From contig JADLSH010000158.1 in the NCBI GenBank assembly GCA_016169945.1, positions 779,001 through 843,000 on the forward strand: a DNA stretch of 64,000 bases. Direction: 5' to 3'. The notes beneath the pieces were generated by a model. It was not told where the DNA came from, ran no database searches, and saw only the letters and a program-made list of their open reading frames with translations. This document shows positions 1 through 64,000 of this stretch, piece by piece. Position 1 is the first letter of the stretch. Each line of letters begins with the position of its first letter. Source of the stretch: Trachythela sp. YZ-2020 (Eukaryota > Cnidaria > Anthozoa > Malacalcyonacea > Clavulariidae). Position numbers and translations under genes: made by a program.

Positions 1-69
1 CGAACCATTCATATAACTGGCCTGACACACCGTATAACGCAAGTTTGTGGAGAAGAATTTGGTGATCGA

Positions 70-323
70 CATAGGCCGTAGGATGAGCATCCAAAAGATG
101 CAATTCCGTTGCACCCCTCGTGGAACTACGTAATTTTCACATGAATCAATAGATAAAAACTTACTTTATCAGAATCCGTTGCTCCCCAAGCGAAACAGGT
201 GCACAATTGGGAAAAAAATCCCTCCAAAGTTTGCTATTTTCGCGCTTCGAAATATTCGAACCGCCATTGTTTTGGTAGCAAATACGCATGCGCTTGTCAG
301 CCAAACTCGCACTGCGCACGCGC
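70..323 (-). repeat. Interspersed repeat A, copy 1 (inverted)
   Basis: This block is the reverse complement of two blocks at 3705-3955 and 3983-4206. On the minus strand it carries a short reading frame beginning MAVRIFRSAKIANF and then GTAAGT-like sequence. The three copies differ by small indels. It may be a repeated promoter and first exon or simply a dispersed repeat; no function can be assigned. The flanking bases 323-597 show nothing further that I recognise. Confidence 0.7.
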
Positions 324-597
324 AGACAGAAAAATGGATTTTCCCTGTGGGTTTTCCCCGATTTCCCCCGTAAAAACAACAAAATAAAATCACGGAATAG
401 AGATCAAACCTTGTAATATTGACGAATAAAACACACACATTAAATATTGTTTAAAACACATTGTACATTTTGCTTGCCCATATGCTAAATCACTTCAATT
501 CATTGGCTGTTGTTTGACAAATATCTTTTCGCAACAATGTTTCCCAGTTGGTCCCGGGCTTTAAGGGATATTTATATAAACTCCTAGGAAAACCTCT

Positions 598-1573
598 AAT
601 TGAAAGAAACATGTCCCAGGCACCAACTCGAAATTCATCATAAAAAAAGATCAATGGACCATTCCCCTATTAAACTAAGTTTTGAATTAGGAAATTGTAT
701 CAGTACAGCTGGAAAGAGCATCCTAAGTTTAGTAAAATTGCAAAGTTTGGTTGTGAAATGTTGTAAAATGTGGAAAATATAGCCCTGCGAAGTTGGTAAA
801 TTTTCTATATTAGAGACCTTAAGATTGAAGTTTACGGCAAACCGCAAACCGCTGTGAAAGTTGAGGTTTTTGCTGTTGTAATTCACCAGCTTTTACACAA
901 ATTTTGAAAGATATCAAACATTCGTATAGCTTACGAAATTGTGCACTAATCAATTAAACAAGATTAATCACCATTGGCGTTCTCGCCAAACTAGGAAACT
1001 ACATCTTGACGTTTGAAGTTTACATTTGGCGTATAAATTTCATGCTTGAACGCCTAAAGGCACTCGTAGGCGTACAACGGTAAACCTCGAACCTCAAGAT
1101 GTGGTTTCCTGGTTTGGCGAGAACGCCAATGGTGACTAAACTTTGTTAATTGATTAGTGCACAATTTCGTAAGTTATACGAATGTTTGATATATTTCAAA
1201 ATTTGTGTAAAAGTTGGTGAATTACAACAGCAAAAACCTCAACTTTCACAGCGGTTTTGTGGTTTGCCATGGCAAACGTCAATCTTAAGGTCTCTATTTT
1301 GTATTACGCATAAAACGGTTACCACTTTTAAGTGGTAACCGTTTTCACACGTAATACAAAATATAGAAAATTTACCAACTTCACAGCGCTATATTTTCCA
1401 CATTTTACGACATTTCTTAAACTTTGCAATTTTGCTAAACTTAGGATGCTCTTTCCAGCTGTACTGATACAATTTCCTAATTCAAAAGTTAGTCTAATAG
1501 GGGAATGGTCCATTGGGAGGAAATATAAAATCCATAATTTCATCATAACTATCTATAATTGAAAGAAATATTT
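598..1573. repeat. Long imperfect inverted repeat (foldback element)
   Basis: The left arm (about 652-1022) pairs with the right arm (about 1079-1515) over several hundred bases with scattered mismatches, leaving a loop of about 55 bases. Both outer sides carry TAATTGAAAGAAA in direct orientation, possibly a target duplication or chance. The right arm contains an extra 65-bp palindrome at 1297-1361. The short open frames inside are mirror images of each other and are not genes. Confidence 0.85.
1297..1361. mobile_element. 65-bp near-perfect palindrome inserted between TA dinucleotides
   Basis: The sequence runs TTTTGTATTACG ... CGTAATACAAAA with the inner stem GGTTACCACTT/AAGTGGTAACC. It lies in the right arm of the foldback element; the matching place in the left arm (about 809-815) lacks it. 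It is flanked by TA on both sides (1295-1296 and 1362-1363), as expected of a very short MITE with TA target duplication. Confidence 0.75.
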
Positions 1574-1784
1574 TCATCCTTGAGCCCAGATTTTCATCAG
1601 TGCAATAAAATCCCACTTATTGGATCCTGGCCAAGGGCCTACGCTCAAAACAGATTGCATGTATTCTACAATAAGCTGTCCTGGCTTTTGTCTGGTAAAG
1701 TTCTACTTCTCGTATTTTAACTATTACATATATTATATTGTGACATAAGTTGGTATTTAGCCACTATCTAGAATAGCAAGGAAT

Positions 1785-3510
1785 GAATTAGAATTTCCCT
1801 CAGTTTCTGTGTTGGAATTCAGATCATCATGGTACAGCTCTCTTCATGACTTATTTGACATATGTTCCTCAACCAATTCAGAAGAATCCAAATTTTCCAC
1901 ATAATTATACAATCTCACTAACATTTCTCATTTTCGGTACACAGAACACAAGTTGGGGATAACTTTTCATCAGTCGTTGCTTGAGTTTAAAAGCTCTATA
2001 TTTAGATGCATCCACATTCTCAGTGTCCTTAGCAATGATAACAAATTTCTCCAGCAAATCTTTCATATACTTTATTTGCTTATTTCCAATGACCTCCGTC
2101 TCGATTACTTTCTTATGCATCAGTCAAATCCAAGCGTGCCCATCCCCCCCCCGGGAATTTGACAAATTTTGTAAAAATGGTGCTAATGCCCCGGTGGGGT
2201 CACAAACAAGTGAAAATGCCCCATGGTGGGGCCACAAGTCAGTGGCAAATTCCCACCCGGGAACCTTATTCCACTTTTGAAAGCAGATATTATTACAAAA
2301 TATAAGCACGTTAATGTTGGTACAAGGCAAAACAACTACATAGCAAATATTAATAATTTTTTACACATGTACTGTATGTTAAAGCTGTATCAAATTGGGG
2401 TTGTGTCATATGAACAAACCATGCTTCGTTAGGAGCAAAATAATGTGGAACATTGCAGCCAAATTAAGTCTAAGCTTTGAGCAACGAGAACTACGACGTT
2501 TCGAGCGGCAAAGGGCCTACGCTTTCAGACGAAGGGCCCCCGGTTCGAAACTTACCTACACTGGCACCACAAAGCCAGAAGTCTTTCTATTTGGCCAAAT
2601 GGTTTTATTAGGTTCAAAATAGAAAATTTTCTAATGCCCTACCCCAGGCTAACATTAGCTTTCAAATCCCCCACCCCAGGGAGGAGCCAAAGTGTCAAAT
2701 GCGGGGGGGGGATGGGCACACTTGGATTTGACTGATGCATTACAGAAGACATCATAAGACTTCTCGTACACTGATGTAGATCTTTCAGTCTCCGATTGCT
2801 TCTTCGTCTCTCTGGTGAGAAATTTTGTATAATTGCAGTAGCAAACTTTGTGATAGCACAGTCTTTCCCCTGGATTTGCACAAGTATCCGTTCATCATTC
2901 TTTCTCTCGGCAGCTGTACGTAGAAGACCAGCATCAATTGTTTCTGTCAACATGAGTGGGGTTCTTCTTCTCTTCTTAGTTACCTGGTGTAAAACAAAAT
3001 TATTAAACTAAATATCTGCTAATAACAAGGTTGGATGTTTGTAGCATTAGAAACTACTTTACCCTAAATAAACTTAATTGATCACATTTCAAGATATTTT
3101 AAAACCAAACCCGAGAATGTTGTGCACATTGCGCTAGTATATACCTGTCAAAATGACCATACCTTGTCTGGTGAGAACCAAGAGGCGTCTCTTCCACAAA
3201 TAATACATATCTCTGGGAGTACATGCTCGTTTCTTTTAGGCAGGGTCTTATTAGGTTCTACGACTGATTGACGTGTAATTGTTCGCCTTGGTTCTATTGG
3301 CTATTTGGCTCCACTTCCACATGTGGTTCTTCGGTAGAAGTTAAAGTTTTAGAGCTAGTTCCTTCTCCTTTTTCTTCTTTTCTCTGTTGTCTACGGATCT
3401 TCTCTTCATCACAAAATCTCTTCGAGCATTTCATGATTGTACCATTCTATGAATTGACAGATCCGTCATCGATGTTCTCGTACGATTTCTTAGCTATTTC
3501 AGCTTGTTGA
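1785..3510 (-). pseudogene. Decayed transposon-associated gene (minus strand)
   Basis: Reading on the minus strand, an upstream exon (3163 to about 3510) contains a Lys/Glu-rich stretch and then a Cys pair in PEICIICGRDASWF. A donor (GTATGG) ends it at 3163. A 179-bp intron follows and the next exon starts at 2983 after CAG. That exon encodes a piece including RILVQIQGKDCAITKFAT, and the frame resumes beyond an inserted MITE with YMKDLLEKFVIIAKDTENVD and YPQLVFCVPKMRNVSEIV. I recognise this as a protein type repeated in cnidarian genomes beside transposons, but I do not know its activity. In-frame stops in the upstream exon and the MITE insertion mean it is broken. The exact 5' and 3' ends are uncertain. 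Confidence 0.55.
2121..2734. mobile_element. MITE with G/C-run terminal inverted repeats, flanked by ATGCAT
   Basis: The ends are inverted copies of CAGTCAAATCCAAG(C/T)GTGCCCATC followed by a run of C. ATGCAT occurs at both outer edges (2115-2120 and 2735-2740). The interior has variants of 'AATGCCCC..GTGGGG'. It interrupts the coding-like sequence of the decayed minus-strand gene. No coding capacity. Confidence 0.7.
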
Positions 3511-3704
3511 CACTTAAGTTTGGCCTATTTAGACCTACACTCAAGAAATCTCTTAAGCCTTTGGCGTGTAACTTTGCAAAGTTGCTCCGTAACGCCATAA
3601 AAATGCATAAAACATGAGGATATTCGAGTTTTATAAATATCTTCAGCCATGATTGTTTTGCATAACTAAGCGTGTTTCCACTTCGAAGCATGTGCGTGTT
3701 TGTG

Positions 3705-4206
3705 CGCGTGCGCAGTGCGAGTTTTGCTGACTGCGCATGCGTATTTGCTACAAAACAATGGCGGTTCGAATATTTCGAAGCGCGAAAATAGCAAACTTTG
3801 GAGGATTTTCCCAATTGTGCACCTGTTTTGCTTGGGGAGCAACGGATTCTGATAAAGTAAGTTTTATCTATTGATTCATGTGAAAATTATGCAGTTCCAC
3901 GAGGGTGCAACGGAATCCGTTCTAAGCATCTTTTGGATGCTCATCCTACGGCCTAACAGTGTCAAATCAAGTTTGGCTGAAATGCGCATGCGTATTTGCT
4001 ACCAAAACAATGGCGGTTCGAATATTTCGAAGCGTGAAAATAGCAAACTTTGGAGGAATTTTTTTCCCAATTGTGCACCTGTTTCGCTTGGGGAGCAACG
4101 GATTCTGATAAAGTAAGTTTTTATCTATTGATTCATGTGAAAATTACGTAGTTCCACGAGGAGTGCAACGGAATTGCATCTTTAGGATGCTCATCCTACG
4201 GCCTAA
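3705..4206 (+). repeat. Repeat A, copies 2 and 3 in tandem
   Basis: Two direct copies (3705-3955 and 3983-4206) of the sequence found inverted at 70-323. Each holds ATGGCGGTTCGAATATTTCG and ends with GGATGCTCATCCTACGGCC. The second copy is shorter on its left side. No gene is supported. Confidence 0.75.
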
Positions 4207-4610
4207 GGTCTAGGGCTTTAAGTTTGTCCACAGTGAAAGAATACTTTCAACTGTAATATATATACATATACCGTATATAACTTATGTTACATAATATATT
4301 TCTTTGTTTATACATATAATTATCTTAAAGTGCTTATGAACGCAAAATGGGTTTTTATTGATTTGGATAGAACATAAAAAGTTAGTTAATAAGTTCTAGA
4401 TTAGTTTTTGGCTTAGACTTTTAGTTTCGGAGATATAAAGGCTCAAAGTCGCTATTTTGGAAAAAAAGTAGCGTCTTCCGGGGGACTGGGTCCCAGGAAC
4501 GTGTGTATTTAATTTTACTATAAAAACAATTACATTTGGATAAATCATCTTGAAAAGTCGGCTATTTCTTGAGGAAAAAAACACATTTTTGAACTCAAAC
4601 ACATTTTTGA
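4205..4610. repeat. Segmental repeat: partner of 9377-9500 and (inverted) of 7625-7835
   Basis: Bases 4205-4325 match 9377-9500 in direct orientation (GGGCTTTAAGTTTGTC ... TATAATTATCTTA). Bases 4325-4505 match 7640-7835 in inverted orientation (AGTGCTTATGAACGCAAAATGG ... TGGGTTCCTGGGA when read in the second copy). No ORF of note. From 4610 to 5800 I see no gene, only AT-rich sequence with a short (TA)n at 5150-5168. Confidence 0.7.
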
Positions 4611-5807
4611 CTGTGTAAAGTAACCCTTCTAGTGGTTTGCATCGTCAATCGTGGAATATAGACGAAGGAATGGATTTAAATGCGATTTCAAAGTCGATCG
4701 TGGAGACGACCATGACACTTGATGACAGTAACTTATGTCTATAAATTCTGGGACATAGATGCCTCTTGCTTATAAAATTCTTTCGAAAGAAGAAATAAAT
4801 GAACGAATGCAAGGGTTAAAAGTTTGTTGGAATGGAACTTAAACCTTTTTATTCTTCATGCCTTCATGGACATGGGAATCGGTTGCATTTCATTTCTACA
4901 CCTGCTTTAAAGTTGGTTCTCACTTTAGCAAGGAAGCTTGTTTCCCTACAAATTTTACATTCAAATTTGCCCAAAATTTGAACATTTTCAAGAATAGTAA
5001 CTGGTTAACTGCAACTGGCCAACCCACAATCTAATGAAATTGGCCCCCATGTATATTCTCACAGAACCTTTCATAGAAAGATTGGTTGGCAGATTGTCAT
5101 CTTTGTCCATGTAACTGAAAGATGATCAATACACGGATATCATAAACTGGATATATATATATATATATAGTATGGTATTTAGTGTTTGTTTCACATAACA
5201 TACGTACCTCAAATAACATGGATATAATTTCCTTCCCCTCGCCAGCTATCTTAAATGAATAAGACTCCAGCCCTTGGGACACTGGATGGCGGCTTAAAAG
5301 GAGGAAGGAATATTTGATGACATTTATTCATCTACATGAGTTTGAATATGATAACATTTTTACTCAAACATCATTGTTCAAAATGTTCTAGAACAATTTA
5401 CCCACGCAAGATGTAATTTGAGATATGACCTGCTCAATTTTTACATGATTTATTCTGAGATAGTCTGCGATAAAATCATGTGAACCGAACAAAATCATAT
5501 CATCAGTAGTCCCAGGCTATTCATTTAAAGATTTATTTGGCGGGAAGGAGGGGGAAGGGTTATATCCATGTTATTTGAATTACGTATGTTTATGTAAAAC
5601 AACAACTAAATCATATACTATAATTATATTTGCTTTTGCTAAGTTGTGTGCACTCTTCTTTTAGTACAAATGAAAAGAAAACGGGGAAAACAGTATCATT
5701 CCATTAGATCGTCCTCATTCCACCTAACCAAAGGATTATTGCGTGGGGGCTTTTCTATAGATCCTAGTAAAGTGAAACAAACACTTACAAAAATATCAAT
5801 ATATATA

Positions 5808-5857
5808 TTTCTGCACTGACGAGCCGTTGAACGGCGAAACATGCATGTCTGCAGATT
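5808..5857 (+). ncRNA. Type I hammerhead ribozyme, copy 1
   Basis: All parts of a minimal hammerhead are present. Helix I pairs TCTGCA (5810-5815) with TGCAGA (5850-5855). The core CTGACGA is at 5816-5822, fitting the consensus CUGANGA. Stem II GCCGT/ACGGC (5823-5835) closes on a triloop. GAAA is at 5836-5839. A very short helix III ACA-TGCA-TGT leads to the cleavage site after GTC (5849|5850). Short stem III hammerheads of this kind are known in Penelope-like elements and animal retrozymes. Self-cleavage is predicted, not shown. Confidence 0.85.
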
Positions 5858-5861
5858 TGAC

Positions 5862-5912
5862 TATACACTGACGAGCCGTTGAACGGCGAAACATGCATGT
5901 CTGCAGATTTGA
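5862..5912 (+). ncRNA. Type I hammerhead ribozyme, tandem copy 2
   Basis: Exact repeat of the core 52 bp downstream: CTGACGA 5868-5874, stem II 5875-5887, GAAA 5888-5891, cleavage predicted after 5901. Its own 5' helix I strand (TATACA) pairs poorly with TGCAGA, so alone it looks weaker than copy 1; pairing across the dimer is possible, as described for very short stem III hammerheads. Confidence 0.75.
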
Positions 5913-6427
5913 CTATACACTGTATATATATATGGAGTTATTGTGACGACACTAAACATTAATTGCCACATAAATAGGCTTAGAATAATATTCATCTTTT
6001 GAGAATGTTTTAGTGGGGGAAACATATCTAAGCCATAAGGCCAGTATGTGATCTGTAAAACTTCATACTTTCTATTACAGTAGCTTTGCCTGTGTGGGCA
6101 GAGCAAGCATGCTTCAACTTTCACATTAAATGTCTGGTGTGAGAGTGATGTTTACTTTTAGTGTGTACACATCCAACTTTCTTGGCATGCCCACATAGCT
6201 GATTTAAGTAACTCGGAAAGGTGCTTCTCTGTGCAGGTAAACTGACTTCCTCCCATGGAGGAAAATGGATGTTGACCCCTCCCTACCAGATGTCCTTGCA
6301 CATTTTAGAAGTGAATCCCTCCTTCCAGATCCATGGGTAAAGTTCTTCCATAGTGGGAGTCTGGCTCTTTTCTAGGTAACCCATTACCCAAAAAGCAGCT
6401 AAAGTTTAGCCGATCCAATCAGCGCAG

Positions 6428-6487
6428 TTAACCCATTAATTGGCAGTACTCTACCACTGATGAGTAAAATTTGCCAATTAATGGGTT
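6428..6487. repeat. Hairpin of TTAACCCATTAATTGGCA arms
   Basis: TTAACCCATTAATTGGCA at 6428-6445 is the reverse complement of 6470-6487, with a 24-base loop. A related arrangement (ACCCATTA ... TAATGGGTTA) lies at about 35683-35770. Likely a tiny foldback MITE. The rest of 5,930-7,620 shows no gene that I can support. Confidence 0.6.
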
Positions 6488-8759
6488 AAATAATCAATCG
6501 ATCAAGGTGCTGAGCTATTAAAGTGAACTTGCCCCCAAGAGACAATAGAGTCACACTGCAACATATATTGATAAAGATGTTTAATAAATATTTAATTAAA
6601 ATGTCAATTCATCTTTCACTGATGGTTCCAGTTTGACCAGTTTACTTCACTGATAATCTAGATGAAATCACAAACAAATAGTTTAATGGGCTATACAATG
6701 TTGAAATGTTTCTCTCTATTTAGGGAATTTTCTGCTAGCCTCCCTAAGGTTCTTCAACATAGGTGGCTTAGGGACCAAGGCCTAACTGCAGAAATGCTGA
6801 TACTCAGGTTAAGGTGGTTCCACTAATTGGGACAGTGCAGCACTTGGTGATCAACTTTGTGCCAAATACATGTATCAATTAAACATATATCACCAGTATC
6901 TCACTGTCATATAAAACATGTGACATTGACCACATGTGTAGGATAATACAAGACACTGAAAGTCCACATATAAAGTAGGTTGAAGTCTAAAAGTAGAATG
7001 GCCTATTAATTTATATTAGTTAAATACCATAAAGGCATTAAAGTTGTGATAATTTCCACATTGAAACATATATGATATATTATTCTATAACAGCAGTATG
7101 TAATCTCTCAGAGGTAGAAGCACTTCGATCGATTTGTGCGTCAACAAACACCGTTGTACACCGGACATGTCCGGCGCAGAACCTTTCATCCATACTGGCT
7201 TCAATGACATCGTATACTAAGCAAATAATATGACCAATTTAGGTGACATGATTCAACGTTAAATATCCAAAGTTCATACGCGCGAATAGACATCATTGCA
7301 TTTGTTAAAATCACAGCTTACCTGTATTTTGATTCCTGTCCTATGTTGGGACAACTGGGTACTATTGTCTGTGTTTATAGGTCGATAACTATGGCCTGTA
7401 TTTGCCACCAAATGTCTCAGATCGATGAGTTTCGGTGCCCTCTTTTCTATCGGTTTAAAGCCGCAATAGGTGATTTATCATCCAAAAAAGGTGTCAGATA
7501 GCTAGATATATTACTGTTGGTACTTTCTGTGTAAGATCACGCACAAACGAAACATCGTTTAGACAAAATATGCAAAAAAACACAAGATATCGATATCTTC
7601 GCCATATATTTCTTAGTTGTTTATCAAAGTTGGGTTCCTGGGATCCAGGCCCCTTGGTGATATTTTGGTCGCGCTACTTTTTTTCAGAAAATGGCAAAAT
7701 TTGCCTGTTTGAGCCTTCATATCTCCGAAACTAAAAGTCTAAGCCAAAAACTAATCTAGAACTTACTAACTAACTAACTTTTCACGCCTTATCCGAATCA
7801 ATAAAAACCCATTTTGCGTTCATAAGCACTTTAATGACGTCAAAAGCGGGGTAAATATTTTGACAGGACACAGCGGGTCGCTTATAACTTCATAGTGAAA
7901 ATCGGTCAGTGAAATGGAATTGCTCATGACAATATAGTATTGAATGACTTCATCAATTTTGAACAGTTAGTTTATGACTTTGACGAGACTACCGTCTTTG
8001 AAAATATTTTACCCGCGCTTGTGATGCCATAGGCATAGATTTTACATTTACATATCAAACGAACTATAAAATATTTCGAGTGCAGGAAAGCGATCACATA
8101 CGATTTTACCGTATCACAAGTTCTTTTTGCCTAAAATGCAGACTTCACTTTCCTTGCCATTAATACCTCATGAAAGTAAACTACCCTGTTTTCATGGCAA
8201 TTACGCCCAAGCTGAAATTACATTTAAAGTACCGAACTTTCGAAATAGTTCTATTTGGGTTAGTCGCTACCACGCATTTTGTTTTTCTACAATAATTGTG
8301 TATTTCCTGATTTGAAGACATTCCGTTGTCTCGATACCATGTCCATGGCGATAAACGATCATATAATTGTTTTATTTTTGTCGAAAGCACAAAGTTTGTA
8401 TTGATTTTGCAAAGCTGTTTTACACAAAATGTGCAGTTCTAAATAAATTTGTGCAGCTCTAACTAACTAGGTTAGTTGAAGGTTGTAAGGATTTCCGTCC
8501 ACCTCAGGCTCAGAGTCAATAAACACGTTAAAAACAGGAAACTAAGCTCAAGCCTAAGTCAGGACTCAGCTGCATGCAAGCAACCCCCTTTCTCTACTCT
8601 ATTAATATAAATACACTCATATAGATATTCCTATAAACTAGAGTTCTCAAGTGAAACTGACAACTTATTCCGTGAGAACTAAGCTAGTTCAGATTCATAA
8701 TCTTAATTGAAATATATATAGTTGTAGATCTATTCTTCTCATCAAATAATGTTAATTTA

Positions 8760-8960
8760 ATCACTTTGCCGAAGGAGATTCATACTCAAGCTACTTAAAA
8801 TGGAATTCCAAACTCTTTCAAAAACAGGAGCAAACACTTAACTTCAAGTTCCCGAAAGCGTAGGATAATTATCTTTATCTTGATATACTTTTTCCGCAAT
8901 CCAAGCTAAACCAAGAAACTCTCTCATCTCTTACACAAGCTAAACTAAGACCTTCTTTCA
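8760..8960 (+). repeat. Copy of the 5' flank of the secreted-protein genes
   Basis: 'CACTTTGCCGAAGGA' followed by 'ATACTCAAGCT' and 'AAATGGAATT' also occur at about 30670-30720, just upstream of the broken paralogue. 'AAAACAGGAGCAAACACTT' and 'CGAAAGCGT' recur at about 11446-11470 upstream of the intact gene. It therefore looks like a third copy of the upstream flank, here without the gene. Confidence 0.55.
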
Positions 8961-9149
8961 GACCTTTTTTCATCTTCTTTCCACTCTTGGTGGAACGGCA
9001 ACATTCAAAACAATATCAAAACTCAAAACTTGGCAATGTATTGATCTTAACCACTTTAAACTATTAAAATTCTTACGATTTATGGTTTTTCTTTGTTCTG
9101 TTTTGTGCGTGTGTATCTTAAATGGTATTTAATTTAGAGTTTGACAACC

Positions 9150-9380
9150 ACTCGCCAACTTTCATGCCTCATCAACTCTCACTCATCAACTTTGAGCTTG
9201 TTCAAATTTTGATGAGAGTTGATGAGAATTCTTGCTCGTTTGACCGGTACGCGTGGTAATATCCAGTAAACTCTCATGCAATTCTTGTTCTCGTTTGACC
9301 GGGGCATGAGAGTTGATGAAACTCTATGCAAATTCTCGCTTGCTAACTCTCATCAACTCTCATCCTCGTTTGACCAGGTC
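9150..9380. repeat. Repeat rich in 'CTCATCAACTCTC' and 'CTCGTTTGACCGG'
   Basis: Short direct and inverted copies of ACTCTCATCAACTCTC and CTCGTTTGACC(G/A)GG(G/T) alternate. Related sequence (CTCATGCCCCGGTCAATCGAG) is present at 47,630-47,660 and 55,100-55,130. It resembles a MITE family with internal subrepeats. No coding potential. Confidence 0.6.
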
Positions 9381-10689
9381 CAGGGCTTTAAGTTTGTCAT
9401 CCACAGACACAGTGAAAGAATACTTTAAACTGTTACATATATATAACTTATGTTACAATAATATATTTCTTTGTTTATATATATATAGTTATCTTAATTA
9501 GTTTATTTAATTTCAGTGTAGATAGGATGACGTCAAAAGCGGGGTAAATATTTGACAGGACACAGGTCTCTTATAACTTCATCAGTGAAAACCGGTCAGT
9601 GCTCATGACATTATATGTAGCATTGAATGATTATATCTTTTTTAGGCAGTTAGTTTTATGACTTTGACGAGACTGCCGTCTTTGAAAATATTTTACCCGC
9701 GCTTGTGATGCCATAGATAGACTTTACATTTACATATCAAACGAACTATAAAATATTTCGAGAGTGGAAAGAGATGATTAAAATAATATTTTACGGTATT
9801 ACAAGTTCTTTCTGCCTAAAATACAGACTTCACTTTCGTTGCCATTACCTTTGAAAATGACTACCCTGTTTTCATGGGCAAATATAAAAAGCAGGATGTT
9901 GTCTTGTAGAAATTAAAACAATTACGTCCAAGCTGAAATTACTTTTAAAGTACCGAACATTCGAGATATTTCTATTTGGAGATAATCGCTATCACGCATT
10001 TTGTGGTTTTAAAACACTTTGAAGAATGTGAAAACAAATGGCTACCATCTCGTTTATTGACGCACTTGTATGATGTAAATATAGTTTTAAATAAAGGCAA
10101 ATATTTTAAAATTCATATGGACATCAGTCATCACTAATTCCACTATGTATGGCCAAATTATATGATGTCCTGTTGTGGTACACTGGTTAGTTCACGTGCC
10201 TTTACCTTTCTTTTAAATAGGTCTATAGCAATATTCAATAGTAAATAACGGTTGGGAACAATAACGGTCTCGGGTCCACAAAACACACTGTGTCCCTCGG
10301 CCTCAGTAAATAAGTGTTAAATATAGGTAAAAATAGATTCGAGGCAATTAAATTTCTGGGCACCCACTCTACACGAGGAAACCTAAACTAACTTCATATA
10401 TAATATACTGAATAGCTCTATCAGTTCTAAACTGTTTTCCCTAGAGGTCCAGTAAGGATCACCCCTTATTCATGCAGTGTTACTACTTACAGTTTATCTT
10501 TAAATGCTGGTACAAATTATATCATGCACTAGGAAAGAAACCTCTAAAAATACCATGGTTAATTTTAACCAGAATGGGATTAAATTCTAATCTGGTTCCT
10601 GGTTGCTTGTCTGAGTTATCCATTTAGTATAGTTTCAATAATTCATTATAAGAAAATTGAGGGTGAAATCAATTTTCAAGCATAAGTAA

Positions 10690-11036
10690 ATGCTACACAC
10701 GTCAAAATCTCACATCTTGTCAACAAAGATGTGTTCTCAACAGACTTGCAGCAAGCTTGTCATTTTATCATGTTCCTACAGGTTGTCACTCACAACTTGT
10801 TAACAAGTTGTACTCACAACTTGTTAACAAGTTGTTGAAAATGCAGGACGTTAACAAACAACTTGTAGCAAGTCTGTCGAGTCAACAACCTTGTAGCAAG
10901 TTGTCAACAAGCCGTTGACAACTTGTCAACAAGCTGGGAACGAGCATGAGTGCGAACACATCCTGATAACAAGTTGTTGAAACGGCATTGGTACAAGTCT
11001 GCTGTAGGTTTGTTACAACTTGTGCTTTTTACGTGT
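10690..11036. mobile_element. MITE made of ACAACTTGTTAACAAGTTGT palindromes
   Basis: The ends TACACACGTCAAAA and TTTTTACGTGTGTA are inverted repeats. The interior is built from many copies of ACAACTTG and its complement CAAGTTGT, including two AACTTGTTAACAAGTT palindromes near 10796-10835. A second, shorter member lies at 12450-12615. No ORF. The interval 10,015-10,690 contains no recognisable feature. Confidence 0.7.
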
Positions 11037-11562
11037 GTACTCGTTTTCTGAACTATCAATCCTTGACGTGTGCTCATTCTTTAATTTTCTACAATGCCTG
11101 ACTTCTAAAGAAAAAAGAACCGCCGGCATGCTTTTCCCCCACCTTGAAATCTGAGCATTTTACGAATTCCAAAAATACCATTCACTATTTTTTTCTCATA
11201 AAGAAAATTGAAAAAGGCTACATGCCTAGGAATTGATAGGTTCCGAAAAGGTAGCATTTAATGATGCTTCGTAACATGCTCCACATGTTTGAATTGTTAT
11301 TTATAAGGCCCTACATTGTTGGATGCAACGTTGTTTGGTCTGTTTGAACATTATGATTAGTAATTTGGCTGATATTGGAAGATGTTGAATGAGGTTTGAC
11401 TTGAAAGTCAAGCTGTGTGAAATTGATTTTTATAAACTCTGTGAAAACAGGAACAAACACTCGAAAGCGTGGGGTAATGATCTGGCTTATCTGGATATTG
11501 TCTCAGGCTAAATTAAGAAACGTTTTATCTATTTTTGACCACGTCGCACATCGGCGGTACGC

Positions 11563-11568
11563 ATAAAA
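11563..11568 (+). promoter_or_regulatory. Candidate TATA box of the secreted-protein gene
   Basis: ATAAAA in the context CGCATAAAAGCGCG, about 50 bases upstream of the start codon at 11618. In the broken paralogue the aligned place reads CGCATAACCAGAG, so the motif is interrupted there. Suggestive only. Confidence 0.4.
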
Positions 11569-11617
11569 GCGCGCGAAACAGGCAAGCAAACCAGAGAGAA
11601 TCGAAGCAGCCATCAAG

Positions 11618-13460
11618 ATGAAGTGTTGGACAATTCTTGCCTTGCTGATTACAGTCTGTGCTGTGTTTCTTGGTGTTGGACACACTGAAGAAACTGTCGA
11701 CGATTTTGAAGAGCAAGCTTTTGAAGATGTCAATAGTGACACTGAAAATGATGGGCAATTGTAAGTTTGTGCTTTTTGGTTTCTCTTCAATGATTTATTT
11801 TATGTATTTGCCTCATTTTTATTGCAGATATTTAATTTAAGGTTTAGATTATAATTTCGACTCGTGCAGTTGCATGTAAGAAGAATGCTCTAAGTTTGAC
11901 TCTATCAAACACCAAAGGTTTTCTCTGTGTGCTCTTGTTATCTTCTGCTTTTTTCAACACCAATAAGATCTAGATATGGCCCTTACTGAACCTCTACGAA
12001 CAACACGGTATATTCCTCAATTCAGAGAGAACGTCATGGACAGGGTTGATGAGACATCAAACGACGAAGATGAACCAGAAATGTTTAAACGTACACCATG
12101 GCGTCATCGTCGTCGCCGCAGTTCTCGTCGTCGCCGCAGTTCTCGTCGTCGCCGCAGTTCTCGTCGTCGCCGCAGTTCTCGTCGTCGCCGTTGTCGTCGC
12201 CATTGTCGTCGCCGTTGTCGCCGCAGTTCTCGTCGTCGCCGTCGTCCTCGTCCCAAGCCTACAACTACCAGCCCTACCACTACCACTACCACTACCACTA
12301 CCAGCCCTACAACAGTTAAAGGTAAGTCTAGCACCGCTACTTGATCTTAAGAGGAGTCCGGCAGAGTTAGAATAAAGTTAGTAAACCTGAGGCAGGGTAG
12401 CATGGGTGACAGGTGCAGTTAGCGCGTTGAGTTAAAATAATGCGTAAAATCACATGTAAAAACCTCACATCTTGTCAACATGATGTGTTCGCAACACACT
12501 TGTAGCAAGCTTGTCAACAAGTTGTAACAAGTTGTTGCATTGCAGGACGATAACAAGTTGTTGCATTGCAGGACGATAACAAGTTGTTGGAACAACTTGC
12601 AACAAGTCTGTTGAGTCAACAACCTTGTAGGTTTCTTCAAAGTGCCCTTTTCTCCACCTAAAACAATGGGGAAAGTGCCCTGCAATTTAAAGTATGCCTA
12701 TGGTATGGTGACAGCCAGAGTCGCCCTAGTAGTCTTGAAGATGCGGCCTTCATAATTTATCTGTAAGGAAAGATGACACTAGTGAGATAAGCATAAGCAA
12801 TTAAGCAAAAATGAGAAATTATAGCCAAACAGCTAATATGCAAAGCTTTCCAAAGTCAAAGACAAAGCAGAACAAATTTTCTTGTAAAATGTCTCTTCTT
12901 ACGCTTTATCCTAAGCCTGACTATCTTGTTGCGACTAAATGGAAACTACGCTTTAACTGCTTTATGTTTTAATAGCGTTCTATGCCTTGTTTCCATTTAG
13001 TTGTGACAAACGGAACCATATCAAGCTGCATGGCTGATGTAATGAAGTATAGCTATTTAAGAAATGAAAAAGTATCGAATGTAATGTGAAAGTTTGTGGA
13101 ACTAATGGCCAATCATGCAAAGTCTATGAGACACTTAATTTTATGTTTGTTGTTTTGTTAGTACTGCCGCAGTATAGTCCTCTCGGATGTTTTAAAGATG
13201 ATGCGACTAACCGAATATTACCAGATCTACTTAAAAATCTTCGAGACGAAATCGACTGGAACAATATAAATGCTACTATCGAAGATTGTGCTGAGGTCGC
13301 ACAGGAACACAATGTGGAGTATTTTGGTATTGAGTTTTATGGTGAATGTTGGGCAGCTATTAAGCCAGAAACTGTTCCGGATTATGACAAGTATGGACAA
13401 GCAAGCAATTGCTGGAGTGGAGTTGGAGGTGATTTGTCCATTTATGTGTACAAATATTAA
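11618..13460 (+). CDS. Secreted protein: acidic propeptide, Arg-Ser tract, Thr/Pro linker, WSC-like module (3 exons, 245 aa)
   Basis: Exons 11618-11760, 12026-12321 and 13162-13460 join in phase (738 coding bases); donors are GTAAGT at both introns. Residues 1-21 are a signal peptide (MKCWTILALLITVCAVFLG). Residues 22-66 are strongly acidic and end at MFKR, a likely dibasic cleavage site (residue 70). Residues 74-121 are mostly Arg in RRRRSS units, with Cys 104, 108 and 112; Thr/Pro follows (126-144). Residues 151-245 form a GCFKDD ... FGIEFYGECW ... NCW module with four Cys, like the WSC-type carbohydrate-binding modules common in cnidarian secreted proteins. The acidic part could neutralise the basic tract until cleavage, as in precursors of cationic peptides; that is inference. 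A cell-surface, matrix or antimicrobial role is equally open. The second-exon start at 12026 was chosen because it gives the right phase and matches the paralogous exon at 31614. A LINE tail begins just after the stop codon. Confidence 0.8.
12107..12240 (+). repeat. 18-bp coding minisatellite (CGTCGTCGCCGCAGTTCT)n
   Basis: About four to five units in frame encode RRRRSS. Further degenerate units add RRRRCRRHC. It is strikingly GC-rich against an AT-rich surrounding, and unit number probably changes easily. Open frames on the other strand and in other frames across this block are by-products. Confidence 0.9.
12450..12615. mobile_element. Short member of the ACAACTTG/CAAGTTGT MITE family, in intron 2
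   Basis: CACATCTTGTCAACATGATGTGTTCGC matches the left end of the element at 10690, and a 27-bp segment containing GTTGTTGCATTGCAGGACGAT is tandemly repeated (about 12532-12585). It sits inside intron 2 of the secreted-protein gene. Confidence 0.65.
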
Positions 13461-13464
13461 GATG

Positions 13465-14340
13465 ATCACAATATACAATACAATACAATAATACAATATT
13501 TAATTGAACACTCCCCTTTGGGGCTTTTCAGTGACAATTATATAGAGAATAATACATGGGTGCGCGGAAATACCAGATTTATTTCGAGTGTTGAACATGA
13601 TATCTCACGAGTGAGCGCAGCGAACGAGTGAGATATCATGTTCAACACGAGAAATAAATCTGGTATTTCCAAGCATCCATGTATTTTTCTGTTTATTATA
13701 TAAAGGACAGTCTTTTCAAACAAAATAAAATATCCATTTTCATAAACTTCAAAAGCGATAATTTTCACACGTGAGATTATCATAAATAATCAGTTTTATC
13801 AGTGCTCGAAATCTCTATAAAGCACTATACTTTATATAATAAAAAGTGATAATTACAATATAAATACTAATGTTGTAAGATACAATTTATGTAATTGTAA
13901 GCTATGGCTATAATCTACTATATTTGGTATTGCATGCGTTATGATAAAAAACTATCAAGTAAAATTCTCTTTAGTTTATATTTGAATTCACTAATTGTCT
14001 TACTAGCTTTAAGTTCTGGGCACAAATCATTCCATAGTTTGACCGCACGATAATAAAAAGTCCTCTGGCCTGACGCGCTTTTAAAAAGTGGAGTGTTCAA
14101 ATGCGAGGCTTGTCTGGTTAACCTTCCACTTACACTACCTCTACTTACAAATTGCGAACTTAGATAGGCAGGCGCAGTTCCCGCCATACACTTAAAAACC
14201 ATGACCGTTTCGCGATAATAGAGTTTAAGTTTTACAGGTATCCATCTTAGACCTTTAATACTAGAGTTATGTGGTTGAAAGTCACGCACAATCTTCGCGA
14301 AACCTCCTCGTGGGCTACTTGACAAGGGAGGGGGGGGGGT
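13465..14340 (-). mobile_element. 5'-truncated LINE (CR1/L2-like) 3' end
   Basis: On the minus strand 13939 to about 14300 encodes the C-terminal region of a non-LTR reverse transcriptase polyprotein: AYLSSQF, then FYYRAVKLWNDLCPELK and a final FKYKLKRILLD. The 3' tail (13465-13545) reads CACTGAAAAGCCCC ... and ends in ATTGT repeats. The same tail occurs on the SINE at 32.1 kb and the LINE end at 37.5 kb. Its end abuts the stop codon of the secreted-protein gene. A palindrome is inserted in the 3' UTR. Confidence 0.75.
13552..13686. repeat. Foldback palindrome in the LINE 3' region
   Basis: Arms 13552-13609 and 13627-13686 pair almost fully (GAAATACCAGATTTATTTC ... GAAATAAATCTGGTATTTC) around a short GAGTGAGCGCAGCGAAC centre. 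Typical of small foldback elements. From 13690 to 13939 only AT-rich UTR-like sequence is seen. Confidence 0.8.
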
Positions 14341-14490
14341 GAATTTTTTCAAATTATAAAAATACAATAAATATAATATATTTACTTGGGTTCTGTGTTG
14401 GCGAACAAACGTTTCGTGAAAATATTCGCCCCCCTGTCAAGTAGCCCACGAGGAGTTTTCGCGAAGATTGCGCGTGACTTTCAAATTATT
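14275..14490. repeat. Inverted repeat with poly-G ends
   Basis: AATCTTCGCGAAACCTCCTC plus GTGGGCTACTTGACA at 14290-14330 is inverted at 14430-14475. A GGGGGGGGG/CCCCCC run marks the inner sides. It lies at the 5' break point of the LINE fragment. Confidence 0.6.
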
Positions 14491-14589
14491 TTTAAACTTA
14501 CTGATCCTAAATGTGTTATGGGAGGTTTTTTCCTTTCAAGTGGAACTAATGTTTTCAATTTTTCAATTGGGACTATTCTACAATGAAGT

Positions 14590-15335
14590 ACTCTAAATAC
14601 ATAATATGAAGACGAAGAAGTGGCATTTATCGGGCAGAGATGCGGCGAGGCATTGCAATGGCTGCATACTTGACGAAATATTGAAGGACACAATGTCAAA
14701 GATAAAATACACTGCACTGCTTCAAAACTTGACGAAACTTGGTTGAAATCTTCTTTAGCCATCTATCATTATGTAAAAGTACAACAATTGGATGATACTT
14801 GCGAGACTCGGCGATAAAAAGCCAACAAGACGGCAAAATATGGCTGAAATCGTGTTTTGGTGGGGGGTAAGTGAAATAAAATGTATTATATTTAAACAAA
14901 ACAATGTCAATCCTTATGAAATCTACAATAATTATATTAAATTAAGCATAGTTTTTCATCCCATGATAAAAAATTTTAGGAAATAAGAAAATTTAATCTC
15001 TGCCAGGTATATTAGTTATTTCATGCATAATTAGCAGTTGACCTGGGGTGGTGCATGGTCATTTTCCTTCCAATAACCACCCCTAAAAGCAACCCTTCTA
15101 AATACTATAAGCACTTCAGAAAGGCTGTCGCTTTTGCTTTTCGGAAGTTAGAGCTATGTCGGCACTGCCGTTTCAGGGCGGGGTCATTTTCAGGACTTTC
15201 GTCCCGGATTCAGGTTTTCGCACATATGCCATGTTGACCGCCATGGTCATTTTACCATAAAACAGTTGAGATTGCCTGTGGTAAATGAAACGCATACAAA
15301 CTCCTATACAGGTCCTAGACCTAATACTGTACTTC
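14590..15335 (+). repeat. Repeat B, copy 1 (inverted relative to 60130-60890)
   Basis: Several blocks match the reverse complement of 60130-60890: GATAAAATACACTG(C/T)ACT, CAAAATATGG(C/A)TGAAATCG, and AACAGTTGAGATT. Both copies keep a mini-exon-like ATGG(C/A)TGAAATCGTGTTTTGG followed by a GTAAGTG donor. It may be a duplicated 5' gene part or a transposon end; I cannot name it. Confidence 0.6.
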
Positions 15336-15344
15336 CTAATACTT

Positions 15345-16490
15345 CCTTGTGGGACTCCGTTTACGACAGATAACGAGTTGGAGAGAGCTGAATGAATACG
15401 CACAACCTAGCCTGCGTGGCAGGCGTTCTATTGTCGGGGAGGGAGTGTTTTGTTTAGAGCGCGCTAGGGGAGAAGTTAGGGGGGGGGAGGAGAAAAGGCG
15501 AAGGGAGAGGCGACGACTACGGTTGGACAAATAGCTGTTGAACCATTGTAAAACTGATCGCGACATGCCTACATATTGAAATTTATTGAGTAAAATACTG
15601 TGATTTATATATCAAAAGTCTTGCTCATATCTAGCAAAACGATAGCTGTTGTTTTCCTTTTATCCATGGCATTTAAAATAAAATCATTTGTTCGAATTAA
15701 TGATGTCTCGGTTGAGTGCCACTTTTTATTGCTGCTTTGTTTTGTTTTTAGTCGGTCATTTACTACCAAATAGGGCATAAATTTATTCAAAGCAGTTCTC
15801 TCACAAATCTTTGAGAGTATGGGCAGCAGTGATATTGGCGGTTTTCCTGTGGGCATTGATAAAACAATCTCCTCAATTTCGCATTGACCATTGTTCTACT
15901 GGCCTAAAGCTAAATTGTTGTTCCAATGGAAAGCTCACCTTGGAACAAAAGGATTTTGTGCGAATTTATAGTTGCATTCTTGAGCAAGTGATTGTATAAC
16001 AACAGTCTTCTCACCAATGACTTATTAGAGTCATTTGCTACCACTTTCTCGTCCTTAGTAAAAGTTTTCCTGCTAACTGATTTCCTTGGGATACAGCGAC
16101 GGATAATTTTCCAGAGATGACCAATATTGTCAATATTATTGGGGTTGCTTTCTATCACACTAGCAACGTATTTCCCTATCTCTTAGGAATTTCCCTATCT
16201 CTTAGGATCGACTAACCCATGTCCAACTGCTGTTCACATGGAACCTTTCTCCACTTCAGTCTTCAAAGTTCTCATTTGAATATTTGCTACTACCACCAAG
16301 ATCTGCACCATATTCTTTCTCTGCGAGCCTCAATCCACGTCTTACTTCTCGTTTAAAATTTCTATAACCTGACCACGCCAGCGGATCGTTAGATTTCCTA
16401 GCTAATTTTCTCCATTTATCCTTAGTTCTCATCAACGCACGAATCTCGCCAGTCACGCAGGGATTTTGACGGCCTCGCAGTTTAACATTT
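15345..16490 (-). mobile_element. Decayed LINE reverse transcriptase (minus strand)
   Basis: Pieces in order on the minus strand: a basic linker (AEKEYGADLGG, 16256-16456), a segment with IDNIGHLWKIIRRCIPRKS (15910-16158), the RT start with PISLLPILSKICERT and STETSLIRTNDFI plus TTAIVLLDMSKTFD (15603-15856), then FNSYLSNRS and VVNGVPQGSI (15345-15566). Stops and frameshifts separate them. This is the CR1/Jockey-like arrangement. The YADD part and C-terminus are missing here. Confidence 0.75.
15403..15527. mobile_element. GC-rich insertion beginning AGCCTGCGTGGCAGGC inside the LINE
   Basis: The LINE reads FNSYLSNR on one side and RIHSALSNSLSVV on the other, which in this family are nearly adjacent. 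The intervening 125 or so bases start with a GCCTGCGTGGCAGGC palindrome and are G-rich, unlike the LINE. A CTAGCCTGCGTGC variant also stands at 52892 and 55584 upstream of the methyltransferase copies. Confidence 0.6.
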
Positions 16491-16864
16491 TAACGGGTGC
16501 GTGTGCATCTAGTATCGGATTGAATAAGGAGCATTCAATTAATCTTCAACATCTTCAAAACTATCGATAACTGCCCAAGGGGCCAGGGATATATCGCGGT
16601 TAAAGGCTTCACGGTCATATAATGTTTAAAGCTACGTGTTGTTTATATATGAGCTGGCTTCGTACGAGTCTTTTCCGAGCCAAGTACAATATATACCATG
16701 TCATGGTAGCATGGTCGATTCTTGGTGTAGTTATCAATGCAGAACGTCTGCACGATTAGTTTTTTATTGCTATTAAAATATTACAAACGTGCGGTGCCAG
16801 TGTGGGTAGAGTTTAGCAAATACGGCGGTTGACTGTGGTGTAAAACTTGACCTGAAAAATACCA

Positions 16865-16925
16865 TGAGAACTTCGACGTTTCGAGCGAAGGCCCTTCGGC
16901 CTTCGTCTGGTCGGTCTGGAAGTTA
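16865..16925. repeat. GAACTTCGACGTTTCGAGCGAAGGCCC repeat
   Basis: A dispersed repeat with an AAGGCC/GGCCTT hairpin and CGAAAC on the minus strand. A related block lies at 2484-2550. It somewhat recalls a hammerhead core but lacks an intact CUGANGA. From 16,490 to 17,600 nothing else is recognisable. Confidence 0.45.
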
Positions 16926-17599
16926 GATACATAAGGCAATCGGATCTAGAATCAGGCCACCAGGTCAAAAAGTGTTTACTGTATGACGTAATTATCGAAA
17001 GGGTTAAGTAATGATTTAACAAGAGGCATAGAAATATATAGTATATAGTTAACTCATCTATACCCAACACTACCCCTCTGCATGAAGTGTGTCAAATTTT
17101 CTATTAAAATATACTTACTGTGCAAATCATGAAATAGAGATTTTTTGAAATGGCCTTCTCTTTCAAACAGGATTGGAGAACCAATGCCGTAACAGTGCTC
17201 TCAATTTCTGGAAAAAAATAAAGGATAACTATAATTAGTAAAACATAAGTCGAGAAACAAATGTCGAAGGTCACTTTTTATATCATTAAAAAAAAAAAAT
17301 AAATAACTTGATCTACTAGACAATCGTCAGTCAAAAAATAGAGCAAAAACCAAAAATCAGCCTGAGATAGTAACAACTGAAACAACAAAGCAAGCATTTG
17401 AGCACGTCAGGTTTGTGAGTCACTAACCTTTCAATTCATTCACATATCTATATATTATTTTTATTTTTTTTTTTGGCCATTTGAAAATGAAGAAATAAGT
17501 GGCATACACCGTATATCGCGCTTGTGACTTGATGATGACATAAGAGGAATTTTTTTAAATCTTAATTTTAACGTCATCGCATTACGTCATCGTACAAAA

Positions 17600-17720
17600 T
17601 CTTATCCGAAGTGTGAAGCGCCGTGCGCGAAACTAAATTCGCTCGGAGGATATTTACCCCGGTATGAAAAAACAGGAAGTGGAATCCAAAGTCGTCCGCC
17701 GCGATGTCATGGACGGTTCA
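17600..17720 (+). repeat. Repeat C, copy 1 (partner at 43630-43740)
   Basis: GAAGCGCCGTGCG, GGATATTTAC(C/A)CCCGG, and GGAA(A)TCCAAAGT(C/T) occur in the same order at 43637-43725. Both lie upstream of transposon-like short exons, so they may be the 5' end of one element family. Confidence 0.55.
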
Positions 17721-17898
17721 GGGTTTTCTACGTTATACGCATGCGCGAATTCAGGTCGAGAGAAACATCGGATAAACATTTTTAAAAGATTTACGGATAA
17801 AGATTTTGTTATGCATCAAAAATGATTTTTAATACTCAGGCTATTGGAAAAACATACCGATAAACAGAGTCTTCAAAACAAAATAAACGAGGAGTCGA

Positions 17899-17937
17899 AT
17901 GGCTGAAAAAAGAACACTTTTGAAGTTTTTTAAACGG
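17899..17937 (+). CDS. Possible first coding exon (MAEKRTLLKFFKR), partial
   Basis: ATGGCTGAAAAAAGAACACT opens 13 codons that end at a good donor, CGG|GTAAGTG. The peptide RTLLKFF resembles the short PIP-box-like N-termini of some transposon-derived proteins. I found no following exon. From 17,940 to 19,150 there is only AT-rich sequence with TTTGGCCCCGGG repeats near 18,640-18,670. Confidence 0.25.
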
Positions 17938-19159
17938 GTAAGTGTCTATTTTTCATATTTTAGTTTGTGGATTTGCAGAAGCGTATGTCACTCTGTCAAG
18001 TTATTATAATATCGATTAAACCTAAAAGGGATTTTAGCAAGTTTAAATTTGAATTTTGAAGAAACGACGTAATGTCAAAAACTTCAAAGATAAATTTCAA
18101 AAACTTTAAAGATAAATTTAAAAAAATATACTGTCAATTGTCAAAAAACAGTTGAAGTTTTCTGAACATTTTTGACGTTTTTGTGAAATGTCTAAGGTTA
18201 AATTTTACAACAACCAAAGATAAAAGAGTGCGTAATAACATATCTACTTTATCTAGTGGGGCAATTCATAATTTTATAGTTAAAAGTACAAATATTTATA
18301 TTACTCTTTTATCATTTTGTACCAAAAGTAAAAGAATTGTGTGTTGCTATGGTTACAATGAATTGACCGAATACTTCATGTTACAATAAATTTTGATTCC
18401 TGAGTTCGAATAGGCGAGGGGATTCTGCACGAGTGTATTTCTAGTATTTGCTATAACCTGTACCAAGGTGGGGTTCTTTTGGGTGAAATGCCGCTTAGAG
18501 TGTTAAACCCATTTTAATATTATCATTATACGACTAGACAGTACAGATGAAAGATTCTCACCATAGGATTTGTATATATATGACCCAGAAGTTTCCAATC
18601 GTTTCTGCAGAAACTAAGGTTATTTCAGCCCCATGGCTGAATTTGGCCCCGGGGTTGAAAAATTTGGCCCCGGGTGTGGGCCCTGGCATCCATATTTTAA
18701 AATAAAATTTTATCTAAGTCTTTATACTCAATCCTATTATAAATTGAAATCTCAAATTATTATTCAATTTTAATTACCTGCTTTTTGAGGTTATTTTTGG
18801 AGAAATCTAAATCCGTGTCGTTATGTCGTTTGTATTTTAATATATCAGTGATTCAAACATAAATATTACCATGAATTACCAGCATGCTTTGTGGCCTTTG
18901 CTAGGACGCAAATATGGAAGAATGTTTTGACACGAAATTTATAGTTTTTATACGATCTACGCACTTTATTGAGTTAAAATAAAACGAGTTCGTGAATCAT
19001 GTTGTGTTATTGTATAAAATATGGCCTTTGACTAGCAAATATTCAATGTTTTTTTCCAACTGATGAACGCAACTCCATACTTAATATTATGATTCAAGCG
19101 CTGGCACGGGGACGGGCATGTATATTTCAACAATATAAATGGCATAAATACAGTACCTC

Positions 19160-19241
19160 TTCATCTTCAAGAATAGAGATGGTAATCTCCTTCAAACACG
19201 CATTTATTAGAGTTTCGCGTAAAGAAGAATCCATCTTCTGA
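19160..19241 (-). CDS. Possible 5' coding exon on the minus strand, partial
   Basis: A polypyrimidine-CAG acceptor precedes AAG ATG at 19235, followed by MDSSLRETLINACLKEITIS and an acidic ILEDEE, then GTACTG as a possible donor. A 5' UTR exon ending AAATTG|GTATGT may lie at 19333-19440. No further exons are recognised, so the product is unknown. Confidence 0.25.
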
Positions 19242-19825
19242 AACGAAAGGAAATCACAATTAAATATTAGATGATATTTGATATAAAAATACTTTGAGAA
19301 TATCATACATAAATCGCGTTTTATCAACTCGTGTGGAACATACCAATTTAACAAAAAAGTCGATTCCTTTTTGCTCTTCGTAAGAATGCCAATGTGCAGT
19401 TTAACATACGAACTAACAGCCGCGACAACACCAGAAAGTATAAAAAAAAAAAAAACTCGAAGCGGAATATAACCAAACGAAATTGCCGCACAAAATTTGA
19501 TCTCATGTTATGCCTATAATATGGTATTCCATGCCATATAGAGAGTTACCGGAGTTGTTGGAGCGCGTGGGGCCTCGGAACCCGGTATTGTGCGTCACGT
19601 CTCGTATACCACATCTACTGAGAATATTTTTGTGTTTCTGACAAAAATATGGCCTAATGGCTTGCTTTCGTTGCAGAATTTGTCTCGAATTTGTGTCAGA
19701 ATCTATTCAAACATTAGTAAAGTATATTGGCAGGATTCATCAAAATGAACCGAATTTCCATATCGTTTGTGGTATCAAGAGGGTTGCGCGAAAACATTCA
19801 AACACCCCAAGAAACGGAGTTAACT

Positions 19826-20175
19826 TAGCAATACCAATATAGGTGTTACTTTAACACCCATGTTCTACCTCCAGAAACGGTGCTAATTTAGCACTATATA
19901 CGAATAACAAATGTTTAACACCCGTAGAGGTGTTATTTTAAAACCCAAAAATTAGCACCAGAAACCGGTGTTATTGTAACACTTGCACTCCTCTTGTAGG
20001 TGCTAATTTAACACTTCTAAAGTGGTGTTAAACAAATCGAGTGTTAAATTGACCCTTTGGAAATATTTGTATTGCTTTGGTGTTAAATTAGCACTGAATT
20101 AGGTGCTAAAATGACACTTTCTATTTAGCACCACCCTTAGGTGTCAATCTAACACTCTATAAATTAACAGTGCAC
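19826..20175. mobile_element. MITE built from GGTGTTA/TAACACC repeats
   Basis: More than a dozen copies of GGTGTTA, GGTGCTAATTTAGCAC and their complements alternate over 350 bp, ending in ACACTCTATAAATTAACAG. The pattern, many short inverted words with unrelated spacers, is shared with the AATTGGTT-type block at 38.2 kb and the CAAGTTGT block at 10.7 kb. No ORF. Confidence 0.7.
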
Positions 20176-20249
20176 CTGAGTAAGAAATTTGGCAAAGAAA
20201 GCATCGGTCTATATAGAGATAGGCCGTCAACTGAAGGCTAAAAATATGC

Positions 20250-22450
20250 CTAGAAAGTGATTTTCGTTGCACATATCGCGAGGCTAATGATTTCTTTCAT
20301 AAAGTAGAAGAGGAGCATGCCATATCAAATAATCAAAAAAGCCCCCAGTCATAAGTGTGCACAAGAATGAGAAATCGACTATATTCCGGCGATGACGTCA
20401 TCTATAGTTTCGAAAAACAAAAATGTTCGAATTTCGAAAAATGTTTAACACCATCAGATAGATGTACATAATTGGACAAAAAAACTATATTACGCTGATA
20501 ACTTTCAGTCATTTATTACTGAGATATCGCTTAGCAAATTTTTAAAAATGATGAGTCAACATTTTTGTTGCTCCAGTAAAGCTTCTATTGACAGACTGTA
20601 TGTAGGGGAAGGGCTTATATAGCACTAGTACCTTAAATTGTGCACCACAGTATGTGAATTAAAGGCATGTTTGGAAATCAGAAAATTGTGAAATGCGACT
20701 AAAAATTCAAATTGTTTACCCGTCACCCAAACCCTTTGAAAGAAGCCTAGAAAATGAAATCCGTTGCACATGTCGCGAGACTAACTAATTTTACCATGAT
20801 CAGACAGTTCTTTTTTAGTGTAGTTTAGAAAAAGTTGCAAGAAAAATATTACATGGCCAAATTTTACCAATGCACGCTGAACACAAGCAAGCCATGACTT
20901 CTTACAAGCTTAGTATTACCCTGGTATTACTCAACAGGCACAATGTCAATGGACATCGAAAATCCTCTAAGATCTGATCGAATTATGTTAGTTATACAAT
21001 AAAAATCGCTTTTTTAATGAAAGTTTGAATGTTCTTCTAATATTAAATGCGTTCTCGTTGCAAAAACCTGTTGACCAGCGGGAATGCCTGGGAGTCGGAA
21101 AATAATGCCCGGGGAGTACTAATGTACTGACAAATTTTGACTCTATGAGTAGAAACATTGCATTGCATTTTATTGTTTTATAAACTACTGATCTGATCTG
21201 ATCGAATTGTCCGGGAGTCGGAAAAGAATGCCCGGAGTAAAATTATGTTAGTTATACGATTACTCCGTCAGAACAAAAATCATAATACCTTACAATAATT
21301 TAATATCATAGTGCATTAAAACAAACCAAACCAGTAGTGCACTAAACAAATTTCGACACTAGCAAGTAGCAATGTTAACAATTGACGTCGCGTTGCAGAG
21401 CGTCATTAATCTTTTGACATGTTTAATTTGTATCAGTCACAATTCATAAAAGGCTGGTCGTTATAGGCTATAGTCCAATCATGTATATTATTATATAATC
21501 TTCATTCTTGGATGCAGGAATAATTAAAGCAGTAATAATTTCTACATGTGAAATACACGATCTTTATATATAATTAGACTTTATTTAGTTCCATAGCCAA
21601 ACATACTCATATATGATTTATGTTCTGACGGCCTAATCGTATAACTACTTTACAAAGACAAGCAACAACTGATTTTGTTCAATAATTTAAAAGATACAGA
21701 CGATTTTCGAATATGTTCATTAGAAAAAAACGAGCCACAAGTTATCTCATTTGAATATCACATAAGTCTAAATATCTCAAGACCTAGATGAAATGTGGAA
21801 AACCTGTAAATTGATATTCCACATTATGTTAAGAGTACTTTCAAATCAAGCAATGCTAATTTTCGTGTCATGTCACTTTTAATTGTTTTTTATTGCGTAT
21901 AACCATAGATCTATGTGTATAACTAATATAATTTTACCCCGGGCATTCTTTTCTGACTCCCAGGCATTCCTGGGCATTCAACGAATCTCACCGGGCATTC
22001 ATTAGTAGGACCCGTTCGAGCGAGAGAAATGCCTTTCTACATCTTCGTCAGTATAAAACAAGTCGTACGAATTACGACAGATTTCTCATTTCTGGCCTTC
22101 GAGCTTGGCCCATCTCTCACAACAAGCAATAAGAGAGACGTTTCTCTGTAACTTTTACAAGTGATTGCGATACATCCTCAAAATGAATAAAACATTTATT
22201 CAATTTTAAATGCTTAAGTGAGCAGCTTGTTTCAGCGGCCATATTGCTTTGATACACGCGTGGCAACTACGCTGCCATGGAGACATGGCGTAAACGAAAC
22301 ATTGATCGATATTATCCAAAGTTTCATGTCTCTTTTCTACCTATTGTGCACACTAGTGAACGGGGGCTTTGTATTTCCTGAACAAGGAGACTAATATGCA
22401 TTGTGTTATGGCGGAATTTTTTAGCCTCGCGACATGTGCAACGGACTTGA
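20250..22450. repeat. Non-coding region with several inverted repeats
   Basis: CGTTGCACAT(A/G)TCGCGAG(G/A)CTAA occurs at about 20265 and 20765 and inverted at 22423-22450. A second pair, GTCGGAAAAGAATGCCCGG with TAAAATTATGTTAGTTATA (21190-21260), is inverted at 21918-21965. GAATGCCTGGGAGTCGG (21080) is another arm. These look like ends of one or two non-autonomous DNA transposons. No ORF of substance is present. Confidence 0.6.
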
Positions 22451-22469
22451 AAGATAGAGCAGGACAGGT

Positions 22470-23085
22470 GACGGCCTAAGATGACGGTTTCGCTATTATA
22501 AAAAGTAAATCAGTACGTTTAGCAGACAAAACAAGAAAATATCTCCACAAAATTTTCGAGCAGTTTGACCTAAAAATTACCGCCGAATCAAATTTACGCA
22601 TAGTAAACTTTTTAGATGTAACTTTCGACCTTAACAATGGAAAACATAGGCCCTATAGGAAGCCCAATGACGATACACTATACATAAATATGCACTCTAA
22701 TCACCCACCGAGCATCACAAGGCAACTACCTGCATCAATTAACAAGCGCATCGCACTTCTTTCATCAGATGAGCAAACTTTTCAGGAATCTGCACCCATA
22801 TATCAGAACGCACTTAGGCATAGCAGCTTTAATCATGAACTTAGCTACACTCAGCACACACCGCAACAACAACGCAGGAATAGGCAACGCAACATCATTT
22901 GGTTCAACCCACCATTTAATTAGCATTTTCCACCGCACCACAAGCTCCATAATTTTTTTAACAGAAATACAGCTAAAGTAAGTTACAGCTGCATGAACAA
23001 TGTCAAGTCAGTAATCACTAAACACAATGCACCCATATCTAGGAATAACAAGCCACAGGACAGGGACACTACCAATTCATAGCCA
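22470..23085 (+). mobile_element. Penelope-like element, reverse transcriptase C-terminal part
   Basis: A continuous frame reads TRKYLHKIFEQFDLKI, FLDVTFDLNNG, PYRKPNDDTLYINMHSNHPP, ASINKRIALLSSDE and RQRNIIWFNPPFN; after a stop and deletion it continues with HKLHNFFNRNTAKVSYSC. This is the thumb/C-terminal region of Penelope-like retroelement RTs. The N-terminal RT with its catalytic motif is absent and the GIY-YIG domain does not follow here (a fragment is at 30.4 kb). Confidence 0.75.
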
Positions 23086-23326
23086 GAAATCCATGACGGC
23101 AAGCGGTTCATCTTGCGGGCGCAAGCAAGCGCCAATATGGCGTTGTTAGATGAAGTACAGTGCGTAAATAATACAAATTAATAAAATATCATAAACGGAA
23201 AACATTATATGAATCTCAGCATTACCAAGCCTGTTCAGTTCATAGAAATGCCTCCACCGTAGATGTTATTACTATATTTTAATATAAGCCAGCCCATATA
23301 CATTGACTTCACCTTGTCGATATTGT

Positions 23327-23600
23327 TCATAATATTGCTCTTCGATCCAGTTTTTGATCTTTTACAAGATAATACCACTCTTTAATGGTTGCATAAGATA
23401 ACGAAAATGTCAGTGCAAGCTGTTTTGCTTCTCTTTTCCTAATATAGTCCAAGGAAAATTCAACGCAATATATTTTCCATGGTTGAAAGGATTTTAGAGG
23501 TGTTATGTCAGACATGTTTTCCAATTTCCCGCATTTCTTCCCAAATATTTTTCTATTTAATAACACAAAGTATCCTAACGAATACAGCTGACCAAAAGGA
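23327..23600 (-). pseudogene. Homeodomain-like (HTH) fragment
   Basis: The minus-strand frame has FSLDYIRKREAKQLALTFSL, then SYATIKEWYYLVKDQKLDRR before a stop at 23327. Spacing of LA..F.LS...IK.WY....K..R resembles homeodomain helices 2 and 3, with WY in place of WF. The upstream part of the same frame is Cys-rich and unlike a protein, so this may be one exon of a gene or a decayed copy. Weak assignment. Confidence 0.3.
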
Positions 23601-23869
23601 ATGCAGTAGAAACAAAATGTCGAACGAAAAGGAATTGAACAACAACAAAATGAACTGGTTTTAAATGAGGTTATGCAATAAGCAAGGTTAACAACTAAGG
23701 AACAGCGCGCTTGGAGCCTGGGGTTGAGATTCGTGCTACAAAGGCATGGAGCATTGCGTGCGCCAGCTAATTGTGCCAAGTGTAGCGTGCCAGGCGGATA
23801 TCGTTTGCCAGTTTACAGAGACAACAAGTTGGAAAATATGTATACTTTATATAATGGAGGCAACTATGG

Positions 23870-25585
23870 AAAATAATCGTACATCTGAGCCTCTCGCGTC
23901 TGGTCGTCAGTGGGTTGGTTTTGTGCCTTTCAACCAAGCGAATTCCGTGCGGGTCTAGTTGAGGTCGTGGCGAAAACGGTAGCGCGGCAGAAGGAGTCAA
24001 GATCGTCTTCGGGTCAACAAAGCACCGAGAATGCTCGCTCTATCGACGTAACAGGTGATGTAAGCCAACTCCCCTCAAATCCAAACAACGCGCAAGGTAT
24101 GTCTATCGTAGCTCCTTCTTTTATTCAAACTGTTTGCGCTAGTAGCGGCGCAGCAACCGGGCAAAGACAGGCGGACCCCACGGAGAACAATATCAACTTC
24201 GAAAGCCGACTCACTACCCTCTCAAATCCGGTGTTTGAGCCTCTAAATGGACTCAGTCTGTCTTTCCTCATCTTCGCGTCACTTCATAATTTATACTTGG
24301 TCCATATTAAGCGGTAAATTTATCGAGTTGTCCGAGCTTTTACCGGAGAAATTAGAATCACCACAATGTGAATCTTCATCATTCGCGATCGAAGGGGGTG
24401 TTCCGATAACTAAAGTCTCAAACAAGCGCAAGCAAGAAGTTGCAGACATCTTGAGTCTTGACGTGGGTATAATGTTTCAACAGTTATATGGCGGTAGTCA
24501 CGGTAACTTTCCCAATCGCTCGCGTGACTTGCTATCTTAGATGGCGTTGGTAATTTGCATGGCAAAACGCCACAGTGGTATAAATTGCTGGCTTAATTAC
24601 GTTCTTGCTTTTCGTCTCGACGCAGCGGCGTCGAGTTTACGCCGCAGGCATCGGCTAAAACTTGACTTATATACAAGTACTATACGTCGGTCTCCCAAAC
24701 AGAGAATCGTTCTTTTTCGCAGAGCGATAATTTGGGCGCGTGTAGTTGTCCTCGGGAAATGTGGCCGCAACCGACCAGGTTGCGGTAGCCCTCATCGCAA
24801 AATCAATTATCGAGGAGCGCGCGACCGGTCACGACGAAGACAACACGCAGTCCGCAGGCGCAGAGCAGAGTCTAGATAAAGAGCAACTATTATTTACTAA
24901 CCATTTACATTTGTCAGGTGTCTTAGCCCACTTTCCTAACCCTCAAACAATATTACCAACTAAATTAAACAAATTTGAAATGCCGTCAGTCTCGCATCCA
25001 GATCGACAAACGGTTAATTACGTTTTAAATGGCTTACGTTTTGGCTTCACACTTGGTTTTCAACCGCACTTATGTAAATTGAATCGGCAACATCTAATTG
25101 TCCATCCGCGCACGAACATCCGTCAGTTATTGACGAATAGTTATATAAAAGAGATTAGTTTTGGCAGAGTTTTGTCCCTACGGATGCTCCCCCACTTAAA
25201 GATTTGCACTTTAGTCGTTTTTTGCGTGATCCCCCAAAAAGGAGCTGGATGGCGTCTTATTTTGTGCTTATCGTTCCCATTTGAACATAGTGTCAACGAC
25301 GGCATAAACCATGATAATGTTTCTTTGCAATATTGTCCGGTAAAGCACGCGTTTATTAAAACAGGAAAGGGTGCATTAATGGGAAAGGTTGACAACAAGA
25401 TCGCTTACCGCATAGTTCCAGTTAATCCTTCCGACAGAGATTTATTAAGTATGCGATGGAGAGATAAGTTTTACGTTGGTTTTGGTATCACCGTTTGGCT
25501 TTCGATCTGCGCCCGGCAGTTGTCAAAATATAATGATCAAAGAAAAAAACAAGAAATGCTGTTGTCTAATATGCCTCTCTACTAA
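23870..25585 (+). mobile_element. DIRS/Ngaro-like retrotransposon fragment (gag-like and RT)
   Basis: From 24890 to 25585 an open frame carries RT-like motifs LILCLSFPFEHSVNDGINHD, GKGALMGKVDNKIAYRIVPV and LLSMRWRDKFYV, typical of the RT of tyrosine-recombinase retroelements. The sequence changes right after FYV, where the YxDD part should follow, so the RT is truncated. Frameshifted pieces upstream (23870-24890) contain KRKQEVADILSLDV and RSIDVTGDVSQL, probably gag. The 46-bp satellite starts 50 bases after the end. Confidence 0.6.
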
Positions 25586-25634
25586 ACTTTTCTTTGTGCG
25601 TCAGGCCGCGTGCTGTTGATATGGGGTTAGCTCT

Positions 25635-28600
25635 GCATTGTTTTGACCCAACATACTTTGCTGTGAAATCGGGTAACTCAGCATTGTTTTAGCGCAGCAT
25701 TGTTTCGGCACAACATACCTGGTGGTGACATCGGGTAACTAGGCATTGTTTCGGCACAGCATACCTGGTTGTGACATCCGGTAACTAAGCATTGTTTTCG
25801 CACAGCATACCTGGTTGTGACATCGCATAACTAAGCATTGTTTCGGCACAGCATACCTGGTTGTGACATCGGTCCGTGGCCGACGCTGATTTATTAGTCT
25901 AGGTCTAGGGTAACTAAGCATTGTTTTAGCACAGCATACCTGGTTCCGACATCGGATAACTAAGCATTGTTTCGGCACAGCATACCTGGTTGTGACATCG
26001 GGTAACTAAGCATTGTTTTAGCACAGCATACCTGGTTGTGACATCGGGTAATTCAGCATTGTTTCAGCACAGCATACCTGGTTGTGACATCGGGTGGTTC
26101 AGCATTGTTTCAGCACAGCATACCTGGTTGTGACATCGGGTAACTAAGCATTGTTTCAGCACAGCATACCTGGTTGTGACATCGGGTAACTAAGCATTGT
26201 TTTCGCACAGCATACCTGGTTGTGACATCGGGTAATTCAGCATTGTTTCAGCACAGCATACCTGGTTGTGACATCGGGTAATTCAGCATTGTTTCAGCAC
26301 AGCATACCTGGTTGTGACATCGGGTAATTCAGCATTGTTTCAGCACAGCATACCTGGGTGTGACATCAGGTAACTAAGCATTGTTTTCGCACAGCATAAC
26401 TGGTTGTGACATCGGGTAACTAAGCATTGTTTCGGCGCAGCATACCTGGTTGTGACATCGGGTAACTAAGCATTGTTTCGGCACAGCATACCTGGTTGTG
26501 ACATCGGGTAACTAAGCATTGTTTTAGCACAGCATACCTGGTTGTGACATCGGGTAACTCAGCATTGTTTCAGCACAGCATACCTGGTTGTGACATCGGG
26601 TAATTCAGCATTGTTTCAGCACAGCATACCTGGTTGTGACATCGGGTAATTCAGCATTGATTCAGCACAGCATACCTGGTTGTGACATCGGATAACTAAG
26701 CATTGTTTCGGCACAGCATACCTGGTTGCGACATCGGGTAACTAAGCATTGTTTCAGCACAGCATACCTGGTTGTGACATCGGGTAACTAAGCATTATTT
26801 CGGCACAGCATACCTGGTTGTGACATCGGGTAACTAAGCATAGTTTCAGCACAGCATACCTGGTTGTGACATCGGGTAACCAAGCATTGTTTCGGCACAG
26901 CATACCTGGTTGTGACATCGGGTAGTTCAGCATTGTTTCAACACAGCATACCTGGTTGTGACATCGGGTCATTCAGCATTGTTTCAGCACAGCATACCTG
27001 GTTGTGACATCGGGTAACTAAGCATTGTTTTAGCACAGCATACCTGGTTGTGACATCGGGTTATTCAGCATTTTTTTAGCGCAGCATACCTGGTTGTGAC
27101 ATCGGGTAACTCAGCACTGGTATGGCATGGCATACCTGGTTGTGACATCGGGTAATTCAGCATTGTTCAGCACAGCATACCTGGTTGTGACATCGGGTAA
27201 TTCAGCATTGTTTCAGCACAGCATACCTGGTTGTGACATCGGGTAATTCAGCATTGTTTCAGCACAGCATACCTGGTTGTAACATCGGGTAATTCAGCAT
27301 TGTTTTAGCACAGCATATCTGGTTGCGACATCGGGTAACTCAGCATTGTTTCAGGACATGAGCATATCTCGTTGTGACATCCGGTTATTCAGCATTGTTT
27401 TAGCACAGCATACCTGGTTCCGACATCGGATAACTAAGCATTGTTTCGGCACAGCATACCTGGTTGTGACATCGGGTAACTAAGCATTGTTTTAGCACAG
27501 CATACCTGGTTGTGACATCGGGTAATTCAGCATTGTTTCAGCACAGCATACCTGGTTGTGACATCGGGTGGTTCAGCATTGTTTCAGCACAGCATACCTG
27601 GTTGTGACATCGGGTAACTAAGCATTGTTTCAGCACAGCATACCTGGTTGTGACATCGGGTAACTAAGCATTGTTTTCGCACAGCATACCTGGTTGTGAC
27701 ATCGGGTAATTCAGCATTGTTTCAGCACAGCATACCTGGTTGTGACATCGGGTAATTCAGCATTGTTTCAGCACAGCATACCTGGTTGTGACATCGGGTA
27801 ATTCAGCATTGTTTCAGCACAGCATACCTGGGTGTGACATCAGGTAACTAAGCATTGTTTTCGCACAGCATAACTGGTTGTGACATCGGGTAACTAAGCA
27901 TTGTTTCGGCGCAGCATACCTGGTTGTGACATCGGGTAACTAAGCATTGTTTCGGCACAGCATACCTGGTTGTGACATCGGGTAACTAAGCATTGTTTTA
28001 GCACAGCATACCTGGTTGTGACATCGGGTAACTCAGCATTGTTTCAGCACAGCATACCTGGTTGTGACATCGGGTAATTCAGCATTGTTTCAGCACAGCA
28101 TACCTGGTTGTGACATCGGGTAATTCAGCATTGATTCAGCACAGCATACCTGGTTGTGACATCGGATAACTAAGCATTGTTTCGGCACAGCATACCTGGT
28201 TGCGACATCGGGTAACTAAGCATTGTTTCAGCACAGCATACCTGGTTGTGACATCGGGTAACTAAGCATTATTTCGGCACAGCATACCTGGTTGTGACAT
28301 CGAGTAACTAAGCATAGTTTCAGCACAGCATACCTGGTTGTGACATCGGGTAACCAAGCATTGTTTCGGCACAGCATACCTGGTTGTGACATCGGGTAGT
28401 TCAGCATTGTTTCAACACAGCATACCTGGTTGTGACATCGGGTCATTCAGCATTGTTTCAGCACAGCATACCTGGTTGTGACATCGGGTAACTAAGCATT
28501 GTTTTAGCACAGCATACCTGGTTGTGACATCGGGTTATTCAGCATTTTTTTAGCGCAGCATACCTGGTTGTGACATCGGGTAACTCAGCACTGGTATGGC

Positions 28601-29592
28601 ATGGCATACCTGGTTGTGACATCGGGTAATTCAGCATTGTTCAGCACAGCATACCTGGTTGTGACATCGGGTAATTCAGCATTGTTTCAGCACAGCATAC
28701 CTGGTTGTGACATCGGGTAATTCAGCATTGTTTCAGCACAGCATACCTGGTTGTAACATCGGGTAATTCAGCATTGTTTTAGCACAGCATATCTGGTTGC
28801 GACATCGGGTAACTCAGCATTGTTTCAGGACATGAGCATATCTCGTTGTGACATCCGGTTATTCAGCATTGTTTCAGCACAGCATACCTGGTTGTGACAT
28901 CGGGTTACTCAGCATTGTTTTAGCACAGCCTACCTGGTTGTGACATCGGGTTGTTCAGCATTGGTTCAGCACAGCATACTTGGTTGTGACATCGGGTAAT
29001 TCAGCATTGTTTTAGCACAGAATACCTGGTTGTGACATCGGGTAATTCAGCGTTATTTTAGCACAGCATACCTGGTTGTGAAATTGGGTAATTCAGCATT
29101 GATTTAGCACAGCATACCTGGTTGTGACATCGGGTAATTCAGCATTGATTTAGCACAGCATACCTGGTTGTGACATCGGGTAATTCAGCATTGTTTTAGC
29201 ACAGTATACCTGGTTGTGACATCGGGTAACTAAGCATTGTTTTGGCACAGCACACCTGGTTGTGACATCGGGTAACTCAGCCTTGTTTTAGCACAGCATA
29301 CCTGGTTGTGACATCGGGTAACTAAGCATTATTTTGGCACAGCATACCTGGTTGTGACATCGGGTAACTCAGCACTGGTTTGGCATGGCATACCCTGGTT
29401 GTGACATCGGGTAACTAAGCATTGTTTTAGCACAGCATACCTGGTTGTGACATCGGGTAACTCAACCGTGGTTCGGCACAGCATATACTTGGTTGTGACA
29501 TCAGGTAACTCAGCGTGGTATTGGCATTCTAACAATTTGTTTCTACTAAGCATATCTGGTGGTGATATCGGGTAACTAAGCATGGTCTCTGC
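25635..29592. repeat. 46-bp satellite array, about 85 units
   Basis: The consensus unit is GCATTGTTTCAGCACAGCAT followed by ACCTGGTTGTGACATCGGGT and AACTAA, counted as 46 bp from successive GCATTG positions. Subtypes differ at TTTC/TTTT, AGC/GGC and AACTAA/AATTCA. Edge units are more divergent. Since 46 is not a multiple of 3, the minus-strand frames cycle through all three phases and are not genes. No promoter-like element is seen inside. Confidence 0.95.
25918..28865. repeat. Two tandem 1,474-bp higher-order copies within the satellite
   Basis: The diagnostic unit TGGTTCCGACATCGGATAAC at 25942 recurs at 27416, and the rare TCAGGACATGAGCATATCTCG unit appears at about 27352 and 28826. The order of variant units between is the same. 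By eye the copies differ at very few places (for example CATCGGGTAACTAAGCATAG versus CATCGAGTAACTAAGCATAG). This is 32 units of 46 bp plus 2 bases, a recent duplication. Confidence 0.9.
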
Positions 29593-30384
29593 ACAGGACC
29601 CTCAGTTAAACTCATTGTAAGACATGTCTGCAGGTTGTGTGTTGGTTAGGTGCAAACGGAGGAAAAACTATTACTTGGATGGGTGATATCTTAGTTATAG
29701 CTATATCACTATTGGTGGTCAGGTCAATACTCGAAATCGCTACATGCCCCTTGACCTGAATCCAAGTAATTGCAAATGTTTGGTAAACTGCCAACCTCGT
29801 ACCCAGGGCTTCTCGGGTAAACTACGGAACTCCCACCCGTTGCACCTAACCATCCATACGGGTATGTTATGTTGCTGTAGGTGTTAAACATATTTTGTGC
29901 CAGTCGCGCGTCTTCAATTTTTAATAGTTAGCGCTTGAAATTATTACGATTTTCGGCTCGAAATGGCACCACTTCAACGACTGAATACCTGGTTAAAAAG
30001 GATATTTTTAGCAAGTTTAACGTGTTGCCTTTTGAATGTGACGTTGGGGGAAATTCATTGATACGATGATTATGTCCAAGCGAGGCAAGTTTGAACGAAG
30101 GTAAGCGTAAAATTGACAAGTTGCTATGAATAGTGCTATGATAACTAGCTCGGTCAACAAAAATATAAAAGGCACTGTCTAGAACGAGGTTATTTTTATG
30201 TTTCGTTCGCTATAAATATTGTTCGAGGAGTGTTTTATCGATTTTGACGTCGGGGAAAGTGTGCTTTTGTATGGCAGAGAGAGACAGCAAGAAATTGTAC
30301 ATTTTCGGTATATTTTACACTCATATTGCGGCCATATTTAACGCCGTCATGTCCTGTTCTGCGCATGCTTGCAGCCATGTTGTA

Positions 30385-30640
30385 TGAGATTTCTGGCTAT
30401 GTGCAGTTGTACAGAAAACACCATTTGCTCGCTTCAAAAACAATGCATGACTAGGGACATAGCATACAAAGCAACAGTCACAGTAAGCAACACAAACGCC
30501 ATCAAAAATTACATTGGCATGACTGCAACCACATTCAAAGAGCGATTGGCCAACCACACTAAATCTTTTCAGCATAAAAAGCATGCAAATGACACGGAAC
30601 TTTCGAATGTTGCACTGTGTTGGATTGGTTTGAATCGGTC
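30385..30640 (+). mobile_element. Penelope-like GIY-YIG endonuclease fragment
   Basis: A frame reads ICSLQKQCMTRDIAYKATVT, NAIKNYIGMTATTFKERLAN and HKKHANDTELSN. The YKA...NYIGMT..TFKER..NH pattern is the GIY-YIG nuclease found at the C-terminus of Penelope-like elements. It ends in a different sequence that matches the flank at 8760. From 29,600 to 30,385 no gene is recognised. Confidence 0.65.
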
Positions 30641-30669
30641 TTTACGTCAAAGAATGTTAATTTTTTATA

Positions 30670-31815
30670 TTACTTTGCCGAAGGATATGTATACTCAAGC
30701 TGCGTGAAATGGAATTTTAAAACAAAAACAAACACTTAGCATCGCAGCTAAACGAACAAAGTACCTTTTTATATTTTTGACACGTCGCACTTTTATGCGC
30801 ACGTACGGTATACGCATAACCAGAGAGAATCGAAGCAGCCATCGCGATGAAGTGTTGGACAAATCTAGCCTTGCTGATTGCAGTCTGTGCTGTGTTTCTT
30901 GCAGGCCCGTAGCTGGCCCCCTTTTTTTTGGGGGGGGGGGGCACGCTTCGATGTCTGTCCGCGTTCGTCAAAATATTTTAACTTTTCCGACTTTTATTCA
31001 TTCAATATTACCACCGGCTATTACTTCTTTTAAAAAAAAACTTCTTTCAATATTCAGGTTGGATAGTCTTACTATTCATTATATTTCATTTTTATGGCCA
31101 TTAAACGGCATCTAAAAATGATGGGTTCTATACTAAATTTTCTCTTGTGCAGTTATTACCTACATTAAGACACAAATGATCCCTTGTTCGAAAGAGAAAA
31201 CAACAAGCTTTAAAGTAAGACTAAAATAGCACGCAAAACTATATTTCGCAGGGCCGTGGGTTCAATTCCTGCCAGAGGACCTAGTGTTGCATTTTTCGCA
31301 ACCGTTCCTGGTTAGGTCTTAAATTGTGTATATATCCACTCACTTGGATTATCCACCAAACCCAGTACAAAACTATATACATTACCATAACACACCAAAT
31401 CATTCCACACTAGTCTGAAACCACGCTGAAACATACCATGACCATACCATACCATACCATACCGTACCTTGCCATGCCAGGCCATACCATAACGCACCAA
31501 ACCATTTACCATATTTCAATCGGTAATATGCTACATCATTCTACACCTACATCCACCGTAAAAGGTTTTTGAAATTAACTAGACTTATCAATATATATAT
31601 CTTCATTCTTCAGACTCGGAGAGAACGCTTTGAACAGTGTAAATGAGAATCCATCAAATGACGAAGATGAACCAGCCATGTTCAAACGTGCACCATGGAG
31701 ACGGAGACGTTTCCGCGCTCAACATTCCAGTTCTGAAAGACCCGTTACCGAGGTCGCCGTTGGGCAGGTCGCCGTTACCGAGGTCGCCGTTTCCCAGGTC
31801 GTCTCCGTAAGTTAA
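30670..31815 (+). pseudogene. Broken partial paralogue of the secreted Arg-rich protein gene
   Basis: The 5' flank (ACCAGAGAGAATCGAAGCAGCCATC) and exon 1 (from ATG 30847) match the gene at 11618, encoding MKCWTNLALLIAVCAVFLA, but a TAG stop follows at 30910, where foreign sequence with an 11-base or longer G run is joined. Exon 2 (31614-31806) keeps the acceptor phase and encodes GENALNSV, SNDEDEPAMFKRAPWRRRRF, then diverges into TEVAVGQVAVTEVAVSQV repeats and ends at a GTAAGT. No WSC-like exon follows. So the promoter, signal peptide and propeptide were duplicated, while exon 1 is interrupted and exon 3 is missing. Confidence 0.75.
31245..31330 (+). repeat. tRNA-derived SINE remnant
   Basis: GTGGGTTCAATTCCTGCCAG resembles an RNA polymerase III B box with its surroundings. 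No A box is seen upstream. A (CCATA)n-like microsatellite follows at 31425-31500. Confidence 0.35.
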
Positions 31816-32062
31816 CGATGTTAGTAAAACAGTGAAACAACGCTGTGTTTAACGTAAAACATAATATAAAATATATTAAAGCAAAAACTATACGTGGACA
31901 AATATTTGAAAGTTCTGTTTTGTACGCCGTTCAACATATATTTCGTAAATCATAATGACAGGCTAGCATTCTAGACAGGTCATTCAGCAAATACATCAGG
32001 GTTTATATTCATATATTGCAGCTTAGTTGATAGGCTGTTTGCTATTCATCAAGTTGATTTAT

Positions 32063-32395
32063 ATAATACATACATACATACATTATTCAGCTCACTCCCC
32101 AATGGGGCTTTTCAGTGACCGATTACATCAAGTATCTAGCTTACCTATATTATGTACTTAGCCTACAATTGTGATATTACTTTCCTAATCTGTCTATCCT
32201 AACCCACCCAGTCAACTTTCCTTGTGGGAGGAAACCGGAGTGCCCGGAGAAAACCCACGACTTTCGGCAGAGCGTTGACTTACTCTTTTCACATGAGTGT
32301 GACGAGTAAAGTCCTCAACGAGAATCGAACTCCAGACTCAGAGGTGAAAGGCGCTTGCTCTGACGACTGCACCACATGCGCCACCGAAGCCCACC
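32063..32395 (-). mobile_element. tRNA-derived SINE with conserved central domain
   Basis: On the minus strand: a tRNA-like head with A-box-like GTGGTGCAGTCG and B-box-like GAGTTCGATTC, then a central GGGTTTTCTCCGGGCACTCC/GGTTTCCTCCCAC block, then a tail CACTGAAAAGCCCCATTGGG ending in (TGTA)n. The central block matches the deeply conserved SINE domain known from cnidarians and other animals (recalled as Nin-DC). The tail is shared with the LINE ends at 13.5 and 37.5 kb, which suggests the LINE mobilised it. Confidence 0.75.
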
Positions 32396-32629
32396 GAATC
32401 TATCATCTATGGGAGATTTTTAGTTTGTTGTATTACAAATCACCCTTCAATAGAAGTACTTTGTTTTAAACTTTGCCTTGAATAATTATACCCAATGTGG
32501 TAAACAAATATAGAGGATTTCTTGATGTACGAACAACAGAAATATTTAACAGTTATTCTACGAACTCGAGTCGCGATAGCGCCGAGTCGGCTATCAGTCA
32601 TATATGACGAGATTGAGCAGAATAACTGT

Positions 32630-32850
32630 TTTATTATATACACAAGCTCTGGATATGAACAGAACATTTTGGCGTACTTTTTTCAAGTAAAACTTGAATT
32701 TCCTCTTCATTTAATTGTCCAATTCTGGCAGCCATTTTTCTACTTTTCTCTACTAGCAGGATAATATGAGCTAATATCCTGCTAGTAGAGAACCAATCAT
32801 ATTGTAGAATACCTCATATTCAGAGCTTGTGTATATAATAATAGGTTATA
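32630..32850. mobile_element. MITE D, copy 1
   Basis: Terminal inverted repeats TTATTATATACACAAGCTCTG and its complement CAGAGCTTGTGTATATAATA bound about 215 bp. An inner hairpin CTCTACTAGCAGGATA/TATCCTGCTAGTAGAG lies near 32750-32790. The same sequence, less its right end, is at 58155-58335, and the left flank from 32578 (GCGCCGAGTCGGCTATCAGT) is shared too. Confidence 0.75.
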
Positions 32851-34297
32851 TACTGTAGGGGAGTTTATAGGGTTAGGTTTTTAGTTGTTCATACACTGAG
32901 AAAACACCCAATTATATAACATATAGTATACATTTTTGAAGCATTATTCAATAAGCATGTATGCTGGATGGCAAATTTTATGTTTAATTATGTACCCAAC
33001 AAGATCTGGAAATAGTGGTGATTGATGAGTCCAGGGATCATTCTTCCAAGAAAATATTTATGGTGTAAAAAACCTTTGGGCTGGCCAGTGGGCCTGTGGC
33101 TGTACCGCGATGCAGATGTAGGCATTGTAGGTGAAGGTTAGTCATTGATTGTGACAGTCTGTAGCTACCAGTGGATTTTGCTACAGTACTACTAAGAAAT
33201 AGGCAAGGCTTTATTGATTCTGATAAATGGCCTTAAACTGGAAACATCTTATCTTATAGGCAGTGAACTCTGTACAAAATTGTTTCATTCCTGTGAAACA
33301 TAGTTTGACCACTAGCTGTATTTTGGAAAATGTTATCTTTAGCTTAGGAATCAAGGAAGGTTTGACCTATTTTCACATCATTGCAATAATTGGAAAAACC
33401 TTTTTCAGACCAATGTATTATAGTTGGCAAGTACATGTGGAAGTATCAAACCCCGTTCAAACTTATTGTAGTGTGTATTAATTGGTGATGTACAGTATGA
33501 ACAATTGTACTAGATTGTGTTTAGAATAGTAAGGTAGATGACTGCAGTAATAGTCCGGAGGCAACTAATAGTCTTCTCTTACTATATTCTGTATACAGTT
33601 AAGTAGCTACTACCATAAGGTATAGGTGAGACTTACAGAAAAGTAGTTGTATTGTTGCTAGTGGTATATTAATACAGTACATATATCTGTTTTGCAAGTC
33701 CCTTCAATGTCATGGAAAGAACACATTTAAATGCTGTAATTAGATTGTATTGAATATTACATTTTGACGGGAAAACATTACAGGTTATGTTTCATCCGTT
33801 TTCTCATTAAGAACTCGTATTAATTGCCCTATCTTGCATATGAGAGCGGGCGAATGCCATCTCTTTGTGTTTTCTCAATTCCGAGAAGGAATTTCAGGTG
33901 AATATTATGCCGTGCGTGGTAATACTGTGCACATTTTGAATAGTTGATAACCATGATCCAATTTATAGGACACTGAGATACATGGATTTCCACATGCACC
34001 ACTTCTTTTGAACCATTAAAATTATCAACAGAAAGCAACGATCTACCAATGCCACTCATTTTATATTTTTAAATGGATAACATTGGCAAAGCAAGTATTT
34101 CAGGGGTAATTTGCAGTAATTTGTTGAATAAGTGAGATTACTAAATTATTGTGCAAAAATATTAGGAAATATGCCGCATGCATGATTGAATTTCCAAATT
34201 CACATGTGATTTCATAAATATGACTGAAATCACATGTGAATTTGGAGCATTACAGTAAGTCATGGATTAAAACTAAACATTTTTTTTCAACACGCAG
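32850..34297. other. Intergenic, no supported gene
   Basis: AT-rich sequence. An unrecognised 76-codon minus-strand frame (33829-34059, starting MSGIGRSLLSVDNFN) looks protein-like in composition but has no splice context or family match that I know. Confidence 0.4.
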
Positions 34298-34595
34298 GTT
34301 GCAGAACTTGATAGCATTAATGGAGTTGAATGTTTGGTTGTCTGTGTCGAAGGTGGAAGTATATACCATGCCTCAACAAAATTGGGCCAAAAATTTATTG
34401 AAAAATATCCTGGTACCGTTACAAATTTCGGAAATATTATTCAAAATGGTAAGATTCTTTTTGATTATTTTTACTATGAAAATTACAAACAATGGTACAG
34501 TGGCATATCATGTATTTTTGGCAACATGAACCGCCTGGTTGGCATGAACATTTATACCCGGTTGACAATTTTGGATAACTGACATGCCTAGTTGC

Positions 34596-34748
34596 TATTG
34601 TTCCAGTCTACGAGGGCTTAGAATAGACGAAGGTAACTTAAAGGTAACGTTAGAATTATCTAGTGAATAACTCGTATACATGTATATATAATTCTAATGC
34701 TTGGTTATCTTAGTTCTATTCTTTACTTTCATAGACTAGAACAATAGT
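34596..34748. mobile_element. About 150-bp MITE with terminal inverted repeats, in an intron
   Basis: The left end CTATTGTTCCAGTCTACGAG and the right end AGACTAGAACAATAG are inverted repeats of about 40 bp with mismatches. It is inside the intron 34449-34797 of the decayed gene. Confidence 0.65.
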
Positions 34749-34949
34749 AAGGCAAAGCTTCATCGTTAAATAATGTAATTACTTTTATATGTTTCAGCCT
34801 TCCTTAAAGACAAGAAAGATGTGGGCGATCAAATTATTCGAACTATATTTAACAAGAAGTATAGTAAGTACATTGACGTATTTCCTTCCAGGATTCAAAC
34901 ATACAGTATGAAATACTTATGTATGCCGTTCTTTATCAAATTAGACTAC

Positions 34950-35018
34950 AGTATGGGCACACGGTAACGTTTCCGAGCGTTTTCATACATTGAAACGTTA
35001 CCGTATGCTCATACTAGT
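34950..35018. repeat. Hairpin with GGTAACGTTT/AAACGTTACC arms
   Basis: AGTATGGGCACACGGTAACG is inverted as CGTTACCGTATGCTCATACT, separated by about 22 bases. Probably a tiny foldback MITE. Confidence 0.6.
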
Positions 35019-36019
35019 ATTAGACCTGGTTCTAACTTGATCAAAGAAGCTTTGCCGTTGTATTAAACCGGCCATTTTTCCATATTTTCGCACGTGTTAC
35101 TGTGTTGCACAGTGCCATACACTATTTAAGAATTCCTCATAGACACATTCTAAAAAATTCACGGCTTTCAACATCTTGGTGTTACCACGTATCAGAGATT
35201 CGGGCAAGGGTTCATCTCCTGTACGATGATATTTGGTCTGTGAATTTTATCTGATGCTACAAGTACAGTAATAAGCGTTTGTTTAAGAATACATAATGAT
35301 AAGAATATCGCTATTTTTAAGGTACATTAGTTGGCAAGTCCTCACCGTTGCCGTATTCAAAAGCACAATCTCTTGGGCTAAAGTTCGATGGTTTGCCGTC
35401 CGAAGTCAATCGACATTACCAGCACAATCTTCACATAAAAAACAGAAACCATCACAGTCACACTTTCCAATATTGTAGGTTGTGGTGTCATCTATTTTAC
35501 ACTTGGTAACATACCACCACAATCAAAGCTCGATTCTATTCAGCTGCTCTGTATTGAAACATGCCCAGTAATTAAGGAATATGGAATTGATGCATTATTG
35601 GAGCCATTTATGAATGATCCAAGTAAGTTATTTTATGTGAGTCTTGTTTCCTAATGGGGTAAATTGAAACTAGCATTTTCACCCATTAAGCGGAAATGTT
35701 CCCCAGTGCGCTTAACGCCAGATGAATTTGCTTGTCAATTAATGAGAAACCCTTGCTGCGTAATGGGTTAGGGACCATGCTGCCTCAAATTGAAGTTGTG
35801 TTCAATGTTTAAAAGTTCTTTATCAATCATTTTATAGGATGGTAGTCATGAATTTGTTGTGAAAGATGAACCAATGTCATTTTCTGGTACAATTACATAT
35901 ATGTGTCTGGTGACAACCTTGGCTCACAAGCTGTTGGACGGTTTAAGGAAGGTTCAGGTGCAAACCTTAAATGTAGGCATTGCATGGGAGACACAGATGG
36001 AATAAAGTGTAAGGTATGT

Positions 36020-37090
36020 AAATAAAGTGTAAGGTATTTTAAATTGATGTTGAGAAACATCATAAAGGAACTATAATAGGAATATCATAAACTGTGTTGT
36101 CAGGTATTTATAATTAGACCAAAATTTTGTTCAAAGAGACTGGTAGCTTTAGTTGGTCCCACTGCAGCTATGTTGATATTGTAAGCAAGGCTCATTCCAA
36201 ATATTTTTTCCTGGCTTATCTTCATTGTTACACTTGCATGGTCAATTTATTTTGTTAACACATTAAGCAGCAATGCGCCCTGCTTTATCCTTTTACTCGT
36301 CAAGGAAAGAGCCTTGCAGCATTAAGCTTAGTTAATGCATTATAATTAAGTTCATTAAATTAGGCATCTACAATTATATTATCTGTGCTCAAGACAATCT
36401 CAAACCCAGAGCTAACCTGCTCTTATTCGGGCGGACACAGGTTAGCTCTGGAGAAATAGTTTTTTTCCTGTTCTGTTATTGGTTAATTTCTATTGTTATA
36501 AACCGAAATCATAATAACTGGAACCCCTCGACCAGGGACGGATGATCTGACATGTTTTCATAAAATATATTTTTAGTGTGCTCATATAATTACTGTAAGT
36601 ACTGTACATACTGATGGTTTGATAAATTCTGTATGGTTGTTTGCAGATTTGGTCCTATGGTTCGCACATGGTGCATGCGCTATGAGTAGCCTATCTTGGC
36701 ACAGAGTACAGGATTGCAGCCATTATACAAGTTGGGTACAAGAATGATGTACCTCATATTTTGTTTCAAAAACAATAGAAACCAAAAGGTTTTCACATCA
36801 TTTTCATGCTTTTGAGGTTTGTTTTCCAATAAGGCCAGGAACATTAGTATTGTTGCCGAGTGAGTTTAGTATATACTTGCCAACTCACTGTACTAAAACA
36901 TCTAACACATCGAGTGGTACTTATATAATTACCAAATATAATTGTCCAAAAAGTTACATGTAAGGAAAGTAATGTGTCATATGTACTGTATTTTATGTAC
37001 ACTATACCTGGAATTTTTATGCAATGTAATAACCAATTTCTTAGGAGCCAAGTTACTCGGTTAGCAAGTTACTTGGCAACCCTGAGATCC
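36020..37090. other. Intergenic, no supported gene
   Basis: AT-rich. Contains a short hairpin at 36406-36450 (CCAGAGCTAACCTG ... CAGGTTAGCTCTGG). No coding exon recognised. Confidence 0.5.
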
Positions 37091-37199
37091 AGCTATGACA
37101 GTGTATAAACTGGATATGTTAACCCGGCTTACTGACAAGGCACAACCGGGTAACTTGGTTTGCTTAGATAACTTAGCAGCCCAGGTGTTATGCATGTCA

Positions 37200-37590
37200 T
37201 ATAATTTTGTAATTACTGTGCATCTAGATTACATTCATCAATATCCTACAAGACATAATAAAGATCTGACCATACCTAAATTTAAAACAAGTACTGGCCA
37301 AATGTCTTTTTATTATCGAGCGGTAAAAAGTGGAACAGTCTGGACGAACATTTAAAGTCTATTAATAATATTAAACAATATAAGGTAACGCTTAAAAAAC
37401 ATTTGCTTGAACATTAAGAGTCTTTCGTGGATGTTAAAATCTTATCTCTCATTATTATCAGTCACTAAAAACATATTGTAAAGTTTAACTGCTACAAAGA
37501 TTTTATCACTAAAACTTGTAAATACATCCTGAAAAGCCCTACTGGGAGTATGTATATTCATAATAATAATAATAATAATCTACCTTTAAA
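37200..37590 (+). mobile_element. LINE 3' end, 5'-truncated
   Basis: Encodes the C-terminal LINE block IPKFKTSTGQMSFYYRAVK followed after a frameshift by a Lys-rich end like that of the copy at 13.9 kb (FYYRAVK is identical). The tail CTGAAAAGCCCTACTGGGAG ends in (TAA)n at 37559-37580. Confidence 0.7.
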
Positions 37591-37623
37591 ATTGAAAAAT
37601 AAATTAATATTATATATAGTACA

Positions 37624-37671
37624 ATCTGCAGACATGCATGTTTCGGCGTCCAACGCCTCGTCAGTGCAGCT
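37624..37671 (-). ncRNA. Hammerhead ribozyme in retrozyme monomer 1
   Basis: Minus-strand parts: helix I CTGCA/TGCAG, core CTGACGA (plus 37658-37664), stem II GGCGT/ACGCC, GAAA, helix III ACATGCATGT, cleavage after GTC between plus-strand 37631 and 37630. Stem II differs from the 5.8-kb copies by compensated changes (GCCGT/ACGGC versus GGCGT/ACGCC), which supports a selected RNA fold. Confidence 0.85.
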
Positions 37672-37906
37672 TGGTATACGACTATACACGAGATGTCAAC
37701 CGTATTTATACACATGAGCTTACTCTCACCAAGCGCATGTGGTACAACACGGTGACATCAATGCATCTAGACATGCGCAAAGTGTCATGGAGCCAGAGTG
37801 CTCAAACGACCACAAGTGAAGTGAGCTTTGCATTATCGCTAGTAGACACCCATTAGCTTTGCTAGAGTGCTCAACAACACTAAAGTGAAGGAGCGTAAAT
37901 AGTACA

Positions 37907-37954
37907 ATCTGCAGACATGCATGTTTCGGCGTCCAACGCCTCGTCAGTGCAGCT
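37907..37954 (-). ncRNA. Hammerhead ribozyme in retrozyme monomer 2
   Basis: Same sequence and fold as in monomer 1, 283 bp away: core at plus 37941-37947, cleavage predicted between 37914 and 37913. Cutting at both sites would release a 283-nt monomer. Confidence 0.85.
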
Positions 37955-38207
37955 TGGTATACGTCTATACACGAGATGTCATCATGTCAACCGTATTTAT
38001 ACACATGAGCTTACTCTCACCAAGCGTATGTGGTACAACACGGTGACATCAATGCATCTAGACATGCGCAAAGTGTCATGGAGCCAGGTGCTCAAACGAC
38101 CACAAGTGACGTGAGCTTTGCATTATCGCTAGTAGACACCCATTAGCTTTGCCAGAGTGCTCAACAACACTAAAGTGAAGGAGCGTAAATATTATATATA
38201 TGTATAT

Positions 38208-38570
38208 ATACATATAGCAGATATGGCCCACCAATACCAAATTAATGGTTGCAACCAACCATTTCATATTAGTTGCAATAACCAATTATTTATGGTTATA
38301 ACCAATTTATAATTGGTTATTTCTAAATGTCACCAGTTATACCTCATGGATACCAAATAGTAATTGGTCAATTTAACCAAATTTTATTGGTTGTTACGAA
38401 ATAAATTTGGTTGTTTTGACCAATATGATATTTCATTTCCTTTTTACCAATTATTAATTGGTTAATATAACCATTATAATTTGGTTTTAACCAATTTAAT
38501 TGGTTGAATCAACCATTTCTAATGGTTGTAACTTTTTCTTTGGTCATTTTAACCATTCAGTTTTTAAAGT
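38208..38570. mobile_element. MITE built from AACCAATT/AATTGGTT words
   Basis: Over 350 bp at least fifteen copies of TAACCAATT, AATTGGTT and AACCATT alternate in both orientations. It has the same architecture as the blocks at 19.8 and 10.7 kb but different words. No coding capacity. Confidence 0.7.
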
Positions 38571-38871
38571 GTAGATCACGCAACAATCAGCGCTTTTCCC
38601 CGCCCGTGTTTTACACCGCCCTGCACCGCCCTATATATAAGCGCCCTGGTCGAAAATTTCGGCTTGCGTCCTTCGGTTTGTCTGTCTCTCTTCTCCGCAG
38701 AACCACCTTAACTATTTACAAGTAGGTTACATCAAGTTTCCTGTAAGAGGGAAGCGAGCGCAAGGGGAATGACGGGAAGATTGAAATGAACGCCAGAAGC
38801 ATAGAATAAGGATATATAGAACATGTGCGCATGCGCGAGGTCCGCCATCTTCCTAGCCAGTCGATCGCACC

Positions 38872-40475
38872 ATAGACTATCCAGAAGACAGGGACTGGAA
38901 ACGCTGGGCAAAGCGCTAATGTTGCTGACGCGACATCCGTGATGCGCTTTTATCACGTAGCAGTTATCAGTTGCCACGGCAACCAGCCTTAATCAGAACA
39001 AAAAAAAAGTGAATCCTTTGGTAATTTGGCTTATTTAAATCCAAGTACATCTCATTAATATTGATTTTCTTTATGGGCCCTTAAGCACAGAGTTATTGCC
39101 AAGGTAAGTGCGTTTTTATTTTTCCATTTTGACTATAAATATTAATCATAATTCCAGTTTTGTCGTAGCATGTACATCAAAATGGCGCACGTAAAAAGCA
39201 TCCGTACATAAGTAGTTTCCTTTCAAACCCTGGAACTTGACGAGAAGGCTATCACTTGTCTTTTACAACATATATTTATCATCTCATATGCAATGTTAAT
39301 GCAAATAGGGTAGTTACAACTTTGTGCGATATGCCAATCTTGTACAAACGAGGTTTTTTGACTCTTCTGTTTACACGACTACGAGAGGATCGCAATTTAT
39401 GTTGTCCTCACTTCAAACCCTGTAACTTCACTTTATATATATTTCAGGACTTCACATTTACATATTTTAAACAAGAATAAAACTGTCGATGCAACTATCG
39501 ACTTTTCAAACTTTTTGATGGTTTAACAAAGCTAAAAAACACTATTGAATGCGTGCGTTCCCTTTTTGACTACAAAAATGTCGCCATTGTTGTTGTTAGT
39601 GTATGCACCTACTTCAAACCCTGTAACTTCACTTCAAATAAATTTCAAGACTTCTCATTTACATATTTTAAACAAGAATAGAAATGACGATGCAACTATC
39701 GCTTTTTCAAAGTTCTCTTGGATTTAATAAAGCAAAAAATCACCTTTGAATGCATGCGTATTATGCGCAACTACAAAATAGGCGCCTTCGTTGTTGTTTC
39801 TGTACATACTTACTTCAAACCCTGTAACTTAATTTTAAATATATTTCAGAGTTTCTCATCTATATATATTGAACAAAAATAGAAATGTGAATGCAGCTAT
39901 CGCTATTTCAAACTTCTCCTGGGTCTAACAAAACAAAAAATCACTTTCGAGTGCATGCGTATTATTTTGAAATACAAAAAGCTCGCCATTGTTGTTCTTT
40001 CTGTACACACCTACTTCAAACCCTGTAACTTCACTTTAAGTATATTTCAGGGTTTCTTATCTATATATAATGAACAAAAATATAAATGTCAATGCAGCTA
40101 TCGCTTTTTTAAACTTCTATTGGCTTTAACAAAGCAAAAAATCACCTTTGTGTGCATGCGTATTATTTTGAACTAAAAAAAATAGCCATTGTTGTTGTCG
40201 CTGTACACACCTACTTCAAACCCTGTAACTTTACTTTGAATATATTTCAGGGTTTTCCATTTATATATATTGACCAAAAATATAAATGCCAATGCAGCTA
40301 TCGCCTTTTCAAAGTTCTATTGGGATTACCAAAACCAAAAATCACCTTTGAATGCATGCGTATTATTTCGAACTACAAAAACACTCGCCATTGACATTGT
40401 TGTTCTACATGCCGTATCACGGACAGCACGCGCAAGACAATGGCGTTTCCAGTCCCTGTCTTCTGGATAGTCTAT
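38872..40475. mobile_element. MULE-like non-autonomous DNA transposon (1,604 bp)
   Basis: Terminal inverted repeats ATAGACTATCCAGAAGACAG ... of 33 bp or more (38872 on, and its complement ending at 40475). Exact 9-bp direct repeats GATCGCACC flank it (38863-38871 and 40476-40484). A 9-bp target duplication is typical of Mutator-like elements. The interior holds a tandem array and no transposase. Joining the flanks puts the insertion about 20 bases before an ATG-opened exon (40504). Confidence 0.85.
39215..40400. repeat. About 195-bp tandem repeat, six units, inside the MULE-like element
   Basis: The phrase TACTTCAAACCCTGTAACTT recurs at about 39410, 39610, 39810, 40013 and 40212, with a more divergent first unit near 39220. 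Each unit also has AATATATTTCA, ATGCAGCTATCGC and GAATGCATGCGTATTAT. The overlapping small frames repeat the same peptide and are not genes. Confidence 0.8.
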
Positions 40476-40503
40476 GATCGCACCCAGTCGTAAAGAAAAC
40501 AAT

Positions 40504-40596
40504 ATGGCAGAGACCGATGTGGAGACAAGAAAACTGTTATTACTTAAATGCAAGTTGTCTGTTTTGCATTTCAACATTAAATATATCAATTACAAG
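40504..40596 (+). CDS. Possible first coding exon (31 codons), partial
   Basis: ATGGCAGAGACCGATGTGGA opens MAETDVETRKLLLLKCKLS... and ends at AAG|GTACGTAG. An AAGATGGCGG-like sequence (in reverse) stands before the MULE-like insertion. No continuing exon is identified; the next acceptor-like TTTTAG (40741) leads into a retrotransposon in an unsuitable frame. Confidence 0.25.
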
Positions 40597-40769
40597 GTAC
40601 GTAGAAACATTCCTGGTGGTTAACTGTCATCATGGAACAGCAACTCATAGTTGGCATTAAATATGTATTATTCTATAATTCTATAATTATTTACTTATTT
40701 ATTTTTTCTTCTTGTTTTCTGCCATTTTGTTTTCCTTTTAGGCCAGCAGACTTGCGCTTCCGATGCGGC

Positions 40770-40890
40770 AAACGAGGCCACTGGAGCTCAAACTGTACAA
40801 AATTTGCCTTCATACGTTCAAGTCAGAACGAACCAGGATATTTTCCACGTTCCTCTGCTCCAAGCAACGCAGGAGAGCGAGTTAACGGCA
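40770..40890 (+). pseudogene. gag-like zinc knuckle with a lost cysteine
   Basis: RFRCGKRGHWSSNCTK matches the CCHC pattern C-x2-C-x4-H-x4-C except that the first Cys is Arg or Phe. It is followed by Ser/Asn-rich sequence and stops at 40898. Confidence 0.5.
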
Positions 40891-41239
40891 CCCGATAACT
40901 TCTTGCAAGACACTTATGAGGTAAGGACATAGTGCAGGTACACTTTTCCAATAATGCATTGGGAATTTAAGCAGTCAAGTATAGCAATTCCTCGGATTCT
41001 TCTTTGAACGTAAGAACATATTCAGTTTTGGAAGGATATTGGCGCTTCAGAGTTTATCGTTTACACTATTCAGGACGGGTATAAGATTCCTTTCCGGGAG
41101 ACACCGAAGCCAGCCGTTTTTGCGAATAACTCATCCTCCTTAAATAATTGGCAGTTTCTGTTTGATTCTATAACCCAATACACTGACAGAATTGTTCAGG
41201 TAGAAAAGCATGACTAAATAGTATGTAGCCCGCTTTCTG

Positions 41240-41742
41240 TAGCTTCACAACCGAGTGGTAAAAAGCGACTGATTCTGGATTTGAGATATGTGAACAATCA
41301 TGTTTATAAGCAAGTTACAAAATTTGAAGATTGGCGAACGGCCTTACAATTTTTTGATAAGGGCTCCTTTTTCACGAAATTTGATTTGAAATCTGGTTAT
41401 CATCATTTGGATATTTTCTCAGAGCATCAGCCCTACCTGGGTTTCAGTTGGGTGATGGATGGCAAGAAATCCAGTTATTTAATGTTTTCGGTATTGCCAT
41501 TTGGATTGACTTCAGCTCCATATATATTCACCAAATTGTTGCGGCCCATAGTAAAATATCGGCGATCCCAAGGGATTAGCAATGTAGTATATTTGGATGA
41601 TGGCTTTGAGGCCACGATAGCCCTTCAGAATTTAATTACTCATCCGAGGACATCTGCTCGAAAGTTGGCATCTGCCGTTGGGATGATCATTTCCATGGGG
41701 TCTGTTATAGGCAATTTAACTCGTATTATGAGTCGTCATTAA
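41240..41742 (+). pseudogene. DIRS-like reverse transcriptase
   Basis: Recognisable RT blocks: KKRLILDLRYVNNHVY, FTKFDLKSGYHHLDIF, LPFGLTSAPYIFTKLLRP, and the catalytic VVYLDDGF. These are characteristic of DIRS-group RTs. After YLDDGF the sequence jumps to LITHPRTSARKLASAVG, so the end is deleted. The open frame starts only at 41281, while the motif begins upstream across a stop at about 41218. Confidence 0.75.
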
Positions 41743-42149
41743 CAGATGTCAATCGCTTTCTCTTCTTCATGGGATTCTCTATTTGACTTGGATCGCTATT
41801 GCATTCTAGAATCACAGTTTTTGCAAACCAATATTAAATAAGTTTGTAAATTGGCGTTCCTTTACCCCTAGACCATTTTGCAACAGAGCATTCTTTCCCG
41901 ACGCTAGTGAGACAGCTTGCGCTGTAAATTCAGGGGATGGGAACATGGTAGCACATCGTATGTTTAATGCATTGGAAAGGGCAGAAAGTTCTACTTTCAG
42001 GGAATCAGTTGCGATATAATTTGCCTTAGAATCTTTTGAACCCATTTTACAGCAGTCCAGGGTTAAACACATTCCATTCTTATTTATCATGTCGTACACA
42101 AAGATTTTGTGTAAATGCATGGACATCTATCTAGTAGTCGACCAATTAA

Positions 42150-42800
42150 TTATGGGATCCTCAAGGTTCTATAATATGTCCCCTTTTATTCTTGGTCTAT
42201 ATCAATGACTTGCCAAACTGTTTGAACAACGGCTTATCGAGCATGTACGCGAATGATACAAATATTAGCTTCCAAAGCTCTAATCTTATTGATCTCGAAG
42301 ATGTAGATCAGCTCAGATATGAACACTGAGCTGAGTAGCTTAAACACTTGGCTCATAGCAAATAGATTGAGCTTAAATATAGCTAAGACAGAATTCATGG
42401 TCATTGGCTCTCGGCAGAGGCTATGAGGCATAATGTGAGTAATCTCAACATATGCGTAGATAATATTCAAATCAAAAGAGTTCAGCACACGAAATCCTTA
42501 GGCAACCATTGATGAAAACTTAACCTAGAAGAACCATGTTAATGTTATTTGTAAAAAAATATCATCAGGAATTGGAGCTTATATGTAGGGAAACTGCGGA
42601 GAAAGCCTACAGAGGCTTAATTTACTGCTGTCCAGTTTGGGACGGTATCGGCAGCCAGTTGAGCAGTAAACTACGTACAAAAACTACAAAATCGTGCCGC
42701 TCGTATGATTGCAGATGCACATACAAAACCCCCTCGAGCTCTCTATTAGAGGAGCTAATGTAAAATTTTTAGTGATGGTTCTACCGTGCCTAAATAAAAG
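42150..42800 (+). mobile_element. LINE fragment nested in the DIRS-like RNase H
   Basis: Degenerate RT motifs LYINDLPNCLNNGLSSMYAN (the YADD box as YAND), LNTWLIANRL-like and CVDNIQIKRVQHTKSLG, ending in an (ATACA)n-like tail at 42808-42822. The DIRS RNase H reads LESFEPILQQSRVK before it and AVQIVQVGSMKFNLHHL after it. Confidence 0.65.
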
Positions 42801-42959
42801 TTTCAATACAATACAAAATGATAGTCAGGTAGCAGTACAAATTGTACAAGTAGGAAGTATGAAATTCAACTTGCATCACCTGTATTTCGTGATTTTTCTC
42901 CATTTGTTTTAAAACTCGTATTGAGATACACGATCGTATACAGTGTATTCCTCGGTCCT

Positions 42960-43420
42960 TGATTAAACAAGCTGACTATTTGAGTAAGATTGTTGATTAT
43001 GATGACTGGGAGATTACACCCCAGTTATTCCAATTATTGGAAAGGAAGTTTGGTCCACATACGGCAGATTGTTTTGCTGACTAGAAAAATTGCAAAGTAA
43101 AAAATTTTATTCTAGGTTCTGAGACCCTGGCTCCGCGTGAATGGACGCATTTTTCCAAAATTGGGAGTGGGGAAACGCCCTTTTGGTCCCTCCTATCGCC
43201 CTTGCCAGCAGGGTTTTGTCTTTCATGCACAGTTGCAAAGCGAAGGAAACTTTTGTAGTGCCCTACTGGCCCTCTGCTCCCTTCTGGCCTCTTCTTATTT
43301 CCCGGTTTTCTGGCTATATAAGAGATTCTACAGTATTTGTTGGTAATACAGCTCTAAAGTTAGGCATTAATCGCAAGTCCCTTCTGGGTTCAAACTCTTG
43401 GACCCCTATCTTATAGCTTT
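42960..43420 (+). pseudogene. DIRS-like post-RNase H segment
   Basis: Frames read IVDYDDWEITPQLFQLLERK, FGPHTADCFAD, then in another frame WGNALLVPPIALASRVLSFM and VVPYWPSAPFWPLL. DDWEI, PHT..DCFA and P.WPSAPFWPLL are diagnostic of the DIRS polyprotein between RNase H and recombinase. Confidence 0.7.
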
Positions 43421-43589
43421 TCAGTTCGAATTCTCGTAGTCTCTTAAGTGTCTACTTTGCATGAAATATATGTGATAATATTTGTGTTACTGTACGAACC
43501 TGTTAGTATAAAAGTAAATAAATTAATGATCGGAAATAATTGCTTGCACGTCTGATCTCAATGTTGTTTCGTTTGCTTGTTGTATACTC

Positions 43590-44800
43590 CTAGCCGCGTG
43601 GCTTGGGAAGAGGCGGATACCTACCATTATCCCCGAGCCGGCGCGAAGCGCCGTGCGAGGGTACTAATTCCGCGCGGATATTTACACCCGGAAAAAAAGG
43701 AAAGCAATGGGAAATCCAAAGTTCATCAAGTTTTGCGGGCGCATGCATGGGTGTGATGGGTGGTCATCTAACTAATCTTTGTTAGGAGTGGAATGAGCGA
43801 ATTATAAAAAAACATGAGTAAGTCATATCAGTAAGTCTTTTTGGGACTTCAGGAAAAGCTGCGGAACAAATTTATCGTTTATACTTTATACTTTATAAAA
43901 AAGGATAAATAGAGATAGATAGTCGAAAAAATATGGCAAGTTTCTTATATTAAATTGTTGATATAGCCGTAAGAATGTTGTTTTATTTACATAGATTTTC
44001 ATTTTTTCACAATTAAAATATCCTATATTTTATGCTATCAAAAAGTTCCAACTTAAAAGGAAAGCGAAATCGTTTCACACGAGAGAATTTGTATATTTTC
44101 TACTGATTTAATTTCAAAAACTAATTTATAAAAGGCAGTTTAGTTTTATAAACTTTTGGCAACGTTTTACTTTTAGTAAACGGAAGGTTGCATTTAAACA
44201 TTAATTTGAAGCTTATAGAATGCATAAGAACATACCTACACCATATATCTCAGATTTGTATGGCTAAAACAACTAATATTTTAATTATTTTTGTAATTTT
44301 TGTAACCTGTTGTTTTGTACTCCATAATATATAAAAGAAGTTTATTTTATCGTGTTGCCATGGCTACTGTGCTTCCTCTTCTTGAAACAAAATTTCCATT
44401 TTTTATTCTTTCAAAATAAATTTCCCAAAATAATATTGTTTCCTTTGTTTCCTTCCACTCTTTTAATGGCAAATTTAAAAGGAAGCCACAGTGATTACGT
44501 CAGGTAAAACATTTCATTTGGCGATAGCCTTTGATTGCGTCGTGAAGAGGGGTGTGAGCCAAGGATCCAATTTTGTTTTCTATGCCAAAAATTTGTTTTG
44601 AACGCAGATATCCGACTCGCCTACAACCTTTGCATGGCAGATTTTTTGATAAAAAAGATTAGCAATAGTAATGTTTTGGAATGTAATGTCTGGCAATGTT
44701 CAGTTGGGGCGAGGGGTTACTGCAAGCATGTATTTCTAGTTTATCAGTTAATGAGATGCTCTCATCCGGGTGGCTCAGGAGCGGGCGGATGCCTAGTACA
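43590..44800 (+). mobile_element. Insertion carrying repeat C and a SWIM-like zinc finger fragment
   Basis: 43630-43740 matches the repeat at 17600-17720. Further on, at 44640-44765, a frame contains NVWQCSVGARGYCKHVFLVY, close to the SWIM pattern C-x-C...G-x-CKHV except for one Cys. SWIM fingers accompany exonuclease-type transposon proteins. It separates the two halves of the DIRS-like element. From 43,800 to 44,500 I see only AT-rich sequence. Confidence 0.4.
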
Positions 44801-44849
44801 GTTACAGGTATGGTACGCATTTTAAGCGTTTATATTTTAACAGTTGGCG

Positions 44850-45365
44850 ATAGGTGTTCTAATTATCAACTCTTTATTCCAGGATCTATTTGTTGCTCCT
44901 TCTTGGGGAGAGACGAGTATGATTAACAGGAAACAAATGATTCGCCAAGTGTTATTTTCGCGGGCTAGTTCTACGGTTAAGTGTTATTTATCGCAGTACA
45001 GAAAATGCACCCACTTTATACAGGAATCTAAACTCCCTGACAAATTTAATTACTCTACCCTGGTTATTTCCCGTTACCTTTCACACTGTCAATTCTGACC
45101 ATTTAAAAATATTAGTCCCTAAGGGTAAGACAGACCAATATCGTAATAGAAATAAAGTATACATTGCACAAACTAATGGACACATGTGTCTTCATGCTTT
45201 GCTTCTTCGTTATGTTTCTTTAGCTAATATCCACACACAGTCCGATGAATATATATTCAGGTCTATCCAAACTTCTCGTCGTGGCACCGCCATTACTGCT
45301 CTTTGTTCGAAATGCCTTAGCTACACACTCCTTGGAAAGCAGACTAACTTTAACTAAGCAAATTT
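44850..45365 (+). pseudogene. DIRS-like tyrosine recombinase remnant
   Basis: The first frame has SRASSTVKCYLSQYRKCTHF (the core-binding domain, typically 'TxxxYxxxxxxF'). After frameshifts it continues with KGKTDQYRNRNKVYIAQTNG, LHALLLRYVSLANI and DEYIFRSIQ. The catalytic C-terminus with the final RHxxxW...Y is not present. Confidence 0.55.
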
Positions 45366-45977
45366 AAGATAGCACCAATATAAGTGGTAAAAAAAAGAAA
45401 TAAAGGAAACGAATATAGACATGTGTATGTAGTGATTATTGGAAACTTTGTTACAAAATATATTTGTTTGCCAGGGCAAATGCTTGCACGTCGCCTGCCA
45501 TTACTATTGTGTATATGTGCTTAGTGGGAAGGAGAAGGAAAATGATTTTCCTTCGGATGAACGAAGTGAAGTAAAAGGAAATAATTGTTACTTTTCGACA
45601 CATCATACAAAACATAAAATGAGCTGCTGAGCCTGTTCTTCATACGGTCAGTTGGAACGCGGTACTTCATCTACGCAGATCTACGCAAATTCATCTAGAC
45701 ATATTATTACCGTCGATCGCATCCAACGATGAACAGTGTCAGATAAAAACATTGTCTATTTTCACGTGAAACGTCAATAGACAAAAGTTTTATCTGCAAG
45801 ACTGCAACTGTTCATTTATATAAATTGCAAACGATGGCACACAGAAATGGGCACATGATTGATGATTTCATATTGAATGAAAAGAGTGTAATTATTTCAT
45901 CAATTGCACTGCAGTGAAACAGTCTGATTAGCTTAACAAAGTTCATCTTTAATAATTCTTTACATCTTTTTCTATAT

Positions 45978-46684
45978 TTAATTTTTACTCGCTGTGATGC
46001 TAACTCGAGGTACATTCCAAGTAACAGTGCCATCATTTTCTTTGATGACAATTTTTTTAGCTAACGCTGGATCTAACTCCTCAAATTCTCGATGAGATGA
46101 AGCTTTGTACCAGCATTGAAATATTTCAAATGATATAAATCGGAATGGGATGGATTCTCTCGCGATCACGACATTGTTGAACAAACCAACAACTTATGGT
46201 ACCATCTTGAGTCAATGGATGAAAGCCTGCTACTATGATATCGTTTTTCTTTTGCACTTCCAAGATTTTCTCCAAACACTTAATAGCCAATTTCCCTCCA
46301 GGTTTCAGACATTCATATGCCTTCTGTATATAAATATTTTTCTCTTTATTTGGTACCCAGTGAAATATAGACTGACGTTCTTATTTGGACATCATAATAC
46401 TGCTCATTATCGTGTGGAAATCCAGTCACACTATTACCAACATGGAACTGAAGATTACTTTATATTTTATTTCAGCAATTTTGATTCTCGCATCATCGGG
46501 ATCGACCCGACCGCCTGACCACTCGAGCCAACGATATCAGCGATTTATTTAGTGAGATTGCCAGTACCACAGCCCATATCAAGCACTTTGGCTTCTAGCG
46601 AGAGGTTTAATTAACTGATCAATTTACAACCTACTTCATATTGTGCCTACTTAGTTAATCATAAGCCTGAGCATCTGCCTCCAT
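45978..46684 (-). pseudogene. JHAMT-like methyltransferase, copy 0 (inverted, most decayed)
   Basis: On the minus strand it starts ATGGAGGCAGATGCTCAGGC (46684) and can be followed through VLDMGCGTGNLT and the end ITASKN at 45978, with many stops and indels. Copies of the same gene on the plus strand follow at 46816, 52930 and 55620. It is head to head with copy 1, their starts only 131 bp apart. Confidence 0.8.
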
Positions 46685-46815
46685 CTTTACTATTGCACAA
46701 TCTTTGATTTGTACAGCACAGGCGTAACACTACATAATACTACATATTATTTGCATCATTATAAGACATTCAGGTCACAGATGTGTGTCAGTGCATACAT
46801 TTTACAAGAGTCAAG

Positions 46816-47493
46816 ATGGAGGCAGACGCCCAAACATATGAAGAACTAAACCAACCACAATATGAAGCATATGGTTGTAAATTTATCAGTGAAGTAAACA
46901 TCTCGCTTGGAGCCAAAGTGCTTGATATGGGCTATGGTACTGGCAATCTCACTAAATATATCGCTGATATCGTTGGCTCTGATGGTCAGGCGGTCGGGAT
47001 CGATTCCGATGATGCGAGAATCAAAATTGTCACTGGTTTCCACAGGAAGGTGAGCCGTATTATGACGTCCATATAACCATGAATGCATTCCACTGGTTTC
47101 AAACGATTAGAAAAGATTTACATACAAAAAGCATACCAATCTTTAACACCTGAAGGGAAACTGGCCATTTTGTGTGGAGATAAAGAAAAGAGCGGTCGAG
47201 GAGATCAATTTGAACTTGTTGACATCTATCCTTTGACTCAACATGAATTTCGAAAGCTATCGCAAGAAGTAGGCTTATTCAACAATGTTGTGGTCAAACA
47301 AGTCGTTTACCCAGTACATTTTAAGTCGTATAAAATATATAAGCGTTCGGTGAAAGCATCGTCACATCATGATTTAGGCAAGTTAGATCCAGCCTTTGTA
47401 AAACAGGTTATGGCTGACCAGATTACTTTTCACGATGATGGCAGTGTTACATCCAAATCACCAAGCATTTGCATCACCGCAAGTAAAGAATAA
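46816..47493 (+). pseudogene. JHAMT-like SAM-dependent methyltransferase, copy 1
   Basis: Class I methyltransferase fold: motif I VLDMGYGTGNLT (Cys replaced by Tyr compared with copies 2 and 3), then GIDSDDARI (motif II), later LTPEGKLAILCGDKE (post motif III) and the end ITASKE. It would use S-adenosylmethionine; cnidarian relatives are annotated as juvenile hormone acid methyltransferase-like, substrate unknown. About 54 bases around the EDKYKEVS segment of copy 2 are missing. Three single-base deletions (near 47036, 47097 and 47107) sum to one codon, but a stop lies between the first two (ATA TAA, about 47073). No introns. A pseudogene unless recoded. Confidence 0.8.
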
Positions 47494-48082
47494 ACGGTTT
47501 TAAATATAGACGATAGTTGTAGACCAATATTGTATGTGGTGAATGTAAACTATAGCAAATAAATGTGAAGTTTACTAGTTATTAGTATGAAATAAAGCAT
47601 GGAATCTGTCAGAGTTGGTTCCTGAACTCTCATGCCCCGGTCAATCGAGAAGGGTATACACCGTAGGCTAGAACAAGAGTTGCATGAAAGGGCTATCACC
47701 TAAACTTTCTTTGACTCTCTTCAAAATTTGAACCAGCTCAAGCTTCAAAGTTGACGAGAGTACACGAGACCTGGCGATCAAATACGAGCGAGATTTGTAA
47801 TCTCATCTTTGTTTGATGACATGCATTATGTAAATTGATGTAAATTGTCATGAGTTATTAGATGTAATATGTCATTAAAATGCAAATGATAAATTCTATA
47901 CTAACCTACATAACACGTGAAATGCTTTAAGTATTCTTTGTTTGCACATGACGTCACTTCGTTTCATTGGGTTTCTAGTGGAGAAGAATGCTTCCAGTTT
48001 GACTCTACCAAATATCGCAGATTTTCTCCGAGTACTCTGGCTTTCCTCCTGTAGTCACACTGGATCAGTAAGGGATCGCCCC
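47494..48082. repeat. 3' flank of methyltransferase copy 1, duplicated at 54478-55388
   Basis: AAACGGTTTTAAATATAGACG, CTCATGCCCCGGTCAATCGAG, CACGTGAAATGCTTTAAGTA and GCAGATTTTCTCCGAGTACT occur in the same order after copy 2. This shows that the flank was duplicated along with the gene. TGACGTCA (47948) is present in both flanks. Confidence 0.85.
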
Positions 48083-48440
48083 AGTAGGTAACACCCCCCT
48101 CCCATCTGGGATCGGAAGTAATTAGTATTCAGGATATGTTTAGAGTGATGACGTCATAGGGTGTTCGTATTTTCCCGCCATATGACGTCAGCAACGTACA
48201 TCCATCGTAATTTTCCCGCCATATGACGTCATTTGCGTACGTACGGGATTAGAAGTAATTAGTATTCGTGTGAGGTCATTTGCGTGCGTACGCGTGCGTG
48301 CAGAGCGTAATAATCAGAGAGTTTTGTGTTTTTATTTTATTTAAATTACACACAACAATTTAAATGTTTCTTCTAATAAGAAAGTCGTTTTATAGTTTTG
48401 ACTTTATTGTTCGTTAGCCATGGTTTCTTTAACAAAGCCT
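48083..48440 (+). repeat. Left terminal inverted repeat of the Polinton-derived element
   Basis: Pairs with 52255-52597. Near the outer end it has three TGACGTCA palindromes; the inner part TTACACACAACAATTTAAAT and CCATGGTTTCTT also match. A 20-bp insertion (TTCTAATAAGAAAGTC) distinguishes the left copy. The 3' end of the 118-codon frame lies within the repeat. Confidence 0.85.
48149..48231. promoter_or_regulatory. Three CRE-like TGACGTCA palindromes in the TIR
   Basis: TGACGTCA at 48149-48156, 48183-48190 and 48224-48231, the last two each preceded by CCCGCCATA. The right TIR carries the same sites. TGACGTCA is the ATF/CREB binding palindrome, so they could serve as promoter elements; that is inference. 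Confidence 0.5.
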
Positions 48441-48760
48441 CGGACCATAGGCTCGTCTTCGTGCAGATTCACCCACTTCATACGACCTGTAGATTGATGC
48501 CTTATTTTGACAGGCCAATAATGTTCGTCGTTGATGCAGACACCAGGACGACTAGGATCAAAACTATTGCGCGATGACTTATACATCTCTATGATAGCAT
48601 ATCCTTCGGGAATGTTACGGACCTCCTGTGCTCCCAGCGTGTAATTTTGCCACTCGGGGATAGTTGCATCCGACCAGGTAATATAACGCTGACGTTTAGG
48701 TTGTTTTCTTCTAGACTTGGTTTCGATGCCAGAGACTGGGGTGGGTGTAGTACTCTTCAC
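48404..48760 (-). pseudogene. Polinton-derived element: 118-codon protein downstream of the ATPase
   Basis: Unrecognised basic-to-acidic protein with KSRRKQPKRQRYITWSD, IPEGYAIIEMYKSSRNSFD and HQSTGRMKWVNLHEDEP. It lacks an ATG; the frame is open upstream and begins one base off from the end of the ATPase frame (the ATPase stop overlaps at 48757-48759). It may be expressed by frameshift or splicing, or may have lost its start. Its C-terminal codons are in the TIR. Confidence 0.55.
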
Positions 48761-49413
48761 TTTAGTTTGGGTGGTGAAGAGATAAACATGGCAGTCGCCA
48801 AATAGGTCCCCAAGAACTTGCTATCCGCTGGTGTGTCAGGTTTGTTATCCACCAACAAGTATCCAAACGGTTTTTCGGTCTCTTTGTAATTGGCGTTCAT
48901 AAAGTGGATTCTATTCTTATCAAACATTCGTTCTCCAACAATTCCAATTTGTTTCCTGTCACTAGGACTTTGGAAGAGAGCAAGATATTGGGCATTTCGG
49001 CTGATATCTGTATTAAATTTCCCCCTAGGAAACATGTTCTGAAGCAAAAGGATAACACTAGCGTTTCTATGACGACCCTGAGTAAGTAATCGAGCTACCA
49101 TAGGACTGTCTGTTGCTTCGGCCATCAGATCATCCAGTATGATTATGTTGTTGTACTTGGTATTAATCTCACTCAGATCCTCCGACAGCTCTGGCAAACC
49201 TCTCTCAAATCGGATGCTTTTCCCAAGGGATTTTTTCAAATCGTCGTAACGATCTTGCCATTGATTGTAGCACCAAAGGATATGAATGTGTTTCTTTTCC
49301 TCATACACGATACGATTTTTTCCCAAAATTTGTTGGACAAAATACGTTTTTCCACTTTGGCTCGGACCCACGACCAATAGCGAAAATTTATGGCGGAAAA
49401 TTCCGGATAGGGC
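48757..49413 (-). pseudogene. A32-like packaging ATPase of the Polinton-derived element
   Basis: P-loop (Walker A) GPSQSGKT near the N-terminus, Walker B IIILDDLM about 80 residues on, then LLTQGRHRNASVILLLQNMF, a motif typical of FtsK/HerA-type ATPases of Polintons and related viruses, which pump DNA into capsids. The frame is about 218 codons and has no ATG before the P-loop; it is cut by a TAA at 49414. Either the start codon was lost or an upstream exon or frame supplies it (another frame, 49236-49490, overlaps). The core is intact in sequence. Broken start suggests an old, inactive copy. Confidence 0.75.
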
Positions 49414-49432
49414 TTAGTAATCAAAGATGCTG

Positions 49433-49753
49433 TTACTTTTGGTACGGTTTTGTTGGTTTTAGTATAGAACTTGTTTTCTTTCGAACACATCTCATTTCTT
49501 TTAGCATATGTGCCGGTCGTGTAGGTAGTAAACTTGAGTTGTGGTTATGCGGTGTTGAGAACCTCGCCCTTCCTAACCACTTCTTCCTTTCATCTCCGTA
49601 TAAGTTATGTACTTGACGCAAATGATCACTTATATATCGAAGACCAGGCTTGTTACAGAAAGGACAGTCTCTTTTGTGCTTGTAGCCTTGTAGGGCATGT
49701 TGACACTTTGAAAGTTCAACCATAAATGACCGAGAATAAAGTGTTTCAAACAT
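49433..49753 (-). CDS. Zinc-finger protein of the Polinton-derived element
   Basis: From ATG at 49753 (MFETLYSRSFMVELSKCQ) it encodes CPFCNKPGLRYISDHLRQVH, a C-x2-C-x12-H-x3-H finger, then WLGRARF and a basic C-terminus. Proteins with this CPxC...LSxHLRQVH finger accompany such ATPases in cnidarian genomes (recalled, not checked). The frame is open further upstream through a 12-bp minisatellite, but that part (PHIDPTSTS...) is a product of the repeat. It ends 20 bases before the ATPase frame, as in a compact gene cluster. Confidence 0.6.
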   Translation of the reverse strand: MFETLYSRSFMVELSKCQHALQGYKHKRDCPFCNKPGLRYISDHLRQVHNLYGDERKKWLGRARFSTPHNHNSSLLPTRPAHMLKEMRCVRKKTSSILKPTKPYQK

Positions 49754-49764
49754 TTTTGCGGCGA

Positions 49765-49862
49765 CATGTGAGGTCGATGTAGGGTCGATGTGAGGTCGAT
49801 GTAGGGTCGATGTGAGGTCGATGTGAGGTTGATGTGAGGTCGATGTTGGGTCGATGTGGGGC
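49765..49862. repeat. 12-bp minisatellite (GTCGATGTGAGG/GTCGATGTAGGG)
   Basis: About eight units alternate GAGGTCGATGT and AGGGTCGATGT. It lies between the divergent zinc-finger and acidic-protein genes, that is in the promoter interval of the element. Confidence 0.85.
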
Positions 49863-50055
49863 ACCGGTTCGAGTCCGGTTCGGTAGATGTAAACATTTTA
49901 TAAGATGTCATAATGATTATTTAATTTGTCAATATAAGAAAATTATGACTAAGCTATCATTAACAAGGCATTTACAGACAGTCAGTGGTAACGGAATGAG
50001 CTGCAGATTTTGAGGAAAACAATTTAAATGTCCACTACGCGAACAAGAAAGAAAC

Positions 50056-50341
50056 ATGTCTCAAACAGGCTCGGATAGCCAGGAAAGGGATTTCCAAGAC
50101 GATGTCTCAACAGCTTCAACGCATGGGTTCGATGACGACTGATAATGAGTCAGAAACTGAAGAAACAGAAGAAATGGATCCTTGGATGCCATTGATAGAA
50201 GAAGCAAAGCAAAGAAGTAATACAGCTTTTGAGGAAATGAAAGAGAGCCTTATAAACAGCGGTCTTGATGAGCAATCTGCTACCGACAAAGCTTACACCA
50301 ATATTCTGCCTGAACTCCAGAAGGAACTTGAAAATATTTAA
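50056..50341 (+). pseudogene. Acidic protein of the Polinton-derived element, N-terminal half
   Basis: ATG at 50056 opens MSQTGSDSQERDFQDDVSTA but reaches a stop at about 50140; the neighbouring frame (from 50102) continues with ETEETEEMDPWMPLIEEAKQ, LINSGLDEQSATDKAY and LPELQKELENI. The second half lies at 52022-52230 beyond a 1.68-kb insertion. The DPWxxLI...LPxLQKELENIY type protein is familiar from cnidarian predicted proteomes, function unknown. Confidence 0.6.
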
Positions 50342-50460
50342 TAGATAATTACTGAGGCCAACGGCATTCTTGAATATATTGCAGCCAGCTGAGGCCGAAG
50401 GCCGAAGCTGGCTGCAATATATTCAAGAATGCCGTTTGGCCGAAGTAATTATCTATTAGA
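50342..50460. repeat. 119-bp foldback palindrome
   Basis: AATAGATAATTACT and GGCATTCTTGAATATATTGC with CAGCCAGCT pair with AGCTGGCTG, GCAATATATTCAAGAATGCC and AGTAATTATCTATT around a GAGGCCGAAGGCCGA centre. It would extrude a long hairpin. Confidence 0.85.
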
Positions 50461-51073
50461 ATTACTGACGTTAGTCAAACGTATTGTTCTTTCTCTTTAC
50501 GATCGCAGCGATTTTAGGCATCGCCCCCAATTCAAAAGTAATTGTTTTAGGTAAGGTTCTAAGATTAGGGTACTGCTTGTTGGACTGAATCACAATGAGC
50601 TAGCGTGTTCTTTCAAATCCCACAAGCGCAAGCCAAGAAATTGCAGCATAAATACAACAGCTGAATATGCGCATGTTAGAGCAAACGCTTGCCGCGACAT
50701 GTCTTGCGCGGCGACTCCAGACGAAAGTTATGACGCAATCTTCATCAAAAACGGAAAAGCAACAGAACAGAGCAATGCAGAGATGCGCTAATTCTAAGTG
50801 CAGAATTAATTAAACAGAATAAGACACGAATAAAAACTTTTTAATGTGTTTTGCGCATGTGCCGATGTTCGATAAAATACCACAAGCGCAAGGTAGACTA
50901 TTGCTGTATAAATGCAACAGATTGAAATAAGGATTCAGTTCACCTTCAGGTGGCAAAACTTGAGGCACCCGATGATAGGCACTTCTTCCTGACGATAGGC
51001 ACTTCTTCCTGACGAACGTCTGGTAGTGGTTGAGGGGTCTTTAGCTTGCTCGAAGAGAGCACTGCCGCCTTAA

Positions 51074-51812
51074 GCCCGGCGCACACTAGTGCAAGTTGTA
51101 CGCACAGATGTCATTCGTGACCAATTACGTGCGACGAAAATCCTAGTGTGCGGGGAAAATATACAGGATTTTTGTCACTCGTGTCGTGAACAACAAATAT
51201 CAAACGTTGATATTTTCTATCATTCGTGACAAAAATTCCTCGCAGCAAAGAAGTGCGCATGCGTGTTATTTCCCAAAACAACATGGCGGATAGTGAACAA
51301 ACACTTGCAGCTAGCGACAGGAATTGCGGCGGGCATTTGCCTGACTATAGTTAAGTCAAATACTTATAAAATAAACCTTTCCCACCTCCAACCCTTAACC
51401 TAACCCTAACCAGAAATGTATGAAAAGGAATTTTGGGGTTAAAACAAGTCGGAAACAATTATTTGAAAGAAAAAATAATTTAAGTGAGAAAAAAGTTTTG
51501 GCCGGGATTGACCGGGCTTGAACAGCCGCTCTAAGAAACTGTAGCCAGCGCACGCCCTAAACCACTACGCCACCGACTAGCTCGCTGAATGCAATTGCAA
51601 TAAACCACTATATATAATGCTAAACATACATTCTTTGCTGCGAGGAATTTTTGTCACGAATGACAGAAAATATCAAACACGTTTGATATTTGTTGTTCAC
51701 GACACGAGTGACAAAAATCCTGTATATTTTCCCCGCACACTAGGATTTTCGTCGCACGTAATTGGTCACGAATGACATCTGTGCGTACAACTTGCACTAG
51801 TGTGCGCCGGGC
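51074..51812. mobile_element. TTAA-flanked MITE with about 177-bp TIRs (piggyBac-like)
   Basis: TTAA stands at both ends (51070-51073 and 51813-51816). The TIRs begin GCCCGGCGCACACTAGTGCA and extend to TTCTTTGCTGCGAGGAATTT. TTAA targets are diagnostic of piggyBac-type elements. No transposase. The interior includes a tRNA-like sequence. Confidence 0.8.
51510..51592 (-). repeat. tRNA-like (SINE-head) sequence inside the MITE
   Basis: On the minus strand GTGGCGTAGTGGTTTAGGGC resembles an A box region and GTTCAAGCCCGGTC a B box about 45 bases on. Stem pairing is imperfect, so a functional tRNA is unlikely. Confidence 0.4.
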
Positions 51813-51829
51813 TTAATGCGCCATGCTGG

Positions 51830-51962
51830 CAGCATTATTCTTAATAATGCTGTGAGCAGGCTGCATTATTTTTAATATTGCTGTCAGCAGGCTGCAATAT
51901 TTTTAATATTGCGGTGTGCAGGCTGCAATATTTTTAATATTGCTGTGTGCCAAGCGCACTCT
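51830..51962. repeat. 31-bp tandem repeat (CAGGCTGCAATATTTTTAAT...)
   Basis: Four units with 2-4 changes each; the core GCAATATTTTTAATATTGC is itself palindromic. Confidence 0.8.
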
Positions 51963-52021
51963 GCATTCGCTGGTATAACGCAGAGAGAGAACAATAGGTT
52001 ATTATGACCGTCAGTAATTAT

Positions 52022-52230
52022 TTACATGGAACGCCTTTTGTGGATGAAACAAGAAAGATCCAGTACATCAGAAAATAATGCAGACAAAGGATGTGTTTGT
52101 GGAAAACGATGACTTTGATTCAGAAGAAGCTTTAGAAGCTGCTATTGATAAGAGGGCATTTCTTATAAGAAGACTTTTAAAGGATTACGATTTTGATGAA
52201 GAGAATAATGAAGAAAGTGATAATGAATAG
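52022..52230 (+). pseudogene. Acidic protein of the Polinton-derived element, C-terminal half
   Basis: Resumes the frame lost at 50341 with MERLLWMKQ; one base shift later it reads VFVENDDFDSEEALEAAIDK and FLIRRLLKDYDFDEEN, ending in an acidic tail at 52230. Besides the insertion there is therefore a frameshift near 52056. It ends just outside the right TIR. Confidence 0.6.
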
Positions 52231-52254
52231 AAGTTAAACTCGGTCAAACGGTTT

Positions 52255-52597
52255 AATACGTTCCGGGCCTTTGTTCAAGAAACCATGGCTATCGAACAAT
52301 AAATCCAAAACTATAAAACATTTAAATTGTTGTGTGTAATTTTAAATAAAATCAAAACACAAAACTCTGATTATTACGCTCTGTACGCACGCGTACGTAC
52401 GCAAATGACCTCACACTAATACTAATTACTTCTAATCCCGTACGTACGCAAATGACGTCATATGGCGGGAAAATTACGATGGATGTATGTTACTGACGTC
52501 ATATGGCGGGAAAATACGAACACCCTATGACGTCATCACTCTAAACATATCCTGAATACTAATTACCTCCGATCCCAGATGGGGGTTGTTACCTACT
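52255..52597 (-). repeat. Right terminal inverted repeat of the Polinton-derived element
   Basis: Inverse of 48083-48440, ending ...GTTACCTACT at 52597. It differs by scattered substitutions, one ACC/AC indel near the tip and lack of the 20-bp insertion. The TIRs are similar but not identical, so the insertion is not very recent. Confidence 0.85.
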
Positions 52598-52822
52598 GGC
52601 CCCCTCACTGAAAAACAAGTTCGAACTCATAGAGTTACGCAGTATATACATATAGCTGTGTACATTGTAAATACTATAAAGTTATTTTAATTCTTGTTTA
52701 TTTTAATATATCTATGTCACTATGTGCCAACAGTTCTAATCAAACCATGCAGAGCTTGGTAACAATGTAATGACGTTATCGCATATCCGGAAACACTTAA
52801 GGGTGCTCTGGTTGACTAGTTG

Positions 52823-52830
52823 TATATAAA
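52823..52830 (+). promoter_or_regulatory. TATA box of methyltransferase copy 2
   Basis: TATATAAA in GACTAGTTGTATATAAATATTG, 100 bases before the ATG. Copy 3 has the identical context at 55533-55540, so the promoter was copied with the gene. Confidence 0.6.
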
Positions 52831-52929
52831 TATTGATTATTGTGTAATTATCGCTATACACAGAGCTGTACATGAATATCACACATTTTACTAGCCTGCG
52901 TGCCGTCTAAACATTTTACAAGAGTCAAG

Positions 52930-54477
52930 ATGGAAGCAGACGCCAAAGCGTATGACGAACTAAACCAACCACAATACGAAATTGGTTGTAAATTTATCAG
53001 TGAAGTAAACATCTCCCTAGGAGCCAACGTGCTTGATATGGGCTGTGGTACTGGCAATCTCACTAAATATATCGCTGATATCGTTGGCTCCGATGGTCAG
53101 ACGATTTGCTCCATGCAAATGTATGTAGATGAACTTATTACAAAGACTGAGGTGGACGGTTTCCAACTTAATGAGACAAAATGTAAAGAGCTACGTGTTA
53201 GTTTCTCGAAGTCTAATAACGTGTTTGAGCCGATTGTAATCAACGAAAAGAACGTCGAAATTGTCCCTTCTGCAAAACTGTTAGGTTTAACGATATCAAA
53301 CGACCTAAAGTGGAACACTCATATCGCGGAGATTTGTAAGAAAGTAGCATCGCGTTTGTACTTTCTTAGACAGCTTAAACGTGCTAAACTTCCAACCAAA
53401 GATCTTACTCTATTCTACATCACTTGCATTCGCCCTATAACAGAGTACGCGTGTGAAGTTTTCCATGGCTCATTACCTCAATATTTATCCGACGATCTAG
53501 AGAGTCTACAAAAGCGTGCCCTACGTATTATACACCCCGAACTGTCTTATAGCCAAGCTTTACGAACGGCGAACTTTGGAACACTATCCAGTAGACGACA
53601 AAGTTTAAACGATAAGTTATTTCAGGATATTATCGATGATAATTCACACAAACTGTATAAACTATTGCCTCCTAGAAACAATAGTACCATATGCTTACGT
53701 AATAGACGCACGTTTCAGCTTCCAAAATGTAAGACAAATAGATTGAAAAACAGTTTTATCCTATACAATTCCTATAGATACTCGTATTAAGAATGTAATC
53801 ATAATTTTATAAAATTTTAATGTAACATATAAATTTATACTTTTTAATGTAAAGGTTATTATAATTCAGCCTTTGTTGCTGTAAGTTATAACTTCAATAA
53901 ACTATCTATCTCTATCTATCTGGGAATCGATCCCGATGATGCGAGAATCAAAATTGCTGAAGACAAATATAAAGAAGTCAGTAATCTTCAGTTCCATGTT
54001 GGTAATAGTGTGACTGGATTTCCACAGGATAGCGATCCGTATTATGACGTCCATATAACCATGAATGCATTCCATTGGTTTCCAAACGATCAGAAAAAGA
54101 TTTACATACAGAAAGCGTACCAATCTATAAAACCTGGAGGAAAACTGGCCATTTTGTGTGCGGATAAAATAGAGAGCGATCGAGGAGATCAATTTGAACT
54201 TCCCGATGTATTTTTCTTTTCCCAAGATGAACTTCGAAATCTGTTTCAAGAAATTGGCTTATTCAGCAATGTTGTGGTCAAGCAAGTCGTTTATCAAGCA
54301 CATTTTAAGTCGAATGAAATCTTTAAGCTTTGGGTCAAAGCAACGACACATCATCATTTAGGCGAGTTTGATCCAGCCTTTGTGAAACAGGTTATGGCAG
54401 ACCTGATTACTTTTCACGATGATGGCAGTGTTACATACAAATTACCAAGTATTTGTATCACCGCAAGTAAAGAATAA
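52930..54477 (+). pseudogene. JHAMT-like methyltransferase, copy 2, split by a LINE
   Basis: N-terminal part 52930 to about 53103: FISEVNISLGANVLDMGCGT (motif I intact). About 815 bp of LINE follow (53104-53922). The gene resumes with IDPDDARIKIAEDKYKEVS, PYYDVHITMNAFHWFPND, IKPGGKLAILCADKIESD and FVKQVMADLITFHDDG, ending ITASKE at 54477. Without the insertion this is the least damaged copy, with no other clear break seen. Intronless, TATA-driven. As it stands it cannot give a full enzyme. The 296-codon frame from 52900 is a chance fusion of methyltransferase N-terminus and LINE. Confidence 0.85.
53104..53922 (+). mobile_element. 5'-truncated LINE inserted in methyltransferase copy 2
   Basis: Encodes the last part of a non-LTR RT protein: TKCKELRVSFSKSNN, VPSAKLLGLTISNDLKWNTH, FYITCIRPITEYACEVFHGS, LQKRALRIIHPELSY and a terminal FKSTFILYNS-like region, stop at 53790. 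A 3' UTR with AATAAA-like TTCAATAAAC and a (TATC)n tail at 53896-53921 follow. The protein end is uninterrupted, so the insertion is fairly young. Confidence 0.85.
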
Positions 54478-54571
54478 ACGGTTTTAAATATAGACGATAG
54501 TTGTAGACCAATATTGTATTGTAAACTATAGAAAATAAATGTGAAGTTTACTAGTTTATCAGTATACAAAT

Positions 54572-54728
54572 AATGAATGTTTATGCGTGCAATGGTAAAA
54601 ATATTTTCATTCGGTCAAAGATGGAATTTTCCCTTCCACGAGCGACAGCCCGGTGGAATGGGAAATTCCATCTTTCACCGAATGAAAATATTTTTTTCCA
54701 TTGTAAGAATGAAAACATTCATTATTTG
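54572..54728. repeat. Foldback element
   Basis: AATGAATGTTT, CAATGGTAAAAATATTTTCATTCGG and GATGGAATTT pair with their complements on the right side (AAATTCCATC, CCGAATGAAAATATTTTT, AAACATTCATT). Another hairpin, CCATTTTCACGATCGTGAAAATGG, lies at 54942-54966. Confidence 0.8.
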
Positions 54729-55387
54729 TTTTATATGACACCAAAATATATCAATGTTGTGAAAGATTTATTGGAATAAATACAAAAAAAAACAAATCAA
54801 ATACTCCATTGATATACCAATCAAATACCCCATCCCAAAAATGTTTTCATGAAGAATGAATACGATAATGGCATAACCGTGGATTTTTGTACCATACGAT
54901 TTGTTCCATTGCACGGCTGAGCGTGCAATATAATAGTTTTTTCCATTTTCACGATCGTGAAAATGGAACTTTTATTTCAACGTTACGTGATAATAATGAA
55001 CCAATTAAATTATGAGAATCTACTAAGGTGTTATATAATATGAAATAAAGCATGGACCAAGCGCGATTGGAATCTGTCAGAGTTGGTTCTTGAATCTTAA
55101 ACTCTCATGCCCCGGTCAATCGAGAAGTGTATACAAGAGTACACGAGAGCTGGCTATCAAATGCGAGCGAGATTTGTAATCTCATAAATTAAATTCTAAA
55201 TTCTTTACTAACCTACGTAACACGTGAAATGCTTTAAGTATTCTTTGTCTGCACATGACGTCAGTTCGTTTCATTGGGTTTCCAGGGGAGAAGAATGCTT
55301 CCAGTTTGACTCTACCAAACATCGCAGATTTTCTCCGAGTACTCTGGCTTTCCTCCTATAGTCACACTGGATCAGTAAGGGATGGCC

Positions 55388-55619
55388 CCCTCACTGAAAA
55401 ACAATTTCGAACTGATAGAGTTACGCAGTATACATATAGCTGTGTACATTGTATATAGTATAAACTGATCAAACCATAATGACGTTATCGCATATCCGGA
55501 AACGCTTAAGGGTGCTCTGGTTGACTAGTTGTATATAAATATTGTGTAATTATCGCTGTGCATGAATGTAAAACATTTTACTAGCCTGCGTGCAGTCCCA
55601 ACATTTTACAAGAGTCAAG
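55388..55619 (+). repeat. 5' flank of methyltransferase copy 3, with empty Polinton site
   Basis: Matches 52598-52929 (CCCTCACTGAAAAACAA, GATAGAGTTACGCAGTATA, TGCTCTGGTTGACTAGTTGT). At 55383-55388 GGCCCC stands uninterrupted between the sequences that in the other copy lie on either side of the Polinton-derived element. Confidence 0.85.
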
Positions 55620-56236
55620 ATGGAAACAGACGCCCAAGCGTATGAAGAACTAAACCAACCACAATACGAAGCTTGAAAGTGTTTGATATGGGCTGTGGTA
55701 CTGGCAATCTCACTATATATATCGCTGACTCTGATGGTCAGGCCGATTCCGATGATGCGAGAATCAAAATTGCTGAAGACAAATATAAAGAAGTCAGTAA
55801 TCTTCAGTTTCATGTTGATAATAGTGTGACTGGATTTCCACACGATAATGAGCCGTATTATGACGTCCATATAACCATGAATGCATTCCATTGGTCTCCA
55901 AACGACCAGAAAAAGATTTACATACAGAAAGCCTACCAATCTTTAAAATCTGGAGGAAAACTTGTCATTTTGTGTTGCGATAAACTTCGAGCAGATCAAT
56001 TTGAACTTGTCGGTCTATATCTCCTGTCCCAAGATGAATTTCGAAAGCTATTTCAAGATGTGGGCTTATTCAGCAATGTCGTGGTCAAGCAATTCGTTTA
56101 TCAAGCACATGATTTGAACGAATTAGATCAAACCATTTTGAAACAGTTATTGGCTGAAAAGTTCACGATGATGGCGGTGTTACATCAAAAATACCGTTTA
56201 TTTGTACCAGAGCCAGTAAAGAATAAATGGTCTTAA
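55620..56236 (+). pseudogene. JHAMT-like methyltransferase, copy 3
   Basis: Starts like the others (METDAQAYEELNQPQYEA), then a TGA at about 55674 because some 40 bases before motif I are deleted. The rest stays open: VFDMGCGTGNLT, SDDARIKIAEDKYKEVS, YDVHITMNAFHWSPND, GGKLVILCCDKL, LGLFSNVVV-like. A second deletion and frame change near 56110-56170 remove the usual ITASKE end. TATA box at 55533-55540. Inactive. Confidence 0.8.
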
Positions 56237-57119
56237 ATAAGTAATTTAATAGACGATAGTTGTAAACCAATATTGTTGTGAATAATGTAAACTATAGCAA
56301 ATAAATAATGTGAAGATTACTAGCTAGTATTACTATCAGTATTATGAAATAAAGCCTGAATCAAATGTCTATCAGAGTTGGCAAGCGAGATTCCATTTAT
56401 CTATTACCTAGCCTGCGGACCGTCCCTACCTCGCTTAACGTAAGATATTACGTAAATCAATGTAATTTGTCGTGCCTGTGGATTGTGAGTTACTAGATAT
56501 CAGCATGTTATTAAATTGCAAATTAATTATCAATTCTTTACTAACCTACAGTCTTACATACACATGAAATGCTTTATTATTTTAAGTATTCGTTTCCTCA
56601 TGACGTCACTAATTTTTCATGACGTCACAGTTTCGTTGGGCGCCTGCAGGTAAGAATAGTTCCTCCAGTTTGACTGTACCAAACGCTGCAGGTTTTCTCC
56701 GTGTACACTGGAGTAACATTGGACCATATGGGAAGGCCGGCCCTATCGGGCAAGCAAGTTTAGTTTAGTTTAACACATCTTTACATCTCGTATTTGCTGC
56801 AATCCTAAAGTAGCAGATACAAACCTCCCCAGGTTTTCATCGAAGTATTTTCCAAATTCTTCACGTCGCCGAGACACCAATCAGGGCAACTGATTGTAGA
56901 ATACAACCTACACTAGACCCCCACGTTTGAAATATTTTATTCTATCCAATATCAATATACCAAGGGTGTCTATCTAATAATACATTAATACAACACTACT
57001 TCACCAACACATACATGGCATTGTCATACTACAGTTTCGATCGTACGGCATTTCTACAGATTTTGCACAGTATTCACAATTGAAGGAGAAAGATTAAAGC
57101 TATTTCATGTAGTTCTGCG
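56237..57119. other. Intergenic and 3' UTR region of the PH gene
   Basis: Contains the methyltransferase 3' flank remnant (AATAAATGGTC..., GACGATAGTTGTAAACCAATA) and two TGACGTCA sites near 56,600-56,630. TTTATT at 56936-56941 could be the minus-strand polyadenylation signal of the PH gene. Confidence 0.45.
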
Positions 57120-58492
57120 TTACCTCTTTCGTTTAAATAAACTTCGTTTCTTCTCTTTCTTGGGCATTTCTTGACCGTCATTGGTTGAACATTCTCGCAG
57201 ATATTGGATCCATTGGGCGATGTCGTTCTAAACAACACAAAAGAATGAAGTTAGGACCGATCTTCTTCCTATGTACACGATTGTCATTTTAGTGTATGTA
57301 TATGAGTTGACAACTTACAACATCTTTAGCTTGGAATAAGTATTCGTTTCCATTTTCCATTCTATAAAAATAATCGACAATGTTTTAATTTGCAACTCTT
57401 CATCCTTTGCAAACAACTGTACTTTGTAATATATAAAATTTATTACCTTAATCTGAACACATTCTTCCGTTTATGGTAATCATCAGCCACCTCTGTCTTA
57501 GATCCTCTTGAGGACAATAAATTTAAGGCTTCGTTGATCTGCCCAGCATCTTTTTTATCATCAAAGAAATGAAATGAACTATCCTTTAGAACAACAACAT
57601 AAAACTGTTTCCACCGTCTAAAATACAACGATTCATTGCATTAGTACAGTCAAACAGTCAGTTTCAAAAATTATTTTTGGAGCAAAGTTTCTTGGTGTAC
57701 AGCGAAATGAGTTTCCTCCTTTGTGTAATCAGCACAAAATTGTATGAAATCTGTTGTCGTGGTTTGTGTCTAAGTTTAAATTTTCAGGTACAGCAGTTCA
57801 AACACGATCCATGGCAACTTATGAACACTTCCCGAATTTCCTTGAATGCACACAAGGCAATGGTGCGAGGTCGATGTTGGCAATGACTTAACATAATGGA
57901 ATGTCAGGCTCGAGTTCAAGGCTTCAAGCTTGCTATTGTTTCCTTTTCATTCAAGTAATTTGGGAAGTGTCTATTAATAATACTACCTACACCGAACCCT
58001 TACGTTTTAGCCCCATATTTCCAACTACGAGCAAGCTAATACGTTTGAGATATCTATAATATCTGACCTGTTAGAAGCATACGAGGCGCAACAGCGCCGA
58101 GTCGGCTATCAGTCATATACGACGAGAGTGAGTAGAATAACTGTTTTATTATATACACAAGCTCTGGATATGAACAGAACATTTTGGCGTACTTGTTTCA
58201 AGTAAAACTTTAATTTCCTCTTCATTTAATCGTCCAAATCTGCCAGCCATTTTTCTACTTTTCTCTACTAGCAAGATAATGAGCTAATATCCTGCTAGTA
58301 GAGAACCAATTAGATTGCAGAATACCTCATATTACTACTCAGGGAATTTGTTATTTACCTGTTAAAAGCTGTTGCACACACCAGGTAACAAAACACAGAA
58401 GCGTTCGTCAGTTGCGGAATGTCCTTAGCATCTCCAAATTCCCCATTCACTTTCTCTTGAATAATATCGGCGAGAGCTTGACGTCTCATCAT
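57120..58492 (-). CDS. PH-domain protein, spectrin-like (4 exons, 151 aa)
   Basis: Minus-strand exons 58359-58492, 57447-57617, 57319-57361 and 57120-57227 join in phase (456 coding bases), with GTAAATAA, GTAATA and GTAAGT donors and AG acceptors. The middle and end match a beta-spectrin-type PH domain: NRRWKQFYVVVLKDSSFHFF, RKNVFRLRMENGNEYLFQAK, DIAQWIQYLREC. Such domains bind phosphoinositide head groups at membranes. A basic tail KKEKKRSLFKRKR ends the protein. The N-terminal 44 residues (MMRRQALADIIQEKVNGEF...) replace the usual first strand of the domain, so an unrecognised alternative 5' exon is possible. Two ATGs are adjacent; 58492 was taken. Intron 1 carries a MITE. Confidence 0.75.
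58085..58335. mobile_element. MITE D, copy 2, in intron 1 of the PH gene
   Basis: Direct copy of 32578-32830 (GAGTCGGCTATCAGTCATAT, ACACAAGCTCTGGATATGAA, ATCCTGCTAGTAGAGAACCA). The right terminal repeat is missing. Confidence 0.75.
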
Positions 58493-58499
58493 TGTAGTT

Positions 58500-59790
58500 T
58501 GTTTGAAGAAGAATTCATGTGACAAAATCGGGCTTCAGCTCTTTTAATATCCGTCTCATAATGTCAACAGCTAAAGAAGAATCATCAGCATATATCAATC
58601 TTAAGATTTACTCTGGATCTGGCCTAAGGGGCGTTTTAGTTGAGTCTATCTTCGTCAAATTAAATATAAATTAGGCCCGTTTTAAGGGCCACGCCAGAAC
58701 TCATCGGAATTGTATTAGATGCGACACTGGAGCGACAGTGACTCGTACTTTAAGGAGGGGTGTTTATTCTCATGTCAAGCGACAGTTATACATTTCTTGA
58801 ACAACGCTTTCCATTTTTGTCTATAGGCATTCGCCCGGTGGGGAGTGATCGCAGTTGGAATTGACTCATACATAACTCAGAGATAGGGAGAGCGCGCTAA
58901 CCGCATCAGCCACCTGTGCCTCCCGTATGTCTTTGTTGTAAGGGAAGGGGGCTTAAAAGAGAAGGGGGAACTTAATAAATATTTTTCTTCTAAAAGGGTG
59001 AGCTAATCAGAAACGGTGCTTATTTCAGAGAGGAGGCGTAATAGAAGATTAAAACATCGGGGGTCCGGCGTTGTCTGCGGCGTAAAATATAAAGCTCTAG
59101 TTGGATTTCACGACAGGCACAATCTGGAAGAGAAAATGTGCTACTCGACATTCAAGTAAAGGACGTTGGTCAATAGAGTTCGTAGGGCATGTATTAGATA
59201 CGAGAAGATTATTAGAAAGTGGCCGCTTATTAGGTCATTTACGGTAATATTAAGTATGAAACAAAATCGGAAATATTGTACTCCTAAAATGATGATAGGT
59301 ACTGAAATGTTAAAGGAATCTGACATGACTTAGCGGAGAACATAGATTGCAAAAATTCATGGTTAGCAAACCAAATGTTACTGTTGCCCTCAGCCGAGGC
59401 AATACTTGTGAAAGACGGAGAGCGTTAGCCTGAGGATTTTTACAAGTATTGCCGAGGCAAAGGAGACATTTAATTCCATCAGTTTTGTAATACTATGATC
59501 GCCGAGGAAAATTTGGCGAACTTTACCGACGAGCATGCGTACAAGCAAAATATACGATCACGCAATGATAGTGGCTAAAGTACCCTTATAAATTTCATTG
59601 GTTTTGAACACAACTTTAACCTGCGAGGCGCGGTTTTACGAAGCGTTGCTGATTTTCTCGTACGCATGATGATATGGAAGCGGGATATAATTATAGTGTC
59701 TTCTAATTTTCCTTCATCGACATGCAAGGGAAGTTATTAAGAAGCCAAAAATACCTTTGACCTTTGTTTCCCATCAGATTTCCCGCTTGT
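58500..59790. other. Intergenic, small hairpin at 59395-59460
   Basis: No gene seen. GCCGAGGCAATACTTGT (59391) is inverted as ACAAGTATTGCCGAGGC (59441-59457), and GCCGAGG recurs at about 59500. Probably a short foldback repeat. Confidence 0.4.
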
Positions 59791-59800
59791 ATATCACATT

Positions 59801-60055
59801 ATGAGTGCAAAAAAGGATGATAATTCTCCTGATTTGGGTCCTCCTCAGTACTGATAATACCTCAGAGGATATTGTTTATAATGACTCTACTAAAATGACT
59901 AGTTTTTCATCTGTTGGTAAACTACAACAACAGGAAATTGAAGCTGTTAGAAATCAGCTTTCTGAAAATGAGCCAATGCAAGAACGATGCATGTTTTGGC
60001 CGTTTCCCTTTAAGTTATTTGTCTGTTACATTCTTCTTGCCTTTAAACGTATTTT
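59801..60055 (+). pseudogene. Possible broken first exon
   Basis: ATG at 59801 opens MSAKKDDNSPDLGPPQY and stops; the next frame continues with NTSEDIVYNDSTKMTSFSSV and LQQQEIEAVRNQLSENEPMQ. Composition looks protein-like with one frameshift. No family recognised. Confidence 0.25.
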
Positions 60056-60129
60056 TTAATCCATATTTCGTCAGTGTATGCATATGCTATGAAATGCCGA
60101 TTTTCTCTTGCTCGACAATGCTCGACGCC

Positions 60130-60890
60130 ATATAGTCTAGGGCCTGTATATGAGTTTGTATGCATTTCATTTGGGACAGATAATCTCAACTGTTTTAGGG
60201 TAAAATGACCATGACGAACAACATTGGCATATGTGCCAAAACACATATCCGAGACGAAATATCTGAAAATGACCACACCCAGAAACGGTATAGCTCTATC
60301 TCCTGAACCATCAAAGATACAGACTTTCTGAAGTGCTGATAGTGTTTAAAGTGGTCACTTTTAGGGGTGCTCATTGGACAGTGAAATGTGTCTAGGTATA
60401 ATATTTTACAAGAAAATGACTATGCACCATCCAAGGGCAACTTCTAATTATACATCACATAACTTCATACACCTTAGAAAGGCTATATTTTCTTATTTCC
60501 TAAATATTTTTGTCATAGGATAAAAAATTATACTTATTTCAATATAGTACTAACAGATTTCATGAGGGTTGATATTGTTTTGTTGAGAAATAATACAGTT
60601 CATTTCACTTACCACACACCAAAACACGATTTCATCCATATTTTGCCGTTTTATTCGCTTTTTATCAACGAGGTTCGCACATATTATCCACAAATCTACT
60701 TGAACATAATAATAGTTGACTAAAGAATAATTCAACCAAGTTTCGTCAGGTTTTGAAGTAGTACAGTGTATTTTATCTTCGATATCATAGAAGCGATGCC
60801 TTGCCCAATTATCGCCCAAGTGCAATGTCTCGCCGCTTCTCTGCGCGATTTATCACACTTTTTCGTCGTCAAATGTATTTAGATTACATT
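60130..60890 (-). repeat. Repeat B, copy 2 (inverted relative to 14590-15335)
   Basis: Carries the same short ATGG(A/C)TGAAATCGTGTTTTGG-GTAAGTG motif on the minus strand (about 60608-60640). A 91-codon minus-strand frame (60550-60825; KIHCTTSKPDETWLNYSLV) spans it; copy 1 has the same region with stops. It may be a decayed gene duplicated with its flank. Confidence 0.55.
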
Positions 60891-61029
60891 ATCCATAACT
60901 ACTTGATTGTAGAAAAGTTCCAATCGAAAAATTGATAACCTAACTGCTAGTCCGTGGCAATAAACGACCCCAAGTATTTTATAAACATGAATAAAAAATA
61001 TAGTGTTCAAAGTAATTTGAAATAGTAAA

Positions 61030-61655
61030 TACAGGGATCTGTACTTTCGCCGACCTTATTTAATATCCACATTGACGACTTAGATGCTTGTGTTCCTGAA
61101 GAACATGAGGTCAGTACACACAAATATGCTGATGACTGTACACAAAGTGAATGTATCATGATGGAAAAGCGTAGCAACATGCAGGAAGTCTTAGACTCTG
61201 TTCAGAACTGGTCAGATACTAACAAAATGAAGTTCAATGTGAAGAAAACGAAAGATATGTGGATTTGTTTTGGGAAATCTATCCCACAGCCACCCAATCT
61301 GTACATCGTGGATAATATGATGGAAAGAATACATTCAAGTTGCTTGGTGTTGGGTGTCAAAGTAATTTGAAATTGAATTCTCACATTAACGAAATTACCC
61401 GTAAAGGAAATAGAAGATTACATTTTCTAAGGCAGTGTAGGAAGGCTCACCTTCCTACAGACGTTGGTCTTGCAACTTGCTGCACCAAAATTCGACCCTT
61501 GCTTGAATATGCTGCACCGGTTTGGGATGGCCTACCTCTCTATTTAGTGAACGACCTTGAACGTATTCAAAGGAGAAGTCTACGCATTATTGGTGTGCCG
61601 GACGACGCACTTCCTTCGCTTAGCGAAAGAAGAGAGAAACTAAGGGCCTGTTTAT
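61030..61655 (+). mobile_element. LINE reverse transcriptase, C-terminal half
   Basis: RT motif PTLFNIHIDDLDACVP, catalytic KYADDCTQ, then LDSVQNWSDTNKMKFNVKKT, a frameshift near 61345, LKLNSHINEITRKGNRRLHF, CTKIRPLLEYAAPVWDGLPL and LERIQRRSLRIIG. It breaks off in KLRACLYD where the next element begins. Its protein resembles that of the LINE in methyltransferase copy 2 but is not the same subfamily. Confidence 0.8.
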
Positions 61656-61845
61656 ATGATCCCGGCTAGGCGGGACGGGACAGTTGCCGAGATCCCGCCT
61701 GTAATAGAAACTCTATTGAGTGTTTATATGATCTCGCCACTTATCCCGCCTAGGCGGGATCCCGGCATCTACTGCCGGGATCTCGCCTAGCCGGGATGAG
61801 AAAATCGCCATATAAACACTCCATCCCGGCCAGGCGGGATGAATT
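61654..61845. mobile_element. GC-rich MITE of CCCGGC(T/C)AGGCGGGAT words
   Basis: Starts GGGCCTGTTTATATGATCCC and contains direct and inverted copies of CCCGGCTAGGCGGGAT and TCTCGCCTAGCCGGGA, ending in ATATAAACACTCCATCCCGG. It truncates the LINE and ends about 50 bases before the start codon of the Myb/SANT-like gene, so it forms part of that gene's promoter. Confidence 0.65.
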
Positions 61846-61895
61846 CGTGATGACGTGCCTTCTGAGCATGCGTATTTTCCTTTTCTACAAAAAAC

Positions 61896-63832
61896 ATGGC
61901 GTCAAGCGAATCTGCGGAGTCTGTGTCTGTTGTAGAACAAAACGAAGGCGATCGTGGTCAAAAAAGAAAACGTCAAAATTTTAAATGGACCGAAGATATG
62001 CATACTATTTTGATTCAGTGTTTGCTTGATTATAAAGTTCAATGTGAGTTTCGAGCGAAAGATTTTGATGCTGATAAAGCTGTACAATACGAGTGGTTAA
62101 GGAAAGAGATGGCGAAGAGACACGAAGAAAACCAGTCGTATTTCGGTCCTGTTGCACTTCCAGACAGATTGCCAGAATTCTTCAATGAGAAGGAAAAGAA
62201 GGATTATGAACAACAGCTAAAGGAGGAAAAAAGTCAAATTTCTCGTGGATACAACAGAGTTTTGGAGAAAGTTAAACATATCAGACAAGGTGGGTTTATT
62301 TTAGTAGTATTTTGTACGGTGTCTGTAGCATGCAGGAGTTTGTTATTCAGTTATTGTGAGTATCTTTGTTATACGTAGCCATGATAGGTATCATCAGAAA
62401 AGAAACTCACAATTACACAAGTAGATATAAATAAGTGCCCTCAGTGCCCTGTTTAGATGTTACTTACTTATTTGAATGAGTAAATTTCAATAAATGTCAT
62501 TAATGCTTTCGCTCACTACTCTTCGTGAATGCAGTTCGACTGTGCTTAGCATTCATTTACTTAAAGGGGATGTAAAGTCCCGATGTAAACAAACCGGCAA
62601 CGTCCGTTTGTTTACATTTTAAGCATGCTATATTTAAAAAATTATGATGTGTTCTGGTTCGCTATGCTTTAAATAAATACAGGTTTGAGTTTCTGATTTA
62701 GAAGATGTTGAATTTTAGTCGAAAAAACACGAAATTTGGGCATTGTTTACATCGCGGGACCCCCCATAGCACACGCACAGAATGGACTTTACATGGTCTT
62801 TAAACCAGAGTAACTAGCGTTACTGACATTAAACCTGGTTGCTGTGAATGGACACTCTTTAATTTGAAAGAGTTAACCCATTTGAATGAGATGTTCTACA
62901 TATTGATACAGTTTCAGGTTTGTGTGTGAAATATTATATCTTTTGATGTTGTCAAACCCATATCCTTTGTTTGCCATTCAAGGGTTTTCTAAAGCTGTTA
63001 TAGCTGGAAAACGCAGTGGCAGTGGCAAATTGGTCTATGATCATTATGACACATTGAAAGAAATTTGGGGGGGATCGCCAAACACAGAACCAATAAAGAC
63101 TGGTGTTGACAGCTCAACTGTAAATGGTAGTGGAGAATCAGCTTTATCACAGCAAGATGAAGTGGATGTCAGTGATGATCTTGATTATAATAGTGAGTAT
63201 TTTCTATATAAGAGAGATAACTGTATGCAAATGCCTTGTAGGCCTCTGGATAGTGCAATTATTTTTACCATTAAATTAGCACTATTGTGGTTAAAACAAT
63301 TACCAACTAAAAATAGGTAAACTGATTGATATAAATTATATTAATTGTACCTATCATGCACCTGTAATAAGTCTCCTAAATATTATTAGATTGCTCACTG
63401 ACAGATGAAAATGGTGAAGAATCATCAACTCCCAAATCAATTGTACCGAAATTGATTGACAACAAAAGAAAACACATGGAAAGAACCATGTCTGCCAAGC
63501 AACGGGATGCCTTGTTGCTTGAGGAAGCCAAAGAAGATAAATCCTTTCGGAAAGACTTAACCGATGCCCTCAAAGATTCAACAAAGTGCATTGCAGAGGG
63601 TTTTCAGGGTTTCACACAAGCTATGGTTCAAATGAGTGCTGTTTTGGGAAAGAGTCTGGAAACAATGGCACAGTCATCTAACATGCCACCGCCAATTCAT
63701 CCCATGCAGGTCAATCCTAATGCTCATGGTAATATTACTGCTTATCCACAAATGTTTGAAATGGGTCATCAAAACATACCTATGCAACACACTAACCATT
63801 ATGGTTATAACAATGGCAGTGGCTATACATAA
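61896..63832 (+). CDS. Myb/SANT-like DNA-binding domain protein (3 exons, 343 aa)
   Basis: Exons 61896-62289, 62983-63192 and 63405-63832 join in phase (1,032 coding bases) with GTGGGT and GTGAGT donors. The start ATG sits in AAAACATGGCG, a good context. Residues 20-26 (RGQKRKR) may be a nuclear signal. Residues 29-140 form a Myb/SANT-like (MADF-like) domain: FKWTEDMHTILIQCLLDYKV, ... GYNRVLEKVKHIR. Exon 2 gives KRSGSGKLVYDHYDTLKEIW, the typical SGSG...Y..L..I. end, then an acidic Ser-rich part. Exon 3 encodes a Lys/Glu-rich segment likely to form a coiled coil and a Met/Pro/Asn/His-rich tail. Such proteins bind DNA and are often derived from the Myb-like partner of Harbinger transposons. No transposase gene is seen here. 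Confidence 0.8.
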
Positions 63833-64000
63833 TAAGTGTTTATAAATATGAACAGACTGTTATCAAAGTATTAATAGTTCTTAAGTTTATATTAGTTAAA
63901 TTATTTGTTATACTGTACAAAAACTTGGTTTCCTAAAAACAGAACATTTTTATACTAACATTGTTTTGAGTTAGCATTATACTAACAAGTTTTTTAAAGG
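63833..64000. other. 3' flank of the Myb/SANT-like gene
   Basis: AT-rich sequence after the stop codon; no canonical AATAAA is seen before the window ends. Confidence 0.4.

What the first reader, a model, noticed from the sequence alone, without database searches (positions are those of the whole stretch)
48083..52597. Compact 4.5-kb Polinton-derived element with a mapped target site
Seen: TIRs over 300 bp starting AG, 6-bp target duplication (CGCCCC/GGCCCC), an uninterrupted paralogous site at 55383, and genes for an A32-like ATPase, a CPFC...HLRQVH zinc-finger protein, an unknown 118-codon frame and a divergent acidic protein. Known: Polintons are usually 15-20 kb and carry polymerase B, integrase, protease and capsid genes. 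Inference: either an internal deletion derivative that keeps only the packaging cluster, or a small satellite-like virus or transposon class dependent on a full Polinton.
Basis: partly seen in the sequence, partly recalled or inferred. Interest (0 to 1): 0.88.

Follow-up and report, generated by a model that had tools for sequence, protein, structure and literature searches.

The report
Two-gene Polinton-like mobile element family
The window holds one damaged copy of a numerous family of small mobile DNA elements that carry only two conserved genes, one of them a relative of the motors that pump DNA into virus shells, which suggests they may travel as satellites of larger virus-like transposons.

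Summary
The element is real: 48083-52597, long inverted repeats, 6-bp target duplication (one mismatch), empty paralogous site. Its gene list was misread: zinc finger, ATPase and '118-codon' frame are one gene, and the acidic frames are two ends of a second gene split by a ~1.7-kb nested insertion. Without it the copy is ~2.83 kb. The host genome (578 Mb) gives 150 scored hits for each gene, of 1404 and 1334 candidates; 72 of 150 second-gene hits lie beside a scored ATPase hit, all 72 divergent. Copies span ~1.9-4.5 kb, with exact 6-bp duplications in 5 of 6 cleanly ended ones. In unbroken copies the ATPase domain shows purifying selection (median dN/dS 0.13); its model resembles A32/B204-type packaging ATPases. 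Polinton-type polymerase genes are common, but 0 of 150 scored ATPase copies lie within 20 kb of 76 of them. So this is an element family, not a one-off deletion. Inferred mechanism: a satellite mobilised by a Maverick-type integrase, bringing its own packaging motor.

The parts
48077..48082 (.). left copy of the 6-bp target duplication (CGCCCC; one mismatch to the right copy)
   Evidence: empty paralogous site reads GGCCCC at 55384-55389
48083..48444 (+). left terminal inverted repeat, starts AGTAGGTAACA
48118..48128 (+). conserved terminal motif GTAATTAGTAT (a second one at 48255-48265)
   Evidence: present in the terminal repeats of 12 of 12 bounded elements, 0 outside those elements in the stretches held; AGTAATTAGTATKC occurs 1096 times in the genome against 57 for the reversed control
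48407..48820 (-).
   Evidence: P0121 residues 293-428, 79% identity, frame -1
48808..49398 (-). A32/FtsK-HerA-like P-loop ATPase domain of gene 1 (Walker A GPSQSGKT; Walker B IIILDD)
   Evidence: P0121 100-296, 89% identity, frame -2; Pfam Pox_A32 2.3e-09
49395..49684 (-). N-terminal zinc-finger and linker part of gene 1 (CPFC...HLRQVH), in two frames
   Evidence: frames -1 and -3
49755..49875 (.). 11-bp minisatellite between the two divergent genes
   Evidence: family D1
49996..50338 (+). 5' part of gene 2: C2H2 zinc finger (broken here), acidic stretch, start of the helical domain; frame broken
   Evidence: P0239, P0195, P0209 align; 295 relatives at E <= 1, the 120 listed all below 1e-20
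50339..52019 (.). nested insertion, about 1681 bp, splitting gene 2
   Evidence: relatives' protein runs on from 50338 to 52020
51063..51823 (.). 761-bp inverted-repeat element flanked by TTAA, inside the nested insertion
52020..52227 (+). 3' part of gene 2
   Evidence: frames +3 and +1; 84% to P0209
52262..52597 (-). right terminal inverted repeat
52598..52603 (.). right copy of the target duplication (GGCCCC)
55191..55438 (.). uninterrupted paralogous site (target at 55384-55389)
   Evidence: families D6 94%, D17 93%

Best explanation
A family of compact (about 2.8-3.6 kb in bounded two-gene copies) Maverick/Polinton-like elements that encode two conserved, divergently transcribed genes: (1) a zinc finger joined to an A32/B204-type packaging ATPase and a C-terminal domain without a known family, and (2) a C2H2 zinc finger joined to an acidic, helical protein. 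SHOWN: borders, 6-bp target duplications, two-gene content, high copy number, purifying selection on the ATPase in unbroken copies. SUPPORTED BY MODEL AND PFAM: packaging-ATPase-like fold. INFERRED: the elements are satellites. A Maverick/Polinton-type integrase acting in trans inserts them (AGTAG[GC]...CTACT ends and 6-bp duplications), the helper's protein-primed polymerase copies them from their inverted repeats, and their own ATPase, steered by its zinc finger to the repeats (candidate site GTAATTAGTATTC), loads them into the helper's capsids in place of helper DNA.
Confidence: 0.5

Rival explanations
1. A longer autonomous element with the same TIRs exists (10-16 kb), and the two-gene elements are its relatives; the helper is not the resident PolB Polintons.
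For: Among the first 100 of 1096 motif places, convergent pairs at 5.9, 10.2, 10.9, 11.0, 15.3 and 15.6 kb, against 8 same-strand and 0 divergent pairs between 5 and 16 kb.
Against: None of these intervals contains one of the listed PolB rows (by inspection) or one of the 150 scored ATPase hits (by inspection); a 1.2-kb look inside one of them (L063) shows no frame longer than 65 codons. Nested insertions or neighbouring solo ends would give the same spacings.
Confidence: 0.2
2. The two proteins are the element's own transposition machinery: the ATPase is a transposition regulator and one of the unrecognised domains is a new recombinase, so the element is autonomous.
For: Conserved C-terminal domain (WSD..W..Y...YWPVKI.H...G..KW) without any Pfam match; both genes often kept together; many copies.
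Against: 6-bp duplication with Maverick-like ends points to a known integrase type; Pfam and fold point to packaging motors; no conserved DDE/D triad is evident to me by eye in the alignments, which is not a test.
Confidence: 0.13
3. Internal deletion derivative of a full Polinton, with the ATPase kept only by hitch-hiking.
For: Polinton-like ends and an A32-like ATPase, a gene that Polintons also carry (PMC4028283, passages).
Against: At least 72 scored loci with the same two genes; ATPase dN/dS 0.13 in unbroken copies; 0 of 150 ATPase copies within 20 kb of 76 PolB positions; related proteins in two sea anemone genera (one of them, from Exaiptasia, complete) and a stony coral.
Confidence: 0.07
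4. A minimal virus in its own right: the 194-aa acidic helical protein or the C-terminal domain forms a shell and the ATPase fills it.
For: A packaging-type ATPase as one of only two genes; recombination of modules between copies.
Against: Gene 2 models as helices at pLDDT 67.5 with no significant viral structural match (low confidence, so weak evidence); no integrase or polymerase gene in the bounded elements.
Confidence: 0.05

Closest known systems
Polintons / Mavericks (polintoviruses)
   Same: Long TIRs with AGT-type ends, 6-bp target duplications, an A32/FtsK-HerA-type packaging ATPase (PMC8097293, PMC4028283: passages seen)
   Different: About 2.8 kb against 15-20 kb; no polymerase B, integrase, protease or capsid gene; ATPase joined to a zinc finger and an unrecognised C-terminal domain; the TIR family was not found beside PolB
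Tlr elements of Tetrahymena
   Same: ATPase-bearing, Polinton-related large transposons (PMC4028283, passages)
   Different: Tlr carry integrase, helicase and capsid genes; this element has none of them
Virophages and Polinton-like viruses
   Same: Packaging ATPase of a similar fold (Sputnik V3 among the structural hits at rank 18, E 0.011); satellite lifestyle as a model
   Different: Virophages encode their own capsid and replication proteins (PMC3671162, passages)
Phage-inducible chromosomal islands and other phage satellites
   Same: Works-like analogy: a small integrated element that carries a packaging-specificity protein and uses a helper's capsid (listing and start of abstracts seen; the terminase detail is recalled)
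   Different: Bacterial; redirects a helper terminase instead of bringing a whole ATPase (recalled); no homology claimed
MITE-like non-autonomous DNA transposons
   Same: Short TIR elements moved in trans; gene-free members of this family look like that (L040, L041, L042)
   Different: Full members keep two genes, the ATPase under selection
IS3EU / GingerRoot
   Same: Eukaryotic DNA transposons with 6-bp target duplications (PMC10045372, passages)
   Different: Their ends are TA..TA (occasionally TG..CA for GingerRoot), not AGTAG...CTACT; they are related to IS3/IS481 by transposase

Membership tests
Polinton/Maverick | 6-bp target site duplication | tested here: met
   exact in 5 of 6 elements that pass the end filter, one mismatch in the sixth; L049 exact; window copy one mismatch of 6 with an empty paralogous site; no clear duplication in L041, L042, L043, L050, whose ends are unclear
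Polinton/Maverick | long TIRs with AG/AGT-type termini | tested here: met
   AGTAG[GC]T ends, TIRs about 160-450 bp or more; compared with (AGT)2//(ACT)2 in PMC8097293
Polinton/Maverick | protein-primed polymerase B | tested here: not met
   12 bounded elements (2.1-4.5 kb) hold no frame that could be one; 0 of 150 ATPase copies within 20 kb of 76 PolB positions
Polinton/Maverick | retroviral-type integrase | tested here: not met
   no such match in the five frames of the window copy scanned against Pfam; the longest unmatched frame in 12 bounded elements is 218 codons of minisatellite; those frames were not scanned against Pfam and no whole-genome integrase search was run
Polinton/Maverick | double jelly-roll major capsid, penton and cysteine protease | tested here: not met
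   no frame for them in the bounded elements; no profile search for these families was made
Polinton/Maverick | FtsK/HerA (A32-like) packaging ATPase | tested here: met
   Pfam PF04665 above cut-off in 7 of 7; supported by moderate fold matches: STIV2 B204 top of pdb_via, A32-like ATPases in BFVD
Polinton/Maverick | ATPase groups with Polinton ATPases in a tree | not tested
   no reference Polinton ATPases could be brought in; PF04665 genome search unanswered
Non-autonomous satellite transposon | shares ends with an autonomous partner that encodes the transposase | tested here: inconclusive
   end motif not near 11 PolB positions; six long convergent motif pairs unresolved
Capsid-sharing satellite | DNA found in helper particles | not testable with these tools
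   needs purified particles

The most novel reading that the evidence does not exclude
A eukaryotic, transposon-borne counterpart of phage satellites: a two-gene element that competes for the capsids of Maverick viruses by bringing its own zinc-finger-guided DNA-packaging motor, present in sea anemones and corals and moving until recently.
Probability: 0.35. Interest if true: 0.92.

Novelty: new variant of a known kind. Interest (0 to 1): 0.78.

Why it matters
Maverick/Polinton virions have been predicted from genes and not observed (PMC4028283, PMC8097293; passages and start of abstracts seen). An abundant element that keeps, under selection, a packaging-type motor and little else is hard to explain unless packaging happens, so it makes the existence of particles directly testable. 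It would also be the smallest Polinton-type element with its own conserved genes that I met, and a eukaryotic parallel to phage satellites. My paper searches did not turn up a description; Repbase and subscription journals were not searchable.

Tried and rejected
Scans of IMG/VR with the window ATPase, an ATPase alignment and a gene-2 alignment, of prokaryote genomes and of phage records gave no relatives. PDB sequence search with the ATPase profile gave nothing below E 0.2. PHROGs gave one significant hit, a terminase large-subunit family (5.4e-07); NCBIfam gave nothing useful. tRNA scan: none. The model of gene 2 (pLDDT 67.5) gave no BFVD match with E <= 0.001. A zinc-finger/TIR co-variation idea did not hold for L039/L055. 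The pattern AGTAGSTTAWCCC... genome search was unanswered and not repeated. A stretch beside one PolB (L062) showed neither end motif nor a border. TIR loci with one clear repeat in the fetched stretch (L045, L046, L048, L051-L053) were left out of the bounded-element tables, as was L047, whose ends are not clean. In one search L041 counts as gene-free; one search shows a 25-residue gene-1 remnant in it.

Limits: the 150 ATPase, 150 gene-2, 40 TIR and 76 PolB candidates are only the scored part of 1404, 1334, 392 and 783 candidates. TIR-found loci are biased to the window's subfamily. Pairwise dN/dS values are not independent, recombination is present, and only unbroken frames entered.
Full report
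OBSERVATION. The inverted repeats (48083-48444 and 52262-52597) match at 88% over their whole length and 94.8% over the outer 288 columns. The flanking hexamers are CGCCCC and GGCCCC, and a paralogous copy of the flanks, 93-94% identical, reads straight through a single GGCCCC at 55384-55389. This is an insertion with a 6-bp duplication, one base of which has since changed.

GENES. The gene list had to be redone. tblastn of one of them (P0121) covers 49684-48407 in four pieces and three frames. The acidic frame at 50000-50341 has 295 relatives at E <= 1 (the 120 listed all below 1e-20; proteins over 197 aa could not be returned). The relatives aligned (P0209, P0239, P0195, P0276) continue without a break into the second acidic frame at 52020-52227. 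So the copy has two genes, both broken, and the 50339-52019 stretch is a later insertion, itself containing a 761-bp TTAA-flanked inverted-repeat element. By subtraction the element is about 2.83 kb.

COPIES IN THE SAME GENOME. The window lies in a 578-Mb assembly. The ATPase domain finds 150 scored matches of 1404 candidates, 71-100% identical, 121 of 150 without a stop in the domain (my count). Gene 2 finds 150 scored of 1334 candidates. Of the 150 gene-2 hits, 72 have a scored ATPase hit within 4 kb, against 0.3 expected, and all 72 are divergently arranged. Of the seven other top ATPase loci (L002-L008), six show gene 2 in the stretch held. Of 15 loci found by the TIR, 4 carry both genes, 5 gene 2 only, 1 the ATPase only, and 5 neither; six of these 15 hold only one clear repeat. 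In 12 bounded elements (2.1-4.5 kb), 101 frames of 80 codons or more were compared: 68 match neither gene, and those shared between elements overlap the two genes in another frame or are minisatellite-like repeats (HRPHIDLTST, REPRGNPEGT and the like), by position and by eye. Ends: six elements pass a filter for clean AGTAG[GC]T termini and matching repeats; all have a 6-bp duplication, exact in five and with one mismatch in the sixth, while 4, 5, 7 and 8 bp do not fit. L049, outside the filter, is exact too; L041, L042, L043 and L050 have unclear ends and no clear duplication. TIR identity is 97-99% in several copies and 87-88% in others; the high values speak for recent movement if both repeats were identical at insertion and not evened out later.

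A CONSERVED END MOTIF. GTAATTAGTAT lies in the terminal repeats of 12 of 12 bounded elements (near both ends in 11 of 12), at the same distance from both ends or within 6 bases of it, and 0 times outside them in the stretches held around these elements. L005, L054 and L055, found by their ATPase and with otherwise different repeats, have it too. AGTAATTAGTATKC occurs 1096 times in the genome against 57 for the reversed control. TGACGTCA and TTTSSCGC (which I recall as CREB/ATF- and E2F-type sites) are found in the terminal 400 bp of 10 of 12 elements, not in L054 and L055; most of the ten were fetched through the window's TIR and are not independent.

SELECTION AND MOSAICISM. In the ATPase domain median dN/dS is 0.128 (73 pairs with dS > 0.1, range 0.074-0.396, 13 copies); gene 2 gives 0.35 (38 pairs, 11 copies), the C-terminal domain 0.585 (33 pairs, 13 copies), the zinc finger 0.375 (9 pairs). 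Only copies with an unbroken frame over the part compared entered (13 of 31 loci for the ATPase). Copies are mosaics: L003 and L059 share no detectable DNA similarity in the zinc-finger part, 83% identity in the ATPase and 98.5% in the C-terminal part.

HELPER QUESTION. The genome is rich in PF03175 polymerase B, the protein-primed type: 76 scored candidates of 783, most listed ones in frames of about 1200-1400 aa. I take these as Polinton genes; the elements around them were not read, apart from 3.8 kb beside one. None of the 150 ATPase copies or 40 TIRs lies within 20 kb of the 76 PolB positions I took from that table (about 0.8 ATPase copies expected by chance, my arithmetic; 2 and 2 lie within 40 kb), and the end motif is at least 146 kb from each of 11 PolB positions on the contigs covered by the first 100 places. 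The small elements are therefore not fragments of those Polintons and do not share their ends as far as tested. The best pointer to a Maverick-type integrase is the combination of 6-bp duplications and AGTAG[GC]...CTACT ends; vertebrate Mavericks are described with (AGT)2//(ACT)2 ends and 6-bp duplications (PMC8097293, passages), whereas IS3EU and GingerRoot, also with 6-bp duplications, end in TA..TA or occasionally TG..CA (PMC10045372, passages). Six convergent motif pairs 5.9-15.6 kb apart, against none divergent, keep open a longer partner with the same ends.

HOSTS. Named relatives come from Actinostola and Exaiptasia (sea anemones) and Porites lobata (stony coral); Actinostola and Porites are Hexacorallia by the taxonomy.

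MECHANISM. Committed reading: a satellite of a Maverick-like virus-transposon, integrated by the helper's integrase, copied by its polymerase, and packaged by its own zinc-finger-guided motor. Shown: anatomy, copies, selection on unbroken ATPase copies. Supported by Pfam and model: the ATPase's kind. Inferred: helper, replication, packaging, recognition of the motif. It works like a phage satellite by analogy only. It should not be filed as a Polinton: polymerase, integrase, protease and capsid genes are absent.

NOVELTY. Seven paper searches (one search returned nothing at all) and passages of PMC11071296, PMC5294986, PMC4642659, PMC6431247, PMC3671162, PMC4028283, PMC10045372 and PMC8097293 gave no description of such an element. 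Repbase could not be searched, so a repeat-library entry may exist. I rate it a new variant of a known kind.

Noticed in passing
G000 C35:923431, 926335, 929252: Three gene-2 copies on the same strand about 2.9 kb apart, as if elements stood head to tail in a tandem array.
   Followed up: no
G000 C3:99952-105806, C16:267567-282914, C17:93338-103489, C23:79516-95165, C38:1584198-1595193, C44:846997-857923: Convergent end-motif pairs further apart than in the bounded elements; possible longer partner elements.
   Followed up: partly
G000 C231:226188-234186 (L002, L010, L011, L015): A copy about 99% identical to the window element in the ATPase and left TIR, with another TIR 4 kb away; probably a duplication of the region.
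   Followed up: no
L003, L006, L059 and others: Zinc-finger, ATPase and C-terminal modules of gene 1 have been exchanged between copies.
   Followed up: partly
window 46783-56236: Tandem array of methyltransferase-like gene copies (Pfam Methyltransf_11/25), one with a long frame that matches ALKBH8_N; the element sits between two array units.
   Followed up: no
window 41218-41742: Reverse-transcriptase frame (RVT_1), DIRS-like by eye.
   Followed up: no
window 49755-49890: 11-bp minisatellite followed by GGTTCGAGTCC, which resembles a Pol III B box (recalled); perhaps a SINE remnant.
   Followed up: no
L040, L041, L042, L044: Gene-free or gene-2-only elements are filled with minisatellite-like arrays that read as REPRGNPEGT- or HRSSTEAPQKL-type repeats.
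   Followed up: no
proteins P0064, P0068, P0077, P0095, P0099: A second ATPase subfamily, 62-64% identical to the window ATPase, with a lysine-rich tail instead of the C-terminal domain, from unnamed sources.
   Followed up: no
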